A stretch of DNA of 64,000 nucleotides from an uncultured bacterium. Its GTDB lineage: Bacteria; Bacteroidota; Ignavibacteria; UBA10030; BY39. The notes below the pieces were generated by a model. That model was not told the DNA's origin and made no database searches. It worked only from the letters and a program-made list of their open reading frames with translations. The stretch spans positions 1-64,000 of the forward strand of contig CALCJK010000001.1 of NCBI GenBank assembly GCA_937967455.1, given 5' to 3'. Within the stretch, counting starts at the first letter, position 1. Each line of letters starts with the position of its first letter. Of this stretch, positions 1-64,000 are shown one piece after another. The translations under genes and the position numbers were made by a program.

Positions 1-1821
1 AGGAACAAATTCATCAGGAATACCAAGATTTAGAATTTTTGACTCTAATAAATTATTTTGTATCAGAAGTTCGTTAACAGCTGAACCAAAACCTCCAAAT
101 ACAACACCATCTTCAACAGTAACAATTGAATAATTATTTTCTATAATACTGAAAATTAGTTCTTGATCGAGTGGTTTTACAAAGCGCATATTTACAATCA
201 TTGGATCAAATCCGTAAGATTTCAACATAGCACTAGCTGAAAGAACATGAGATACCATTTTACCGATCGCTAGAATAGCAATTTTACTTCCTTCTTTTAT
301 AATTTCAGCTTTACCGATTTCCAAATTTTTAAAAGTATCATCCATTTTTACACCCTCACCTTGTCCACGTGGATATCTAATAGCGACAGGGTTTTGTGTA
401 TGATTTACAGCGGTATATATCATATGTCTTAATTCATTTTCATCTTTAGGAGCCATGACTATTAAATTTGGGATAATTCTCAGATATGCCAGGTCGAATA
501 CACCATGATGAGTTGGTCCATCAGCTCCAACAATGCCACCTCTATCGATTGCGAAGATTACATGTAATTTTTGTAATGCTACATCATGAATTATTTGGTC
601 AAAAGCGCGTTGTAAGAAAGTTGAATATATTGCTGCAATGGGTATATAACCCTGTACTGCAAGCCCTGCTGCAAATGTTACTGCATGCTGTTCGGCAATA
701 CCAACATCAAAGAATCTCTCTGGAAATTCTCTTTGGAGTTGATCTAATCCAGTACCATCAGGCATAGCTGCAGTTATGCCGATAATTTTTTTGTTTTGCT
801 TAGCAAGTTCTACAATAGTAGTACCTGCAACCTGTGTATAACTTGGTGCTTTTGTTTTTGATTTGTTTACTGCATCATCCGAAACTTTAAATTGTGGGGA
901 AATTCCATGAAGCTTTTGTGCGTCTTCTTCGGCTGGAGGATATCCTTTCCCTTTTTCTGTCATAACATGAATTAAAATTGGACCATTCAGATCTTTTATT
1001 TGATTTAAAATTTTTATTAACTTTTGTATATTATGACCATTAATTGGACCAAAATATCTGAATCCTAAGGCCTCAAAAAGCATACCTGGAGTTATCACAA
1101 CTTTAATTCCCTCTTCGAGTCGAACAGCAATTTTCCTAAGCCTATCTCCAAGTGAATCAAGTTTTCCAGTCAAATCCCATACACCAGCTTTCAGTTTGTT
1201 ATATTCTGGTCTTGAGATTAATTCGGTAAAATAATTTGTAATAGCAGAAACATTTGGTGCTATGGACATATTATTGTCGTTTAATATTACAATAAGGTTC
1301 CTCTTTTGTAAGCCAGCGTTATTCATAGCTTCGAAAGCCATTCCACCAGTCATTGAGCCATCTCCAACGATAGCAATTACTCTATATTTTTCTTTATCAA
1401 GATCCCTTGCAACCGCCATTCCAAGAGCACTTGAAATAGCAGTACTCGCATGACCAGCACCAAAAGTGTCATATTTACTTTCTGTTATTTTTAAAAATCC
1501 GCTGATTCCACCAAACTGTCTAAGTGTATGAAATACATCCCTTCTACCAGTTAAAATTTTATGCACATAGGCTTGATGTCCAACATCCCATACAAGTTTA
1601 TCATAGGGTGTATTAAATACATAATGCAAAGCTAAAGTTAATTCGACTGCACCAAGACTTGATCCTAAATGTCCACCGGTTTTTGATACAGTTTCGACTA
1701 AAAATTCTCTTATTTCGTCAGCGAGATTTTTTAAATCATTAACTGATAACTTACGCAGATCCTCTGGGAAATTTATATTATATAACAATTTGTATTTCTC
1801 TTTTGTTAATTCCTCATTCAT
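1..1821 (-). CDS. dxs: 1-deoxy-D-xylulose-5-phosphate synthase, 3' end beyond window
   Basis: First enzyme of the MEP isoprenoid pathway: condenses pyruvate and glyceraldehyde-3-phosphate using thiamine diphosphate. Translating the minus strand from the ATG at 1821 gives about 607 residues with no stop before the window edge; family members are about 620-640, so only the C-terminus is missing. Visible motifs are GGHLGSSLGAVELT near the N-terminus, the ThDP motif GDGSMTGGMAFEAMNN, and the transketolase pyrimidine-domain segment DVGIAEQHAVTFAAGLA followed by DRGGIVGADGPTHHG. The start codon overlaps the end of xseB, so dxs is the third gene of an xseA-xseB-dxs transcription unit, a common arrangement. 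Its isoprenoid products would feed the squalene genes hpnCDE further along the window (inference). Confidence 0.97.
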   Translation of the reverse strand, partial: MNEELTKEKYKLLYNINFPEDLRKLSVNDLKNLADEIREFLVETVSKTGGHLGSSLGAVELTLALHYVFNTPYDKLVWDVGHQAYVHKILTGRRDVFHTLRQFGGISGFLKITESKYDTFGAGHASTAISSALGMAVARDLDKEKYRVIAIVGDGSMTGGMAFEAMNNAGLQKRNLIVILNDNNMSIAPNVSAITNYFTELISRPEYNKLKAGVWDLTGKLDSLGDRLRKIAVRLEEGIKVVITPGMLFEALGFRYFGPINGHNIQKLIKILNQIKDLNGPILIHVMTEKGKGYPPAEEDAQKLHGISPQFKVSDDAVNKSKTKAPSYTQVAGTTIVELAKQNKKIIGITAAMPDGTGLDQLQREFPERFFDVGIAEQHAVTFAAGLAVQGYIPIAAIYSTFLQRAFDQIIHDVALQKLHVIFAIDRGGIVGADGPTHHGVFDLAYLRIIPNLIVMAPKDENELRHMIYTAVNHTQNPVAIRYPRGQGEGVKMDDTFKNLEIGKAEIIKEGSKIAILAIGKMVSHVLSASAMLKSYGFDPMIVNMRFVKPLDQELIFSIIENNYSIVTVEDGVVFGGFGSAVNELLIQNNLLESKILNLGIPDEFVP

Positions 1822-2068
1822 CTAGATCATAATCCTCAAAAATTAATTTACCATCTAATTCTTTACTGAGTTTTTTAATTCTTAATTCAGCCTCATTTAA
1901 CTTTGTCATGCATATTTTTGCTAGTTCAACACCTTCTTCATATAATTTAATAGATTCCTCGAGGGATACTGAGCCTTCTTCTAATATGCTAACAATTTTT
2001 TCTAATCTTTTGAAACAATCCTCAAATTTTTGAGTTTTCATATTTTCGGTTTCCTGATTGGAATGCAT
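1814..2068 (-). CDS. xseB: exodeoxyribonuclease VII small subunit
   Basis: Small subunit of exonuclease VII, which degrades single-stranded DNA to oligonucleotides; several small subunits bind one XseA. The 84-residue product has the family pattern FEDCFKRLEKIVSILEEGSVSLEESIKLYEEG followed by a charged helical tail, read in two pieces around residues 15-45. I chose the ATG at 2068 because AAAGGA sits five bases upstream. An in-frame GTG at 2092 would add eight residues but has no spaced ribosome binding site. The gene follows xseA closely and its stop overlaps the dxs start. Confidence 0.9.
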   Translation of the reverse strand: MHSNQETENMKTQKFEDCFKRLEKIVSILEEGSVSLEESIKLYEEGVELAKICMTKLNEAELRIKKLSKELDGKLIFEDYDLDE

Positions 2069-2094
2069 TATATCCTTTATCTTTTTTTTCACCT

Positions 2095-3285
2095 TTATTT
2101 ATCCTTTATTATTGTAGCGTTAAGTTTTTTATCTTTAAATTTTAATCCTACTTCATCACCTAAATTTAATTTATAACCACGATCAATAATATGAGAATTT
2201 TTATAAACAATTGCATAACCTCTTTTTAATACCGAATCAGGATTTAGAGAAGAAATTCTTTGTTTCAAATTCTTAATATTGTTTTTTCTTTCGTTTAGCG
2301 AATGATCCATCAGCAAATTTAGAAGTCGATCAAATTCATCAATTCTTTGGGTGAATTGCTTAATATTATTTATTGGTAAATTAAAATAATAATTAGAGAT
2401 CATGTTCTTGATGGAATCTTTATAAAGGGAAACATTATCGATTGCATTTTCTTTTATAGTATAAATAAAATTCTTAATATTTTCAATAATTTCAGGAGTA
2501 TTTGGTACAACTAATTCAGCAGCTGCAGAAGGAGTTGGAGCTCTTAAATCAGCAACAAAATCTGAGATAGTAAAATCCGTTTCATGACCAACTGCACTAA
2601 TAATAGGAATTTCTGAATTAAAGATTGCTCGTGCTACAATTTCCTCATTAAATGCCCAGAGATCTTCAAGGGAACCACCACCTCTACAAATTATCATTAC
2701 ATCAATATTCTTGTATTTGTTAAATTGTTCTATCGCATTTGCAATTTCCTCTGCAGCACCTGGACCTTGAACATTTACGGGATAAAGAAACAATTCTACA
2801 AGTGGAAACCTTCGTGAAATAATATTTGCGATATCTCTTATTACAGCTCCAGTTGGGGATGTTACAATTCCAATTCGCTCTGGGAATTCAGGTAAATGTT
2901 TTTTGTACTTAGAATCAAATAAACCTTCTGAAGCTAATTTTTTTTTCAACTCTTCAAAAGCCATTTGCAATTCCCCTATCCCAAGAGGCTTCATAAAAAC
3001 TATGTCTAATTGATATGTACCTCTTGGTTCATAAACACTCACTGAACCACGAGCTATTACTTTCATTCCATCTTGTGGTGTAAAAAAAAGGTTTATTGCT
3101 CTACCTCTCCACATTACAGCATTTATTGAGGCATTTTCATCTTTGAGAGTAAAATACATATGTCCAGAAGTATGCCTTTTGAAATTAGATATTTCACCCT
3201 GAACTGCAACATCGAAAAAGGTTTGTTCTAAAATAATTTTAATTTGCTTTGTTAACTGGCTAACTGTAAAATAATTCTCATTCAT
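2095..3285 (-). CDS. xseA: exodeoxyribonuclease VII large subunit
   Basis: Catalytic subunit of exonuclease VII, a bidirectional single-strand-specific DNA exonuclease used in repair. The 396-residue protein has the N-terminal OB-fold (FFDVAVQGEISNFKRHTSGH, roughly residues 19-38, then YFTLKDENASINAVMWRG), the catalytic-domain segments GIVTSPTGAVIRDI and RGGGSLEDLWAFNEE, HETDFTISDFVADLRAPTPS, and a C-terminal GYAIVY segment. It is somewhat shorter than the 456-residue E. coli protein, with a reduced coiled-coil region. First gene of the xseA-xseB-dxs unit, divergent from prs. Confidence 0.96.
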   Translation of the reverse strand: MNENYFTVSQLTKQIKIILEQTFFDVAVQGEISNFKRHTSGHMYFTLKDENASINAVMWRGRAINLFFTPQDGMKVIARGSVSVYEPRGTYQLDIVFMKPLGIGELQMAFEELKKKLASEGLFDSKYKKHLPEFPERIGIVTSPTGAVIRDIANIISRRFPLVELFLYPVNVQGPGAAEEIANAIEQFNKYKNIDVMIICRGGGSLEDLWAFNEEIVARAIFNSEIPIISAVGHETDFTISDFVADLRAPTPSAAAELVVPNTPEIIENIKNFIYTIKENAIDNVSLYKDSIKNMISNYYFNLPINNIKQFTQRIDEFDRLLNLLMDHSLNERKNNIKNLKQRISSLNPDSVLKRGYAIVYKNSHIIDRGYKLNLGDEVGLKFKDKKLNATIIKDK

Positions 3286-3330
3286 TATTATAAAATATAT
3301 TCAAACTTGAGAAGATAACCAAAAATAGAT

Positions 3331-3362
3331 TTTGCTATATTTAAAAAATTTATGTATATTTA
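3331..3362 (+). promoter_or_regulatory. possible Bacteroidota-type promoter for prs
   Basis: TTTG at 3331-3334 is followed after 20 bases by TATATTTA at 3355-3362. This resembles the TTTG / TAnnTTTG promoter of Bacteroidota primary sigma factors. It lies about 75 bases upstream of the likely prs start in the xseA-prs divergent gap. Such A+T-rich DNA yields chance matches, so support is weak. Confidence 0.3.
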
Positions 3363-3436
3363 AATTCAAAATTCAAAAAATTTTGCTTGTTTGGAGTATT
3401 TTACCCAAAAATAAGCCTAATAAATTAACAAAATAT

Positions 3437-4384
3437 ATGACGAATTTTAAAATATTTTCTGGAAGATCAAATCCGGAGCTTGCAAAAGCAATAAGTTCTA
3501 AGCTTGGAAAAAGACTAGGAAAGAGAGAACTAAAAAATTTCAGTGATGGTGAAATTTGGGTAAAATACAATGAGAATATCAGAGGTTCGGATGTTTTTAT
3601 TGTGCAATCAACAAATCCACCAGCTGACAACCTGATGGAACTTTTGATAATGTTGGATGCAGCAAGGCGAGCTTCTGCAAAAAGGATTACTGCTGTAATT
3701 CCATATTTTGGTTATGCTCGGCAGGACAGAAAAGATCAACCAAGAGTTTCAATCACAGCAAAATTGGTTGCAAATTTACTTGTTTCTTCTGGTGCTGATA
3801 GAATAATCACAATGGATCTACATGCAGCTCAAATACAGGGTTTTTTTGACATACCAGTAGATCATTTATATTCATCGGCAATATTTGCTCCTTATTTTAA
3901 AAAACATAAAATAAAAAATTTAGCAGTTGTTTCTCCTGATGTTGGTAGTATAAAGCTTGCGCGATCTTATGCTAAAAGATTAGGAGCAGAATTAATTTTG
4001 ATTGATAAGCGCAGACCAAAACCTAATCAAACTGAAGTCATGAATATTATTGGTAATGCTTTTAACAAGAATATATTGATTGTTGACGATTTAATTGACA
4101 CTGGAAATACATTTATAAATGCAGTAGAAGCACTAAAGGAAGCTGGTGCAAAAGATATTTATGGCGCTTGCACTCATCCTATTTTATCTGGTGATGCTGC
4201 AGAAAGAATTGCTAATTCAAATATTAAGATACTCTATATCACTGATTCAGTCAGAATTGAAAAATCAATATTAAAGATAAAAAAGATTAAAAGCTTATCA
4301 GCAGCAGGATTGTTTGCAGAAGCTATATACAGATGTTATAAAAACAAATCTATAAGCTCATTATTTGATGTATATAAAGGTTAA
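3437..4384 (+). CDS. prs: ribose-phosphate pyrophosphokinase
   Basis: Makes PRPP from ribose-5-phosphate and ATP for nucleotide, histidine and tryptophan synthesis. From the ATG at 3437 the product is 315 residues, matching the E. coli length and starting MTNFKIFSGRSNPELA as expected. A reading from 3332 would add 35 residues of A+T-rich, non-homologous sequence and is unlikely. Motifs: FSDGEIWVKYNENIRG, FVQST-type ATP-binding segment, YFGYARQDRK, MDLHAAQIQGFFDIPVDHL and the PRPP loop IVDDLIDTGNT. It is followed closely by rplY; the prs-rplY-pth order is frequent in bacteria. Confidence 0.96.
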   Translation: MTNFKIFSGRSNPELAKAISSKLGKRLGKRELKNFSDGEIWVKYNENIRGSDVFIVQSTNPPADNLMELLIMLDAARRASAKRITAVIPYFGYARQDRKDQPRVSITAKLVANLLVSSGADRIITMDLHAAQIQGFFDIPVDHLYSSAIFAPYFKKHKIKNLAVVSPDVGSIKLARSYAKRLGAELILIDKRRPKPNQTEVMNIIGNAFNKNILIVDDLIDTGNTFINAVEALKEAGAKDIYGACTHPILSGDAAERIANSNIKILYITDSVRIEKSILKIKKIKSLSAAGLFAEAIYRCYKNKSISSLFDVYKG

Positions 4385-4408
4385 CATAATCTAAATAAAG
4401 GAAAAACA

Positions 4409-5068
4409 ATGGCAGAAGTTACTTTACAAGCCGAAATTAGAGATATTAAAGGAAAAAAAGTTAATAGATTACGCCGTAAAGGTAAAGTTCCCGGAATATT
4501 TTACTTACATGGCGAAAAAAATCTCTCGATTGCAATTCCAGAAAAAAGTATCTTAAAATTAATTAATTCCACTGAAACTAATTTAATTAACTTAAAATTA
4601 GACGATGGAACTGAACAAAAATGCATACTTAAGGATTGGCAACTAGATCCAGTAACTGATAGACCAATTCATGTAGATTTGCAAGGAATTCGTTTAGATG
4701 AAAAAATCACTATCGAAGTTCCAGTTATACTAACCGGTGGTATACCCCAAGGTGTAAAAGATGGTGGGATGTTACAACACATCGTACATAAACTAAAAAT
4801 ATCTTGTTTACCAAAATATATTCCGCAGCATATAGAGATAAATACTGAAAACCTACAAATAAACCAATCGATCCACGTCAAAGATCTTCAAATTGAAAAT
4901 TACACAATCTTAGAAAATGAAAACACTACATTAGTTGCTGTACTTCCACCATTGGTTGAAAAAGCCGCTGCAGAAGTTGCCCCAATCACGGAAGAAATTA
5001 CTGAACCTGAAGTCGTTTCTAAAGGTAAGAAAGCTGCAGAGGGTGAAGAGGAAGAAAAGTCTGAATAA
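4409..5068 (+). CDS. rplY: 50S ribosomal protein L25, Ctc (TL5) type
   Basis: Ribosomal protein that binds 5S rRNA. The 219-residue product is the long Ctc/TL5 form: an N-terminal L25 beta-barrel (about residues 1-95, with RLRRKGKVPGIFYLHGE) plus the C-terminal TL5 domain (about 100-185, with GIPQGVKDGGMLQHIVHKL), then a low-complexity acidic tail ending GEEEEEKSE. A ribosome binding site AAAGGA lies nine bases upstream of the ATG. It sits between prs and pth. Confidence 0.95.
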   Translation: MAEVTLQAEIRDIKGKKVNRLRRKGKVPGIFYLHGEKNLSIAIPEKSILKLINSTETNLINLKLDDGTEQKCILKDWQLDPVTDRPIHVDLQGIRLDEKITIEVPVILTGGIPQGVKDGGMLQHIVHKLKISCLPKYIPQHIEINTENLQINQSIHVKDLQIENYTILENENTTLVAVLPPLVEKAAAEVAPITEEITEPEVVSKGKKAAEGEEEEKSE

Positions 5069-5101
5069 TAATTTTCTGTCTAAATTAAAGAAATTGAAAC
5101 T

Positions 5102-5689
5102 GTGTATTTCATCGTAGGATTAGGAAATCCTGGTTCAGAATATGAAGGAACCAGACATAATATAGGATTTAGAGTGATTGATGCATTAGCTGATCGGCTG
5201 GGAGTAAAGTTATTCCCTGGCAGAGGAGATTATCTCATCAGTTTTACTACTTACCAAGGTAAAAAAGTTGGTTTGGTAAAACCAACCACATATATGAATA
5301 ACAGTGGCATCGCAGTCCTGGATTTAATTGAGAGATTCAAAGCGATACCAGAAAACATTTTAGTAGTTTGTGATGATTTTCAACTTCCTCTTGGTACAAT
5401 AAGGTTACGCCTACGTGGTAGTGATGGTGGCCATAATGGTTTATACTCAATAATTTTTCATACTCAAATACAAAATTTCCCTAGGTTACGATGTGGGATA
5501 GCAGGCGCAACATTACCTCGTAATAAAACAGAGCGTGCACATTATGTACTTTCAACATTTAATCAGGATGAAATACCTATAGTCGAAGAAATGATTTTAA
5601 AAGCCAGAGGTGCAGCTCTTACTTATTTAAGTGAAGGCATCTCTTCAGCAATGAATAAATACAATCCAAAAACCATTAAGGAGTCATAA
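5102..5689 (+). CDS. pth: peptidyl-tRNA hydrolase
   Basis: Cleaves peptidyl-tRNA released from stalled ribosomes, recycling tRNA. The 195-residue protein begins [20 protein letters not shown], the defining N-terminal signature with the catalytic His in TRHNIGF. It also has [33 protein letters not shown] and GGHNGL. The start is a GTG at 5102; no ATG is available upstream in frame and no strong ribosome binding site is seen, so translation may be coupled to rplY, which ends 33 bases before. Confidence 0.96.
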
Positions 5690-5691
5690 CA

Positions 5692-7824
5692 ATGTTCTTT
5701 TTTTCTAATATTTCTATTTTTATTGGAATATTTGGTTTATTTGTAGCTCTTATAATATATCTTTCTGTAAAGAAGCATTCAGCTGGTAGCGAAAAAATGC
5801 AGGACATTGCAAATCAGATCCAAATTGGTGCAATGGCTTTTCTCAGAAGAGAATACTCTGTACTCGTCTTTTTTATATTAATTGTATTCTTATTGTTGGG
5901 GTATTTCCTAAGCTGGTTAACAGCTATTGCATTCATAAGTGGTGCCATTTGTTCAATTTTTGCGGGATTTTTTGGAATGCGAGCTGCAACAAAAGCTAAT
6001 GTCAGAACAGCACAAGCTGCAAAAGAATCTGGCCAGAGTTTAGCTTTACTTGTCGCATTTAATGGTGGAGCTGTTATGGGAATTAGTGTGGCAAGTCTCG
6101 GATTAATAGGTGTTGGTATCTTCTTCTATTTTTTTGGTAAACCAGAAACTGCAAATATAATAAATGGATTTGCTATGGGTGCAAGCTCTATTGCCCTTTT
6201 CGCTCGTGTTGGAGGAGGAATATATACGAAAGCTGCAGATGTTGGATCTGACCTTGTAGGAAAAATAGAAGCAGGTATCCCAGAAGATGATCCAAGAAAT
6301 CCAGGTGTGATCGCTGACAATGTTGGTGATAATGTTGGTGATGTTGCTGGTATGGGGGCAGATATATTTGAATCTTATGTTGGTTCAATAGTTGCGTCTA
6401 TTGCTATAGCTGCAACACTATTACCAGAAAAATTAGCTCAACTTAAAGCAATTCCAGAAATTTCTGATACTGATATCAAATCCATATTAATGGCGCTTCC
6501 AATAGTTCTAGCAGCAATTGGTTTATTATCCTCATTCATAGGTATAATCTCGATGAGGACACTTAAGAAATTTTCTCCTGCCGGAGCTCTAAGATATGCA
6601 ACATTTATTGCTGCTGGATTATTTTTAATTGGAAGTTTAATCCTAACTCAATCATTCGACGTTAGTAATAATGTTTTTTGGGCTATATTCTTTGGAACAA
6701 TCGCAGGAATTTTTATTGGCTTAATAACAGAATATTATACATCTTCTAAACCAGTAATCAGAATTAGTAATGCAAGTAAAACAGGTGCAGCTACAAATAT
6801 AATACATGGACTGGCAGTAGGACTTGAATCCGTAGCACTACCAGTTATAGCTATTTGTATTGCAATTTTTGTTTCTAATGAGGTAGCTGGATTATATGGC
6901 ATTGGTATAGCAGCTGTAGGAATGTTAGCTACAGTTGGTATAACTATGTCTGTTGATGCTTATGGACCAATAGCTGATAATGCAGGTGGAATTTCTGAAA
7001 TGTCTGGATTAGGTCCGGAGGTTAGAAAAATAACAGACGGATTAGATGCACTTGGCAACACAACAGCTGCAATGGGTAAAGGTTTTGCTATAGGTTCAGC
7101 GGCTTTAACTGCATTAGCACTTTTTGCTGCATTTTCACAGGCAGTGAATTCAACTATAGTTACAAAAATAACCGAAATGAAAGAATCCGGAGTTGAACTT
7201 ACAGGAAATTGGAAAATTTATGATGTGCTACTATCACACGGTGAAAGTCCTTTACAAATTATTGTAACTGATCCACTTGTTGTAATAGGATTATTCATTG
7301 GTGGTATACTTCCCTTTTTCATTGCTGCATTAACCATGACATCGGTTGGGAAAGCTGCTGGAAAAATGGTTGACGAAATTAGAAGACAATTTAGAGAAAT
7401 TCCTGGTTTACTTGCTGGTGATAAAAATGCAAAACCCGACACAGCTCGATGTGTAGATATATCAACTGCAGCAGCATTGAAAGAAATGATTTTACCAGGT
7501 ATCACTGCTGTAATTGCACCGGTCGTAATAGGTTTTGTTTTAGGTCCGACTGCCTTAGGTGGAATGCTTGCTGGTGCAACAGTTTCTGGTGTGTTATTAG
7601 CTTTAATGATGGCTAACGCTGGTGGTGCATGGGATAATGCTAAAAAAGCCATAGAAAAAGGAGAAATACCTGGCGAAAAGAAAGGAACCGATGCACACAA
7701 AGCCGCTGTTGTTGGCGACACAGTAGGCGACCCATTCAAAGATACTGCAGGTCCATCAATGAATATTTTGATAAAATTAATGTCTGTTGTATCTTTAGTT
7801 ATAGCACCATTATTACTTAGATGA
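5692..7824 (+). CDS. hppA: membrane-bound ion-pumping pyrophosphatase
   Basis: Integral-membrane pyrophosphatase that couples PPi hydrolysis to export of H+ or Na+. The 710-residue protein has about 15-16 hydrophobic segments. The catalytic motif D-X7-K-X-E is seen in [11 protein letters not shown], followed by [20 protein letters not shown]; a second acidic site is near the C-terminus ([17 protein letters not shown]). The segment [17 protein letters not shown] has Ala where potassium-independent enzymes carry Lys, so it should be potassium-dependent (family knowledge). Whether it pumps H+ or Na+ cannot be decided by eye. Starts two bases after pth. Confidence 0.96.
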
Positions 7825-7837
7825 ATTTTAATTAACC

Positions 7838-7866
7838 CTGCTTTTCGCATTTTAGCGATAAGCCAG
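7838..7866 (+). promoter_or_regulatory. hairpin in the rpsF leader
   Basis: An imperfect hairpin in the 77-base gap before rpsF: CTG, CTT and TCGC (7838-7848) pair with GCGA, AAG and CAG (7855-7866), with one T-T mismatch, one bulged C and a six-base loop. No T run follows, so it is not an ordinary terminator. rpsF operons in many bacteria carry an S6:S18-binding leader; whether this hairpin is one cannot be told from sequence alone. A second short stem, GTCC/GGGC, lies just before the rpsF start and would occlude its purine-rich site. Confidence 0.4.
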
Positions 7867-7901
7867 ATTAAAAAATAACAAACTGTCCAAAGGGCAAATA
7901 T

Positions 7902-8321
7902 ATGGAAAAAGCAAAAAAAACTTACGAAACAACATTCATCGTTAATGCATCATTAGACGATCCTATTATTGATGCTATAATCGCAAAAGTACAAGAACAA
8001 ATAATACGATATGGTGGTGAAATAATTACCATCAGCAAATGGGGTAGAAAACGATTAGCCTATCCTATTAAGAAGAAAAATAATGGCTTTTACACGGTAA
8101 TTGAATTCAAAGCTTTTGGCTCTACAATTCAACAACTAGAAAAGTATTATAAGTTAGACGAAAATATATTACGTTACCTTACAATACAACTAGATAAAAA
8201 AGCTTTACAAGCTAAGAGAGAAATTCCAACTGAGATACCAGAATTAGAAGAATTCCCAGAATCTTTTGAAATTGAAGAGCGTGAACCACTTTTCGAAGAT
8301 GAAGAAGAAAATAATCAATAA
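7902..8321 (+). CDS. rpsF: 30S ribosomal protein S6
   Basis: Small-subunit protein that pairs with S18 on the 16S rRNA platform. The 139-residue product has the S6 pattern: [60 protein letters not shown] and [16 protein letters not shown], followed by an acidic tail rich in Glu. It heads the conserved rpsF-ssb-rpsR-rplI cluster. Confidence 0.97.
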
Positions 8322-8369
8322 AATAAATTACATGTTTAACAAATTGATAAGTATGGAGGATGTATTATT

Positions 8370-8861
8370 ATGGCAGAATTGAAACTACCCGAACTCAATA
8401 ATGTAATGATCGTCGGAAATTTAACCCGTGATCCAATCTTCAGAAAAACAACTAACAACACACCCGTCGTAAATTTCTCAATCGCTTCAAATAGACGCTA
8501 TAGAGATAGCAGTAATAAATGGCAGGAAGAAGTTTGTTTTGTTGGAGTCGTAGCTTGGAACAAGTTAGCCGAAAGTTGTATGAACCGTCTGAAAAAAGGA
8601 AGCGCTGTTTTTGTTGAAGGTGAATTGCAAAGCCGCACACTTAAAAATGGTGAAAATAGCATTCGGCACATTGTAGAAATAAAAGCCCGTAGAATTCAAT
8701 TTCTTAATAAAAAAGGCAAAACTACTGAAATTGAAACATTAAATGGAAGTGCATTTGATCAGGAAGATAAATTAGAAATCATTGAAGAAGATACATTCGA
8801 CAAATTTTTAACCAATGAAGAATCACAATTATTAAAGGATAACAAAAATGAACAGAGCTGA
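8370..8861 (+). CDS. ssb: single-stranded DNA-binding protein
   Basis: OB-fold protein coating single-stranded DNA in replication and repair. The 163-residue protein begins with [18 protein letters not shown], then [16 protein letters not shown] and [33 protein letters not shown]. The C-terminal third is acidic. It lacks the usual DDDIPF-type tip at the very end (ends NKNEQS), so the partner-binding tail is atypical, or another SSB elsewhere may carry that function. A GGAGG lies ten bases upstream of the ATG. Its end overlaps rpsR by 14 bases. Confidence 0.93.
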
Positions 8862-9105
8862 ACTAAAAAAATTAGATACGACTGCCTTAAGGAAAAGACG
8901 TATATGCAAATTTTGCGAAAGCAAAGAAACATATATTGATTACAAAGATGAAAAAAAATTGCAAAGGTTTATCAATGAACAAGGCAAAATAATTCCCAAA
9001 CGAATTACAGGTACATGTGCTAAACATCAAAGACAACTTGTAACTGCCATAAAGCGAGCAAGACATTTAGCTCTTTTACCATTCGTTTCAGATACGATTA
9101 GATAG
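8848..9105 (+). CDS. rpsR: 30S ribosomal protein S18
   Basis: Small-subunit protein, partner of S6. The 85-residue product contains [20 protein letters not shown] and the C-terminal S18 core [20 protein letters not shown] followed by [22 protein letters not shown]. The Cys pair CKFC and later Cys are of the possible zinc-binding S18 type. Its ATG lies inside the ssb coding region with AAAGGA eight bases upstream, so translation is probably coupled. Confidence 0.97.
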
Positions 9106-9124
9106 AAAATATGAGGATTAAAAA

Positions 9125-9568
9125 ATGAAAATTATATTAAGAAAAGATTTTGAAAAATTAGGTAAAATTGGTGACATAATTGAAGTTAAAGATGGATATG
9201 CAAGAAATTATTTGATCCCAAAAAATATTGCATATCAAGCTACTGAAGGTAATATGCGTGCACTTGAAGAAGAGAAAAAACAGCAAGAATATAGAGCACG
9301 TAAAGAGGAGATTAATGCTCAAAAAGTTGCTTCTAAAATAGAGAGCATATCCGTAACAATTAAAGCAAAAGTAGGTGAAGATGAAAAGCTTTTTGGGTCT
9401 GTTACTTCACAATCAATTGCTGAAGCTCTTGCTGAACAAGGTATAACAATTGATAAGAGAAATATTGAGTTAGAAGAACCCCTCAAATCGCTTGGTATTT
9501 ATACAATACCTATAAAACTTCACCCAAAAGTGAATGCCAAACTTAAAGTTTGGATTGTTAGAGAATAA
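9125..9568 (+). CDS. rplI: 50S ribosomal protein L9
   Basis: Large-subunit protein with two globular domains joined by a long helix. The 147-residue product starts with MKIILRKDFEKLGKIGDIIE and has the L9 signature GYARNYLIPKNIAYQAT, a charged connecting helix (about residues 42-75) and a C-terminal domain with KLFGSVTSQSIAEALAEQGI. Last gene of the rpsF-ssb-rpsR-rplI cluster; a terminator follows directly. Confidence 0.97.
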   Translation: MKIILRKDFEKLGKIGDIIEVKDGYARNYLIPKNIAYQATEGNMRALEEEKKQQEYRARKEEINAQKVASKIESISVTIKAKVGEDEKLFGSVTSQSIAEALAEQGITIDKRNIELEEPLKSLGIYTIPIKLHPKVNAKLKVWIVRE

Positions 9569-9577
9569 TAAAATAAT

Positions 9578-9606
9578 TGGTGGGAATTTTTTCCCACCAT
9601 TTTATT
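9578..9606 (+). terminator. Rho-independent terminator after rplI
   Basis: A nine-base stem, TGGTGGGAA (9578-9586) with TTCCCACCA (9591-9599), closed by a TTTT loop and followed by a T-rich stretch. It ends the ribosomal protein cluster before korA. Confidence 0.8.
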
Positions 9607-9661
9607 TAATATCATCAAAATTATCAGTTCTTTTATAAAAATAATTTTAAGAAATTTTACT

Positions 9662-11491
9662 ATGAATAAAACCATAAAATCTTTGGAAGAAGTTACCATT
9701 CGATTTGCTGGTGACTCCGGCGATGGTATGCAACTAACTGGAGGACAATTTACAACTACAACTGCCTTCGTTGGAAACGATTTAGCTACTTTACCTGATT
9801 ACCCAGCTGAGATACGCGCTCCTGCTGGCTCTCTTGCCGGTGTTAGTAGTTTTCAAATCCACTTTGGTGCTAAAGAGATCAGAACTCCAGGTGACCAATG
9901 TGATTGCTTGGTAGTAATGAACCCTGCTGCATTAAAAGCTTATCTAAAATGCCTTAAAGATGGAGGAACTATTATTGCCAATTCTGATAATTTTACTGAG
10001 AAAAATCTGAAACTCGCCGGTTATGATACAAACCCACTTGAAGATGGTTCACTTGGTCGTTACCAATGTTTTTCCATTGAAATATCAAAACTTACACAAA
10101 ACGCATTAAGTGATATGAATTTATCTCCTAAGCTTGTGGATAAAACAAAAAATTTCTTTGCGTTGGGTCTAACATACTGGATGTATAACAGACCAATTGA
10201 ACCAACTTTGAAATGGATTAAGGAAAAATTTGCTAAACAACCCGATATAATTGAAGCAAATACACGTGTCCTTAAAGCAGGATATGCATATGGAGAAACT
10301 ACAGAAATATTTACGACTCGTTATGAAGTTGAACCAGCACAACTTCCACCTGGGAAATATAGAAGCATAACTGGTAATGAAGCAACTGCTTGGGGACTTA
10401 TGGCAGCGGCTAAAAAGGCAAATTTGGAATTATTCTTGGGTTCGTATCCAATCACACCTGCGAGCGAAATACTCCATGAATTATCAAAATATAAAAATTA
10501 TGGAGTAAAAACTTTTCAAGCCGAAGATGAAATTGCTGGAATTACAAGTGCAATTGGTGCCGCCTATGGTGGTGCACTTGCAGCAACAACCACAAGCGGA
10601 CCTGGCATGGCATTAAAAACCGAAGCATTAGGCTTAGCGGTGATGCTCGAACTACCCCTCATAGTCGTAGATGTACAGCGTGGTGGTCCTAGCACAGGTC
10701 TACCTACTAAAACAGAACAAGCAGACCTGCTACAAGCAGTTTATGGTCGAAACAGCGAAGCACCAATTCCTGTACTTGCTGCATCATCCCCAACAGATTG
10801 CTTTGATGTTACATTCGAAGCAGCAAGAATTGCTATAAAATTTATGACTCCTGTAATTGTATTAACTGATGGATATATTGCAAATGGTGCTGAACCCTGG
10901 CTCATTCCAAAATTATCAGAATTACCAGATATATCACCAAAATTTGCAACTGATCCTACAACTTTCCAACCATACTCAAGAGACGAAATCACACTCTCAA
11001 GACCATGGGCGATACCAGGTACCCCAGGACTTGAACATAGAATTGGTGGACTTGAAAAATCACATATATATGGTAACATCAGCTATGATCCAGACAATCA
11101 TGATTTCATGGTAAAACTTAGAGCAAAGAAAATTTCAAATATTGTGAATGATATTCCACCAGCTACAGTTTATGGAGGTACGACAGGAGAACTGCTTATA
11201 ATTAGCTGGGGAAGTACCTTCGGAGCAATTCGTTCTGCTGTTGAAAATAAACAATCCCAGGGAAAATCAGTATCTCATATGCATCTAAAATATATCAATC
11301 CATTACAAAAAAACCTTGGGGAAATCTGTAGAAATTTTAAAAAAATCTTGGTCCCAGAAATAAATTTAGGACAATTAATTAAAATATTAAGAGATAAATT
11401 CTTAATTGACGCAATTGGATACAATATGGTGCGTGGTTTACCATTCAGAGCAATCGAAATTGAAACAATTATAGATGAAATTTTAAAGTGA
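9662..11491 (+). CDS. korA: 2-oxoglutarate:ferredoxin oxidoreductase, fused gamma-alpha subunit
   Basis: One half of the ThDP enzyme that interconverts 2-oxoglutarate and succinyl-CoA with ferredoxin, used in an anaerobic-style TCA cycle or, reductively, in CO2 fixation. The 609-residue protein joins the gamma domain (about residues 1-190: VTIRFAGDSGDGMQLTGGQF, then YPAEIRAPAGSLAGVSSFQI) to the alpha domain (about 215-600: TGNEATAWGLMAAAKKANLE, YPITPASEIL, TSGPGMALKTEALGLAV, VDVQRGGPSTGLPTKTEQAD). It is paired with korB. Related 2-oxoacid oxidoreductases cannot be wholly excluded, but the gamma-alpha fusion and the RGGPSTGLPTKTEQ segment favour KorA. Confidence 0.9.
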   Translation: MNKTIKSLEEVTIRFAGDSGDGMQLTGGQFTTTTAFVGNDLATLPDYPAEIRAPAGSLAGVSSFQIHFGAKEIRTPGDQCDCLVVMNPAALKAYLKCLKDGGTIIANSDNFTEKNLKLAGYDTNPLEDGSLGRYQCFSIEISKLTQNALSDMNLSPKLVDKTKNFFALGLTYWMYNRPIEPTLKWIKEKFAKQPDIIEANTRVLKAGYAYGETTEIFTTRYEVEPAQLPPGKYRSITGNEATAWGLMAAAKKANLELFLGSYPITPASEILHELSKYKNYGVKTFQAEDEIAGITSAIGAAYGGALAATTTSGPGMALKTEALGLAVMLELPLIVVDVQRGGPSTGLPTKTEQADLLQAVYGRNSEAPIPVLAASSPTDCFDVTFEAARIAIKFMTPVIVLTDGYIANGAEPWLIPKLSELPDISPKFATDPTTFQPYSRDEITLSRPWAIPGTPGLEHRIGGLEKSHIYGNISYDPDNHDFMVKLRAKKISNIVNDIPPATVYGGTTGELLIISWGSTFGAIRSAVENKQSQGKSVSHMHLKYINPLQKNLGEICRNFKKILVPEINLGQLIKILRDKFLIDAIGYNMVRGLPFRAIEIETIIDEILK

Positions 11492-11499
11492 GGTGTTAT

Positions 11500-12549
11500 A
11501 TGAACTTAGTATATAAAACATTAAATCAAATGAATACTGCTAATACACAAAAATATACATTTAAAGATTTTCAATCAGATCAAGAGGTAAGATGGTGCCC
11601 TGGTTGTGGAGATTACTCCATTCTTGCTCAGGTTCAGAGAACATTCCCAGAACTTGGAATACCTAAAGAAAAAATTGTCTTTGTGTCTGGAATTGGATGC
11701 TCAAGCCGATTTCCATATTACATGAACACATATGGTTTTCATGGAATTCATGGACGCGCAACTGCAATAGCTACAGGACTTAAAGTTGCAAGGCCAGATC
11801 TCTCTGTTTGGGTTGCAACTGGTGATGGAGATGGTATGAGTATCGGCGGAAATCATTTTATTCATGCCTGCCGTAGAAATATCGATATAAAAATTTTACT
11901 GTTTAATAATCAAATATATGGATTAACAAAAGGTCAATTCTCGCCTACCTCAGTTCAAGGTCAAATAACAAAATCCTCCCCTTATGGAAATATTGACCAA
12001 CCTTTTAATCCACTGACACTAGCACTCGGCTCTCAAGCTACTTTTGTGGCTCGGTCATTGGATAGGGATCCTAAACATTTACAATTGATGATAAAAAGAG
12101 CAGCTGAACATAAAGGAGTTGCTTTTTTAGAAATTTACCAAAATTGTAATGTATTCAATGATGGTGCATTTGAATTATATACCGAAAAAGATACAAAAGA
12201 TGATAATGTAATCGTTTTAGAAAACGGAAAACCTTTAATATTTGGTAAGAACAAAGAAAAAGGTATTCGCTTGAACGGCTTTACGCCTGAAGTCGTTTCT
12301 CTAAAAGATGGAACTTTTTCCCCTGATGATTTGATCGTTCATAATGAAAAAGATAGTATGCTAGCATTCATAATTGCAAATATGTCTAATTTACCAAATT
12401 TGCCAAGACCTATTGGAGTTTTATATGCGGTTAATAAGCCAACTTATAATGAACTTCTCGAAAATCAAATTAAAGAAATTATAAACAAAAAAGGAATTGG
12501 TGATTTAGAAAAGCTATTCTATAGTGGAGAGACATGGGAAATAAAATGA
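11500..12549 (+). CDS. korB: 2-oxoglutarate:ferredoxin oxidoreductase, beta subunit
   Basis: Carries thiamine diphosphate and a [4Fe-4S] cluster. Cluster ligands are seen in VRWCPGCGDYSI and GIGCSSRFPYYM; the ThDP motif runs from GDGDGMSIGGNHF to LLFNNQIYGLTKGQFSPTS. I chose the ATG at 11500 because GAGG lies six bases upstream; a GTG at 11488 overlapping the korA stop would add four residues. Another possible start, at MNTANTQKYTF, is nearer the usual family N-terminus. No ferredoxin gene is adjacent. Confidence 0.9.
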   Translation: MNLVYKTLNQMNTANTQKYTFKDFQSDQEVRWCPGCGDYSILAQVQRTFPELGIPKEKIVFVSGIGCSSRFPYYMNTYGFHGIHGRATAIATGLKVARPDLSVWVATGDGDGMSIGGNHFIHACRRNIDIKILLFNNQIYGLTKGQFSPTSVQGQITKSSPYGNIDQPFNPLTLALGSQATFVARSLDRDPKHLQLMIKRAAEHKGVAFLEIYQNCNVFNDGAFELYTEKDTKDDNVIVLENGKPLIFGKNKEKGIRLNGFTPEVVSLKDGTFSPDDLIVHNEKDSMLAFIIANMSNLPNLPRPIGVLYAVNKPTYNELLENQIKEIINKKGIGDLEKLFYSGETWEIK

Positions 12550-12552
12550 ATT

Positions 12553-13536
12553 ATGAATAATCTTGAAAAAATTGCTCAACAAATTCTTCAAAACAAATCA
12601 TTTGTTATAACTTCACACGTAAATCCAGATGGTGATAGTCTGGGCTGTGAGTTGGCATTAGCACGGTTTATTAAGAAGTTAAACAAAATTGCTCACATTA
12701 TAAATCATAACGAAACTCCAAAATTTTACGAGTTTTTAGATACTAAAAATGAAATACAAAAATTTGATCCAGAAAAACATAACGAACTTATCAAAAATTC
12801 TGATGTAATTTTTATCCTTGATACTAATCAGCCAAACAGATTAAGAAGTTTAGAAGAACCAGTTCTAAAAAGCATAGCAATCAAAATTGTTATAGATCAT
12901 CACCTTGAAGCTGATAACTTTGCTGATTATTATTTGATTGATGAACAAGCTACATCAACCGCAGAAATCCTTTACAAACTACTTATTCATATTAACAACA
13001 ATTTACTTGACTACGATATTGCCCACCCACTCTATACAGCAATTATGACTGATACTGGTTCTTTCCGTTTTCCGCGAACTGATATTGAGACGCATCAGAT
13101 AATAGCCCACCTACTTCATTTTGGTGTAGACCCAACCGAGGTATATTCAAAAGTTTACGAAACCTGGACGCCTGGTCGCATACAACTACTTGCAAAATCC
13201 CTCTCTAGCCTTCAACTCGAATATGATGGAAAATTAGCGTATATGATCTGCACAATCGAAATGTTTGAATCTACTAAAACAACTGAAGTTGAAACAGATA
13301 ACTTCACAAACTACCCAATGAGCATTGAAGGAGTACAAATTGGTTTACTATTTAACGAATTAGATGATGGTGTAAAAATCAGTTTCCGCTCTAAAGGTGA
13401 CATACCCGTTAACGAACTTGCAAAAGAATTAGGAGGTGGAGGTCATAAAAACGCTGCAGGTGCGAGACTTTTCAATGTCAGTTTAAGTGAAACAATCACA
13501 ACTACTATTCTAAAAGCAAAAAAATACATACAATAA
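12553..13536 (+). CDS. nrnA: DHH/DHHA1 phosphoesterase, NrnA-like oligoribonuclease/pAp phosphatase
   Basis: Probably degrades nano-RNAs and/or dephosphorylates 3'-phosphoadenosine-5'-phosphate. The 327-residue protein has the DHH-domain motifs ITSHVNPDGDSLGCELAL (about residues 17-34), FILDTNQPNRL, VIDHHLEADNFADYYLID and TAIMTDTGSFRFPRTD, then the DHHA1 nucleic-acid-binding motif ELGGGGHKNAAGARL near the C-terminus. It begins three bases after korB and is followed by pepA. Substrate preference cannot be read from the sequence. Confidence 0.9.
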   Translation: MNNLEKIAQQILQNKSFVITSHVNPDGDSLGCELALARFIKKLNKIAHIINHNETPKFYEFLDTKNEIQKFDPEKHNELIKNSDVIFILDTNQPNRLRSLEEPVLKSIAIKIVIDHHLEADNFADYYLIDEQATSTAEILYKLLIHINNNLLDYDIAHPLYTAIMTDTGSFRFPRTDIETHQIIAHLLHFGVDPTEVYSKVYETWTPGRIQLLAKSLSSLQLEYDGKLAYMICTIEMFESTKTTEVETDNFTNYPMSIEGVQIGLLFNELDDGVKISFRSKGDIPVNELAKELGGGGHKNAAGARLFNVSLSETITTTILKAKKYIQ

Positions 13537-13542
13537 ATATTT

Positions 13543-15057
13543 ATGCAATTATCGATATCTTTCTTTTCGAATATTAAAGAGATAAAATCTGATTTAATAA
13601 CACTTTTTGTATTTAGTAATAAACACTTATTTGAAAATCAAATAAATAAAATAAAAAAATTTTTATCTAATAATATCGATCGCGTGTTAAGACTTGAAAA
13701 ATTTAATGGCGAATTTGAATCATCATGTTTTATCTACACAGATAAAAATTTTAAATCACCAATAATTCAATTAATAGGACTTGGTGATCAGAAAAATATA
13801 AATAATGAAACGTTTAGGAAAGCTTCAGCAATAGCCGCATTAAATGCAAATAAATTTAAATTAAACCATATTTCAATTATTTTCCCTGAACTAATTAAAG
13901 GGCTAACACCTAAACATATAGCAAAGGCAATATTTGAAGGAGTGGTTCTATCACAATATAAATTTGATAAATTTTTATCCCCAAACCAGAGAAAAACCAG
14001 ATTGAAAAAATTAACTTTAATATATGATTCATTAAAACAAAGAGAGGAATTAAATGAAGCGAAGTTAGAAAGTAAAATAATTTGTGATGGTATTTTTCTA
14101 GCAAGAGATTTAACGAATATGCCTGCTAGTGAATTATACCCAAAGATTTTTGCAAATTACGCTAAAAAATCAGCAAAAGAATACAATTATAAAGCTCAAA
14201 TATGGAACAAAGAAAAGATCAAAAAAATTGGTCTAAATGGCTTAATAGCAGTTAGTTCAGGTAGTAAACATCCCCCACGATTTATAATACTTAAATATGA
14301 TGGAGAAAAATCACATAAATCAAATATTGTTCTTATAGGAAAAGGAATCACTTTTGATTCAGGTGGGTTATCCCTGAAATCAGCCGATAATATGGCAGAA
14401 ATGAAAATGGATATGAGTGGAGCCGCGGTTGTATTAGCTACAATTCAATCTGTAGCAAGAATGAAAATTCCGGTAAACTTAATTGGATTAATTCCAATTT
14501 GCGAAAATATGCCAAGTGGTTCAGCCTTAAAACCAGGAGATATTATCAAACATTATGGAGGTAAAACATCAGAAGTTGCTAATACTGATGCAGAAGGTAG
14601 ATTAATACTTGCTGATGCTTTAGCATATGCTCACAAATTTAAACCTGAACTTGTTATTGATATTGCGACATTAACTGGTGCAGTAATATCTGCATTAGGC
14701 CATCACGTTACTGCAATTCTTGGTAATGATCAAGAATATATTAAGAAAATAAAACAAGCTGGAGAACAAACATACGAAAGAGTCTGGGAATTGCCTTTAT
14801 ATGACGAATATAAAAAACAAATTAAAAGTGAAGTCGCTGATGTTAAAAACATTGGTACACGCGGAGCAGGTGTTATAACAGCTGCTTTGTTCCTTAAGAA
14901 TTTTATCTCCGACAAAAATGGAAAAGAATATAAATGGATACATTTAGATATTGCAGGGACAGCAATAATAAATGAAGGAAGTTATTATATTCAATCAGGA
15001 GCGAGTGGTGTAGGTGTAAGACTGTTAACTGAATTTTTCAAAACAAACTATTCATAA
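13543..15057 (+). CDS. pepA: leucyl aminopeptidase, M17 family
   Basis: Dinuclear-metal cytosolic exopeptidase that removes N-terminal residues. In the 504-residue protein the C-terminal catalytic domain shows GKGITFDSGGLSLKSADNMA, the metal and catalytic region MKMDMSGAAVV, and the family signature NTDAEGRLILADALAYA. Further on, the segments IATLTGAVISALGHHVTAI and DIAGTA are conserved. The N-terminal 170 residues are divergent, as usual. Six bases after the DHH gene. Confidence 0.95.
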   Translation: MQLSISFFSNIKEIKSDLITLFVFSNKHLFENQINKIKKFLSNNIDRVLRLEKFNGEFESSCFIYTDKNFKSPIIQLIGLGDQKNINNETFRKASAIAALNANKFKLNHISIIFPELIKGLTPKHIAKAIFEGVVLSQYKFDKFLSPNQRKTRLKKLTLIYDSLKQREELNEAKLESKIICDGIFLARDLTNMPASELYPKIFANYAKKSAKEYNYKAQIWNKEKIKKIGLNGLIAVSSGSKHPPRFIILKYDGEKSHKSNIVLIGKGITFDSGGLSLKSADNMAEMKMDMSGAAVVLATIQSVARMKIPVNLIGLIPICENMPSGSALKPGDIIKHYGGKTSEVANTDAEGRLILADALAYAHKFKPELVIDIATLTGAVISALGHHVTAILGNDQEYIKKIKQAGEQTYERVWELPLYDEYKKQIKSEVADVKNIGTRGAGVITAALFLKNFISDKNGKEYKWIHLDIAGTAIINEGSYYIQSGASGVGVRLLTEFFKTNYS

Positions 15058-15114
15058 AATCAACCCGTTAAAATATTTTGCTTATAAAACAACATATTTG
15101 TAAATTACTTTATA

Positions 15115-16422
15115 ATGAAAAAGTTAATATATACTTTAATACTCTTAATACAGTATAGTGTAGGCCAGGTTCATGAGAGTCCTCCACTTGTTATTCATGC
15201 TGAACCCAGCCAGAACATCTATTTAACCAAAACAATATTTCCAATATTCGAATCTGAATCAAGCAGAGTTGATTTATATTATACAGTGCCAAAAAACTTT
15301 TTAATATACACAAGGGATACAGATACTTCTTTTAAAGCAGAATGTGAAATTTCTTTAGAAATTAAAAATAAAACCTCAAAAAATACAGAGTTCAGAAAAA
15401 TCCAAACACAAAAATTCATAACCAGCACACCACCAACTGACGATCTCTCCTACTTCAATGGCATGTTCTCTTTTAATTTAAAGAATGGATTATATCAAAT
15501 TGTTTTTGAAGTAAGAGATAAAGAATCATCCAGGTTTTTTCTTGATAATAAAAAAGAATTTGAAGTCCCTGAAAAAAATAATAATTTTTCTGAACTGTTA
15601 TTTATCCAATGTGTTGATACAACAACTCTATTATCCTCAAAGCTATATAACATTGCATATGGAGATTATATACCATTTAACCTAAATTTTTGTATATATG
15701 TTGAATTTAATCAGAATTATTTCAACAATCTTCATCCAGAAATAGAATTCTATAATGTAATCGAAAACCAAAAAAACATAATCACATTTGATCAGAATTC
15801 TAAATTATTATTAAATTCTATCAAACTCCTCCCAGTAATTGATAGTACATATTATATATTCGAAAAAAATAATAACTATGGTGGTATGTTAATATTTTTA
15901 CCAAGTTTAAAACTTAATACTGGTAAATATGAAATTATCATCAAATTACAGAAAGATAGTGAACCAATCAAAAAAAACTTTGAGATACATTGGATTGATA
16001 TTCCCAGAACTTTAAAAAACATGAGATTAGCGATTGATTTACTGGAATACATTGCAACACCAGAAGAAATGAGAGAAATGAAAGTACTTAATCCAAGAAC
16101 TATCAAAGATAAATTTGAAACATTTTGGAAAAAACTAGACCCTACACCCGAGACAGCCTATAACGAAGCTATGGTTGAGTTTTATAAACGAGCAGATTAT
16201 GCTATGGAACAATTTAGTACTCTAAAAAACGATATTGGAGCTAAAACAGACAGGGGAAAAATTTACATTCTTTATGGTAACCCCAATAACATTGAAAGAA
16301 TAATCCTACCGCGTACAACCCCAAAGGAAATATGGACTTATAATAACTTATATAAAAAATTTATTTTCGAAGATAAAAATTTAGATGGAAATTATAAATT
16401 AATAAAGATAGAAAATTTATGA
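15115..16422 (+). CDS. GWxTD-domain secreted protein
   Basis: Exported protein of unknown function from a family confined mostly to Bacteroidota, Chlorobiota and Acidobacteria-like lineages. The 435-residue product has a signal peptide (MKKLIYTLILLIQYSVGQVH). The C-terminal part holds the GWxTD region as DIGAKTDRGKIYILYGNPNN, where the first positions are degenerate (Gly-Ala-Lys-Thr-Asp) but the TDRGKIYILYG core is clear. The middle is beta-rich. It overlaps the pdxA start by four bases, so the two are probably translated together, although no functional link is evident. Confidence 0.75.
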   Translation: MKKLIYTLILLIQYSVGQVHESPPLVIHAEPSQNIYLTKTIFPIFESESSRVDLYYTVPKNFLIYTRDTDTSFKAECEISLEIKNKTSKNTEFRKIQTQKFITSTPPTDDLSYFNGMFSFNLKNGLYQIVFEVRDKESSRFFLDNKKEFEVPEKNNNFSELLFIQCVDTTTLLSSKLYNIAYGDYIPFNLNFCIYVEFNQNYFNNLHPEIEFYNVIENQKNIITFDQNSKLLLNSIKLLPVIDSTYYIFEKNNNYGGMLIFLPSLKLNTGKYEIIIKLQKDSEPIKKNFEIHWIDIPRTLKNMRLAIDLLEYIATPEEMREMKVLNPRTIKDKFETFWKKLDPTPETAYNEAMVEFYKRADYAMEQFSTLKNDIGAKTDRGKIYILYGNPNNIERIILPRTTPKEIWTYNNLYKKFIFEDKNLDGNYKLIKIENL

Positions 16423-17420
16423 AGCCAAAAATTGGAATCACGATGGGAGATTTTAATGGAATTGGTCCAGAAATCAGCCTTAAAGCTATACTATCACCTG
16501 AAATTAGAAGAATTTGTGTCCCAGTATTGATTGGGTCAATAGATGTGTTTGAATATTACGCAAAAATTTTGAAGTTAAAAATCACACTTCAAGAGGTTCA
16601 CCATATAGTTAAAACAAACATCGAATTTTTACCAATTATTCCAGTGAGAAAATTTAGAATTCCTAAAATATCACCAGGCAAAATATCATTCGAGGCTGGG
16701 CGTTTAGCTGCTGAATCCGTAATTGCTGCTGCTGTACTATCATTAAATAATGAAATTGACGGTATGGTAACCGCTCCCTTAGCTAAAGAAGCAATTGATT
16801 TTAATGGGATTCCATTTATTGGACAAACTGAAATGTTAGCAGCTATTACAAAAACAAAACATTATACTATGCTCTTTACGCACCCGAAAATTAAAATTGC
16901 ACTTGCTACTATTCATATTCCAATAAAAAATGTTTCTGAAGAACTGAGTACACGAATTATAATGGATAAATTAAAAGTTATGGATACATCTTTAAGGACA
17001 GATTTTGCAATTAAAAAACCAAAAATTGCTGTATTAGGATTAAATCCTCATGCAGGAGAAAATGGGAAAATTGGTAAAGAAGAAATCGAAACTATTATAC
17101 CAGCAATAAAATATTCCAGAAACAAAAAAATTAATGTATCAGGTCCTTTTTCTCCAGATGGATTCTTTGGATCAGGTGAATATAAGAAATTTGATGCAAT
17201 ACTTGCTATGTATCATGATCAAGGCTTAATTCCATTGAAATTACTTGGATTTGAACATGGTGTAAATTTCACAGCTGGATTACCTATTGTTCGAACCTCT
17301 CCTGACCATGGAACTGCATTTGAAATTGCAGGAAAAGGCATTGCAAATCCATCAAGTATGATTTCAGCAATAAAGGAAGCAGTATATATTATAAAGAACC
17401 GGTTATTATCTAAAAAATGA
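16419..17420 (+). CDS. pdxA: 4-hydroxythreonine-4-phosphate dehydrogenase
   Basis: NAD-dependent enzyme of the DXP-dependent pyridoxal 5'-phosphate pathway. The 333-residue product begins KPKIGITMGDFNGIGPEISLK (shown without its Met) and has MVTAPLAKEAI, FIGQTEMLA, LGLNPHAGENGKIGKEE, GPFSPDGFF, AMYHDQGLIPLKLLGFEHGVNFTAGLP (in two adjoining parts) and RTSPDHGTAFEIAGKG, covering the metal-binding His residues. Overlaps the GWxTD gene upstream and the ATPase gene downstream by four bases each. Confidence 0.95.
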   Translation: MKPKIGITMGDFNGIGPEISLKAILSPEIRRICVPVLIGSIDVFEYYAKILKLKITLQEVHHIVKTNIEFLPIIPVRKFRIPKISPGKISFEAGRLAAESVIAAAVLSLNNEIDGMVTAPLAKEAIDFNGIPFIGQTEMLAAITKTKHYTMLFTHPKIKIALATIHIPIKNVSEELSTRIIMDKLKVMDTSLRTDFAIKKPKIAVLGLNPHAGENGKIGKEEIETIIPAIKYSRNKKINVSGPFSPDGFFGSGEYKKFDAILAMYHDQGLIPLKLLGFEHGVNFTAGLPIVRTSPDHGTAFEIAGKGIANPSSMISAIKEAVYIIKNRLLSKK

Positions 17421-18079
17421 TTAACTTTAAAAATGTATCAATAAGTTTTAAAAACCAACCTATTTTACAAAACATTAATCTCCATATTAATCGAGGAGAG
17501 TTTGTATCTTTAGTCGGAGAATCTGGTATAGGAAAAACTACTTTGCTGAGATTAATCTATATGGACTTATTTCCTGATAGTGGAATTGTAACTGTTGGTA
17601 ATTACAATTCATCAGCTATTCAGAAGAAAGAAATACCTTTGTTAAGAAGAACTCTTGGCATTGTTTTTCAAGATTTTAAATTACTGGAGGATAGAAATAT
17701 ATTCGAAAATGTAGCTTTTGCATTGCAAGTAACAAATGTTAAAAGAAAGGAAATTCAAAAACGTGTGTTAAGAGTTTTAGCGGATGTTGGATTAAGTCAC
17801 AAACGCAGTAATATGCCTGACGAATTATCTGGTGGTGAACAACAAAGAGTAGTTATTGCTAGAGCTCTCGTTAATGAACCTTTAGCACTTCTCGCAGATG
17901 AGCCCACTGGTAATCTTGACCCAAACACATCATTTGAGATTTTAGACCTTCTTAAAGATATTAACAGAAAAGGAACTGCAATTATATTGGCAACTCATAA
18001 CTACGAACTTGTCCGTAGATCAGAAAGCAGAATTCTTCAAATAAAAGATGCAAAAATTACAGAATTAGAATCTATCTAA
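17417..18079 (+). CDS. ftsE: FtsE-like ABC transporter ATP-binding protein
   Basis: ATPase of the FtsE/LolD class. The 220-residue protein has Walker [15 protein letters not shown]-loop [20 protein letters not shown], signature [15 protein letters not shown], Walker [12 protein letters not shown] and the switch His [10 protein letters not shown]. The FQDFKLL segment and the length fit FtsE, which with FtsX activates cell-wall hydrolases during division. No ftsX or other permease gene is adjacent, so the partner must lie elsewhere and assignment to FtsE rather than another ABC ATPase is tentative. Confidence 0.75.
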
Positions 18080-18081
18080 AA

Positions 18082-19377
18082 ATGAGAATTAACTATCTTT
18101 ATCCTATCCTAATTATTATTATTTTTTATTATTCCACAATTAACTCACAAACAAAAAGTATAACACACTACAAAATCGAATCCTATCTTCCAACACATAA
18201 TTACAGTAGGAATATTCTACCATCATTCAAAATATCTATTGAAGTAAAAGAAAATCTAAAAGGCAAAATTTCAATTAAACTAAAAAAAATTATAGAAAGA
18301 AATTTTAAGGATATCTTTATGCAAAATATTAAACTGACAAAAGGCGTAAATGTAATCCAAATTTCTGAACAAGAATATAAATTTAGTAAATTAAACACAG
18401 AATTTTATGAAATTTATTCAGAATTTATAACCAGTAGCTCCAAATATGTATCAGATACGTTAACATCTGTCATGAATATCGACTCATTGAGATATCCATC
18501 AACAAGTCCACTAGATTTTGATTTTTTCTGGTCTAATACTTTTTCAAAACTTGATTCAATAAACCCTCAATATAAGCTGGATACAATTTATGAAAAATCG
18601 ACCAAAGACATTTATGTTTACAAACTAACCTTTCATAGTCTTGATTCAGTATTGGTAAAAGCATGGTATTGTTTGCCTAATGAAAACGATAAATTACCCG
18701 CTTTATTAATTTTACCCAGCTATGGGAATGTACACATTAATATACCTTACAATTTTTGTGAACAAGGATTTGCCACCATTGCAATACAAATACACGGTAA
18801 GGATGTTGAGAATGATGATTATCCAATTGGAGACGACCCTTCCGCAGGATTGTATCTCAACAATCCCGAGAAATATTATCTTAGGTCAGCCATAGCACAT
18901 ATAAAAAGGACTATTGATTTTTTATACTCTAGACCAGAAATTGATACAAACCGAATAGCTGCCATTGGTACAAGCCAAGGTGGTGGTTTAGCTTTACTAA
19001 TAACTGGATTGGACAAAAGAATTAAAGCTACCTCAGCCACAATTCCTACTTTAATTAGTTATCCACAGGCATTAGAAAGTGGTGCTTATTGGAGAATTCG
19101 AAGAGAAATTAAAAACGGTAATATAGACGAAAGAACAGCCCTTAAAACTCTCTCCTATTTTGATGCCAATAATCTTTATAAAAACTTCACTAATCCTATA
19201 TTACTTTCAGCTAATTACAAGGATAGAATTTCCCCACCCAATACCATAATTTCTTTTTATAACAAATTGGAAATACTTAACAAGCACTTATTTACTCAAC
19301 CAGAACTCGGCCATCAGTATCCTGAACATCATTTGGATATTGCGATAAATTGGCTAAAAATGATTTTTAAAATGTAA
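18082..19377 (+). CDS. secreted acetylxylan esterase-like alpha/beta hydrolase
   Basis: Probable carbohydrate deacetylase of the AXE1/cephalosporin C deacetylase family. The 431-residue product has an N-terminal signal peptide ending near INSQ, an N-terminal beta-rich region of about 130 residues, then the hydrolase fold: PLDFDFFWSNTF, ILPSYGNVHI, the nucleophile elbow GTSQGGG (catalytic Ser), Asp in ANYKDRISPP and His in ELGHQYPEH. It follows the ATPase gene by two bases. Substrate is unknown. The 103-base gap downstream, convergent with the ZIP gene, shows no clear terminator. Confidence 0.8.
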   Translation: MRINYLYPILIIIIFYYSTINSQTKSITHYKIESYLPTHNYSRNILPSFKISIEVKENLKGKISIKLKKIIERNFKDIFMQNIKLTKGVNVIQISEQEYKFSKLNTEFYEIYSEFITSSSKYVSDTLTSVMNIDSLRYPSTSPLDFDFFWSNTFSKLDSINPQYKLDTIYEKSTKDIYVYKLTFHSLDSVLVKAWYCLPNENDKLPALLILPSYGNVHINIPYNFCEQGFATIAIQIHGKDVENDDYPIGDDPSAGLYLNNPEKYYLRSAIAHIKRTIDFLYSRPEIDTNRIAAIGTSQGGGLALLITGLDKRIKATSATIPTLISYPQALESGAYWRIRREIKNGNIDERTALKTLSYFDANNLYKNFTNPILLSANYKDRISPPNTIISFYNKLEILNKHLFTQPELGHQYPEHHLDIAINWLKMIFKM

Positions 19378-19480
19378 AATAAGCTTTAATTTCTACTCTC
19401 TTCTCGATGATCTCTTAACCTGACATAAAAAATAAAACTCTTATTATATAAAAAACCACTACTTCAGATTACATTAATAT

Positions 19481-20260
19481 TTACAATACCACATCTAGAA
19501 ACATCATAATAACAAAACCTATCATCACACCAAATGTTGCTTCAGTTTCAAATCCTTTTCTGTGGGACTCAGGAATAATTTCATCACTAATCACAAATAG
19601 CATTGCACCAGCAGCGAATGCGAGTCCCCAGGGTAGAAAAGGCTTTGAGATACTAACAATTCCAACTCCTATTAAACCACCGACTGGTTCAACCATCCCA
19701 GTTAAAAAAGAAATCCACAAGGATTTTCCAAGCGAATATTTTTCGCTAATAAGCGCCATTGCCACAACTAATCCTTCCGGGATATTTTGTAATCCAATAC
19801 CAATTGCAAGAGTCAGTCCATTGGAAATATTCCCTCCCCCGAATCCAACACCAACTGCTAATCCTTCAGGAAAATTATGGAGTGTTATTGCGATTATAAA
19901 GAGCCATACTCTTTTTAAATTTTTTTTATTTGCTCCTTCAGGGCCTTTTATAAAATGTTCATGTGGTGAATATTTATCACTAAGGTAAAGAAACACCCCA
20001 CCAAGCATCATTCCTGAAACAACAATTAATGCTGATAAAACCCCACCTCCTCCAGCTTCTATTGCTGGAACTATTAGAGAAAATGACGTAGCAGCCAGCA
20101 TTACACCAGCACCAAAACCCATCATTACATCTTGTAGTTTTTGAGATATTCTTTTAAAAAAAATTATTGGAATTGCACCTAAAAATGTAGCACTTCCAGC
20201 AACAAAGCTGGCAATCAAACCCATTATAACTACAGGAATACTGGAAAGATAATCAATCAT
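19481..20260 (-). CDS. ZIP family metal transporter
   Basis: Membrane importer for Zn2+ or related divalent metals, ZupT/GufA type. The 259-residue protein has about eight hydrophobic segments. The metal-binding helices carry HNFPEGLAVGVGFGGG and GIGLQNIPEGLVVAMALISE, and the acidic end segment DEIIPESHRKG is conserved. The usual His-rich loop is short (SPHEHFIKG). Last gene of the long minus-strand respiratory block, 32 bases after the bd-like protein upstream, so it may be co-transcribed. Confidence 0.88.
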   Translation of the reverse strand: MIDYLSSIPVVIMGLIASFVAGSATFLGAIPIIFFKRISQKLQDVMMGFGAGVMLAATSFSLIVPAIEAGGGGVLSALIVVSGMMLGGVFLYLSDKYSPHEHFIKGPEGANKKNLKRVWLFIIAITLHNFPEGLAVGVGFGGGNISNGLTLAIGIGLQNIPEGLVVAMALISEKYSLGKSLWISFLTGMVEPVGGLIGVGIVSISKPFLPWGLAFAAGAMLFVISDEIIPESHRKGFETEATFGVMIGFVIMMFLDVVL

Positions 20261-20292
20261 TTTTGAGTCATATATTTTTCACTCGTTGCCCA

Positions 20293-21423
20293 TCAAGATA
20301 ATTCAACTGGATCAACATTAGATTTTTGTCCAAAACTTTTCTTCAGCATCCATATAACAGTAACAATTCCAGCCAATAACAATATTATAAATATAGTAAT
20401 CACACCCCATTGTGGTTCGACCTGCACTTTATCCCAATTCAGGTATGGTTGTAAATATGCTTCCCTTAACTCATGCCTCATCAAAACCATCATCACAATA
20501 GTTAGGAGTAAAAACACTTTTCCGATTATAATTTTTGCCAATGGTTTTGCAGAGTTTAATGCTACAAACATTAGAATTAAACTGACAAACATTGCCAAAA
20601 GAGCAATCATAAAATAAACTGTTGCATAAATATTTTCTCCCATAAAAAGCATTATAAAATTTTTTGGTAAAGAAATTAAAAACCATAGACCAATAATTAT
20701 ATTCAAAAGTGTAGGCACTATGAACCAGAGTATTCCATATCTAATTCCCCACTTACCAAGTGATTCATTTATTTTAATTTTTTTAATTCCCCACATTATT
20801 ACTACGAGTCCTGCCACTGCAAGCGCAGCTACCATAAAATGTAAATATCTTGGAATTACTGTAGGATCTGAAAGATTTAAACTAGTTCCATGAGGATTAT
20901 TAAAATAAATCTCCTTCCACTTTTCTGGTGTTAACATTAAAACTATATTTTGAGTATAGATTAACCCGATTACTGCCAGTAATAATGCACTTATTAAAAC
21001 AACAACAAATCTTTTACCTTCAAGTTTTTCCCACCTAAAAGAATATAGATAGTAACCGTAATATGCTAATATAAAAATCACAATAATAGAAAGCCACGGC
21101 CATGCTATCAAGATTGTGGATGTGTAGAAAAAATTCCCATACAATACTTGTAAAAACAACAAAGGTGCGACACCCAGTGTTATAGTAAATGCAGTAAACG
21201 GTGGTAGCATCTTTGAGATACTCCTGCTCAGCTCAAAGTGATTCTGGCTATTATTTTTCTTTCCTAGAAATTCAGTTACTGCTGCAATTAATCCACCTCC
21301 GACAGCTACATTCATCGCAAGTATATGTAATGTGAAAGTTAATAAAAGCAAAATTTTTAATAACCAGATAGGTGCTGGAACTGAAATTGGATCAATATCT
21401 GGTATAATAACCTGAGTTTCCAT
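20293..21423 (-). CDS. bd oxidase subunit I-like membrane protein without cytochrome c domain
   Basis: Unrecognised by name, but its pattern matches the two paralogs transcribed just before it and, more distantly, CydA. The 376-residue protein has about nine or ten hydrophobic segments. His33 lies where CydA has the heme b595 ligand. H195 in RYLHFMVAALAVAGL and M272 in VYFMIALLAMF align by eye with the two heme b558 ligands of CydA. E321 in REAYLQPY matches a conserved Glu. The glutamate pair present in the paralogs is missing (AWPWLSIIVIFILAYYG). No CxxCH motif. It may be the partner subunit of the two cytochrome c-bearing proteins (inference). Confidence 0.6.
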   Translation of the reverse strand: METQVIIPDIDPISVPAPIWLLKILLLLTFTLHILAMNVAVGGGLIAAVTEFLGKKNNSQNHFELSRSISKMLPPFTAFTITLGVAPLLFLQVLYGNFFYTSTILIAWPWLSIIVIFILAYYGYYLYSFRWEKLEGKRFVVVLISALLLAVIGLIYTQNIVLMLTPEKWKEIYFNNPHGTSLNLSDPTVIPRYLHFMVAALAVAGLVVIMWGIKKIKINESLGKWGIRYGILWFIVPTLLNIIIGLWFLISLPKNFIMLFMGENIYATVYFMIALLAMFVSLILMFVALNSAKPLAKIIIGKVFLLLTIVMMVLMRHELREAYLQPYLNWDKVQVEPQWGVITIFIILLLAGIVTVIWMLKKSFGQKSNVDPVELS

Positions 21424-21424
21424 T

Positions 21425-22720
21425 TTATTGCTCCTTTTTGTTTTCTAAATTAAACTTATACAACCATTTTGCAATAGCTTCTGCTTCGGCTTCTGTGCCA
21501 GCAAACTTTGGCATATAACCCCGGTAATTCTCCAAATCATTAATCATCATTGCAATTGTCTCTTCGTCTAAATCCACTATTAGTGGTTTAATATCATTAT
21601 AACCTCCTACAATATGGCAACTAGAACAATAAAGTTTAAAGCCGTTTTTCCCTGCCTGAATTTTATTTTCTTCGTTAATCTCTTTTATTTCTACCCATTT
21701 TGCACTTTTTAAAATACCCTGTTCCTTTATAACATCAAATTCATTTATAATTAATCCATTCGAGTACATATAATCATAAATTACATATGGTTTTCTAATT
21801 GATTCTCTTACTCTTTCACCAGCAAACATTATAGATAAACCTAAAATCATAACTACAATACCGATCAATTTTGTAAACAATCTTGTGTTAAAGTATCCGA
21901 ATATTAAAACTATAAGAAAAACTAAAAAGCCAACTATAATACCGATTATTGCGGTTTGAGATACAAAAGATATTCCACCGAGAGCAATTTCCTTAGGAAT
22001 ATCAGGTAACGTAAAATAATACCATAAACTTACAACAGGTAAAATTAGCATAAAAGGAAGTACCCACTTACTTGAGTATTTTAACACATTATGTCTGTTA
22101 TTTTTTTCCACTATAAATGTAGCTGTTAATAAGCCATAAATTCCTGCCATAACAATTGCTGTAACTATTCTTACCGCAAGTGAGGATAAATAAGTTGGGT
22201 TGAAGAAACCATCCCAGAAACTTCTGGTTTCAATCCATTTTCCAGGAGTAAGCATAAAGGATAAAATTCCATTTATGATCACCATACTTAATAAAGCCGC
22301 AATGAAATAAATCCATCCAATAATCAGATGAGTTTTATGATCAAGCTTGTCCCAAGTATAGTAATATAACATTACAGCTGCAATTTCAACAAAGAAAAAC
22401 ACCCATTCAATAGCCCATCCCCAGACAAAGATATGTATTAATGCGGATGTTGCTTGTGGATTTACAAGACCAATTGTGAACCAAATTGCTACACCTGTAA
22501 GCGCACCAAAAACGATAGTGAGAAGTAAAAAGAATTTGGAATGTTTTTTTACATAATTCAGGATTATCGGATCATTATTTTTATAAGCTTTAATTTCAGT
22601 TAGAACCAGAAACAAACCACCACCAACAGCGAAATGAGACACAAAGACATGAATAATTGCTACAATACCTATTAACCAACCACCTCCAATAATTGGCACT
22701 TCCCAGATTGGATAATTCAT
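21425..22720 (-). CDS. bd oxidase subunit I-like protein with C-terminal cytochrome c domain (copy 2)
   Basis: Probably a heme-binding electron-transfer or oxygen-reductase subunit. The 431-residue protein has about nine membrane segments and a cytochrome c domain: CSSCH at 365-369 with likely axial Met403 in GYMPKF. CydA-like features are His24, the helix WAIEWVFFFVEIAA with Glu105 and Glu112, TWDKLDHKTH, FNPTYLSSLAVRIVTAIVMAG and ESIRKPY with Glu306 and Arg309. The position of the CydA heme b558 His is Arg184 here, and no Q-loop is seen. It closely resembles the next gene, with which it overlaps by four bases. Its family may be the cytochrome c-containing branch of the bd superfamily (established as a class; membership inferred). 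Confidence 0.7.
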   Translation of the reverse strand: MNYPIWEVPIIGGGWLIGIVAIIHVFVSHFAVGGGLFLVLTEIKAYKNNDPIILNYVKKHSKFFLLLTIVFGALTGVAIWFTIGLVNPQATSALIHIFVWGWAIEWVFFFVEIAAVMLYYYTWDKLDHKTHLIIGWIYFIAALLSMVIINGILSFMLTPGKWIETRSFWDGFFNPTYLSSLAVRIVTAIVMAGIYGLLTATFIVEKNNRHNVLKYSSKWVLPFMLILPVVSLWYYFTLPDIPKEIALGGISFVSQTAIIGIIVGFLVFLIVLIFGYFNTRLFTKLIGIVVMILGLSIMFAGERVRESIRKPYVIYDYMYSNGLIINEFDVIKEQGILKSAKWVEIKEINEENKIQAGKNGFKLYCSSCHIVGGYNDIKPLIVDLDEETIAMMINDLENYRGYMPKFAGTEAEAEAIAKWLYKFNLENKKEQ

Positions 22721-24021
22721 TCTTTTACACCAATTTCTTTATACGATTTATTTAATTCATAAAGCCATTTTGCGAGTGCTTTTCTTTCTGTTTCAGAACC
22801 CATAAAGGGTGGCATAAATCCTTTAAGCTGATTTAAATGCTGTAGCTGTTCGTTAATGAATGATTCCTGCCATCCTTTAACCAAAATTTTAATTCCGTTA
22901 TAACCTTCAACTGTATGACAACTCTGACATTGAAGTTTAAATACAGTTTCACCAATCTTCATAGTGTCTGTTTCAGTTTTGATATCAATATTTACCCATT
23001 TTGCTGAAGCGAGTACACCATTGTTTGTAACGATATCTTTTTCTGATTTCAATACATTATTTGAGTACATATAGTCATAAATGATATATGGTTTTCGAAT
23101 AGCCTCTCTTACCCATTCACTAACAGCTGTTACAGTGAGGCCTATCAATAAAAACAAAACTGAAAGTGCTACTGGAAATCTCTCAGGATGTCGATAAGGC
23201 AAAAAATAAGCAAAAGCAAATATCAGGAAGGAGAAAAAAAGGCTTGCTACTGCAAATAATGTAACTGCTGGTGCACCACCTGAAATAATATCAAATGACA
23301 TATCAGGAATGACAGATACATACCAGAGACCTCCCAATGGTAAAATGAAGAAAGGTATTATTAACCATTTAGCTGAATATTTTATCATTAATTTTCTCAA
23401 ATTATCATCTTTAAGATTAGAGGAGGTTAACAAGGCATACAAACCAGCCAGAGCTATTGAAACTGCACTGCGCATTACTAATGATGGCAGCATAGTAGGA
23501 TTAAAAAAACCTGACCAAAAACTTCTATCTTGAATCCATTCACCTGGTGTCAGCATAAATGAAAGAATCCCATTAATTACAAATAAGCTCATCCATGCAG
23601 CAATAAAATAAATCCAACCAATAGAAAGGTGTACTTTTCTAGATACTTTATTCCAGGTGTTATAATAAATCATAGCTGCAGCAATTTCAATGAAGAAGAA
23701 AATCCATTCGATAGCCCAACCCCAAACAAAAATGTGTATTAATGCGGAAGTTGCAGTTGGCGTTACCAGACCTATAGTAAACCAGATTCCTACACCAGTT
23801 AATGCTCCAAATACTAAAGTCACAAGTATAAAAAATCTAGAGTGGATTTTGAGGTAATCAATTATACCCAAATTATTTTCCTTATATGCTTTTATTTCAG
23901 TCAATACTAAAAATAAACCACCTCCAATAGCAAATTGAGATACAAATGTGTGTAATATTGCTACAAACCCGATTAGAATACCACCACCTATAAATGGTAT
24001 ATCCCAGAACGGATAATTCAT
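22717..24021 (-). CDS. bd oxidase subunit I-like protein with C-terminal cytochrome c domain (copy 1)
   Basis: Tandem paralog of the gene that follows it in transcription. The 434-residue protein has the same architecture: about nine membrane segments, His24, WAIEWIFFFIEIAA with Glu105 and Glu112, NPTMLPSLVMRSAVSIALAG with Arg184 in place of the heme b558 His, VREAIRKPY, and a cytochrome c domain with CQSCH at 365-369 and Met403 in GFMPPF. His29 of the paralog is Gln29 here. AAGGTG lies seven bases before the ATG. It sits 36 bases after nfu, so it is probably part of the respiratory operon. Confidence 0.7.
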   Translation of the reverse strand: MNYPFWDIPFIGGGILIGFVAILHTFVSQFAIGGGLFLVLTEIKAYKENNLGIIDYLKIHSRFFILVTLVFGALTGVGIWFTIGLVTPTATSALIHIFVWGWAIEWIFFFIEIAAAMIYYNTWNKVSRKVHLSIGWIYFIAAWMSLFVINGILSFMLTPGEWIQDRSFWSGFFNPTMLPSLVMRSAVSIALAGLYALLTSSNLKDDNLRKLMIKYSAKWLIIPFFILPLGGLWYVSVIPDMSFDIISGGAPAVTLFAVASLFFSFLIFAFAYFLPYRHPERFPVALSVLFLLIGLTVTAVSEWVREAIRKPYIIYDYMYSNNVLKSEKDIVTNNGVLASAKWVNIDIKTETDTMKIGETVFKLQCQSCHTVEGYNGIKILVKGWQESFINEQLQHLNQLKGFMPPFMGSETERKALAKWLYELNKSYKEIGVKE

Positions 24022-24057
24022 AATATCACCTTTTATAATTAATTATTAAATTAGTCT

Positions 24058-24303
24058 TTAGTTAACCAATTCAACACGCCGAACAAAAGGGACAGAATTC
24101 AAGATCATTCTTTCAATACCACCTCTTAACGTCATCATCGACAGAGGACAAATTTTACATGTACCTGTATATCTTATCCTAATAGTTCCATCATTCTCAA
24201 TTTCTACAAGTTCAATATCACCTCCATCTTCATTTAAATACTGACGACATGTTTGTAGAACTTTTTCGATTTCTATTCTTATCTCAGTATTCTGTATTTC
24301 CAT
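24058..24303 (-). CDS. NifU-like (Nfu domain) iron-sulfur scaffold
   Basis: Small Fe-S cluster carrier. The 81-residue protein consists of one Nfu domain: VLQTCRQYLNEDGGDIELVE, then the cluster-binding CxxC in YTGTCKICPLSMMTLRGGIE. This is within the length range of stand-alone Nfu proteins. It lies three bases after mrp, another Fe-S assembly factor, and in the middle of a respiratory block needing many clusters (ActB, NuoGI), which suggests a supply role. Confidence 0.92.
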   Translation of the reverse strand: MEIQNTEIRIEIEKVLQTCRQYLNEDGGDIELVEIENDGTIRIRYTGTCKICPLSMMTLRGGIERMILNSVPFVRRVELVN

Positions 24304-24306
24304 AAT

Positions 24307-25395
24307 TTAAATGTTCAATTTTATATCGATACTTTTCACTGAAGGCGTTTTAAATGAATTAATACTAAGCTGTGCGACCATATTTCTTGCAATATTTTTA
24401 ATTGCAGTTGCTTGAGGAGATTCAGGTTTTGAAACAATTATTGGAATACCAATGTCACCACCAACTCTAATATTAGTATCTATAGGTATTTCACCTAAAA
24501 AATTAGTTCCTAATTTTTCAGATTCTTTTTTACCACCGCCATACGCAAAAATTTCTTCTCTATGTCCACAATTAGGACAGAGAAAATAACTCATATTTTC
24601 AATTATTCCCAGTACTGGAACATTTAATTTTTCAAACATTACAAATCCCTTTCTGGCATCAGCCAGTGATATATCCTGCGGTGTGGTAACTATAACTGCT
24701 CCAGAAAGTGGTATTGTTTGGACAAGAGTCAATTGTATATCACCAGTTCCTGGTGGAAGATCAAAAATTAGATAATCCAGCTCACCCCAATCCACATCAG
24801 TCATAAACTGCCTTATTGCACCGCTTGCCATTGGACCACGCCAAATAACAGCTTCCATAGGATTTATAAGAAATCCTATTGACATGACTTTGACATCAAA
24901 AGCAACTAACGGAATAAGTTTTTGATTTTTTATCTCAGGTCTTTTATTTATCCCCATCATTAATGGAATACTGGGACCATAAACATCAGAATCAATTAAA
25001 CCAACTTTTGCAGCATCCTGCGCTAATGCGACTGCAATATTTACTGCTACTGTAGATTTCCCAACACCACCTTTTCCGCTTGCTACTGCAATTGTATTTT
25101 TAACATTGCTTAATATATTATTTAAGTTTGGTTGTGGTGCCTTTCGCACATTACTTGTTAACTCAACATTTATTTCACCAACATCTGGTATTGCTGATTT
25201 TATTGCAGATATTGCAGCAGATTTAAACTGGTCTCGAACAGGACAGGCAGGTGTTGTTAACTCTATCTTAAAACTTATATTTTTATTCTCAATATTGATA
25301 TCCTTCACGAATCCTAATGTAACTATATCTCGCTTAAGATCAGGATCAATTACATTTTTTAGAGCTTCTAATATATTCTTTATATTAATTTCCAT
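24307..25395 (-). CDS. mrp: Mrp/ApbC family iron-sulfur cluster carrier ATPase
   Basis: P-loop NTPase that carries and transfers Fe-S clusters. The 362-residue protein has an N-terminal MIP18-type domain (VIDPDLKRDIVTLGFVKDI, TTPACPVRDQF) and a MinD-like ATPase domain with the deviant Walker A VASGKGGVGKSTVAVNIA, DSDVYGPSIPLMMGI, DYLIFDLPPGTGDIQLT and the CxxC cluster site NMSYFLCPNCGHRE. Co-transcribed with nfu. Confidence 0.94.
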   Translation of the reverse strand: MEINIKNILEALKNVIDPDLKRDIVTLGFVKDINIENKNISFKIELTTPACPVRDQFKSAAISAIKSAIPDVGEINVELTSNVRKAPQPNLNNILSNVKNTIAVASGKGGVGKSTVAVNIAVALAQDAAKVGLIDSDVYGPSIPLMMGINKRPEIKNQKLIPLVAFDVKVMSIGFLINPMEAVIWRGPMASGAIRQFMTDVDWGELDYLIFDLPPGTGDIQLTLVQTIPLSGAVIVTTPQDISLADARKGFVMFEKLNVPVLGIIENMSYFLCPNCGHREEIFAYGGGKKESEKLGTNFLGEIPIDTNIRVGGDIGIPIIVSKPESPQATAIKNIARNMVAQLSINSFKTPSVKSIDIKLNI

Positions 25396-25460
25396 ATAAT
25401 TACTATTGATTTAAATTTTACTTAAGATACACATTAACTTTTGTTTTTACAAATAAGCGA

Positions 25461-25919
25461 TTATTTTAACATTTCTTTATTCTTGATAAACAAAATGACT
25501 TTCCAGATTTCTTCATCTGACATATATGCACCAAGGGCAGGCGAATATTTACCACCATAATAAATATGTGTATAAAGACTTGAATCACTTTTGGTACGAA
25601 TAGCTTCCAAATTTAAGTCTGTTGGTGGAACTGGAAATCCATAACCAACCGGTGTGTTACCCTTATAATCAGCTCCATGACAATGGTAGCAAAACTGTCT
25701 ATATACTTTTTTGCCACTTTTCAGGTTTATATCTGTAAGCTGAAATGGATTTGACTTATAAATATTTTCTTTATGTTTAATTGTAGACTTTACAATATTT
25801 TCAGGTACTTTTTGTTGAACTATAGTAGTAGGACGAGGATTAGGTTGATCGTACATTCTACCATATTCGCAACCAACACTAGCGCTTAAAAATAACAAAA
25901 TTACAAATATTTTATTCAT
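25461..25919 (-). CDS. monoheme cytochrome c lipoprotein, ActE-like
   Basis: Likely the monoheme cytochrome c subunit (ActE) of alternative complex III or its electron acceptor. The 152-residue protein has a lipoprotein signal (MNKIFVILLFLSASVGC, Cys17), a linker rich in Pro and Lys, then a cytochrome c domain with CYHCH at 77-81 and a candidate axial Met in GAYMSDEEIW. The canonical act order places actE between actD and actF; here it lies about 5 kb downstream, after the cbb3 genes. So the ActE name rests on context and size and could instead be a cbb3-linked carrier. Confidence 0.65.
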   Translation of the reverse strand: MNKIFVILLFLSASVGCEYGRMYDQPNPRPTTIVQQKVPENIVKSTIKHKENIYKSNPFQLTDINLKSGKKVYRQFCYHCHGADYKGNTPVGYGFPVPPTDLNLEAIRTKSDSSLYTHIYYGGKYSPALGAYMSDEEIWKVILFIKNKEMLK

Positions 25920-25925
25920 AAGATT

Positions 25926-26159
25926 TTACCTATTATTTAAAGTATCTTTATTAATTATTGGCAATTCAGGACTGTTTTTTTCAAATCTTTCAACTGCATG
26001 AATTGATGAACCTGGTACAAATGGTGTTGTGCCAAAATTCCAATCCTCAGGTGGTGTATCTTTTAAAGCTGTATATGTGTAAAAAAAATATAAAATTGTA
26101 AAAACAATAGCTACTATGACCAGTACCCAGCCTTTTATAAAATCTTTTTTATTTTCCAT
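25926..26159 (-). CDS. small single-pass membrane protein in the cbb3 cluster
   Basis: Not recognised. The 77-residue product has one hydrophobic helix (FIKGWVLVIVAIVFTILYFF, about residues 6-25) and a hydrophilic tail containing PPEDWNFGTTPFVPG. I chose the ATG at 26159 because AAGGA lies seven bases upstream; a longer reading from 26201 would overlap the previous gene. Its place between cbb3 oxidase genes and a cytochrome c lipoprotein suggests a small oxidase subunit or assembly factor (inference). Confidence 0.55.
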   Translation of the reverse strand: MENKKDFIKGWVLVIVAIVFTILYFFYTYTALKDTPPEDWNFGTTPFVPGSSIHAVERFEKNSPELPIINKDTLNNR

Positions 26160-26169
26160 ACATATTTCC

Positions 26170-26436
26170 TTAAAAGTTAAATCCCCAAATTGCGATTGCA
26201 CCTACATAAATAATAGCCCAAAAGAAATAAGCAATGTAGAGTATTATTAGAAACAACGGAATAGGTTTATGACCTTCTTTAACTCCTTCAGGGAATTCGT
26301 TTATGTGATCTGTCTCATTTTTTTCTTTTATTATTCTAAAAGTATTAATGGTAATATAAAGAAAGGTTACCAATACAACTCCTCCAAAAATAGCTAAAAT
26401 AATATATTGATTTTGTAATAATTCATATGGTGGCAT
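26170..26436 (-). CDS. small two-helix membrane protein, CcoP N-terminus-like
   Basis: The 88-residue protein has two hydrophobic helices (about 12-34 and 58-85) joined by a loop with EFPEGVKEGHKPIP. The layout of two helices with a short acidic loop before a Pro-rich entry to helix 2 resembles the membrane part of CcoP, which normally precedes the diheme domain. Here the cytochrome domains are instead fused to CcoO. The resemblance is only by eye. Lies within the cbb3 gene run. Confidence 0.5.
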   Translation of the reverse strand: MPPYELLQNQYIILAIFGGVVLVTFLYITINTFRIIKEKNETDHINEFPEGVKEGHKPIPLFLIILYIAYFFWAIIYVGAIAIWGFNF

Positions 26437-26452
26437 ATAAAATTCTCCTATT

Positions 26453-26716
26453 TTAATTATTTAACACCACAAATAACATCCTTAATATTGTACCAAGCGA
26501 TAAAATAACAACAAATATCAAAACAATTAATTCTAATGACCATATATTTTTTTTTCTATTGGTCTGTATTTCAGACTCTATTGGAGGATTCGCCAAGGGT
26601 AAATATTTAGCTCTCTCCTGTTCTTCAAATTGGCCACGTTTAACAGCCCAGTAAAAAATCCACATTGATAATGATAAACCAACAATCATAAATAATATCC
26701 AAAATTGTAGAAACAT
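26453..26716 (-). CDS. CcoS-like cbb3 oxidase maturation protein
   Basis: The 87-residue protein has an N-terminal membrane helix followed by WAVKRGQFEEQERAKYLPL, closely matching the CcoS signature WAVKSGQFDDLE..A. CcoS is needed to insert cofactors into cbb3 oxidases. Unlike standard CcoS (about 50-60 residues with one helix) it has a second hydrophobic helix at the C-terminus (LELIVLIFVVILSLGTILRM). Placed directly after the CcoO fusion gene. Confidence 0.7.
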   Translation of the reverse strand: MFLQFWILFMIVGLSLSMWIFYWAVKRGQFEEQERAKYLPLANPPIESEIQTNRKKNIWSLELIVLIFVVILSLGTILRMLFVVLNN

Positions 26717-26719
26717 ATG

Positions 26720-27688
26720 TTAATCTCCTTTAAATCTTTTTAGTTCTAAAGAATCAACAGGTTCATAAGCAGCATCAATACCACGGGGTTCTATATTTGC
26801 ATCATTTTTACCCACAAAATTGATCATGACATAATTTGAAACATCCCAAATTTTTTCTGATTCAAGCTCCCTTTTAAAATATGGCATTGCTGTTCCAGTT
26901 ATTCCATTCATTATTTGATAATAAAAAATGCCACCTGATACCCCTGTTCTTTTTAACAATGTAAAATTGAGTGGCGGTGGATATAGATACTTTGCTGCAG
27001 GTCCCTGTCCATCACCAACAGGTCCATGACAACCAATACAAAATGATTGGTAAATTTTCTCACCTCTTTTCAATGAAGCTTCAGTTGCGGGATATGGATT
27101 TGGCATATTTATCCACATTTCAGGAATATTTCTATGCAAAATGGCTACATTAGAATCAGGACCTTTTTCGTATGCCTCAGTTAATATCTTATTCCAATAA
27201 TTTTGCCTTGCCATTCGGGCATCAGCAGCTTTACCACCTAAACTTTGAATGTAAATGGTTAGAGCTTTTATTTTCTCATCACCTAAAAACTTAAATGGTG
27301 GCATAATCGATTCAGGTCTTGTAAACCTTGGGTTAACAAAATGAGCATAGTGCCAGTCATCCGGATGTTCACCACCAACATTTGAGAGATCAGGACCTGT
27401 ACGAATAGAACCTAGTAAAATTGGTTCGTCATAAATATAATCTCCTTCCTGTGCAATTCGATCGGCTCCGAGGTCCCAATCTTGTGGACGGATGTATTGT
27501 GAATGACAATATGTACATCCATTCTCAATATAGATTCTTCTACCTTCTTCTTCAATATTTGTTCTAACTCGTGTTATATCTGAAGGTATTGTTTGTGCTT
27601 GATAAGTTGGAACTATCACAACAACTATAAAAATAACTATAAATACTAAAAGTGTTCCTAAGAAGAGTACACTTGTGGTCATCCTCAT
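26720..27688 (-). CDS. cbb3-type oxidase CcoO subunit fused to a second cytochrome c domain
   Basis: Membrane-anchored diheme cytochrome c that passes electrons to CcoN. The 322-residue protein has one N-terminal anchor (about 7-28). Next comes a CcoO-type domain with CTYCHSQYIRPQDWDLGADR (first heme 58-62, SIMPPF with Met129). A second class I cytochrome domain follows, with CIGCHGPVGDGQGPA (217-221) and TAMPYF (Met268). Standard CcoO is about 200 residues with one heme; the extra domain probably replaces part of CcoP, for which no full-length gene is present. Overlaps ccoN by four bases. Confidence 0.88.
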   Translation of the reverse strand: MRMTTSVLFLGTLLVFIVIFIVVVIVPTYQAQTIPSDITRVRTNIEEEGRRIYIENGCTYCHSQYIRPQDWDLGADRIAQEGDYIYDEPILLGSIRTGPDLSNVGGEHPDDWHYAHFVNPRFTRPESIMPPFKFLGDEKIKALTIYIQSLGGKAADARMARQNYWNKILTEAYEKGPDSNVAILHRNIPEMWINMPNPYPATEASLKRGEKIYQSFCIGCHGPVGDGQGPAAKYLYPPPLNFTLLKRTGVSGGIFYYQIMNGITGTAMPYFKRELESEKIWDVSNYVMINFVGKNDANIEPRGIDAAYEPVDSLELKRFKGD

Positions 27689-29049
27689 GATGATTGGATC
27701 TCCTTTCCCTTTAACAATGTCATTATAACATTATAAAATCCAATAATAAAACCTGCTACTATAAAAACACCTAATAATATTCTAATCGTAAAATATGGAA
27801 CCATTTCTGCTAGTACCCGATAAATAGTTTCTCCATGTAACCAGGAACTTCCCTGTACCAAACCTACTGCTGTTAGTACCAGGAAAAATCCATTTACACC
27901 TAATAATAGTAACCAGTATTGTAAATTAGCCAGAGTTTTTGAATAGATTTCTCGTCCTGTAATTTTAGGTAAAACATAATACATTGCTCCGATTGCAATA
28001 AAACCTGCAAAACCCAGTAAAGCCAAATGAGCATGAGCTACTACCCAATTATTGAAGTGTGTTACTCTTTGTACGGATGGTAAAGATTGAAGTGGACCCT
28101 GTATACAAACTATAAAATAGAAAAATGTACCAGCAAAAATATATTTACCTGATATTTCCCTATAAAATGTGCTAAATCTATCTCTTAATGGTAACCATAC
28201 ATTTGTTAAAAAAGTAAATACTGGCACTAACATTCCTATCGAATCAACAATAGATATCACTTTCAGCCATTGTGGAACTGGTGCCTGTATCAAATGGTGT
28301 GTTCCGATGTGCGTATACATAACAAGCAACATCCAGAAACCAATTAGAGAAAGTGTATGACTATAAATTGGAGCGCCTGTAACTCTCGGTATGATATAAT
28401 ACGCTGCTGCCACTGCAAGTGGTGTAAGTAATAATCCAAAAATATTATGACCATAAAACCATAACCAAATTGCATCCGTTACACCTTTAAGTGCTCCAGT
28501 TTCCGGATTCCAAACAACATTTCCAAGTGTATATAATACAGATGTCCATATGAATGCACCTGAGATATACCAAAGAGAAACAAACATCAGATTTTCTTTT
28601 CTATTTAAAATTGTTTTTATAATTACAAAAGTCAGCATCAAAAAGGAAATTATTACAAGAATATCAATTGGCCAGATCAATTCTGCATATTCTCTACCTT
28701 GTGTTTTTCCAAATGATAAAGTGAATACACTCGCAATAGTGAAAATATTCCATATAATCATAGCGATGTTTGCTATTCGCTCACTATATAACTTTGTTTG
28801 AGTAAGTATTGGGACCAAATATAAAGCTGTACCGATCAATGACGGAGTTAAGAATCCAAATAATACTAGATTAGTGTGAATCGGACGAATCCGCCCGAAT
28901 AAAAGTGATGGGATATTGCCAAATAGATCTGGTGCAACTAATTCTATTGCAGCAGTAAGTCCATATAAAGTTGCAATGCAGACCCAAAAAGCTGAGGTTA
29001 AGTAAAAATTTCTGGCTGCACTATTTGTTTTATCTAAAAATTTTATCAT
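27685..29049 (-). CDS. ccoN: cbb3-type cytochrome c oxidase subunit I
   Basis: Catalytic heme-copper subunit that reduces O2 to water. The 454-residue protein has about 12 membrane helices. Visible signatures are RIRPIHTNLVLFGFLTPSLI, WLWFYGHNIFGLLLTPLAVA, THIGTHHLIQAPVPQW (CuB His pair), and NNWVVAHAHLALLGFAGFIA with heme-ligand His. I chose the ATG at 29049 because AAGGAG lies six bases upstream; a longer in-frame reading would run into actA. Directly follows actA, so alternative complex III and the oxidase appear to be made from one message. Confidence 0.93.
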   Translation of the reverse strand: MIKFLDKTNSAARNFYLTSAFWVCIATLYGLTAAIELVAPDLFGNIPSLLFGRIRPIHTNLVLFGFLTPSLIGTALYLVPILTQTKLYSERIANIAMIIWNIFTIASVFTLSFGKTQGREYAELIWPIDILVIISFLMLTFVIIKTILNRKENLMFVSLWYISGAFIWTSVLYTLGNVVWNPETGALKGVTDAIWLWFYGHNIFGLLLTPLAVAAAYYIIPRVTGAPIYSHTLSLIGFWMLLVMYTHIGTHHLIQAPVPQWLKVISIVDSIGMLVPVFTFLTNVWLPLRDRFSTFYREISGKYIFAGTFFYFIVCIQGPLQSLPSVQRVTHFNNWVVAHAHLALLGFAGFIAIGAMYYVLPKITGREIYSKTLANLQYWLLLLGVNGFFLVLTAVGLVQGSSWLHGETIYRVLAEMVPYFTIRILLGVFIVAGFIIGFYNVIMTLLKGKEIQSS

Positions 29050-29062
29050 ATAATCTCCTTCA

Positions 29063-29602
29063 TCAATGATGACAGATGTAACATTCAACTGAAGCATTAT
29101 TCTGTCGGTGACAATTTACACAAAATTCCATTTTCACAGGAAAAGTTTGTGTAACACGATCCATCTGTTCAAGATTTCCATGACAGGTTTTACATTCTAC
29201 ACCAAGCACAATGTGTCTTTTGTGATTAAAAAATACAAAATCTGGTTGAAAATAAATTCGTTTCCACTGTATTGGTTTTTTATTTTCATAATAAGTATGT
29301 AATTTTTGAATTTCAGGATGTTGAGGAATTATATATTTATGACAGCTAATACATAATTCAACAGGAGGCATACCAGGATATGAAGATCTATCAACATAGC
29401 TATGACAGTATTTACAATCTATTTCTTTTTCTGTCACATGTAACCTATGACTAAAAGGTATGGGTTGTTTTGCTCCTATTCTTCTTTCAGGATATACATA
29501 TACTAAATACAACATAATTAATGTGGTCAAAAAAATAAATAAAATTAAAAACCACTTATAAAAAATATTAAAAGGTTTTTCGTTTGTTTTTATATCATTC
29601 AT
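29063..29602 (-). CDS. actA: pentaheme cytochrome c, alternative complex III subunit A
   Basis: Electron-transfer subunit of alternative complex III. The 179-residue protein has one N-terminal membrane anchor (about 15-37) and five CxxCH motifs: CKYCH (63), CISCH (84), CKTCH (137), CVNCH (161) and CYICH (174), matching the pentaheme ActA. Extra His residues (SHRLH, NHKRH) could be distal ligands. Usually actA is first in the operon; here it comes after actF and before ccoN. Overlaps actF by four bases. Confidence 0.88.
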   Translation of the reverse strand: MNDIKTNEKPFNIFYKWFLILFIFLTTLIMLYLVYVYPERRIGAKQPIPFSHRLHVTEKEIDCKYCHSYVDRSSYPGMPPVELCISCHKYIIPQHPEIQKLHTYYENKKPIQWKRIYFQPDFVFFNHKRHIVLGVECKTCHGNLEQMDRVTQTFPVKMEFCVNCHRQNNASVECYICHH

Positions 29603-30849
29603 ATTTCCCTTTCAAATGAATGTTTTAAAAGTGGATCTCCGAAGGCTACCATTGGGTATTTATTCCAAAAATAAGATACTGAAACCCAAAATATACCCAT
29701 AAATCCCACTGTTATTGCGATTTGAATTAAGTTGATTGGAAAAATTTCCGTTTTAACAACAGATGGTGCAATCAATAGTATCCTTTCTAACCAATAGCCT
29801 AAAAGTATGCAAATCGATATAATACTCATTGCTATAGTATTCATTTTAATTTTTTTTCTCAATAACATAATAAATGGCAAAACAAAAAATAGTATGAGTA
29901 CAATATAAGCGATAGTTGACCAAGGTTGGTGTTGAGTTCTTTCAATGATATAATGAGTTTCTTCTGGTAAATTACCATACCAAATTACAAGAAATTGAGA
30001 ATAGAAAAAATCTCCATTGACTAATGCAAATCCAAAAAGTAACTTTCCCAAATCGTGTAGTTGTTTTGACATGATAACTTTACCTTCGGGTCGTTTAATA
30101 AAAAGTATAACCATTATTATAGTTAATGCAATTCCCATATAAAAACAGCCTATAAAATAATAAGCTCCAAATAGCGTACTAACCCAATGGGGATCAAGTG
30201 ACATTACAACATCAATAGCAAAGAGAGAATATAAAATACAATAAGATATTGCAATAATAGTACTTAAGACTTTTAGTTTTTTATATTCCCCATCTATATC
30301 AATGTTTCCCAAATTTTTAAAGAATTTCTGAAATCTTGAAGGTAAGCTCTCTTCTCCATAGATCATAAGTAAGTCAATTCTCATAGAATTACGAACGTAT
30401 AAAATACTTAAAGTCGTTAATACTAAAAGATATAATGCGACTCTAATCAGCATAAAAGTTGGATTTAGCCACGATGCTTTATGTTCAACTGGATTACTGA
30501 ACCAGATATAAAGTTCATTGCCACCAAAGATTAAAAAAAGGTACAATACAAATGATATTGGTAAGAATAATACAGTACTTTCGGCAATTCGCATAATTGG
30601 TCGACCCCATTTCGCATCAGTCAATCTTAAAACTACTGATAATATGATTGTGCCCTGTGCTATGCCAGTCCAAAAAACAAAATTTATCAAATATGCCTGG
30701 TATGTTAATTTCGTTAAGCCAGAAAATAAACCATAGAAAAGTCCAATTACACCAATTATTATAGCAATCAACGCATAATTTGAAAAGTATATTTTCTTCT
30801 CTTGATTTAGTGATTTTATTATTGAATTTTTTAATTCCTCTCTAGTCAT
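29599..30849 (-). CDS. actF: alternative complex III membrane subunit, NrfD/PsrC-like
   Basis: Quinol-oxidising complex subunit. The 416-residue protein has about ten membrane helices in the NrfD/PsrC pattern, paralogous to ActC. Conserved-looking stretches are NFVFWTGIAQGTIILSVVLR, WSTLFGAYYFIGCFYMGIA, LLFGFALVNGDFFYSQFLVI and WYGNLPEETHYI. I chose the ATG at 30849, with AAGGA eight bases upstream and an overlap of eight bases with actD; a TTG at 30870 is less likely. Confidence 0.85.
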   Translation of the reverse strand: MTREELKNSIIKSLNQEKKIYFSNYALIAIIIGVIGLFYGLFSGLTKLTYQAYLINFVFWTGIAQGTIILSVVLRLTDAKWGRPIMRIAESTVLFLPISFVLYLFLIFGGNELYIWFSNPVEHKASWLNPTFMLIRVALYLLVLTTLSILYVRNSMRIDLLMIYGEESLPSRFQKFFKNLGNIDIDGEYKKLKVLSTIIAISYCILYSLFAIDVVMSLDPHWVSTLFGAYYFIGCFYMGIALTIIMVILFIKRPEGKVIMSKQLHDLGKLLFGFALVNGDFFYSQFLVIWYGNLPEETHYIIERTQHQPWSTIAYIVLILFFVLPFIMLLRKKIKMNTIAMSIISICILLGYWLERILLIAPSVVKTEIFPINLIQIAITVGFMGIFWVSVSYFWNKYPMVAFGDPLLKHSFEREI

Positions 30850-31345
30850 AAAAAAATTCCTTTGCTCCAAAAGAAATTAGTTTATCCTTTAAATTATTAA
30901 TTTCATTCTCAGAGCCTTCGATAAACACTCCGAACTTATCAACTGTAAAATCAGATTTATAGCCATCAAACTTTTTATATTTTGGAAATTTGCCAAAATA
31001 TATTAAACCTATCAATGTTGATATAGCACCGAATAGAATCGTGAATTCAAATCCAATAACTACAAAAGGTATAAGTGATATTGGAGGTTTACCACCCAAA
31101 ATTAGGTTCCACTGAGCTGAAGTATAAATTGCTAAACCAAAACCAGTTATCAGTCCAAGAATTGCTCCTATAAGTGTAAACCAGGCAACCTTACTTTTTT
31201 TTAAGGTCAAAAGCTCTTCTATCTCATGGCTTGGTATTGGAGTATAAATTATAAATTTTTTATTTTGAGATTTTAGATACTTTACAGCATTTAAAAATTC
31301 ATAGAGATTATCGAAAGCTGCAGTTATTTTATTATTTTGATTCAT
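30842..31345 (-). CDS. actD: alternative complex III subunit D (DUF3341)
   Basis: Small membrane subunit of alternative complex III. The 167-residue protein has an N-terminal soluble part (AAFDNLYEFLNAVKYLKSQN, YTPIPSHEIEELL), two membrane helices (about 56-76 and 93-116) and a C-terminal tail with DKFGVFIEGSENEINNLKD. This is the DUF3341 layout. It overlaps actC by 14 bases and actF by 8, indicating tight translational coupling. Confidence 0.88.
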   Translation of the reverse strand: MNQNNKITAAFDNLYEFLNAVKYLKSQNKKFIIYTPIPSHEIEELLTLKKSKVAWFTLIGAILGLITGFGLAIYTSAQWNLILGGKPPISLIPFVVIGFEFTILFGAISTLIGLIYFGKFPKYKKFDGYKSDFTVDKFGVFIEGSENEINNLKDKLISFGAKEFFYD

Positions 31346-32669
31346 GAATATTTTCCTTCTTTTTCTGTACTGGGATAATTTCTTTGACCTCTGTTATAGA
31401 TATCGAGGGAAGAAATTTTGCAAAAAGGAAGAATAACATCAAAAAAAATCCCCAGCTACCAAGTGATATTCCGATTTCGACCCAGGTTGGAGCATAGTTA
31501 CCCCAGGCTGCTGGTAGGAAATCGTGCGCTAGGGAAGTTACTATTATTACATATCTTTCAAACCACATTCCAACATTTATAAGTATTGCAATTACAAGCA
31601 ACCATGCCAGATTTGTTCTGATTTTTTTAAAAAAGAACAACAAAGGTACAATCGAATTACATATAACCATTATCCAAAACGCAACTGCATAATCTCCACT
31701 TGCTCTCCATTTAAAAATAGCCAGTTCATAAGGGTTTCCACTATACCATGCTATAAAATACTCAATCGCATATGCATATCCCACAATTAATCCTGTTAAA
31801 AGTATTACTTTTGCCATATTCTCAAAATTGTTAATAGTAATCAATTTTTCAACTTTAAATATTTTTCTCAATGGTATGAGTAAAGTTATGACAAGTGCAA
31901 GACCTGAGTGAATTGCACCGGCAACGAAATAAGGTGCAAAAATTGTACTATGCCATCCTGGAACAATTGATAAAGCAAAATCCCATGAAACAACACTATG
32001 AACAGAAATCACAAGTGGTGTTGCAAGTGCAGCAAAAAACAAATAAGCTCTGTTATAATGTAACCACTGATCTTGTGTACCATGCCATCCGAACGAGAGA
32101 AATGTATATAATTTTTTCCTCCAACCTGTAGCTTTTTCTCTAACGGCAGCAATATCAGGCACGAGTCCAATTAGAAAGAAGGTTGCACTTACAGTTAAAT
32201 AAGTAGTAATTGCTATCACATCCATAACTAGTGGAGACTTAAAATTAGGCCAAAGAAGCATTTCATTAGGATATGGAAAAATCCAATAAGCCACCCAAAC
32301 GCGCCCAAGATGAATTAGTGGATACATACCAGCTGTAGCAACAGCAAATACCGTCATAGCTTCAGCACTTCTATAAATCGACATTCTCCATTCTGCTCTA
32401 AACAGATACAATATTGCAGATATCAATGTACCAGAGTGTGCAATACCAACCCAGAATACAAAATTTGTGATAAATACGCCCCACATAACTGGATGTCTAA
32501 TTCCCGCAACTCCTAAACCAGTGAGTATCATATATAACCATATACTCATTCCAGCAGCAAATACAAATGCAAAAAAACCCACAATGAGATAGTAATACTT
32601 CTTTGGTGGAGATAAAGTTGCAATAACTAAATCGTTAACTTCACGATAAGTTAAATTTTCAGATTTCAC
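31332..32669 (-). CDS. actC: alternative complex III membrane subunit, NrfD/PsrC-like
   Basis: Quinol-binding membrane subunit of alternative complex III. The 445-residue protein has about ten helices and typical segments GIRHPVMWGVFITNFVFWVG, HLGRVWVAYWIFPYPNEMLL, LYTFLSFGWHGTQDQWLHYN and WFERYVIIVTSLAHDFLPAAW. The start appears to be GTG at 32669, overlapping the actB stop, with AGGAG about nine bases upstream. Confidence 0.92.
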   Translation of the reverse strand: MKSENLTYREVNDLVIATLSPPKKYYYLIVGFFAFVFAAGMSIWLYMILTGLGVAGIRHPVMWGVFITNFVFWVGIAHSGTLISAILYLFRAEWRMSIYRSAEAMTVFAVATAGMYPLIHLGRVWVAYWIFPYPNEMLLWPNFKSPLVMDVIAITTYLTVSATFFLIGLVPDIAAVREKATGWRKKLYTFLSFGWHGTQDQWLHYNRAYLFFAALATPLVISVHSVVSWDFALSIVPGWHSTIFAPYFVAGAIHSGLALVITLLIPLRKIFKVEKLITINNFENMAKVILLTGLIVGYAYAIEYFIAWYSGNPYELAIFKWRASGDYAVAFWIMVICNSIVPLLFFFKKIRTNLAWLLVIAILINVGMWFERYVIIVTSLAHDFLPAAWGNYAPTWVEIGISLGSWGFFLMLFFLFAKFLPSISITEVKEIIPVQKKKENIHESK

Positions 32670-35506
32670 TCTATGATTCTCCTATGATTTTTCAAGAATT
32701 CATCTTTGATAATTTTTTGAAGATATGTTACAGCTGGACGAGTGTTGTATTCTTCAAGTACTCTATAGGCTCGCAAACTATTTCGCAACCTACTAACTTG
32801 AGAATTCTCATCTAATAAATTACCAAATACCAGTGCATTTGTCGGACAAGTTTGGACGCATGCCGGTTGTATTTCACCGTCATTTATTTCTCTTTTCTCA
32901 TCTTTTGTCCTGTCGATTACCTCAATAATTCTTTGAACACAAAACGTACATTTTTCCATTACTCCTTTATCCCTAACAGTCACATCTGGATTTAACTGTA
33001 AGTAAGTAGGAAAGGTGCGAGGATAACCAAACCAGTTGAAACGTCGTACTTTATAAGGGCAGTTATTTGAACAATATCGTGTTCCAATACATCTATTATA
33101 AACCTGTACGTTTAATCCATCTTTGCTGTGATATGCTGCATATACAGGACAAACTGGTTCACAAGGGGCGTTAGTGCAATGTTGACACATCATAGGAATA
33201 TATCTATTACCATAATCACGATATACTTCTTCACTATATCTCTCAATTCTAATCCAGTGCATCTCTCTACCTTCAGCAACTAATTCTTTACCAACAGTCG
33301 GTATATTATTTTCAGCAAAACAAGCCACTACACATGCGCCGCAACCAATGCATTTATCCAAATCCACTACCATTCCCCACCTATATTTTTCATATTGAAC
33401 TTCAGGGTACATATTAAGGTTTTTTTCGTGTTTTATATTCATATCTATTTGGGATAAAGCTGTACTACGAGCAATATCTCGCATAAATTGCAAATCTGTA
33501 TCACTTGGAGATATTAACTTCTTTGATGTACCTGTATTTTTGATTTTCACATTTACAGGATACCAGATACTGTTTCCCAATATAGCATTAGGCGAATAAC
33601 CTACATCAGTTCCATCTCTACCATAATTTTCATGCCCAAGTCCAAAAACAATTACAGCAGTATGTTCTTCCACATCTCTCGACAATATCACCGGTAATTG
33701 TATCATACCATTTTCATTGTAGACCTCAACAATATCATTATTTTGAACATTATTTTTTTTAGCTTGAAAATCATTAATTATCAAGTAATTATCCCAGACA
33801 ATTGAATTATAGGCATCTGGCAATTCATTTAACCATGAACTATTTGCATTCCTACCATCATAATACTTATAGGAGGGAATGGTCAACAATTTAATACCAT
33901 TAACATTGAAATTATCCATCAATGGTGTGGGTAAAGATTTTATAGTTAATTTTATTTCTTTAGATTCAGAAATACTCTTTTCCTCAAATCCTTTTCCTAA
34001 TATTTCTCTAATGCGACTTTCATTATCTTTTAAATCATTAAAAATATATTCATAAAATGAACTTGAATTTTTTAATTTCTTCCCAAAAAGTTGTTCATAT
34101 AATTTAAGTAAATAATCCCCAGTTGATGAAACACCAAAGACACTTTCCATTACCGGCTGCTGATAATTAATAATTTGATTGTCCGGTTGATAAGTACTCC
34201 ATTCTTCAAAGAATGTATTGATAGGAAGTATATAATTTGCATACCTTGATGTCTCGTCCATCATTTTTGAAAATGATACTATAAGCTTGATATTGCTTAA
34301 AGCTTTTCCAAATTGTAAATCTCCCGGCATAGAATATATTGGGTTTGAATCGAACAAAAATAGAATATCATATTCACTATTATTAGCATTATTTATAAAT
34401 TTTTGCAGTTCATCAATTGAAGAAATATCAGAATATGCTAAAGGATTATCTAGGAAAATATTTTTGCCAATTGCGCCGATTAAGTAATTTATTAACATGA
34501 TGGCAATTTGTGTTTCTTCATCGCACGATATACCACCCAACACGACCGGGTTTCTGCTATTGATAATCCGGTTACTTATTGATTTTATTATATTCTCTTC
34601 TAGGAAAATCTTTTTAGCAACATAATCTGATTCAAAACCTTCACTGTATTTTATTGCCAAGGGATCTTTGATAAATTTAGATATTTCATTTAATAAGGAA
34701 AGTGCAAAATACTTTTCTGTGCCAGCCGGAATTTTTATCCACTCATCTGAAGCATTTCCAGTTATTCCAAGAAACGAATTCACATAAACAAGATTATTTC
34801 TTCTTCCCTCATTTACTGTTGAATTTTCAAATAATTGCTGTGCAAACTCAACTGGAGATAAATATGTTTCAAGAACGTCTGCACCAATAGATACAATTAC
34901 ATCAGCATTTTTTAATGATACCTTGGGAACTACAAATCTATTAAACAATTTACCACACGCATTTTTAATAGAAGTATAATTAATTACTTCATACACAATT
35001 CTTGTTTCTATACCTATAGCATCAGCGAAATCATTAATACATCTGGATAACGAGCCTGAATTTAGTCCAGAAATAATAGCAATTCTTTTCCCTTCCCTAT
35101 TTCTTATCAACTTAGTTATTTGACCGGTCAACTCTGAATATAGCTTTTCTAAATCGATTGGTAAAAACCCGCCATTTTCTGATTTAACATATGGTTGAAT
35201 TAATCTGTCCGGATTATACAAATCTTGTAAACTTGCTTGCCCCCTTGCACATAGTTTACCTTTATTGATAGGATGTTCTGGATTTCCCTCTACCTTAACA
35301 GCACGCCCTTCCCTACACTTAATAAGTATTCCACATCCTGCTGGGCATTCTCTACAGGTAGATGCATACCAATCTGCAATTCCAGGTATAACTTTTTCAG
35401 GTGGTATCACATATGGTATAATTAATCTTTGTGTATCCGTTTTACAACCTGTTACAATACCAGCACCAGTTAATCCAAGTATTTGTAAAAAAGTCTTTCT
35501 ATTCAT
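32666..35506 (-). CDS. actB: alternative complex III iron-sulfur subunit, molybdopterin-oxidoreductase-like plus ferredoxin domain
   Basis: Large peripheral subunit of alternative complex III. The 946-residue protein starts with an export signal MNRKTFLQILGLTGAGIVTGC. It has an Arg-Lys pair where the Tat motif has Arg-Arg, and a lipobox-like VTGC. Next is a CxxCxxxC site (CRECPAGCGILIKC) and a molybdopterin-oxidoreductase-like domain (about 60-700), probably without cofactor as in the family. The C-terminal ferredoxin domain has CIGCGACVVACFAE, CQHCTNAPCEPVCPV, CIGTRYCSNNCPYKVRRFNW and CTFCVQRI...CVQTCP. First act gene, 28 bases after the copper ATPase. Confidence 0.93.
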   Translation of the reverse strand: MNRKTFLQILGLTGAGIVTGCKTDTQRLIIPYVIPPEKVIPGIADWYASTCRECPAGCGILIKCREGRAVKVEGNPEHPINKGKLCARGQASLQDLYNPDRLIQPYVKSENGGFLPIDLEKLYSELTGQITKLIRNREGKRIAIISGLNSGSLSRCINDFADAIGIETRIVYEVINYTSIKNACGKLFNRFVVPKVSLKNADVIVSIGADVLETYLSPVEFAQQLFENSTVNEGRRNNLVYVNSFLGITGNASDEWIKIPAGTEKYFALSLLNEISKFIKDPLAIKYSEGFESDYVAKKIFLEENIIKSISNRIINSRNPVVLGGISCDEETQIAIMLINYLIGAIGKNIFLDNPLAYSDISSIDELQKFINNANNSEYDILFLFDSNPIYSMPGDLQFGKALSNIKLIVSFSKMMDETSRYANYILPINTFFEEWSTYQPDNQIINYQQPVMESVFGVSSTGDYLLKLYEQLFGKKLKNSSSFYEYIFNDLKDNESRIREILGKGFEEKSISESKEIKLTIKSLPTPLMDNFNVNGIKLLTIPSYKYYDGRNANSSWLNELPDAYNSIVWDNYLIINDFQAKKNNVQNNDIVEVYNENGMIQLPVILSRDVEEHTAVIVFGLGHENYGRDGTDVGYSPNAILGNSIWYPVNVKIKNTGTSKKLISPSDTDLQFMRDIARSTALSQIDMNIKHEKNLNMYPEVQYEKYRWGMVVDLDKCIGCGACVVACFAENNIPTVGKELVAEGREMHWIRIERYSEEVYRDYGNRYIPMMCQHCTNAPCEPVCPVYAAYHSKDGLNVQVYNRCIGTRYCSNNCPYKVRRFNWFGYPRTFPTYLQLNPDVTVRDKGVMEKCTFCVQRIIEVIDRTKDEKREINDGEIQPACVQTCPTNALVFGNLLDENSQVSRLRNSLRAYRVLEEYNTRPAVTYLQKIIKDEFLKNHRRIIE

Positions 35507-35534
35507 AAAATATCCTGTATTCGTTTAAGTAATT

Positions 35535-37748
35535 TTAAAATTTAACTAACCTAAGCGAGTTTAATACCACTGTAATACTGCTTAGCATCATCATCACGGC
35601 TGCAATAAGTGGATTCAAAAATCCAGCAACAGCTAACGATATTCCAATTATGTTATAAACTATTGCCCAGATAAAATTTTGAATCGTTATATTTTTTAAT
35701 CGTGATGAATAATCAAATAGCTCTGGTAATTTGTTTAAAAAATTTTTAAATATCATCATTGATGCCGACGATTTTGCTAAATCCGTTCCACTACTTATGG
35801 CTACACCAACATCGGATTCCGCCAATGCAGCAGCATCGTTTATACCATCACCAATCATCATAACTTTTCTATTTTCATTCTTTAAGTTCTTGATATATTG
35901 TATCTTTTCGTGTGGAGATTTTTCACCATGATATATATCAATACCCACTGATACAGCAAAATTCTTTGTGGTACTAATTTTATCTCCAGATAATAAATGT
36001 ATATTTTTCTTTTCAACTTTTAGATCGTTTACCATTTGTGTGATATTTTCTCGTGAAGAATCTCCAATAAGAAAATATCCTTCAATCGATTTATTTCTAC
36101 CAAAAAAAACCATAGTATTACTATCTATGGAATTATTTTCGTCAGATTTTTGAATAGCATGTGGATTAAATTCAAACATTTTTTCATTTCCAATGCTCCA
36201 ATCTTCAAAATCAATTTTCCCTGATACTCCGAAATTATGAACCATAACAGAATCGATATTTAATTTTGAATTAGCCTTTCCATTAAATTTATTTGATAAA
36301 AAATCCTTTATAGCTTCGGCAGTTGGATGCGATGAAAATGTTTCAAGTAAATATAACTTTTCTTCGATTTTTTCACTTCCATTTAATTCAGTATTAACTA
36401 GTTTAAATTCATTCACTTCAAATTTCCCATATGTTAATGTGCCTGTTTTATCGAAAACAATATCAGTAATCTTATTCAATTCAATGAGTATTTCAGGATT
36501 TCTTACAAAGATTCCGTTTTTTGCTAAAGTTCCAAAAGCTGTAACAAAGCTAACTGGCAGAGCAATTGCTAAAGCGCATGGACAAGCAATTACCAGAACT
36601 GTCAGTGATCTCAAAAAACTTTTTTCAAAAGTAAATCCTTGAAATAACATTACAATTAATGTTATAAAAGATATGAGTAAAATTGTAGGAATAAAATATG
36701 CTGCAATTTTGTCACCAAAGTTCTGAACATTTGATTTTTTATTTAGAGCATTTTGGATCATTTTAACAATTGTTGACAAAACCGAGCTATTAACTGAAGT
36801 ATTAGCGCGTATCTGTAGAAATCCATTCTTTAATACACATCCAGAAATTACGATACTATTTACATCTTTTCTCACTCCCTTTGCTTCACCAGTAAAAATT
36901 GATTCATCTACAATTGCACTTCCATTTACCACAACTCCATCAGCTGGGATAATTTCACCCGCATGTACTTCAAACACATCATTTTCTTTTAAATTTTCCG
37001 AAGGTATCCAATTTACGTTGTGCATAATGTCTCTGGTACGGATTTTACGTGGTAAAATATAATATAATTTGTTTATCTCAGTAGAAGCTTTATACTTAAA
37101 ATGGTTCTCTACATATTTACCAAACAATATAATAACTATTAATGTGGCAGCTGTATCAAAATACAAATGTGGATTAGGAGAAAATATTAATTCAATTGTG
37201 CTATACAGAAAAGCAGACAACGCTCCAATTCCTATTAACGTTTCCATTCCAGGTGATTTTTTTATGATACCTGAGAAAGCTTTTTTTAATACTCCCAATC
37301 CATTTACAAATAATACAGGAATGCACAAAAAAAACATTAACCAACCAAACAAATTTACAATATCTAATTCAACATCCTCAAAATAATTCCAATAAACAGG
37401 AACTGTCAACATCATAATATTCATTGAAAGAAACGCCGCGATACCAAAATTCATTAACGTTGATTTCTGAGACTTCTTAAATTCTTTATCACCAAACGCC
37501 TCATTAACGGTATAACCAAGCTCTTGAATTTTCTTTACAATGGTTTTTATTGAAATTTCTCGTGGATTGTACTCAATTTTGCAACTATCAGTTGCATAAT
37601 TCACCTCACAATTTATAACTCCCTTTATCTTCTTAATACTATTGACAATAATTGATGCACAAGAGGCACATTTCATTCCACCAATATTGAATAATGTTTC
37701 CTTAATATTTAACTGATTATCCACTATATCATCCCTATATGCAGTCAT
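35535..37748 (-). CDS. ccoI: copper-translocating P-type ATPase, CcoI type
   Basis: Exports Cu+ and in cbb3-containing bacteria is needed to load CuB. The 737-residue product has an N-terminal heavy-metal domain with GGMKCASC, membrane helices with the CPCALAIALP ion-binding motif, VDESIFTGEA, the phosphorylation site DKTGTLTYGKFEV, HPTAEAIKDFL and the hinge GDGINDAAALAESDVG. I chose the ATG at 37748; a TTG at 37766 is possible but poor. Placed first in the respiratory block, ahead of actB and the cbb3 genes, which supports the CcoI role. No cytochrome c assembly genes are seen nearby. Confidence 0.88.
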   Translation of the reverse strand: MTAYRDDIVDNQLNIKETLFNIGGMKCASCASIIVNSIKKIKGVINCEVNYATDSCKIEYNPREISIKTIVKKIQELGYTVNEAFGDKEFKKSQKSTLMNFGIAAFLSMNIMMLTVPVYWNYFEDVELDIVNLFGWLMFFLCIPVLFVNGLGVLKKAFSGIIKKSPGMETLIGIGALSAFLYSTIELIFSPNPHLYFDTAATLIVIILFGKYVENHFKYKASTEINKLYYILPRKIRTRDIMHNVNWIPSENLKENDVFEVHAGEIIPADGVVVNGSAIVDESIFTGEAKGVRKDVNSIVISGCVLKNGFLQIRANTSVNSSVLSTIVKMIQNALNKKSNVQNFGDKIAAYFIPTILLISFITLIVMLFQGFTFEKSFLRSLTVLVIACPCALAIALPVSFVTAFGTLAKNGIFVRNPEILIELNKITDIVFDKTGTLTYGKFEVNEFKLVNTELNGSEKIEEKLYLLETFSSHPTAEAIKDFLSNKFNGKANSKLNIDSVMVHNFGVSGKIDFEDWSIGNEKMFEFNPHAIQKSDENNSIDSNTMVFFGRNKSIEGYFLIGDSSRENITQMVNDLKVEKKNIHLLSGDKISTTKNFAVSVGIDIYHGEKSPHEKIQYIKNLKNENRKVMMIGDGINDAAALAESDVGVAISSGTDLAKSSASMMIFKNFLNKLPELFDYSSRLKNITIQNFIWAIVYNIIGISLAVAGFLNPLIAAVMMMLSSITVVLNSLRLVKF

Positions 37749-37876
37749 ATTGCAATAACTCGACAAAATTCATACACAAATTTATTATTGAAAACAAAAT
37801 TATTTACATTTAGATGCATTAATTTAATTTTTGTATTTAATGAACTATAAAATGATTTATGATAACTATAATAAAA

Positions 37877-38380
37877 TTATCGATATTTCCTTAGGAATTC
37901 TAATCGATCTTTTAATTCATCTATTGGCATCAATAATTTATCTTTTCCAAAAATTGCTTCTTCCTGACTGAAAAAGGTTAGTTCATAATCTTTACTCATC
38001 ACGATGGCTTCTTCAGGACAAGCTTCTTCACATAATCCACAAAAAATACATCGAAGCATATTTATTTCAAATTTCACGGGATACCGTTCTTTGCTCAATT
38101 CTGTTTCTGCTGCCTGCACTTCAATCGCTAAAGCAGGACAAACTCTTGAGCATAATCCACAGGCAACACATCGTTCTTTACCATTTTCTTCAACCAAAAC
38201 AGGCCTACCGCGGAATGATGGAGGTGGAATCCATTTTTCCTCAGGATATTGACGCGTAAATTTTGGAAGAAACATTTGTCTTATTGTTATCTTCATACCT
38301 TTAAGTATTTCAGGTATATAAAGTTTCTGCCAAAAATTTAGATCTTCGGTTCTTACTACTTTTCTATTAATTTTATTCAT
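37877..38380 (-). CDS. nuoI: NADH-quinone oxidoreductase subunit I
   Basis: Carries two [4Fe-4S] clusters in the peripheral arm of complex I. The 167-residue protein has [18 protein letters not shown] and [18 protein letters not shown] plus the [18 protein letters not shown] entry segment. The likely start is the ATG at 38380, just after the nuoH stop; an in-frame TTG at 38392 is less likely. Follows nuoH. Confidence 0.95.
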
Positions 38381-38384
38381 AAAT

Positions 38385-39401
38385 TTATTCAACTAAATAT
38401 ATAATTAAAGCAGTTACTATAACATTTGCTAACGATAAGGGTAGCATCCATTTCCATCCTAAATTCATCAATTGATCGTATCTAAACCTTGGAACAGTCC
38501 AGCGAATTACAATCATAAACATTATAACGATAAGAACTTTACTGATAAAAGTCAAAATTTGAATAATACTTAACCAAAAATCTGATATTCCAAATGTATT
38601 CAAGTAAGGAAATTGCCAGCCACCGAGATAAAGTGTAGTAACAATTGCGCTTGCTGTGATCATATTAGCATACTCTGCAAGGAAGAATAAACCAAATTTC
38701 AAACCAGTATACTCAGTATGATAACCACCGACTAATTCTGGTTCGGCTTCTGGTAAATCAAATGGTAATCGGTTTGTTTCTGCAAATACTGAAACAAAAA
38801 ATGTGATGAATCCAACGGGTTGAAGGAAAATAAACCATCTCCACCCAGATTGTGCTTCTACAATTTTGTCTAATTCAAGTGTTCCTGATATTAAAATCAC
38901 ACCAATTATTGATAACCCCATTGAGAGCTCATAACTTATGATTTGAGCCGATGACCTCAATCCACCTAACAAAGAGTACTTATTATTTGATGCCCAACCT
39001 GCTAAGGCAATACCATAAACACCTATAGAAGTTAGTGCAAGGATATAAAGTATTCCAACATTTACACTTGCAATTTGCAATTTTATTTCCTGACCGAAAA
39101 GTACAATTTTATCTCCAAAAGGTATTACGGCAAAAGTTGATAGAGCTACTACAATTGATATTATTGGTGCTAAACGATGTAAAGGTTTATATGCTAATTT
39201 TGGGACAATATCTTCTTTGATCATTAATTTTAAAACATCGGCTATCGGTTGAAGTAGTCCTTTATAACCAACTCTATTGGGTCCAATTCGATTTTGAATA
39301 AATGCAGATACCCTTCTTTCAACAAGGACAAGATAAGATACCGTAAATAATAATACACCCAGATAAACTATAATTTTTATCAATGAAATTAAAATATCCA
39401 T
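38385..39401 (-). CDS. nuoH: NADH-quinone oxidoreductase subunit H
   Basis: Membrane subunit at the quinone site of complex I. The 338-residue protein has about eight helices and the conserved [79 protein letters not shown] and [19 protein letters not shown]. Sits between nuoG and nuoI. Confidence 0.97.
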
Positions 39402-39402
39402 T

Positions 39403-41088
39403 TTATACCGTTACAGGTTTGTAATATTTAATTAATTTTATATTTAACAAGGCTCCTTTATTTCCTATTTTCATATAATTCAAGTTTTTAAATGCATCTA
39501 TATTTGTAGAGATTTCATTAAATATTTCTTCAGCCGAATTATATTTAAATTTATGATTCATAGCATTTGCGATTGCTACAATAATTCTCCATGTAGGTCT
39601 GGCATCAATCTTAACACCTTTAGTCCATCTATCGTTAGGGGCACCAAACTTATCAAGTCGGCTCTGGGCTAATCCATCAAGAGTTCTATCTATCTCAGCC
39701 GTTGCAACAGCAGGTCTAATCCTTTGGACCCTACCTTGAAAATTAGTAAATGTCCCATTTTTTTCAGCGTATGTTGCACTTGGGAAAACAATATCCGCTA
39801 TTGAGGTCAAATTATTTCTTATAGGTGAATTAACTATTAAACAATCAATTTTTGAAAGAGCATTAATTATTTCATCAGATATTGCAATGTCATCACATAA
39901 TACATAAAGGCACTTTATAGTTCCAGATTTTATTCCATTTAATATTTGGTCAAAATTCATACCTTTTTCGCCTGGTATTGCCCCTACTGCAATAGTGCCC
40001 AGCGAGTTTGGTGTTTTATCGGCGCGAATTAATAAATTGTCGTCGTTACCAACATTATGCTTCATAAAATCTATATTAGAGGAACCCAATACTTGCTTAA
40101 TAAATTTTGCAAAAATATAATTATCTTCATTCGTTGCGAATGCGGAGGAAATCCCTGCTATCTCACTTTTTTTGAAATTTTTTAATTTAAATACAGCACT
40201 TGCTATTGCTTCCTCCCAACTGACTTCAATTAATTCACCTTCTTTATTAATCATAGGTGATTTAATTCGATCACCTGAATTCACATATTTAAAGGTATTA
40301 AGTCTTCCATAATCACACATCCAGTAATCATTAACTTCAGGATTATATCTTGGTGTTAATCTAAGAATTTCATTATTTCTTACCCAAATATTTATATTAC
40401 ATCCCCTTGCACAGCCACGGCAAATACTTTCTGTTGATGACATTTCCCATACTCTGGCTTTAAATCGAAAATCTCGACTTGTTAATGCTCCGACCGGACA
40501 AAGTTCTATAACATTCATTGAATAAGGATTGTTCAACTCCTCACCAGGTGCAGTTGTTAATTCTACATGATCACCTCTCTTAGTAAACACAAGCTGTGGT
40601 GTTTTAGCTATCTCGTTGCAAAACCGTATGCATCTGGAGCACATTATACATCTCTCAACATCAAGCATAACATTCGGTCCTAATGCAACTCTCTTAGGTT
40701 TCCTAACCTTTTCTTCTTCGAACCTTGAGTAACCTTTACTATATTTATATGCATAATCCTGAAGTTTGCATTCCCCCGCTTCATCGCATATTGGACAATC
40801 CAGAGGATGATTAATTAATAAAAATTCCATAATAGCTTCGCGTGCTTTAATCACACGCTCATTTGCAGTATGTACTATCATTCCATCAGCAACTTTTGTT
40901 GCACAGGCAATAACAAGTTTTGGGTTTTTTTCTACTTCTACAAGACACATTCTACAATTACCCGATACTGATAATCTTGGATGCCAGCAAAAATGTGGAA
41001 TGTGTATGCCATTATCTCGCGCAACCTCAATTATAGTTTTTGTAGGTTCTGCCTGATATTCTTTTCCATCTATTTGAATTTTTACCAT
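39403..41088 (-). CDS. nuoG: NADH-quinone oxidoreductase subunit G, short form
   Basis: Fe-S subunit of the complex I electron-input arm. The 561-residue protein has an N-terminal [2Fe-2S] domain (HFCWHPRLSVSGNCRMC), the His-Cys cluster site (HPLDCPICDEAGECKLQDYA), CIMCSRCIRFC, and CRGCARGCNIN followed by YWMCDYGR. It then has a shortened molybdopterin-oxidoreductase-like domain. NuoG is often about 700-900 residues, so the C-terminal part is reduced. First of nuoG-nuoH-nuoI; nuoE and nuoF are not upstream, where an aminotransferase gene lies instead. Confidence 0.93.
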   Translation of the reverse strand: MVKIQIDGKEYQAEPTKTIIEVARDNGIHIPHFCWHPRLSVSGNCRMCLVEVEKNPKLVIACATKVADGMIVHTANERVIKAREAIMEFLLINHPLDCPICDEAGECKLQDYAYKYSKGYSRFEEEKVRKPKRVALGPNVMLDVERCIMCSRCIRFCNEIAKTPQLVFTKRGDHVELTTAPGEELNNPYSMNVIELCPVGALTSRDFRFKARVWEMSSTESICRGCARGCNINIWVRNNEILRLTPRYNPEVNDYWMCDYGRLNTFKYVNSGDRIKSPMINKEGELIEVSWEEAIASAVFKLKNFKKSEIAGISSAFATNEDNYIFAKFIKQVLGSSNIDFMKHNVGNDDNLLIRADKTPNSLGTIAVGAIPGEKGMNFDQILNGIKSGTIKCLYVLCDDIAISDEIINALSKIDCLIVNSPIRNNLTSIADIVFPSATYAEKNGTFTNFQGRVQRIRPAVATAEIDRTLDGLAQSRLDKFGAPNDRWTKGVKIDARPTWRIIVAIANAMNHKFKYNSAEEIFNEISTNIDAFKNLNYMKIGNKGALLNIKLIKYYKPVTV

Positions 41089-41102
41089 AAATAAATCAAT
41101 TT

Positions 41103-42323
41103 TTATTTTTTATTGTATTTTTCGAGTGCAACTTTAATGATTTGAAGAGCTTTAAGTAGTTCTTCTGTCTTTATTGTAAATGCAAGTCTTACTTCGTTTG
41201 CACCTTTACCTGGTGTTGCATAAAATCCTTGAGCTGGGGCTATTAATACTGTTTCTTTGTTATATTCAAAATCTTCGATTAACCATCTACAAAACTTTTC
41301 TGAATCATCAACAGGCAAACCAATTACAATATAAAATGCACCTTCAGGTTTATAATATGTAATATTGGGGATAGTTTTCAGATATTCATATACTACATCA
41401 CGTCTTTTTCGGAATTCGTTAACAATTGGTGTAATGTATTCATCAGGATTGTTTAACAATGGTATTATAGCCAGTTGCTCAATAGTGGCTACACTTAACC
41501 GAGCCATTGCAAATTTAAAAGCACTATTTATAATATCTTTATTATGGCTTGCCAATGCTCCAATCCTCGCACCACAAACATTAAATCTTTTTGAGCAACT
41601 ATCCAGCAATATTGCCTGATTTCTCACTTCCTCAAAATTCATTATACTATAAAAATCGGAGTCAAAATTAAATTCTCGATATACTTCATCAGAAAGGAGA
41701 AACAAATTATATTTTTTAGCGATCATAACAAGCCTTTTAAGCTCATCCTTTGTGTAAATTGTGCCAGTTGGATTTGAAGGATTCGTAAAAAGAATACCTT
41801 TAGTCCTTTCGTTAATGTGAGGTTCTATTTCAGAGACATCTGGCAAATGAAAACCATTACTAATTGATAGAGGGACAGGGTGTAAATTAACATCCGCGAT
41901 TGTAGCAAAACCATTATAATTTGTATAAAACGGTTCAAAAACAATTATCTCATCTCCTGCATCACATATTGAACACATTGCAAATATTATGGCTTCTGAA
42001 CCTCCTGAGGTCACAATTATTTCATCTTCTTGAAAGTCTATTCCTACATGTTTAAAATAATTTTTCCAGGCACTGATTGTTTGAATAATTCCTGCTGATG
42101 GTGCATATGCTAAAGTTGGTTTACCAAGATTGTATATTGTTTCATAAACAATTGAAGCAGTTGGTAAATCGGGTTGGCCAATATTTAAATGATAAACTTT
42201 TATTCCTTGTTTTTTTCTTGCTTCAGCAGTTGCTGCAAGTTTCCTCAGGGGAGAAGCTTGCATTATTTTTGCCCTATTCGAAATCGTAATTGGCTTAAAT
42301 TGATTTTGAATCTTCACTGACAT
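41103..42323 (-). CDS. PLP-dependent aminotransferase, aspartate aminotransferase class I
   Basis: Probably transfers amino groups between aspartate or similar and 2-oxoglutarate. The 406-residue protein shows LNIGQPDLPT, VTSGGSEAIIFAMCSICDAG, FEPFYTNYNGFA, NPSNPTGTIYTKDELKRL, LLSDEVYREF and the PLP-lysine segment SCSKRFNVCGARIG. The C-terminal Arg region is VRLAFTIKTEEL. Exact substrate is not decidable. Fourteen bases upstream of nuoG in the same direction, possibly co-transcribed by chance proximity. Confidence 0.88.
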   Translation of the reverse strand: MSVKIQNQFKPITISNRAKIMQASPLRKLAATAEARKKQGIKVYHLNIGQPDLPTASIVYETIYNLGKPTLAYAPSAGIIQTISAWKNYFKHVGIDFQEDEIIVTSGGSEAIIFAMCSICDAGDEIIVFEPFYTNYNGFATIADVNLHPVPLSISNGFHLPDVSEIEPHINERTKGILFTNPSNPTGTIYTKDELKRLVMIAKKYNLFLLSDEVYREFNFDSDFYSIMNFEEVRNQAILLDSCSKRFNVCGARIGALASHNKDIINSAFKFAMARLSVATIEQLAIIPLLNNPDEYITPIVNEFRKRRDVVYEYLKTIPNITYYKPEGAFYIVIGLPVDDSEKFCRWLIEDFEYNKETVLIAPAQGFYATPGKGANEVRLAFTIKTEELLKALQIIKVALEKYNKK

Positions 42324-42335
42324 AATTTTCTTTCT

Positions 42336-43619
42336 TTAGATAGTAGGTGAAAAAATAACCGTTGTGAAATTATTTATATCAATTATTCTATTTGCAACTG
42401 CTTGAATTTCCTCTGCAGAAACCAAATCTACCTTTTCAATCAATGATTCAATACTAAAATAATCGTTAAAGTAAATTTCATTCGTAGCAAGACGCATCAT
42501 TCTTGTGGACATATTTTCAAGGCTAAGCATCATTGTCCCTTTTACTTGGGCTTTTACTCTACTAAGTTCACTTTGTGATATTGGATACTTTTTGATTTTT
42601 TCAAGTTCTTTGTTTATTAGATTCAAAGTTGTTTCAACATGTTTCTTATCTGTTCCAGCATATACCCCAAAACTACCAGTATCTTCAAAATAATTTAGAA
42701 ATGACCCAATGGAATATGTGAATCCATACTTTTCTCTAATATTTTGAAACAATCTTGAACTCATCCCTTCACCTAATAAAGTATTCATAAGTGTAAGAGC
42801 AAATCTATATTTACTTTTAATACTATAACTTTTTGTACCTGTACATATATGAGTTTGTTGAATTGGTTTTTCTATCTTAATAACATTATTTGTGGATTCT
42901 TTAGGTTTAATTCTATTTTGTATTCGATTAATTCTCGTAAAATCTTTGTTTAAAAAATATGTTGCTATCAAGTCTACAAATTTATTATGATTAATATTGC
43001 CGGCAGCCGCAATAACCATATTTTCAGGATTATAAAACTTCTTCAAGTGTTCAATCAAATCCTGACGAGTAAATTTTAAAACATTTTCGCTATTGCCAAT
43101 TACAGGATATCCAACTGAATTGTTCAGAAATAAATTTTTATCAAAAACATCGTGTATTAAATCCTCTGGATCATCTTCAATATTTTTTATCTCTTCAAGA
43201 ACGACAAACTTCTCTTTTTCAATATCATTTTTTCGTAACAATGGATAAAGTACAAGTTGACTCAACACATCAACAGCTCTTTTAAGTTGATCATCTAAAA
43301 TTTTTACATAATAGGAGGTAGTTTCCTTACCAGTAAATGCATTAATATATCCACCAAAACCTTCAATTTGTAATGCTATCTGCTTAGCTGAAAAATCTCT
43401 TGTGCCCTTAAAAACCATATGTTCAAGAAAATGAGAAATACCATTATTCTCCTCTAATTCATCACGAGAGCCAACATTAATCCAGAAGCCAATTGAAATA
43501 GACTTTATATATGGTAAGTGTTCGGTTACAATCCTCAAACCATTATCAAGAACTGTCTTACCATAACTGGTTTTAAGAAATGTATTTGTATCTATTATAG
43601 TATTCGATGTTTTATACAT
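42336..43619 (-). CDS. M16 family zinc peptidase, processing-peptidase-like
   Basis: Pitrilysin/mitochondrial-processing-peptidase-like metalloprotease. The 427-residue protein has the inverted zinc motif HFLEHMVFKGT (HxxEH) at about residues 65-69 and the downstream Glu region VVLEEIKNIEDDPEDLIHD, so it looks catalytically complete. The C-terminal half has the second M16 domain (FALTLMNTLLGEGMSSRLFQ, YGFTYSIGSFL). Single-gene M16 peptidases of this length act as homodimers. Follows udk. Confidence 0.92.
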   Translation of the reverse strand: MYKTSNTIIDTNTFLKTSYGKTVLDNGLRIVTEHLPYIKSISIGFWINVGSRDELEENNGISHFLEHMVFKGTRDFSAKQIALQIEGFGGYINAFTGKETTSYYVKILDDQLKRAVDVLSQLVLYPLLRKNDIEKEKFVVLEEIKNIEDDPEDLIHDVFDKNLFLNNSVGYPVIGNSENVLKFTRQDLIEHLKKFYNPENMVIAAAGNINHNKFVDLIATYFLNKDFTRINRIQNRIKPKESTNNVIKIEKPIQQTHICTGTKSYSIKSKYRFALTLMNTLLGEGMSSRLFQNIREKYGFTYSIGSFLNYFEDTGSFGVYAGTDKKHVETTLNLINKELEKIKKYPISQSELSRVKAQVKGTMMLSLENMSTRMMRLATNEIYFNDYFSIESLIEKVDLVSAEEIQAVANRIIDINNFTTVIFSPTI

Positions 43620-43673
43620 TAAATTTTATAACTATAAAAATTATTGAAAATATACTTAAATTATTCAATATAG

Positions 43674-44321
43674 TCAAGAAAAGTCACCAGAAAATATATC
43701 AGCGTGCCGTAACATTTCTTTAATCTTTGCGGCAACCATATCAATTGCGACTTCGTTTTCACCACCTTTCGGAATGATTATATCAGCCCACCTTTTGCTG
43801 GGTTCCACAAATTCCAGATGCATCGGCTTAACCGTGGAATTATACTGTGCAATTATTGATTCTATACTTCTACCACGTTCTAACAAATCTCTCTTTATTC
43901 TTCTCAATAAGCGCTCATCAGCATCAGTATCTACATATATTTTTATGTCCATAAGATCTCTAAGCTCTTTTTCAACAAATATTAAAATTCCTTCGATAAT
44001 AATAATATTTCTTGGTTGAATAGGAACCGTCTCTTTTAATCGAGTGTACGTTTTAAAGTCATAAACAGGTAATTGAATTGATTCCCAATTTTTTAATTTT
44101 CTTATATGTTCTATCAGTAAAGTTGTTTCGAGGGCATCCGGATGATCAAAATTTATTTCGGATGGATTTAATCCCGAAAAATTTGAAATATCTTTATAAT
44201 AAGCATCGTGTTGAATAACCACAACTTTGTTTATATCTAATCTCTCCAGGATTTTGTATGTTACAGTTGTCTTTCCAGAACCGGTACCACCTGCAATACC
44301 AATAATCAAAGGTTGATTCAT
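43674..44321 (-). CDS. udk: uridine kinase
   Basis: Phosphorylates uridine and cytidine for pyrimidine salvage. The 215-residue protein has the P-loop GIAGGTGSGKTTV, VIQHDAYYKDISNF, NFDHPDALETTLL, PVYDFKTYTRL, IIEGILIF and RRIKRDLLERGRSIESIIAQ. Length and motifs match Udk. Divergent from the GT2 gene. Confidence 0.95.
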   Translation of the reverse strand: MNQPLIIGIAGGTGSGKTTVTYKILERLDINKVVVIQHDAYYKDISNFSGLNPSEINFDHPDALETTLLIEHIRKLKNWESIQLPVYDFKTYTRLKETVPIQPRNIIIIEGILIFVEKELRDLMDIKIYVDTDADERLLRRIKRDLLERGRSIESIIAQYNSTVKPMHLEFVEPSKRWADIIIPKGGENEVAIDMVAAKIKEMLRHADIFSGDFS

Positions 44322-44395
44322 TCAAAAACCTTTTTTATATTATTTTTACGAAAATATAATAGAAACTTTCTGTTTATGCAAAAATTTATCTGAAA

Positions 44396-45496
44396 ATGAT
44401 ATTTGAAAATTTAATATATATCTTTACATTATTCTATACTATAGAGTTTCTGATATTTTTTCTTGGTCTTATCAAATCTACAAAATTATCCAGAAATGAA
44501 AATTTTTATCCTTCAGTTTCAATAATTGTCGCCGCCAGAAACGAAGAAAATAATATTCTCAGTTGTTTAACTTCACTATCAAAACTTGATTATCCAAAGG
44601 AAAAATTAGAGATAATTCTTGTAAATGATCAATCTACAGACAATACAAAAAATATTATAGAAGATTTTATCCAAGATAAAAAACAATTCAAATTGGTAAA
44701 CTCCAGAAAATCATTCACACATTTGAAAGGTAAAGCAAATGCGGTAATGCAAGGTATTGAAAATTCAAGCGGTGAATTCATATTATTAACTGACGCCGAT
44801 TGTATTGTTCCAAAAGATTGGGTTAAAGAAATTATTATATACTTTCATGATAATATTGGCATTATAGGTGGTTATACAATTCTAAAGGCTAAAAATATCT
44901 TCGAGGGAATTCAATCACTTGATTGGATATACCTGTTTAACATTGCTTGTTCATCAGCAACATTAGGTTTTCCACTCACTGGAATTGGAAATAATCTGGC
45001 AGTAAGAAAAAAATGCTATTACGACGTAGGGGGATATCAAAACATCAAATTTAGTGTTACAGAAGATTATGCATTAACTAGGGCGATAATCAGTAAAACA
45101 AAATATAAAATGAATTTTCCATTAAATTATAAATCATTAATTACTAGCTTTCCATGTAAAAATATTTTAGAATTATATAGACAGAAAAAGCGATGGGGGG
45201 TTGGTGGACTAGACATGATACCTTTAGGATTCTTGGTTTTTTCTATTCCCTATATTTTTAATCTTCTTATAATCTTTGGGTTAATATTTTGGGGCTTTTA
45301 TTCAATCCTGTTGCCTATAATTATAAAATTGTTAATAGATTTCATCTTATTATTTTACTCACTCAGTAAACTTAAACATTTAAAATACATAAAATACTTT
45401 ATTTTCTTTGAGATATATTTATTTACGTATGTAGTTTTACTTCCCATCATTGTCTTTTTAAATAAAAAAGTTTTTTGGAAGGAACGTACACTATAA
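44396..45496 (+). CDS. GT2 family glycosyltransferase, membrane-bound
   Basis: Probable polysaccharide or glycolipid glycosyltransferase. The 366-residue protein has an N-terminal membrane helix, a GT-A domain with SIIVAARNEENNILSCL, LVNDQSTDNT, LLTDADCIVPKDWVKE (metal-binding DAD) and the RQKKRWGVGG segment (QxxRW-like), then two or three C-terminal helices. No neighbouring sugar genes. Ends at a bidirectional terminator shared with the regulator gene. Confidence 0.88.
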   Translation: MIFENLIYIFTLFYTIEFLIFFLGLIKSTKLSRNENFYPSVSIIVAARNEENNILSCLTSLSKLDYPKEKLEIILVNDQSTDNTKNIIEDFIQDKKQFKLVNSRKSFTHLKGKANAVMQGIENSSGEFILLTDADCIVPKDWVKEIIIYFHDNIGIIGGYTILKAKNIFEGIQSLDWIYLFNIACSSATLGFPLTGIGNNLAVRKKCYYDVGGYQNIKFSVTEDYALTRAIISKTKYKMNFPLNYKSLITSFPCKNILELYRQKKRWGVGGLDMIPLGFLVFSIPYIFNLLIIFGLIFWGFYSILLPIIIKLLIDFILLFYSLSKLKHLKYIKYFIFFEIYLFTYVVLLPIIVFLNKKVFWKERTL

Positions 45497-45498
45497 AA

Positions 45499-45530
45499 AA
45501 AGCCACCTGTTATTTGGTGGCTTTCTCAAT
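45499..45530. terminator. bidirectional terminator between convergent genes
   Basis: A perfect nine-base inverted repeat, AAAGCCACC (45499-45507) and GGTGGCTTT (45516-45524), with an eight-base loop. It is flanked by an A run on the left and T-rich sequence on the right, so it could work in both directions between the glycosyltransferase and the minus-strand regulator. Confidence 0.85.
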
Positions 45531-45553
45531 TTTTTAACTAAAATTACAGATTA

Positions 45554-46591
45554 CTATTTTGGTTTAACTACTTGTATACCTAACCTTTTAAGTTTATATC
45601 TAAGAGTTTGTTCAGACATACCTAAAAAGTGAGCTGCTCTTGTTTGATTAAATCCAAACTTTTCAAGCGCTCTTTTGATAATACCTTTTTCAATAAGGTC
45701 AAGAGAATTTTCAAGTACAAACTCCTGATCAGTCTCAAGGTTATTTATCATCTTTACAACCTCGGTCTTTTCATCAACCAATTCTTGTGGTAATGTAAAT
45801 CTACCACCGGTCGAGAATAATACTGATCTATCTATTACAGCTTTTAATTCTCGGATATTTTCTTTCCATGTCTGCTTAACCAGTACCTCTATAGCATTTA
45901 TGTCTATTACCAATTCACCAATGCCAAGTTCTTTACAAATTTCAGAGGTATAGTGTTTTACAAGAACAGGAATATCTTCAGGGCGTTCACGCAATGGTGG
46001 AACATAAATACTTTCAAATTCAGAAAATTTATTATATAAACTCTCAAGCAACTTATGTCTTTCGAACAACTCTTTCGGTGTAGCTTTCATAGTAATTATC
46101 AACCTGACATCAACTTTTTCATCATCGGAGCTACCAAGCCTTCTAATTGTCCTCTCATTTAAGAAGGAAAGAATTTTCATCTGATTTCTAAAGCTTGCCT
46201 CTTCTATTTCTTCTATTAGAACAGTGCCCCGATTTGCTATTTCAAACAAACCGCGCTTAGTGGTAGAGGCAGAAACACCAGAAGCTCCAAATTCAAATCC
46301 GAAAAGAATAGATTCCAATTCCTTGTCGTCTATAACAGAAAGATTGAGAGAGGCAAAAGGTAAATCTTCACCAGTTTCCCTTTTACTAAGAGCGTGTATA
46401 TTCTTAGCGATTGCTCCTTTACCTACTCCAGCTTCACCAATAATAACAATATCCCTTCTTGTTTTTGCCAGGCGGGAAATTTGTTTGATAAGTTGTTCTA
46501 CTGCTTTACTTTTACCGATAATTGGATATTCCATCTTCTCAGAGTTTTTCTCCTCTTGCTGAGTCTTGGTTGTGTTGTTTTCCTGTTCCAT
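45554..46591 (-). CDS. sigma-54-activator-like AAA+ regulator lacking GAFTGA
   Basis: Transcriptional regulator related to sigma-54 enhancer-binding proteins. The 345-residue protein has no receiver or GAF domain; residues 1-25 are a charged leader. Walker A is GEAGVGKG (52-59). The segment expected to be GAFTGA reads GASGVS (102-107). Walker B is TVLIEEIE, with Glu for the usual Asp. The Arg region is NERTIRRLG, sensor II is PPLRERPEDIPVL, and the Fis-type helix-turn-helix is at the C-terminus (FNQTRAAHFLGMSEQTLRYK). Without GAFTGA it probably does not remodel sigma-54 and may act as TyrR does. Downstream of, and probably co-transcribed with, the membrane protein gene. Confidence 0.85.
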   Translation of the reverse strand: MEQENNTTKTQQEEKNSEKMEYPIIGKSKAVEQLIKQISRLAKTRRDIVIIGEAGVGKGAIAKNIHALSKRETGEDLPFASLNLSVIDDKELESILFGFEFGASGVSASTTKRGLFEIANRGTVLIEEIEEASFRNQMKILSFLNERTIRRLGSSDDEKVDVRLIITMKATPKELFERHKLLESLYNKFSEFESIYVPPLRERPEDIPVLVKHYTSEICKELGIGELVIDINAIEVLVKQTWKENIRELKAVIDRSVLFSTGGRFTLPQELVDEKTEVVKMINNLETDQEFVLENSLDLIEKGIIKRALEKFGFNQTRAAHFLGMSEQTLRYKLKRLGIQVVKPK

Positions 46592-46615
46592 ATCGCCTTC
46601 TATAATTTGTTTTTG

Positions 46616-47755
46616 TTACTGTTTTGTCCTTTGTTCAAATAATCTACCTTTTAAATCTCTAGGATTTGTAAAGTGATTTAAAATAAATCTATCTATACCA
46701 TCAATCCACCGAGTAATTCCTTCTGGATTAGATTGCAACTCAGTTTCATAAAATTCTCCGACAACAGATTTTATGAATTTCAGCCGAGCATAGAAAAATA
46801 TTACTAAACCAGCATAGGCTGCAATAGAAAAATATTGACCGACTTCAAATAAACTCATATATTCAATATATTCAACATTTTTAATAAATGCCCATTGATG
46901 TAACATATCCAACGATACAATAAATAATAACATGTACATAATTTTATCTATATAAGCACCCTGAGGTGGATCCTTTGTATATTGATAGCCAAAATATAAA
47001 AAAATAAACAACAAAATAAAAACATCTATATATAATAAATTACTATACAAAGGTTTGTATAACAAGATTATCCAGGAATCTGTTTGAATATATAGCATAA
47101 TTTCTTTAATCTTTGCAAGTTTTGCCTCTCTGTCAAAGGTTCCAATACTAATGTTTTCTCTCAAAATATTTAATTCAACTTTATCCAATATTTCATTTGG
47201 TAATGGATTACGATTATTTTCATTCTTAAATTCTTCAATTGCATTATTTACAGCTTTGTAATATATAATATTTTCTGTTTTATATAAATAATCTGGTGTA
47301 ATAAAGAAATTTGAAAAATAATAACCTCCAATTGTTAAAATAATTACAAAAGAGATCAAGTATTTTTTTAATGTACTAAAATTTCTGAAAAGAAAATCAA
47401 CTACAAGATAAATAATTGCAAAAGCTAAAGTTATCTGAAAAATTATATAAAAATACTGATATGCATAAACTGATGCATATTTTGTTTTAAAAAATATATG
47501 ATGCAATCCAAAGTAATAAAATATGTAAAAAAATGAATTACTAAAAAATAAACTGAAGTTCAAAAATATATATCTATTTTTTATTGTTGGTTCATTTAAA
47601 AAAATCATAAACGAAAGGTAGAAAAGCAGAAGCTGCGCAATTATTCCTATTGTAATGATTAAATTAGGTAGAGTAGGTTTGTAATAAAGGTATGCAAGCC
47701 CAAATAACATCAGGTTGCTAAACCACAATATAACTGCTATTTTTACTTGTTTCAT
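46616..47755 (-). CDS. multi-pass membrane protein of unknown function
   Basis: Not recognised. The 379-residue protein has about eight hydrophobic segments: five in residues 7-150, a hydrophilic loop rich in charged residues at about 151-225, further segments between 227 and 325, then a soluble tail (about 326-379). No enzymatic motif is seen. It is 24 bases upstream of the degenerate AAA+ regulator and has a near-consensus sigma-70 promoter and a CRP-type palindrome upstream. A sensor or transporter that controls the regulator is one possibility (inference). Confidence 0.75.
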   Translation of the reverse strand: MKQVKIAVILWFSNLMLFGLAYLYYKPTLPNLIITIGIIAQLLLFYLSFMIFLNEPTIKNRYIFLNFSLFFSNSFFYIFYYFGLHHIFFKTKYASVYAYQYFYIIFQITLAFAIIYLVVDFLFRNFSTLKKYLISFVIILTIGGYYFSNFFITPDYLYKTENIIYYKAVNNAIEEFKNENNRNPLPNEILDKVELNILRENISIGTFDREAKLAKIKEIMLYIQTDSWIILLYKPLYSNLLYIDVFILLFIFLYFGYQYTKDPPQGAYIDKIMYMLLFIVSLDMLHQWAFIKNVEYIEYMSLFEVGQYFSIAAYAGLVIFFYARLKFIKSVVGEFYETELQSNPEGITRWIDGIDRFILNHFTNPRDLKGRLFEQRTKQ

Positions 47756-47781
47756 AACTTTTTCACTTAATTTCTGATTTT

Positions 47782-47810
47782 AATATAATAATAAAAAAAT
47801 TAATTGTCAA
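47782..47810 (-). promoter_or_regulatory. sigma-70-like promoter for the membrane protein gene
   Basis: On the minus strand TTGACA (47810-47805) is followed after exactly 17 bases by TATATT (47787-47782), about 27 bases before the ATG at 47755. A perfect -35 hexamer with ideal spacing is unusual in this window. It suggests a strong promoter, though Bacteroidota primary sigma factors usually prefer other elements. Confidence 0.6.
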
Positions 47811-47948
47811 GTGTTTTCGCAATTTTTTTTGAATATCAAAAAAAAATGTGATACATATCACAATTAAAGCCAAAATTTTTTGCGAAAAACCTTTATAAAA
47901 AAATTTGCGTTTTTTTGTTATTTTTTCTAACTTTTTAGCGAAATATTT
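47811..47948. repeat. recurrent TTTTCGC / GCGAAAA motifs in a divergent intergenic region
   Basis: Four related short motifs lie around the CRP-type site: TTTTCGCAATTTTTT at 47814, TTTTTTGCGAAAAA at 47876-47889, AAATTTGCGTTTTTTT at 47901, and TTTTTAGCGAAATATTT at 47932. The first two form an inverted pair flanking the palindrome. They may be operator sites or simply A+T-rich sequence with scattered GCG. Confidence 0.4.
47847..47862. promoter_or_regulatory. CRP/FNR-family operator-like palindrome
   Basis: TGTGATACATATCACA is a perfect TGTGA-N6-TCACA, the consensus half-sites of CRP-family regulators. It lies between divergent genes: about 92 bases upstream of the membrane protein start and 123 bases upstream of the repeat-peptide start. 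Relative to the minus-strand promoter it sits near -80, an activator position. Confidence 0.65.
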
Positions 47949-47985
47949 AAAAAAATAATTATTAAATAACAAAAGGAGCTCTAAA

Positions 47986-48240
47986 ATGTTAAGAAATCTA
48001 ACAAAATCCAGAAATTTTAAGCGAGCACGCGCACTCGTCTTAACTCTTATACTTGGTTTCTCAATCAATTCAGCTATTTCCTTTGCAAGTGGTGATACTC
48101 AAAGAACTGCTGCATCTTACATTATTCCAAAGGATACTCCTAAGCCAAAAACTGCTGCATCTTACATTATTCCAAAGGATACTCCTAAGCCCAAAACTGC
48201 TGCATCTTACATTATTCCAAAGGATACTCCTAAGCCATAA
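47986..48240 (+). CDS. small exported peptide precursor with three 15-residue repeats
   Basis: Not recognised. The 84-residue product has a basic, hydrophobic signal peptide (about residues 1-35, cleavage plausible after ISFA or FAS). A short linker GDTQR follows, then three tandem copies of TAASYIIPKDTPKPK (41-55, 56-70, 71-84), the last lacking the final Lys. The repeats are identical in protein. A strong site AAAAGGAG precedes the ATG by seven bases, and a strong terminator follows, so it is a stand-alone unit. Repeated Lys-Pro-Lys ends could be processing points giving identical peptides. It could also be a cell-wall-interacting or adhesive repeat. The divergent neighbours and the following M50 protease make a signalling role worth testing. 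Confidence 0.75.
   Translation: MLRNLTKSRNFKRARALVLTLILGFSINSAISFASGDTQRTAASYIIPKDTPKPKTAASYIIPKDTPKPKTAASYIIPKDTPKP
48106..48237 (+). repeat. three tandem 45-bp repeats within the peptide gene
   Basis: Copies at 48106-48150, 48151-48195 and 48196-48237 (42 bases, then the stop). Copies 1 and 2 differ only by a silent CCA to CCC change in the last Pro codon. Near-identity in DNA as well as protein points to recent duplication or gene conversion, and copy number is likely to vary between strains. Confidence 0.95.
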
Positions 48241-48267
48241 AGAACATAAAAAGAACTTTAAACAAAG

Positions 48268-48299
48268 GGCTTTAAGTTTAATTACTTAAAGCCTTTTTT
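48268..48299 (+). terminator. Rho-independent terminator after the repeat peptide
   Basis: A perfect nine-base stem, GGCTTTAAG (48268-48276) and CTTAAAGCC (48285-48293), eight-base loop, followed by a six-T run. It separates the peptide gene from the M50 protease. Confidence 0.9.
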
Positions 48300-48349
48300 A
48301 TTTTCATAAAAATTTGTTATAATTTTATAAAAATATTTTTAAAAAGCAA

Positions 48350-49294
48350 ATGTTTAGCTTAAAAAATTTTAATCGGTATTTGTTACATATTATACTTTTT
48401 ATATTAACATTTTTTACCACAACTTTAGCAGGTGTAATGTGGTTAAATCGAAATCCATTTGAGCTTGAAAATTTTCATTTGGGTCTTACTTATTCCTTAC
48501 CATTGCTTGCAATTTTAACTGCACATGAATTTGGACATTACTTAGCCGCAAAGTATCATAAAGTAGATGCAACCCTACCGTATTTCATTCCAATACCTCC
48601 TTTCCTTTTTAATCCATTCGGTACAATGGGTGCATTAATTAAAATTAAATCACCTATTCCTAATAAAAAGGCATTATTTGATATTGGTATTGCTGGACCA
48701 CTTGCAGGATTTGTTATAACAATAATAACACTCATTTATGGTATTATAACTCTTCCACCAATTTCATACATTTATGAAATCCATCCAGAATATATACAAT
48801 CGAATGAAATACCATCTACAGGACTTACCTTTGGTCACTCATTACTAACATATGCAATTAAAATTATTAATGGTGATTCATCCAACTTTCCACCAATGAA
48901 CGAAATATATCATTATCCTTATCTTTGTGTTGCTTGGTTTGGCCTCTTTGTAACAACATTAAATTTAATTCCCGTTGGACAATTAGATGGAGGGCACATT
49001 TTATATTCACTCATTGGTAAAAAACAAGGGATTGTTGCAAGAATATTTTTCTTTTTAATCATAGGAATTGGTCTATCCAGCTTTCTACCTTTTCCTAATT
49101 TTGGCTTTCATCCAGGTACAATAGGATGGCTCCTGTTCGCTATTCTAATTTATTTTTTTATTAAATTAGATCATCCTGATATTTACGATATATATGAATT
49201 AGACCCAATGAGAAAAATTCTGGGGTGGTTCGCTCTCCTTATTTTTATTATAGCATTCCCACCTATTCCATTCTATGAGCTTCTTCCAAAATAG
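48350..49294 (+). CDS. site-2 protease, M50 family intramembrane metalloprotease
   Basis: Zinc protease that cuts substrates inside the membrane. The 314-residue protein has about seven hydrophobic segments, the zinc motif HEFGH at 59-63 in the segment ILTAHEFGHYLAAKYHKVDA, the GTMGALIKIKSPIPNKKALF and DIGIAGPLAGF stretches, and the third ligand motif PVGQLDGGHILYSLIG (LDGGH at 212-216). No PDZ domain is seen, so it is of the plain or EGY-like type rather than RseP. Its natural substrate is unknown; the secreted repeat peptide lies immediately upstream, although a terminator separates the two. Confidence 0.92.
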   Translation: MFSLKNFNRYLLHIILFILTFFTTTLAGVMWLNRNPFELENFHLGLTYSLPLLAILTAHEFGHYLAAKYHKVDATLPYFIPIPPFLFNPFGTMGALIKIKSPIPNKKALFDIGIAGPLAGFVITIITLIYGIITLPPISYIYEIHPEYIQSNEIPSTGLTFGHSLLTYAIKIINGDSSNFPPMNEIYHYPYLCVAWFGLFVTTLNLIPVGQLDGGHILYSLIGKKQGIVARIFFFLIIGIGLSSFLPFPNFGFHPGTIGWLLFAILIYFFIKLDHPDIYDIYELDPMRKILGWFALLIFIIAFPPIPFYELLPK

Positions 49295-49393
49295 ATTTAT
49301 ATTATTTCACTAATAAATAAATTGTATTATCAATTTTGATTTATCATTTTGTTTTATTAGCTTAAAATAAAATTTTTAATTATTGCTTGAGTA

Positions 49394-50245
49394 ATGAAAA
49401 GTTACTTCCAAAATAAAAATCTAAAATACTTACTTTCTATCATTTTTCTTTTAATTGCAGCCTGTGAAAAAAATAAACAATCACCATTTGATGTAAACAT
49501 AATTGTTCCATTTATACAAGAACTAAAAATCTCAAATTATGTAATTGACACTGATACAATTAGATATAATAATCAGTTCTCGATTGAAGATACAATTGTA
49601 ATTAATAACAGAATCACCGTTAAAGTAAATAAGAATAATATTTCACATACTAAATCTGTAATATTTTCAGTCATGAACCAAGCAGATAATGTTATAATTG
49701 AGAAAGGGGAACTTATATATAATAGAACAATTCTCGATAATGAAGTAAGCTTCGATGAATATATTGGTAGTACTAACTTTAGAATTCAAAGAAAGGTTGT
49801 TGGATTATTTTTATTAAAGGTAGTGGCAATTGATCAAAACGAAAATTATAGTAACGTACTCATCACTTCATTTGAACTCAGAAGGTCTGGTAAACCACCA
49901 ATAATTTCAAATTTAAACGCACCTGATACTGTGACACTTCCCACTTCAGGTCAAAAAGTTATTTTATTCACACTTAAAGCAGTTGATCCTAACAATGACA
50001 TAAAAGAAGTATACTTTAGGAGTTTAGATTCGTCAGATCCTAACAGAAAGTTTTTTTTATATGATAATGGCAACCTCTCACTTTATGGTGATTCAACTGC
50101 AAATGATGGCATTTATTCAATCCTTGTAGCTTTGCCTTATAATATGATAGCAAAAGCATATAGGTTCGAATTTGAAGCGAAAGACTATACTGAATTACTA
50201 AGTAATAAATTACAACACACCTTAATCGTAGTAAAATCACAATGA
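49394..50245 (+). CDS. lipoprotein with immunoglobulin-like C-terminal region
   Basis: Probable outer-membrane or surface lipoprotein of unknown role. The 283-residue product has a lipoprotein signal ending LLIAAC. Its C-terminal half (about 170-280) holds PPIISNLNAPDTVTL and SLYGDSTANDGIYSILVALP, a pattern seen in Ig-like surface modules of this lineage. It starts the run lipoprotein, propeller protein, two PorV-like proteins and thioredoxin; it overlaps the propeller gene by four bases. The 99 bases before it hold no clear element. Confidence 0.7.
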   Translation: MKSYFQNKNLKYLLSIIFLLIAACEKNKQSPFDVNIIVPFIQELKISNYVIDTDTIRYNNQFSIEDTIVINNRITVKVNKNNISHTKSVIFSVMNQADNVIIEKGELIYNRTILDNEVSFDEYIGSTNFRIQRKVVGLFLLKVVAIDQNENYSNVLITSFELRRSGKPPIISNLNAPDTVTLPTSGQKVILFTLKAVDPNNDIKEVYFRSLDSSDPNRKFFLYDNGNLSLYGDSTANDGIYSILVALPYNMIAKAYRFEFEAKDYTELLSNKLQHTLIVVKSQ

Positions 50246-51768
50246 AAATGCTTCTGATAATAACAAGCGTTATTTTTTTTAAATTAACTGGATTTTGCCA
50301 AACTCTTCATCCAAAAAACTATCACCTCGAGTTATCTAATTTAGAGGAAACCAGCATCCCAAGCAATAGCGTTTCTCAACTAAAAATTGAAATGGATAAA
50401 ATCTGGATTGGTACCAGCAATGGTTTAGCAAAGTCTGATGATAGTGGCAAAACCTGGACTGATTACTCATTTATAGCAGAATTTGCTAATCCAGGTATTT
50501 ATAGTTTAGACATTTTTCAGGATACTATTTGGACATCTACTGGTTATGTTAAAAAGAAAGATAATGAAAATATATCTACTGGAAGTGGTTATACTTATTC
50601 ATTTGATGGAGGAATTTCTTGGAAGCACATTGGTCAAACATTAGACTCAAGAGCTGATACAATTATTGAATATGGTATAAATAAAATAAAAGCCTTACCA
50701 GTAATAGTTCCTGAACAAAATGTCACATATGATTTATCAATCTCGGCTGGTAAAGTATGGATAGCCAGTTGGGCTAGTGGTCTGAGATATACAAAAATGG
50801 ATAGTATTAAATGGGTTAGAGTTATTTTACCCCCCGATAATTTATCATCTATAAAACCAACTGATACACTTAACTTTTATTTTGATCCCCGCAGAAACAA
50901 CAACTTCCTGGCATTCTCAGTGCTTGCACTTGATAATGATACAATATGGTGTGGTACAGCTGGTGGTATTAACAAATCTACTGATGGTGGAATAAGCTGG
51001 ATCAAATTCAACCATCAAAATCAGGAAAAGCCAATTTTAGGAAACTGGGTTATAACTATAAAACCACAAAGAATTGGTGATAAGCAAATTATATGGACTA
51101 CAAATTGGAAAGCAGATTCACCTGAGGAAGAGTATGGTATAAGTTACACAGCAGACGGAGGTGAAAGCTGGAATAATTTACTTAAAGGTATAAAAGCCTA
51201 TGATTTTGCATTTAAAGACTCGATTACATACATTGCAACAGAGGAAGGTTTATACAAAACTCCAGATTTTGGCAAAAATTTTTCCCGCTCAGGATTGATA
51301 GTAGATGAAGAATCCAGAAATATCATAACATCATCAGCAATTTATACCGTTGGAGTGATAGGTAATTATATCATAGTTGGTACTGCAGATGGACTTGCAA
51401 TAACAATGGATGACGAAAATACACCTTTTGGTAGTAAATGGAAGGTCTTGCGAAAATACGAAAAAATTAGAAATCAAATTAAAACTTACAATTATCCCAA
51501 TCCATTTTCTCCAAAACTTGAATATACAAGAATTCATTATAAAGTTACCGAATCAACATCCTTTGTGACAATTGAAATTTTCGATTATGGATTTAACCGT
51601 GTTAGAACTCTAATCCAGGAAGCTCAACGTTTAGGTGAATCCGAATACGATGAACTGTGGGATGGCAAAGATGATGATCGTAATGAAGTTGCAAATGGCG
51701 TTTATTTTTATAGAGTTACCATAAATAACTCTGAACCAATATGGGGTAAAATCATTGTTCTCAAATAA
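50242..51768 (+). CDS. secreted beta-propeller protein with T9SS-type C-terminal domain
   Basis: Exported protein, likely surface-attached. The 508-residue product has a signal peptide (about 1-19). It has several sortilin/BNR-like blades: IWIGTSNGLAKSDDSGKTW, YSFDGGISWKHIG, IWCGTAGGINKSTDGGISW, YTADGGESWNNL and GLYKTPDFGKNF. A C-terminal Ig-like FlgD/T9SS sorting domain begins NYPNPFSPKLEYTRIHY and ends NGVYFYRVTINN and GKIIVLK. Such domains direct secretion through the type IX system. The following PorV-like genes fit that pathway. Confidence 0.82.
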   Translation: MKMLLIITSVIFFKLTGFCQTLHPKNYHLELSNLEETSIPSNSVSQLKIEMDKIWIGTSNGLAKSDDSGKTWTDYSFIAEFANPGIYSLDIFQDTIWTSTGYVKKKDNENISTGSGYTYSFDGGISWKHIGQTLDSRADTIIEYGINKIKALPVIVPEQNVTYDLSISAGKVWIASWASGLRYTKMDSIKWVRVILPPDNLSSIKPTDTLNFYFDPRRNNNFLAFSVLALDNDTIWCGTAGGINKSTDGGISWIKFNHQNQEKPILGNWVITIKPQRIGDKQIIWTTNWKADSPEEEYGISYTADGGESWNNLLKGIKAYDFAFKDSITYIATEEGLYKTPDFGKNFSRSGLIVDEESRNIITSSAIYTVGVIGNYIIVGTADGLAITMDDENTPFGSKWKVLRKYEKIRNQIKTYNYPNPFSPKLEYTRIHYKVTESTSFVTIEIFDYGFNRVRTLIQEAQRLGESEYDELWDGKDDDRNEVANGVYFYRVTINNSEPIWGKIIVLK

Positions 51769-51778
51769 GGTATTAAAA

Positions 51779-52726
51779 ATGCTTATCCGATATAAATATA
51801 TAGTATTCATACTTTTATTGACAAATAGCTTATCAGCACAAATTGGGGGAAAACCAGGAGCATTTTCAAGATTAGGTTTTGGTGCAAGAGGCATTGCAAT
51901 GGGAAATGCAATGTCTGCAGTCGTATCACGAGACATTTCAGCTTATTACAATCCTGCTTTGATACCTTATATAGAATATAAAACAGTTAACATAACCTAT
52001 TCTTTTTTATCTCTTGATAGATATTTAAATTTTCTGAGTTATGGACAGGCAATCAAGCCAAGTGCTGGCGTTTCATTAGGATTGATAAACTCAGGTGTTC
52101 GGAATATTGAAGAAAGAGATTCCGATGGCAATTTTTTGAGAAATCTAAATACTTCAGAAAATTTATTTTTTCTCTCATTCGGTAATCAAATTCACAGAAA
52201 TGTATCAATAGGTATCACATTTAAATTATTTTACCACAAACTATATGAAGGAATTACTTCAACAACTGTTGGATTTGATTTGGGTATATTAGCAAAACTT
52301 ACATCAACATCAACTTTAGGATTGGTAGTAAAAGATATAAATTCAAAATATCAGTGGAATACAACATCAATTTATGGTAGAGCTGGTACTGCTACAACAG
52401 ATCAATTCCCAAGATTATTAATAATATCCTTCTCCTATGCACTACCATATGAATTAGGATTAGCTTCTATTGAATTTGAAAATTCTACAGCGAAAACAAA
52501 TCAAATTAGATTAGGAACAGAACTTTTACTACATAATAATTTCACTTTAAGAGCTGGACTGGATAGAATTGTGTACAGCAATAATTATTCAGGTATTAAA
52601 CCCACATTCGGTTATTCACTTAATTTTAATTTGAATAAAATTTCAACATCACTGGATTATGCATATGTAATTGAACCTTTCTCACCTGGTAATATTCATA
52701 TAATAACACTAACTTTTAAATTTTAA
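51779..52726 (+). CDS. PorV/PorQ family outer-membrane protein
   Basis: Beta-barrel protein related to the type IX secretion factors PorV and PorQ. The 315-residue product has a signal peptide (ending near SLSAQ) and the family N-terminus FSRLGFGARGIAMGNAMSAV and SAYYNPALIPYIE. It ends in an aromatic strand, IHIITLTFKF. I chose the ATG at 51779, with AAGG eight bases upstream; a TTG at 51755 within the previous gene is unlikely. Whether it is a true sortase-shuttle PorV or only a family member is open. Confidence 0.8.
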   Translation: MLIRYKYIVFILLLTNSLSAQIGGKPGAFSRLGFGARGIAMGNAMSAVVSRDISAYYNPALIPYIEYKTVNITYSFLSLDRYLNFLSYGQAIKPSAGVSLGLINSGVRNIEERDSDGNFLRNLNTSENLFFLSFGNQIHRNVSIGITFKLFYHKLYEGITSTTVGFDLGILAKLTSTSTLGLVVKDINSKYQWNTTSIYGRAGTATTDQFPRLLIISFSYALPYELGLASIEFENSTAKTNQIRLGTELLLHNNFTLRAGLDRIVYSNNYSGIKPTFGYSLNFNLNKISTSLDYAYVIEPFSPGNIHIITLTFKF

Positions 52727-52728
52727 TT

Positions 52729-53631
52729 ATGAAAACTAAATTCAATAAATACATTTTGAGTATATTAATTACAATACTTCCACTTCAATCTATAAATGCG
52801 ATTACATCAGGATTTTCTTTTTTAAAAACAGGTATAAGTCCACGTGCAATTAGTATGGGTGAGTCGTATTCGATGAATAGATTTGAACCTTCATCAACCT
52901 TTTACAATCCGGCATTTCTTGGACTATCCTCAAAATTGGAATTGCAGTTCATACACAAAGAGTGGTTTAAAGATTCCAGAATTGAATATTTAGGATTCGC
53001 AACACAAATAAACAAAATAAGATTTAGTATTGGAATAAATTCCTTTTCCATTCAAAACATTGAATTAAGAACTATTCCTGGACCTCCTGAGGGCACATTT
53101 ACAGCAAGAAACTTGGCACTATCATTTTCAAGCGCTTACAAATTCAAAGATGTAACTATAGGGTTAACAACCAAATTATTATACGAAAAGATTTATATTT
53201 ATGAAGCATCAGGTTTCGCTTTCGATCTCGGTGCTCTATATTCTTACTCAGATTATTTAAATGCAAACATTTCGATTAATAATATAGGGAAAATGAATCC
53301 TCTCTTAAATCAATCTAGCAAATTACCTATTAACTTAAGATTTGGAATCTCTTCATATTATGAATTAGGTGAAACAAAGTTTAGAATATATCCCGCACTT
53401 CAGCTTTTAACAATATTTGATGAAAAGAAAAATCATATTCAAACAGGTTTAGAAATTGATTATGATAATTTGATAAGTTTTAGAATTGGAGTTCAATCTG
53501 GTTATTCTACACATAACATTTCAACAGGATTTGGTATTAACTATAAAGCATTTACTTTTGATTTTGCATATATGCCACTCAAGTATAGCTTAGGTAACTC
53601 ACTCTCATTTTCAACAAAAATAGCATTTTAA
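52729..53631 (+). CDS. second PorV/PorQ-like outer-membrane protein
   Basis: Paralogous beta-barrel protein. The 300-residue product has a signal peptide ending near INAI, the family start FSFLKTGISPRAISMGESYS and STFYNPAFLGLSSKLELQFI, and a final strand SLSFSTKIAF. It follows the first copy by two bases. The two differ strongly in sequence, so duplication is old. Role probably export or anchoring of surface proteins such as the propeller protein (inference). Confidence 0.75.
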   Translation: MKTKFNKYILSILITILPLQSINAITSGFSFLKTGISPRAISMGESYSMNRFEPSSTFYNPAFLGLSSKLELQFIHKEWFKDSRIEYLGFATQINKIRFSIGINSFSIQNIELRTIPGPPEGTFTARNLALSFSSAYKFKDVTIGLTTKLLYEKIYIYEASGFAFDLGALYSYSDYLNANISINNIGKMNPLLNQSSKLPINLRFGISSYYELGETKFRIYPALQLLTIFDEKKNHIQTGLEIDYDNLISFRIGVQSGYSTHNISTGFGINYKAFTFDFAYMPLKYSLGNSLSFSTKIAF

Positions 53632-53637
53632 ATAAAT

Positions 53638-54138
53638 ATGAGAAAAGATTTAACCAGTTTAGTAATTGCAATAATAATTGTTACATTAGTAATATATGCA
53701 TATTATCCTTTTAATGAATCAAAAATTAAGTGGTATGATTTTAACAACGGTTTAGAAATCGCGAAAGCAGAAAATAAAAAAATTTTAATAAACGTTTATG
53801 CAGATTGGTGCAAATGGTGTAAAAAATTGGAAAATGAAGTTTTCCCTGATCCTGAAGTTATGGAATATATGCTTAAAAGATTCATATCAATAAAATTTAA
53901 TGGTGAAGATAAAAATAAAATAAATTATATGGGACAAATTTATTTACACTCTGAATTTGTAGAGGCATTTGGAATAAATGGATTTCCTGCAACAATTTTT
54001 ATGACATCTGAGGCAGAACCAATTACTGTTTTACCAGGTTACCTTAATGCAAAAGAATATCTTCTCGTTTTAAAGTTTATTGGAGAAGATCTATATTTAA
54101 AAATGACATATGACGAGTATCTAAATTCTCTAAAATAA
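53638..54138 (+). CDS. membrane-anchored thioredoxin-like protein
   Basis: Probable periplasmic thiol oxidoreductase. The 166-residue protein has an N-terminal membrane anchor (about 7-25) and a thioredoxin-like domain with NVYADWCKWCKKLENEVF (active site CKWC) and the cis-Pro loop INGFPATIFM. It resembles the thioredoxin_7/DUF255-like group. It closes the surface-protein run and may serve disulfide formation in exported proteins. Confidence 0.85.
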   Translation: MRKDLTSLVIAIIIVTLVIYAYYPFNESKIKWYDFNNGLEIAKAENKKILINVYADWCKWCKKLENEVFPDPEVMEYMLKRFISIKFNGEDKNKINYMGQIYLHSEFVEAFGINGFPATIFMTSEAEPITVLPGYLNAKEYLLVLKFIGEDLYLKMTYDEYLNSLK

Positions 54139-54143
54139 ACTAA

Positions 54144-55484
54144 TTATATTCTTCCCATTATCAAATCAGCACATAAAAACCCACTTGTTACAGCACCTTC
54201 GATTGTAGCAGGTAAACCTGTATTTGTCCAATCACCTGCCATATAAAAATTCTGAATTTCTGTTTGCTGAACTGGTCTAATCTTTTCAATGTCTGGGGTG
54301 GTGGAAAATGTTGCATTTCTTTCCTTGATAACACTGTAATAAATCAAGTTTGCGTACTTAATTGCGGGGAAATTAGACTTTAATTCCTCAATTACTAATT
54401 GAACAATCTGAAACTTATCTATATTCAGAAACGACCTTGCATTACTTATCACCGCAGTTATATAATTAAATCTGTTATTATTATTAGACACAATCTTATT
54501 TCGATTAAATACCCAATGAACATTTGTATTTATCAATCCAATGAATTGTTCATCAAAAATTTCTCGGTCAAACCATAGATTAACAGATATTATTGGAGAA
54601 GATGTAATTTCCCTTATCTTAACAAAAAAATCTGTATGACGATCTTTTGCCGGAAGCAAATCTAAAAAATTATAATTTGGCACTGCACTTACTACATATT
54701 TAGATTTAATAAGCTTGCCTTTAATATTTACTCCTATCACTTTACCATTTTCAATTAAAATATTATCAACTTTTTCTTTCATAATTACCTTAGAATGATG
54801 ATCTTTTATCATCTCAATAGCTTTTTCTACATACAGCTCAGTTTGTCCAACACTAGGTAACCATATTTTATGATTTTCAGCTTTAGAAAAGTAGGTGTTT
54901 TTCAAAACTTTTGCAAACAACAATGCTGATGCAACATTAGGTGATTCATTCATTACTGATATAACTAAAGGATACCAGAAATACTTTTTTGCATTATAAC
55001 TCTGACCATATTTATTTAGAAATTCTTCTACACTTAAATCTTTAATTTCTTTTTCTAAATTATCATTCCATTTTTTAATAATTTTACCAATATCAAACAA
55101 ATTAATTTTATCTGACCAAGAAAGAGGAGTTATTTTTAATATGGCAATAAGCAAATTGATTGGTGCGGGAAAATTTGGTATACTGAAATTGTAATGACTT
55201 TTCCCTTCTTCAATGAAATTTAAAGAATTATCATTTGAAGGAAACAATAAATCTTTTGTTCCTATCATTTCTAAATATTCAAAAGTATTTTTATAAGCAC
55301 CAATTAGTAAATGCTGACCATTATCTACAACAGTTCCAGTTCTTCTATCAATAAAAGAATATGTTCTTCCACCTAGATGATTATTTTTATCAATAAGGAG
55401 TACGGTAGCGCCTGCTTTGACTAATTTTACACTTGCGGATAATCCAGCTAATCCTCCACCAATTATTATTACATCAGGATTCAT
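54144..55484 (-). CDS. hpnE: hydroxysqualene dehydroxylase
   Basis: FAD enzyme that reduces hydroxysqualene to squalene. The 446-residue protein begins with the dinucleotide fold DVIIIGGGLAGLSASVKLVK and LLIDKNNHLGGRTYSF, contains VVDNGQHLLIGAYKNTFEYL (the HpnE-type signature region) and ends with FYMAGDWTNTGLPATIEGAV then TSGFLCADLI. Overlaps hpnD by four bases; the hpnC-hpnD-hpnE set is the alternative route to squalene. Carotenoid desaturase is the alternative, less likely in this context. Confidence 0.9.
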   Translation of the reverse strand: MNPDVIIIGGGLAGLSASVKLVKAGATVLLIDKNNHLGGRTYSFIDRRTGTVVDNGQHLLIGAYKNTFEYLEMIGTKDLLFPSNDNSLNFIEEGKSHYNFSIPNFPAPINLLIAILKITPLSWSDKINLFDIGKIIKKWNDNLEKEIKDLSVEEFLNKYGQSYNAKKYFWYPLVISVMNESPNVASALLFAKVLKNTYFSKAENHKIWLPSVGQTELYVEKAIEMIKDHHSKVIMKEKVDNILIENGKVIGVNIKGKLIKSKYVVSAVPNYNFLDLLPAKDRHTDFFVKIREITSSPIISVNLWFDREIFDEQFIGLINTNVHWVFNRNKIVSNNNNRFNYITAVISNARSFLNIDKFQIVQLVIEELKSNFPAIKYANLIYYSVIKERNATFSTTPDIEKIRPVQQTEIQNFYMAGDWTNTGLPATIEGAVTSGFLCADLIMGRI

Positions 55485-56329
55485 ACAATTTTAAGTATTC
55501 TTATCTTGAGAAAATATTTAAAAGCAATTAGCAGTTTAAATAAACTAGAAACATGTATAGTTTTGTTAAATACATTATAATTATATTTTTGAATTTTCTT
55601 TAATGTATGATAATAAATTTGTTCCATGATTTTTGGAGCAATTAATTTTATTTTTTCCTCCTTCGTTAAAACGCTCCTAGCTTTTTCATAATATTCTTCT
55701 GCTCTTTTAGCCTCATATTCCATTAAGTGTACAAAATTTTTGTTATAAACTCCACGAACTAGTTCTTCTTCTGAATAATTAAATTTTTTTAAATCTTCAA
55801 CCGGAATATATATTCTGTTTGACTTGGCATCTGCTTGAATATCTCTCAATATATTTGTTAATTGCAGAGCTATTCCAAGATTTTCCGCATAATTCATAGT
55901 TCTCTCATTTTCTGGAATAAAAATATTGATCACCATCAATCCGACAGATGAGGCAACCAAACGGCAATAATCTTCAAGTTCCTTAAAGTTTTTATAACGA
56001 TTTTTATATAAATCCATTTCTACACCACGTATTAGATCAAAAAAGTATTTAGATGGTATATTATATTTTTTCGCCACTTCAACAAGTTTATTTAAAAGTG
56101 TATACTGAGAACCTCCAACTAAAGCTTTATCTAATTCTATTCTCCAGCTCTTGATATATAACAATTTATTACTTAGATCAAAATTCCCATCTACAATATC
56201 GTCAGTTACTCTACAAAAATCATATATTGTCATCATCGCCTGGCGTTGATATTTGGGAAGAATATTGAAAGAGAGTTTAAAACTTGAGTTAGATCCCTTC
56301 TCAATAATTTTATTTAATTCAGATCCCAT
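55481..56329 (-). CDS. hpnD: presqualene diphosphate synthase
   Basis: Joins two farnesyl diphosphates into presqualene diphosphate. The 282-residue protein is a trans-isoprenyl diphosphate synthase with two Asp-rich motifs: FCRVTDDIVDG (first) and LRDIQADAKSNRIYIP (second). The QLTNILRD segment is conserved. It lies between hpnC and hpnE and overlaps both. Confidence 0.9.
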   Translation of the reverse strand: MGSELNKIIEKGSNSSFKLSFNILPKYQRQAMMTIYDFCRVTDDIVDGNFDLSNKLLYIKSWRIELDKALVGGSQYTLLNKLVEVAKKYNIPSKYFFDLIRGVEMDLYKNRYKNFKELEDYCRLVASSVGLMVINIFIPENERTMNYAENLGIALQLTNILRDIQADAKSNRIYIPVEDLKKFNYSEEELVRGVYNKNFVHLMEYEAKRAEEYYEKARSVLTKEEKIKLIAPKIMEQIYYHTLKKIQKYNYNVFNKTIHVSSLFKLLIAFKYFLKIRILKIV

Positions 56330-57219
56330 ATACTTCTTTTTCTATATGAGCTCACATTATTATAGAAAAACCCACGTAAGAACACCATAATTTTATTATT
56401 AACATTTAACTTAGGATTTTTTGAAAGCACATTATATTTAAATTTAACAATCTTATTTAACACAGAAATACCGCCAAACCATACTAATTTCAATTCCAAT
56501 TGCAGATCTTTATCAACTAGATTTATTAAATCCGCGCCAGCATAGAAAAGTTTTCTGGCTCTTTCGACCTGCATTTGTATCAATTTTATAAAATTATAAT
56601 TATACACTTTCTCGAATAATTCCTTATAAGAATAACCATTTAACAATATTTCATCTTCTGGAATATATACCCTATTTTTTTTTAAATCGACAGACACATC
56701 TTGAATAAAGTTGGTAAGTTGAAGAGCTGTACAAAGGTGATCAGAAAGTTCAAATAACTTATCATCCCTATAACCAAAAATCATTAATACCAATCTTCCA
56801 ATAGGATTTGCTGAATAATTGCAATAATTCAGAAGTTCCTCTGAATTTTTATATCTATTTTTTTGAACATCCATTTTAAACGCAACAATTAAATTCGATA
56901 ATGGCTCAATAGGAATATTAAGTTTACTAATAGTTTCAGACAGAGCAATAAAAACTGGATGTTGCACATTCCCTTGGTAACACAATCTGAGTTGGTTTTC
57001 CCAATCATCCAGCAACTTCAGCCTTTCATCGGCTGATAAAAAAAGTTCATCCGCGAAATCATCAGCCAATCTTGCAAACGCATATATGCTTTGAATGTAA
57101 GGTCTTTTCTCATATGGTACCAACAGCGAAGCTACTGGAAAATTCTCGTAGTGTTTGCGTGTTATTTTTGCACAATATTCAAAAGCTTCATCCACGCTTA
57201 TTTTTTTAACAATATCCAT
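56314..57219 (-). CDS. hpnC: hydroxysqualene synthase
   Basis: Converts presqualene diphosphate to hydroxysqualene. The protein has SVDEAFEYCAKITRKHYENF, the first Asp-rich motif YAFARLADDFADE and the second QDVSVDLKKNRVYIP. I chose the ATG at 57219, which gives a 301-residue product starting close to the expected family N-terminus. A longer reading from 57312 adds 31 residues of hydrophobic, A+T-rich sequence with no ribosome binding site and is less likely. First gene of hpnCDE. No squalene-hopene cyclase is in the window. Confidence 0.87.
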   Translation of the reverse strand: MDIVKKISVDEAFEYCAKITRKHYENFPVASLLVPYEKRPYIQSIYAFARLADDFADELFLSADERLKLLDDWENQLRLCYQGNVQHPVFIALSETISKLNIPIEPLSNLIVAFKMDVQKNRYKNSEELLNYCNYSANPIGRLVLMIFGYRDDKLFELSDHLCTALQLTNFIQDVSVDLKKNRVYIPEDEILLNGYSYKELFEKVYNYNFIKLIQMQVERARKLFYAGADLINLVDKDLQLELKLVWFGGISVLNKIVKFKYNVLSKNPKLNVNNKIMVFLRGFFYNNVSSYRKRSIWDLN

Positions 57220-57297
57220 ATCTATTTTATTAAATAAAGATAAAAAAGTATAATTAGAAAGGCAATTTTTCAAAAATCTTTGCATTTTTAGCAAAAA

Positions 57298-57303
57298 TAT
57301 AAT
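57298..57303 (+). promoter_or_regulatory. possible -10 element for the tRNA
   Basis: A perfect TATAAT lies 20 bases upstream of the tRNA 5' end. No good -35 hexamer is seen at 16-18 bases, so support is limited. Confidence 0.35.
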
Positions 57304-57322
57304 ATATTTCAATATAAAAAAT

Positions 57323-57396
57323 GGCGGGATAGCTCAGTTGGTTAGAGCGTCGGAATCATAATCCGTAGGTCGTGGGTTCGAGTCCCTCTCCCGCTA
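57323..57396 (+). tRNA. tRNA with CAT anticodon, probably elongator tRNA-Met
   Basis: A 74-base cloverleaf: acceptor arm GGCGGGA / TCCCGCT, D arm GCTC...GAGC, anticodon loop ATCATAA (CAT at 57356-57358), T loop TTCGAGT. The CCA end is not encoded. Stems contain a G-T closing pair in the acceptor and T-T mismatches at 27:43 and 50:64. Without the initiator's anticodon-stem G-C run it is not the start tRNA. CAT could also mark tRNA-Ile2 read with lysidine, and tilS is next to it, but acceptor pairs differ from the C-G pairs used by E. coli TilS. Confidence 0.9.
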
Positions 57397-57414
57397 CTAA
57401 AACAAAATAACCAC

Positions 57415-57460
57415 CTTTCAGTCGCTAATTTTTGAAAAAGTGGGCTGAAAGTTTTTTTTT
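57415..57460 (+). terminator. terminator hairpin between tRNA and tilS
   Basis: CTTTCAG (57415-57421) pairs with CTGAAAG (57445-57451), followed by a nine-T run. The loop is 23 bases. A competing pair, CCAC (57411-57414) with GTGG (57440-57443), is also possible. The T run ends 12 bases before the tilS start, so it ends the tRNA transcript or attenuates tilS. Confidence 0.7.
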
Positions 57461-57472
57461 AAATATAAAATT

Positions 57473-58855
57473 ATGCAATTTAGCAATAAATTTTTAGAAT
57501 CACTGAATCTTTTTCTAATTGAAAACCAGTTAATAAAAACTGGTGATAAGGTGATAGTGGCGCTCAGTGGAGGTATTGATTCAATGGTGCTTTTAGACGC
57601 TTTATACAAACTTCAAAAAAACTGGAATCTCTCGATCGCAATTGCCCATTTAAATCATATGCTCCGTGATAGAGAATCGGATGAAGATGAAGAATTTGTG
57701 AAACAAATTTCTCAAAAATATTCGTTGGATTGTTATATTGAGCGTGTAAATACATCACTTTTAGCTGAGAGCAAAAAGCTTTCAATTCAAGAAGCGGCAA
57801 GAATACTGAGATACGACTTCCTTAACAAAGTTAGATCATCTCTTGGTTTTACTAAAGTTGCCACAGGTCATAATGCTGATGATAATACTGAAACAATTTT
57901 ATTAAATATTTTTAGAGGTTCCGGTATCCACGGATTAACTGGTATACCTGCTTTCAGATATGATGTACCCACTATTAGACCTTTACTATTTGCCACCAGA
58001 ACAGAAATAGAAATGTACGCATTAGAAAATAAAATCCCCTATCGTGTTGATTCAACAAACTTAAAGACAGATTATTTACGAAATTTAATTAGACACGAAA
58101 TTCTACCTATAATAAAGGAAAAAATAAATCCTAATATTTCTACAACTTTTCAACGATCTGCAAAGTTGTTTAATGAACTTGAACAATATTTGAATGAGGA
58201 AATCAAAAAAATAGTACCACAAGTAATTCTATCAAAACGTCCTGATGAGTTAGTAATTGATACGAAGAAGTTATTCTCTTTCCCTGAATTTATTCAGGAG
58301 TATTTTTTACTAAGAACTGCAAAAGAATTCACAAAACATGACGTTTCTTATTCAACAGCACGTTCAATTTACAAAACTTCTAAATCAGAGCCTGGAACAA
58401 GTTGCTCTGTCAAATTAGATATAGTATTCTACAAAGATAGGGATAAATGCATATTCAAATTTGTGACATTACCAAAACCTTTTAAATATAACATATTACT
58501 AGATAAGGAGTATGAATTTGAACATTTTTATTTTAAATCAAAATTCACTGATAATGTAGAATTTAACAAAGATCCCAATATAGAATATATTGATGCCAAT
58601 TTATTAGGTAAAAATTTAATTTTGAGAAACTGGAGAGAAGGTGATTGGTTTTTCCCAATAGGATTAGATGGTAAAAAGAAAGTAAGTGATTTTTTTATAG
58701 ACCAAAAGATTCCTATATTTAAGAAACACTTGATTCCAATTTTTGAATCTGAAGGAAAAATTGTCTGGATCTGCGGTCTAAAATTAGATGATAGATTTAA
58801 AATCACTGAAAATACAAAGAAAATATTAGAAATATCTTATAAAATGAAAGAATAA
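57473..58855 (+). CDS. tilS: tRNA(Ile)-lysidine synthase
   Basis: Modifies the CAT anticodon of tRNA-Ile2 to lysidine so that it reads ATA codons. The 460-residue protein has the PP-loop VALSGGIDSMVLLDAL, then IAIAHLNHMLRDRESDEDEE and GHNADDNTETILLNIFRGSG, and a C-terminal domain with REGDWFFPIGLDGKKKVSDF. The last 200 residues fit the TilS C-terminal domains. No ribosome binding site is visible. Starts the tilS-hpt-ftsH cluster, a widely conserved order. Confidence 0.95.
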   Translation: MQFSNKFLESLNLFLIENQLIKTGDKVIVALSGGIDSMVLLDALYKLQKNWNLSIAIAHLNHMLRDRESDEDEEFVKQISQKYSLDCYIERVNTSLLAESKKLSIQEAARILRYDFLNKVRSSLGFTKVATGHNADDNTETILLNIFRGSGIHGLTGIPAFRYDVPTIRPLLFATRTEIEMYALENKIPYRVDSTNLKTDYLRNLIRHEILPIIKEKINPNISTTFQRSAKLFNELEQYLNEEIKKIVPQVILSKRPDELVIDTKKLFSFPEFIQEYFLLRTAKEFTKHDVSYSTARSIYKTSKSEPGTSCSVKLDIVFYKDRDKCIFKFVTLPKPFKYNILLDKEYEFEHFYFKSKFTDNVEFNKDPNIEYIDANLLGKNLILRNWREGDWFFPIGLDGKKKVSDFFIDQKIPIFKKHLIPIFESEGKIVWICGLKLDDRFKITENTKKILEISYKMKE

Positions 58856-58856
58856 A

Positions 58857-59402
58857 ATGAGAAGAACATTTACAATAAATGGCGACAAATTCACTTTATT
58901 CATATCAGAAGCAAAAATCAGAAAGAGAGTATGCCAGTTAGCAAAAAGGATAAGTAAAGATTATAATGGCAGTATACCAATTTTTATTGGGGTGTTAAAT
59001 GGTTCATTCATATTCTTTTCTGATTTAATTAGGGAGATCAGCATAGATTGTGAAGTAGATTTTATAAAGTTATCAAGTTATGGTGATGCAAAGATTAGTT
59101 CGGGTAACATTCGCATGCTTAAAGAACTCAATTGCCAAATTGAAGGTCGAGATATAATTATTGTCGAAGATATTGTTGATTCTGGCTTATCTATAGAGTT
59201 TATAAAAAATCTTATTTTGAAACAAAATCCTAAATCATTAAAAGTAGTAACACTACTATTAAAAAAAGAAGTTGTAAAAATCAATTTTCCAATTGATTAT
59301 GTAGGTTTTGAAATACCAACATACTTTGTAGTTGGCTATGGACTAGATTATGCACAAAGAATCAGGCATTTAAAGTCAATATATAGATTAGTTGAAAAAT
59401 AA
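58857..59402 (+). CDS. hpt: hypoxanthine phosphoribosyltransferase
   Basis: Purine salvage enzyme converting hypoxanthine or guanine with PRPP to nucleotides. The 181-residue protein has FIGVLNGSFIFFSDLIREI, VDFIKLSSYGDAKISSG and the PRPP-binding loop IIIVEDIVDSGLSIEF, then VDYVGFEIPTYFVVGYGLDY. Starts one base after tilS. Confidence 0.94.
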   Translation: MRRTFTINGDKFTLFISEAKIRKRVCQLAKRISKDYNGSIPIFIGVLNGSFIFFSDLIREISIDCEVDFIKLSSYGDAKISSGNIRMLKELNCQIEGRDIIIVEDIVDSGLSIEFIKNLILKQNPKSLKVVTLLLKKEVVKINFPIDYVGFEIPTYFVVGYGLDYAQRIRHLKSIYRLVEK

Positions 59403-59415
59403 ATGATAAAAATAA

Positions 59416-61446
59416 ATGGAAAAGAAACAAAAGAAAAATACACAAAACAAACCTAATAAAGGTTATGGTAAGCCCCCAAAAAACGATGAAGAATTTAATT
59501 GGATGAAATTAGGCAGGGTGATAGTTTCCTGGCTTGGTATTCTCATCGGGATATTCTTGCTTATGGCAATTTTTAAAACTACTGGAGTTAAAGAATTCGA
59601 GATAACATACCCAGACTATTTAAAATTACTCAATCGTAGAGAAATTGCTAAAATTACTATTGTTAAATCGGATTTCAATACATATACACTTCACGGAGAA
59701 CTGAAATCAGATCGGCATATGGAATTAGCAAATGGACATACAGCAGTAGTAAAAAACTTTTATACAATTTTACCATATGTCGATAAAGATTTAATTGATA
59801 CACTTAATGCTGCGGGAATACCATTCAAAATTGAGAAGGAAGATAATACCTGGTTAAACGCATTAATTTCTGTTCTACCATGGTTATTGATCTTATTGGT
59901 CTGGCTTTTCTTTATGAGAAGGATGCAAGCAGGAGGCACCAAAGGTATATTTAATTTTGGGAAAAGTAAAGCCAAGTTGCTTACAAGCGAACAGGGTCGG
60001 GTTACTTTTGCTGACGTTGCTGGTGCTGATGAAGCGAAAGTCGAACTTCAGGAAATTATTGAATTCCTTAAGGAACCATCTAAATTTCAGCGCCTGGGTG
60101 GTAAAATTCCGCGTGGTGTCCTATTATTAGGTCCACCTGGTACTGGAAAAACACTACTTGCTCGGGCAGTTGCTGGCGAAGCCGGTGTACCGTTCTTTTC
60201 AATCTCAGGAGCAGATTTCGTAGAAATGTTTGTTGGTGTTGGAGCAAGTCGCGTAAGAGATTTATTTGAAACAGGTAAAAAAAATGCTCCCTGTATAATA
60301 TTTATTGACGAAATTGATGCTGTTGGGAGGCATCGTGGAGCAGGATTAGGTGGAGGTCACGATGAAAGAGAACAAACACTTAATCAACTACTCGTAGAAA
60401 TGGATGGTTTTGAGCAAAATAGTGGTGTTATAATAATTGCAGCTACAAATCGACCAGATGTTTTAGATCCGGCATTACTAAGACCTGGAAGATTTGATCG
60501 TCAGGTTGTGGTCGATAGACCAGATGTAAAGGGGCGCGAAGGTATTTTAAAAGTACATACACGCAACATCCCACTTGCTGATGATGTAAGATTAGATATT
60601 TTAGCTAAGGGAACACCTGGATTAGCTGGTGCTGAATTAGCAAACCTTGTAAATGAAGCTGCACTTTTAGCAGCTCGACAAAATTCAAAAGTCGTTACAA
60701 TGCGCCACTTTGAAGAAGCAAAAGATAAAGTGATGATGGGTGTAGAAAGAAAAAGTCTTATTATCAGTGAGGAAGAGAAAAAGGTTACCGCATATCATGA
60801 ATCAGGACATGTACTAGTATCAAAAATGGTTCCTGAATCCGATCCGGTTCATAAGGTAACAATTATTCCACGAGGTAGAGCTTTGGGCATAACAACATAC
60901 TTACCCATTGATGAAAAACATACATATTCAAAAGATTATCTCTTGGCAATGATAACATATGCACTTGGTGGAAGAGCCGCGGAAAAAATTGTATTTAATA
61001 AACTTACAACTGGTGCAGGAAACGATATAGAGAGAGCAACTGCATTAGCGCGTAAAATGGTTTGTGAATGGGGTATGAGTGAAACTCTTGGACCACTCAA
61101 TTATGGTCAAAAAGAGGAGGAAATATTTTTAGGTAGAGAAATTACAAGAACAAAAAATTATTCGGAAGCTACTGCTGTCGCAATAGATAAGGAAATCAAA
61201 AAAATTGTAGATTCCTGTATGCAAAGGGCAGAAGAAATAATTCAAAATCACATCGATAAACTACATGCAATAGCTATAGCATTATTGGAACGTGAAATTC
61301 TTGATGGTACTGAAATTGATATGATTATTAGAGGTGAACCTTTACCTCCAATTAAGCCTAATTCTCAAAATGAAACAAAAACCCAAGTTCAGGTAGATCA
61401 AACCGATCAACCAAATTCACCGGAAAATAAATCAGAAAATGTTTGA
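59416..61446 (+). CDS. ftsH: ATP-dependent zinc metalloprotease FtsH
   Basis: Membrane AAA+ protease for quality control. The 676-residue protein has two N-terminal membrane helices (about 33-52 and 146-167). It has Walker [20 protein letters not shown], Walker [13 protein letters not shown], the second region of homology [20 protein letters not shown] and the protease site [12 protein letters not shown] (HESGH). The C-terminal tail is Asn-, Gln- and Thr-rich. Last of the tilS-hpt-ftsH cluster; overlaps the next gene by eight bases. Confidence 0.97.
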
Positions 61447-62098
61447 AAAAATTGAAAACATAGAGGTTAATTATAAAATCGAATATATAAGAAAGGGTAT
61501 TCACTTTTGTTCACTTTCAATTCCAGTAATTTATTTTTTTATTGATAAATCAACTGCTCTTTCAATTTTGATTCCAATTACAAGTCTTTTTGTCATTTCT
61601 GATTTAGCTCGATATTATTCAAAACCCGCTGCAGATTTGTTTTACAAACTCTTTGGTTGGTTACTCAGGAATCATGAAATTGACAACAAACATAAAAGAC
61701 TAAACGGTGCATCGAATATATTGATTTCGGCGATAATTTGCATTATCATATTTCCAAAACTTTTAACCGTAACAGCTTTTGCTGTGCTAATTATTTCTGA
61801 TTCTATGGCTGCTTTGATAGGTAGAAAATTTGGAAAGCATAAATTTTTCAAAAAAAGTCTAGAAGGAGCATTAGCATTTATTGCAAGTGGTATTGTAGTT
61901 ATCCTTTTTACACCAAAGGTAAATTCTGTTTTCGCTGAATATATTATTGCTACATTTGGTGTAATAATTGGCAGTATTTTCGAAGCCCTTTCTATTACAA
62001 TTGACGATAATATAACAATTCCAATAAGTATTGGATTAACTATCTGGATTTTATATACAATCTTTTTACCAGACTATAATTTATATATTTATGGCTAA
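61439..62098 (+). CDS. phosphatidate cytidylyltransferase/dolichol-kinase-like membrane protein
   Basis: Polytopic protein of the SEC59/DGK1/VTE5 kinase or CDP-diglyceride synthetase-like group. The 219-residue protein has about six hydrophobic segments. It has [16 protein letters not shown] near the N-terminus and [20 protein letters not shown] followed by [15 protein letters not shown], the conserved region of the CTP-dependent kinases. Substrate, such as phytol, polyprenol or diacylglycerol, is not decidable. Overlaps ftsH and the next gene by eight bases each. Confidence 0.78.
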
Positions 62099-62576
62099 AG
62101 CACCTAAGGCTTATTTATCCGGCGGGATGGAATATGCGCATAACGAGGGCGCACAATGGCGTAAGGATATCGAAGCTTGGTTAAAAAAAAATCTTGGTCA
62201 TTTAACATTTAATCCTAATGATGAAAGTGATAGGTTTTTTAAAAAGTACTATCCAGATATAAATTTCAGAAATATTAAGGAACAGAATATAAACCTATAT
62301 AAAGAAATAGTTGAAAAACTCGTACATATTGATATCAATGAGATAGCTAAGAATACTGATTATGTTATTTGCTATTGGGATGAGGGAGCAGCAAAAGGAG
62401 CTGGTACCAAAGGAGAAATTACTATAGCAAAGTATTTTAATAAACCAGTTTATCTTGTAACATCATTCCCTCCTTCCTCCATTCCTGGTTGGGTGATAGG
62501 CTGTACAAATCAAATATTTAAAAGTTTTAATGAACTTAAAATTTTTCTTCTTGATAAATATCAGAATAAATTCTAG
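62091..62576 (+). CDS. nucleoside 2-deoxyribosyltransferase-like protein
   Basis: The 161-residue protein matches the nucleoside 2-deoxyribosyltransferase-like fold: AYLSGGMEYAHNEGAQWRKD at the N-terminus, then NTDYVICYWDEGAAKGAGTK, GEITIAKYFNKPVYLVT and the C-terminal IFKSFNELKIFL. The GGME and GT-GE positions fit sugar and base binding. Reaction is unproven; it could be a nucleotide-sensing or hydrolase relative. Its end overlaps the convergent GT39 gene by 41 bases. Confidence 0.75.
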   Translation: MAKAPKAYLSGGMEYAHNEGAQWRKDIEAWLKKNLGHLTFNPNDESDRFFKKYYPDINFRNIKEQNINLYKEIVEKLVHIDINEIAKNTDYVICYWDEGAAKGAGTKGEITIAKYFNKPVYLVTSFPPSSIPGWVIGCTNQIFKSFNELKIFLLDKYQNKF

Positions 62577-63768
62577 TTTGCTTTTGCTCTTTTGAGAGAA
62601 TTATAACAACAATCACAATCATCAAAGGAATTAAAGGAACTGAATATCGCCCCCAACCAATAATTAATGCATGCACTAAAGAATAATAACCAATGATGGA
62701 AAGCAACATCCAGCCAAATTCGAATCTTTGAATTAATTTTCTTACTCCTATAATTATTATCAACAGCAACGGTAACTGCATTATTATAAAAAACACTGAT
62801 TTCATCGCTGATTCACTAATGTACCAAAACGTAACAAAATTTATAAAACTACGCCATATAAAAAATTCAGGATTTTCAATCAAGGTCTCTAAATAATTTT
62901 TGAGTAATATCCTATTTTCGTCAGCACTATATGTCTCAATTTTTGAGACAGATAAAATGGATTGAATTTTTTTATAACCTTTTTCCCATGATTCTAAATT
63001 TGAAAATGGTTTTTTTGTCCAATTTTCTGCAAGGGCATTTCCTAATATTAAGTTCTGACCTAAATTAGAATGAACAATTTCCAAAGAACCTGTCACTTTA
63101 TAATTTCTAATTATCCATGGTGATAACACTATAAACGCCACCATTATTATTGTTAATGCAGATTTAAATCCCTTGTTCCCTTTTTTTAAATAAAAATTAA
63201 ACAATAATAAAAAAGGAAAAAATAATAAAACGGCTTTTGTTAATAATGTGATACCAGTTAATAATCCTGAATAAATCGAATGGCTTAACTTTAAAGAATT
63301 ATATGTCTTAATATAAAGAATAAATGTAGCCGAAAATACAAATGTGTAAAAAGATTCTATCCATAATCGAGAAGTATACCAAATCAGAATTGGATGTAGA
63401 GCTAATATTATTTGCGCAATCAAAGCATTCTTGTAACTGGTTAAGCTCCAAACAAAATAGAATATCATTAAAGTAGTTAAAGAATGAAATAAAGCTTGAA
63501 TAATCTGAACAACATCATAATTAACGCCATTAGAAAAATAAAATATCGTTGCAAGCAAATAAGGATAAACTGGGTGTTTATCTGTGGCTTCACTTATTGA
63601 ATTAAAATATTTAAAGCCTGAGCCAGAATATATGTTACAAGCTATTTCCCCATACCGGTCTGGATCCAAACTTAAGTTTAAAGGAACCTGAATTTTGGGA
63701 AAAACATAAAATGAAAAGAATAATGCGATAACAAAACCTAAAAGTGCAACTATAAAATGAATTTTCAT
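62536..63768 (-). CDS. GT39-like membrane glycosyltransferase
   Basis: Polytopic glycosyltransferase of the ArnT/PMT family using polyprenyl-phosphate sugars. The 410-residue protein has about ten hydrophobic segments, an acidic motif after helix 1 (DPDRYGEIACNIYSG) and a HPVYPYLLATIFY segment. The C-terminal third is also hydrophobic. Acceptor is unknown. Convergent with, and overlapping, the deoxyribosyltransferase-like gene. Confidence 0.8.
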   Translation of the reverse strand: MKIHFIVALLGFVIALFFSFYVFPKIQVPLNLSLDPDRYGEIACNIYSGSGFKYFNSISEATDKHPVYPYLLATIFYFSNGVNYDVVQIIQALFHSLTTLMIFYFVWSLTSYKNALIAQIILALHPILIWYTSRLWIESFYTFVFSATFILYIKTYNSLKLSHSIYSGLLTGITLLTKAVLLFFPFLLLFNFYLKKGNKGFKSALTIIMVAFIVLSPWIIRNYKVTGSLEIVHSNLGQNLILGNALAENWTKKPFSNLESWEKGYKKIQSILSVSKIETYSADENRILLKNYLETLIENPEFFIWRSFINFVTFWYISESAMKSVFFIIMQLPLLLIIIIGVRKLIQRFEFGWMLLSIIGYYSLVHALIIGWGRYSVPLIPLMIVIVVIILSKEQKQTRIYSDIYQEEKF

Positions 63769-63784
63769 TATTAAAATTTAAAAA

Positions 63785-64000
63785 CTAATCTATTAAAGCA
63801 TCTGCAACAATTTCGGCAATATCTTTAACTAAAACGCTCTCATTTTTCTGCCGATCTTTAACACCGTCAGAAAGCATCGTCAGGCAAAACGGGCAGGCTG
63901 TTCCTATCATATTAATATCTAATGATAGGGCTTCATCTGTTCTTTCATGATTAATTCTTTTCCCCGTTGATTCCTCCATAAACATACGAGCCCCACCTGC
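63785..64000 (-). CDS. C-terminal end of a CCG-domain (Fe-S)-binding oxidoreductase
   Basis: Only the last 71 residues lie in the window; the reading frame is open to the right edge. They show the CCG-domain ending: AGGARMFMEESTGKRINHER, then DEALSLDINMIGTACPFCLT followed by MLSDGVKDR, typical of heterodisulfide-reductase-like or glycolate-oxidase-type proteins that carry cysteine-rich Fe-S sites. An in-frame ATG inside the window gives a shorter apparent protein, but this is not the true start. Electron-transfer-flavoprotein-linked dehydrogenase is one possibility; the N-terminus is needed to decide. Confidence 0.82.
   Translation of the reverse strand, partial: AGGARMFMEESTGKRINHERTDEALSLDINMIGTACPFCLTMLSDGVKDRQKNESVLVKDIAEIVADALID

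Follow-up and report, generated by a model that had tools for sequence, protein, structure and literature searches.

A candidate multi-copy peptide signal linked to an eight-helix membrane protein and an AAA+/Fis regulator in uncultured Ignavibacteria

Peptide pheromones have been well worked out in Gram-positive bacteria, where those of the enterococci are processed by the M50 protease Eep. To our knowledge, no comparable processed-peptide system has been described in this part of the Bacteroidota tree. Propeptides of the Phr/RRNPPA systems in Bacillota carry up to 6-8 identical pheromone copies (PMC9765709, PMC11343458), which makes multi-copy precursors less rare in bacteria than the preliminary description of the present locus had held. 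Multi-copy pheromone genes are also known in fungi (PMC6339444, PMC5850478). Here, we analyzed a gene of this general type in a window of 64,000 nucleotides (i.e. the whole stretch of DNA examined) together with its neighbors, a membrane protein (C3) and a regulator (REG). The literature searched contained no bacterial system of this type outside Bacillota.

The open reading frame of 84 aa was confirmed at exactly 47986-48240 on the forward strand. Its leader (residues 1-34, 47986..48087), supported by the leader profile of the homologs, consists of a KR-rich start and a hydrophobic stretch with conserved N28 and S32, and is predicted to be cut after AISFA. The complete layout is MLRNLTKSRNFKRARALVLTLILGFSINSAISFASGDTQR followed by TAASYIIPKDTPKP-K-TAASYIIPKDTPKP-K-TAASYIIPKDTPKP and the stop codon. 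Core 1 (48106..48147) is preceded by Arg40, cores 2 (48151..48192) and 3 (48196..48237) by single-lysine spacers (48148..48150 and 48193..48195), and the stop codon follows core 3 immediately. At the DNA level, the cores form a period-45 array (48100-48241, 3.1 copies, 95% match; TRF), the sole such array in the 64 kb. The three copies differ at one core base (CCA/CCC), giving two pairwise codon differences, both synonymous. From this genome alone, the identity of the copies could be explained by recent duplication; it is the relatives that decide. A ribosome binding site, AAGGAG (47973..47978, forward strand), lies 7 nt upstream of the ATG, and GGAG-type sites precede most homologs. Downstream, on the same strand, an intrinsic terminator (48264..48297) is formed by a perfect 14-bp stem and a T run, with a stability of -17.2 kcal/mol (z = -5.55) that was reached by none of 200 shuffles. 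The three tandem, nearly identical units of the preliminary description are borne out by the reading frame, the TRF array, and the codon comparison, and the strong ribosome binding site and the gene's own terminator are both real. Its 15-residue repeat stands as to the three copies; the third lacks the final K, however, and the array is better described as a 14-residue core separated by K. Neither the precursor nor C3 had a Pfam, NCBIfam, or PADLOC family above the cut-off, in agreement with the earlier remark that no known family was recognizable, and the phage collection searched gave no match to the precursor.

Homologs were found well beyond the genus in a search of 60 relatives. Matches to the leader profile occurred in 40 of the 98 genomes of the order (E <= 8e-10, the next best being 5e-3), all members of the family coming from uncultured MAGs. 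With this profile, homologs scored 34-60 bits, compared with a background of at most 8.1 bits for the fetched loci and at most 19 bits genome-wide. A family of this breadth makes a chance origin of the repeat impossible. The leader is constant across species (..KR.RS...T....ATN.AIS.A); the repeated unit is species-specific and near-identical within a species. Cores number 1-9 per precursor and are 11-14 residues long, proline-rich, and mostly end in PRP, PKP, or PPP. Examples are SGVPVIPDSPRP, SGIALNPSGTPRP, SGVAHMPDSPRP, AGVGVLSGNTPRP, and STVPLLPDSPRP (four copies each), SGTPNNPDSPRP and AGIPTLPDSPRP (three copies each), LASGTTSNPLPPPP (seven copies), and SGGPIAPSDIPRP (nine copies). The mature precursor measures ~30-200 residues in total, and there is usually one precursor per genome, at a conserved and fixed chromosomal locus. 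In an outgroup genus belonging to another order of the same class, C3 is present, three members have a precursor with a single core (..YA-SGNTMLPDSPHP-RD..), and REG was seen beside C3 and the single-core precursor in one member. The ancestral unit was therefore probably one core, repeated only later.

Two species have two precursor genes side by side. In one (L068; 36-323 and 351-629), both genes encode the same core, and in the other (L057; 9121-9369 and 9401-9640), the second gene has drifted cores (SGPTAPPPPIP) plus one original core. A contig labeled Candidatus Nomurabacteria (L053) also carries a complete C3-precursor locus of Ignavibacteria type and is probably mis-binned.

Comparison of the core copies within each of 43 distinct precursors gave 1148 synonymous versus 37 non-synonymous codon differences, while 27% of random single-base changes in the precursor genes are expected to be synonymous; these counts are pairwise and not independent, which is of no consequence given the size of the contrast. 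The synonymous excess means that selection acts on the peptide and that the copies are not merely young: each core copy is kept to the same peptide by selection. Repeat number was found to vary among related genomes, as the preliminary description had proposed to check, with four versus two copies of the same core SGVMNIPDPPRP at 96% C3 identity. When the core changes, the change spreads to all copies (STIPLL in four copies versus STVPLL in three at 95% C3 identity). Spacers of 1-9 residues vary in length and sequence inside one gene (e.g. TR, TLVDSR, and TRVRNLTAR, or RT and IVSERA) around an unchanged core. Variation in copy number, a fixed core, and free spacers are the signature of a multi-copy released peptide and not of a folded repeat protein. 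The central idea of the preliminary description, that the precursor yields several identical peptides by cutting, is thus strongly supported by conserved synteny, variable repeat number, cores identical in protein and different in DNA, and variable spacer length, the cutting itself being predicted from sequence.

The start of the core is set by two independent marks. Lys or Arg precedes the core in 107 of 151 cases, and the first core of several species lies directly on an AxA-type signal-peptidase site (ISYA/SGMPII, ISFA/STIPLL, and IAFA/SGVPVG, with the slash marking the site). The end of the core is marked by a stop codon immediately after it in 33 of the 43 precursors. Pro follows 135 of 146 core-internal Lys or Arg residues versus none of 97 in spacers, an arrangement that would keep a trypsin-like protease from cutting inside the core. 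The K/R rule has exceptions: in some species, cores are preceded by T, A, D, or F, and the window core TAASYIIPKDTPKP has an exposed K-D bond inside. Lys-Pro-Lys junctions, suggested earlier as processing points, are an improbable cutting unit: cores end in KP or RP, and the cut probably falls at the single Lys or Arg that precedes the following core.

In the first set of loci examined, the precursor typically lay between the divergent C3 gene and a downstream M50 protease gene. To tell functional from positional links, precursor, C3, REG, and M50 were searched separately in all 98 genomes. Precursor and C3 occurred together in 40 genomes, the precursor alone in none, C3 alone in five, and neither in 53 (p = 2.5e-22). 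The corresponding numbers for precursor and REG were 39, 1, 7, and 51 (p = 6e-19), and C3 and REG were associated with p = 1e-21; the exceptions that we inspected were mostly contig ends or distant paralogs. Across the order, the homologs almost always adjoin C3 and REG, a synteny whose absence would, according to the preliminary description, have spoken against it. One genome of the same family has a REG ortholog at a contig end (L240; G002:C127) and neither C3 nor precursor was found there, reflecting either an assembly gap or loss.

The M50 gene of the window (48350..49294, forward strand) encodes, by family match, a site-2-type intramembrane protease. Although it is the usual downstream neighbor, genome counts show it to be common also without the module: it is present in 74 of the 98 genomes and weakly associated with the precursor. 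M50 was dropped as a dedicated processing enzyme, being found in 36 genomes without precursor and having moved away in some with it; the module has no dedicated protease tied to it. After M50, a conserved run (49394-54138), with identical gene order in many relatives, encodes an exported protein with a lipoprotein-like signal start, a BNR-repeat protein with a FlgD/T9SS-type sorting tail, two paralogous outer-membrane-type proteins, and a thioredoxin-like protein.

The C3 paralogs that were fetched adjoin a REG paralog, with two exceptions: one lies at a contig end, and no REG was seen beside another (L125). C3 and REG thus go together as a pair. In four of these paralog pairs, the precursor position is occupied by another small exported ORF, divergently oriented and proline-rich in its tail, possibly a second ligand class for the receptor family; if true, this would point to a wider family of receptors and regulators with exported peptides of their own. 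These unrelated ORFs are located at L130:3468-3728 (with a second ORF nearby), in L133 (upstream of 5871), at L134:333-647, and at L135:7345-7656. Their tails read ..PPPPPPPQPVK, ..PPPPPPPPPTY, ..PPPPPPPPIK, and ..PPPPDSLR.

The AlphaFold2 model of C3 (46616..47755, reverse strand; 379 aa), built from 17 sequences, is confident (pLDDT 84, pTM 0.84) and shows eight membrane helices plus a small domain on the outside. Positive-inside reasoning places both ends of the modeled protein inside. The outer domain comprises 75 residues (approx. residues 152-226), and the cytosolic loops and tail are conserved. The inner loops hardly vary (entropy 0.34 for YFGYQYxKDPPQGAYIDK), in contrast to the outer loops (1.6-2.6), as expected of a receptor whose intracellular partner stays constant while its external ligand changes. 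Partial Mantel tests, in which the REG distance was removed and phylogeny was only partly corrected for, showed modest correlations of core distance with the outer part (r 0.24, p 0.0075) and the membrane part (r 0.29, p 0.0005) of C3, and no correlation with the inner part (r 0.13, p 0.13). From linkage and the conservation pattern, we propose C3 as the peptide receptor. A sample of 297 genomes from the whole phylum contained no C3 beyond the order. Within the class, it also occurs in one genus of another order. A sequence-profile search of C3 against PDB gave only insignificant matches of the outer domain to Internalin (E at least 0.03). Homology of C3 to GPCRs was considered and rejected: GPCRs were the top PDB matches in Foldseek, but with E of at least 0.14, TM about 0.3, and rmsd above 10 Å.

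REG (45554..46591, reverse strand; 345 aa) has, by domain matches, an AAA+ domain (Sigma54_activat) and a Fis-type HTH (HTH_8) without a receiver domain, and is proposed as the output of C3. The GAFTGA motif is absent; its position reads GASGVSASTTKRG, and relatives have G-x-x-G-x-P-Y-T-T-K-R-G. Despite the presence of rpoN in the genome, REG therefore probably does not act through sigma54, and no match to a classical sigma54 promoter was found near the precursor. The divergent C3-REG operon has a sigma70-like promoter of conserved sequence, TTGACA-N17-TATATT (47782..47810, reverse strand). A perfectly spaced dyad of CRP/FNR-type consensus, TGTGA-N6-TCACA (47847..47862), lies upstream of the precursor at position -139. 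Dyads of a related form, GTGA-N6-CAC, occur upstream of most precursors of families f1 and f2, with CGTGAAAATTTTTCACG in several relatives, together with a Bacteroidota-type TTG..TAnnTTTG pattern. These upstream dyads are candidate sites for control by REG or a CRP-type regulator. In family f6 (upstream regions of L030, L105, L064, and L069), the C3 promoter has a TTCGT-N8-ACGAA dyad overlapping its -10 region, a candidate autoregulatory site.

On this evidence, we consider it probable that the precursor is a processed, multi-copy secreted peptide signal with C3 as its receptor and REG as its regulator, representing an undescribed signaling family. The Sec signal sequence would carry the precursor across the inner membrane, and a K/R-directed protease, joined in several species by signal peptidase itself, would cut before each core. 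After trimming of the leftover Lys or Arg, three copies of about TAASYIIPKDTPKP would be released and sensed from outside by the divergently encoded C3. Via its conserved inner face, C3 would act on the adjacent REG, with which it is probably co-transcribed, and thereby change transcription. Core and receptor would diverge together between species, giving private signals, and each transcript would yield more peptide through the repeats, as for yeast alpha-factor. Whether this also amounts to a new class of Gram-negative peptide signaling, with an alpha-factor-like precursor, an eight-helix receptor that belongs to no known family, and an AAA+/Fis regulator that the receptor drives directly, with no kinase involved, is in our judgment evenly balanced.

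The same linkage of precursor, C3, and REG would be seen if the processed peptide acted within a single cell, reporting secretion, protease activity, and the periplasmic state to that cell's own C3-REG as a sensor of envelope stress and not as a cell-cell signal. The neighboring M50 protease is of the type used in envelope-stress signaling, the downstream genes are envelope and secretion genes, and the CRP/FNR-like dyad suggests physiological control. A sensor of this kind, however, needs neither species-specific, diverging cores that co-vary with C3's outer part nor several exact copies maintained by selection, and we regard it as improbable.

Somewhat less probable still is that the cores are proline-rich bacteriocins, with C3-REG serving in immunity or in the control of production. 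PRP motifs, a length of 11-14 residues, and a multi-copy precursor are shared with insect PrAMPs (PMC11549390), and the sequences of the cores diversify between species. By direct count, however, the cores have a net charge of about zero (0 for SGVPVIPDSPRP, +1 for the window core), whereas PrAMPs are strongly cationic. The locus is conserved and fixed on the chromosome with usually one precursor per genome, and the almost invariant inner face of C3 fits a signaling contact rather than immunity.

A structural or adhesive envelope protein whose uncut repeats bind the wall, the outer membrane, or surfaces, the main alternative of the preliminary description, would also be exported, proline-rich, and repeated, but is very unlikely given a mature length of only about 30-200 residues, spacers of 1-9 residues beside fixed cores, single-core members, strict linkage to a regulator pair, and K/R-P shielding in the core.

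If the locus does encode a peptide signal, it would provide a complete testable trio of ligand, receptor, and regulator in a large uncultured lineage, and about 40 ligand-receptor pairs, a natural library recording the divergence of private signals. Since the ligand can be read from the gene, synthetic peptides of 12-14 residues are directly testable. The multi-copy pheromone gene would then have originated independently in fungi, in Bacillota, and here.

Among described systems, Rap-Phr/RRNPPA shares with the present one a propeptide with a signal sequence, multiple identical pheromones, an adjacent cognate receptor, and a pheromone that is conserved while the rest varies (PMC11343458, PMC9765709); several identical units are likewise found in the window propeptide, which would be secreted. 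RRNPPA pheromones of Gram-positives, in contrast, are taken up again by the cell and bind TPR receptors in the cytoplasm. The present cores, with 11-14 aa, are longer, the neighbors are an eight-helix membrane protein and an AAA+/Fis regulator, no TPR family is among the Pfam matches of the window neighbors (M50, C3, and REG), and the hosts are Ignavibacteria-like members of the phylum Bacteroidota. The enterococcal Eep system resembles this one in having a small exported peptide and an M50 protease nearby, but here M50 is not tied to the module and the pheromone is not inside the signal sequence. Regulators of the PspF/NtrC type (bEBPs) and of the RtcR type share with REG the Sigma54_activat AAA+ and HTH_8 domains without receiver, in a PspF-like layout; REG differs in the absence of GAFTGA and in its one-to-one pairing with C3. 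The pre-pro-polyproteins of insect apidaecins are also multi-copy precursors of proline-rich cores with PRP (PMC11549390). That motif is found here as well, but the strong positive charge of PrAMPs is not (cores about net 0 to +1), and the present cores are linked to a regulator and a membrane protein at a fixed, order-wide locus. Fungal Kex2-processed repeats, among them the alpha-factor gene MF-alpha1, have a signal sequence, identical short units, basic residues, and variable spacers and repeat number (PMC6339444, PMC7329392, PMC5850478), and near-identical short repeats after a signal sequence, in variable number, are equally what we found; the multi-helix membrane receptor of alpha-factor has its counterpart in the one proposed here. 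Unlike the KR, RR, or KK cut sites of the fungal repeats (PMC6339444), a single K/R or none precedes the bacterial cores, and there is no sequence homology. The multi-copy pheromone gene is thus of a known kind; what is new, to judge from our searches, are its partners, the receptor family, and the lineage.
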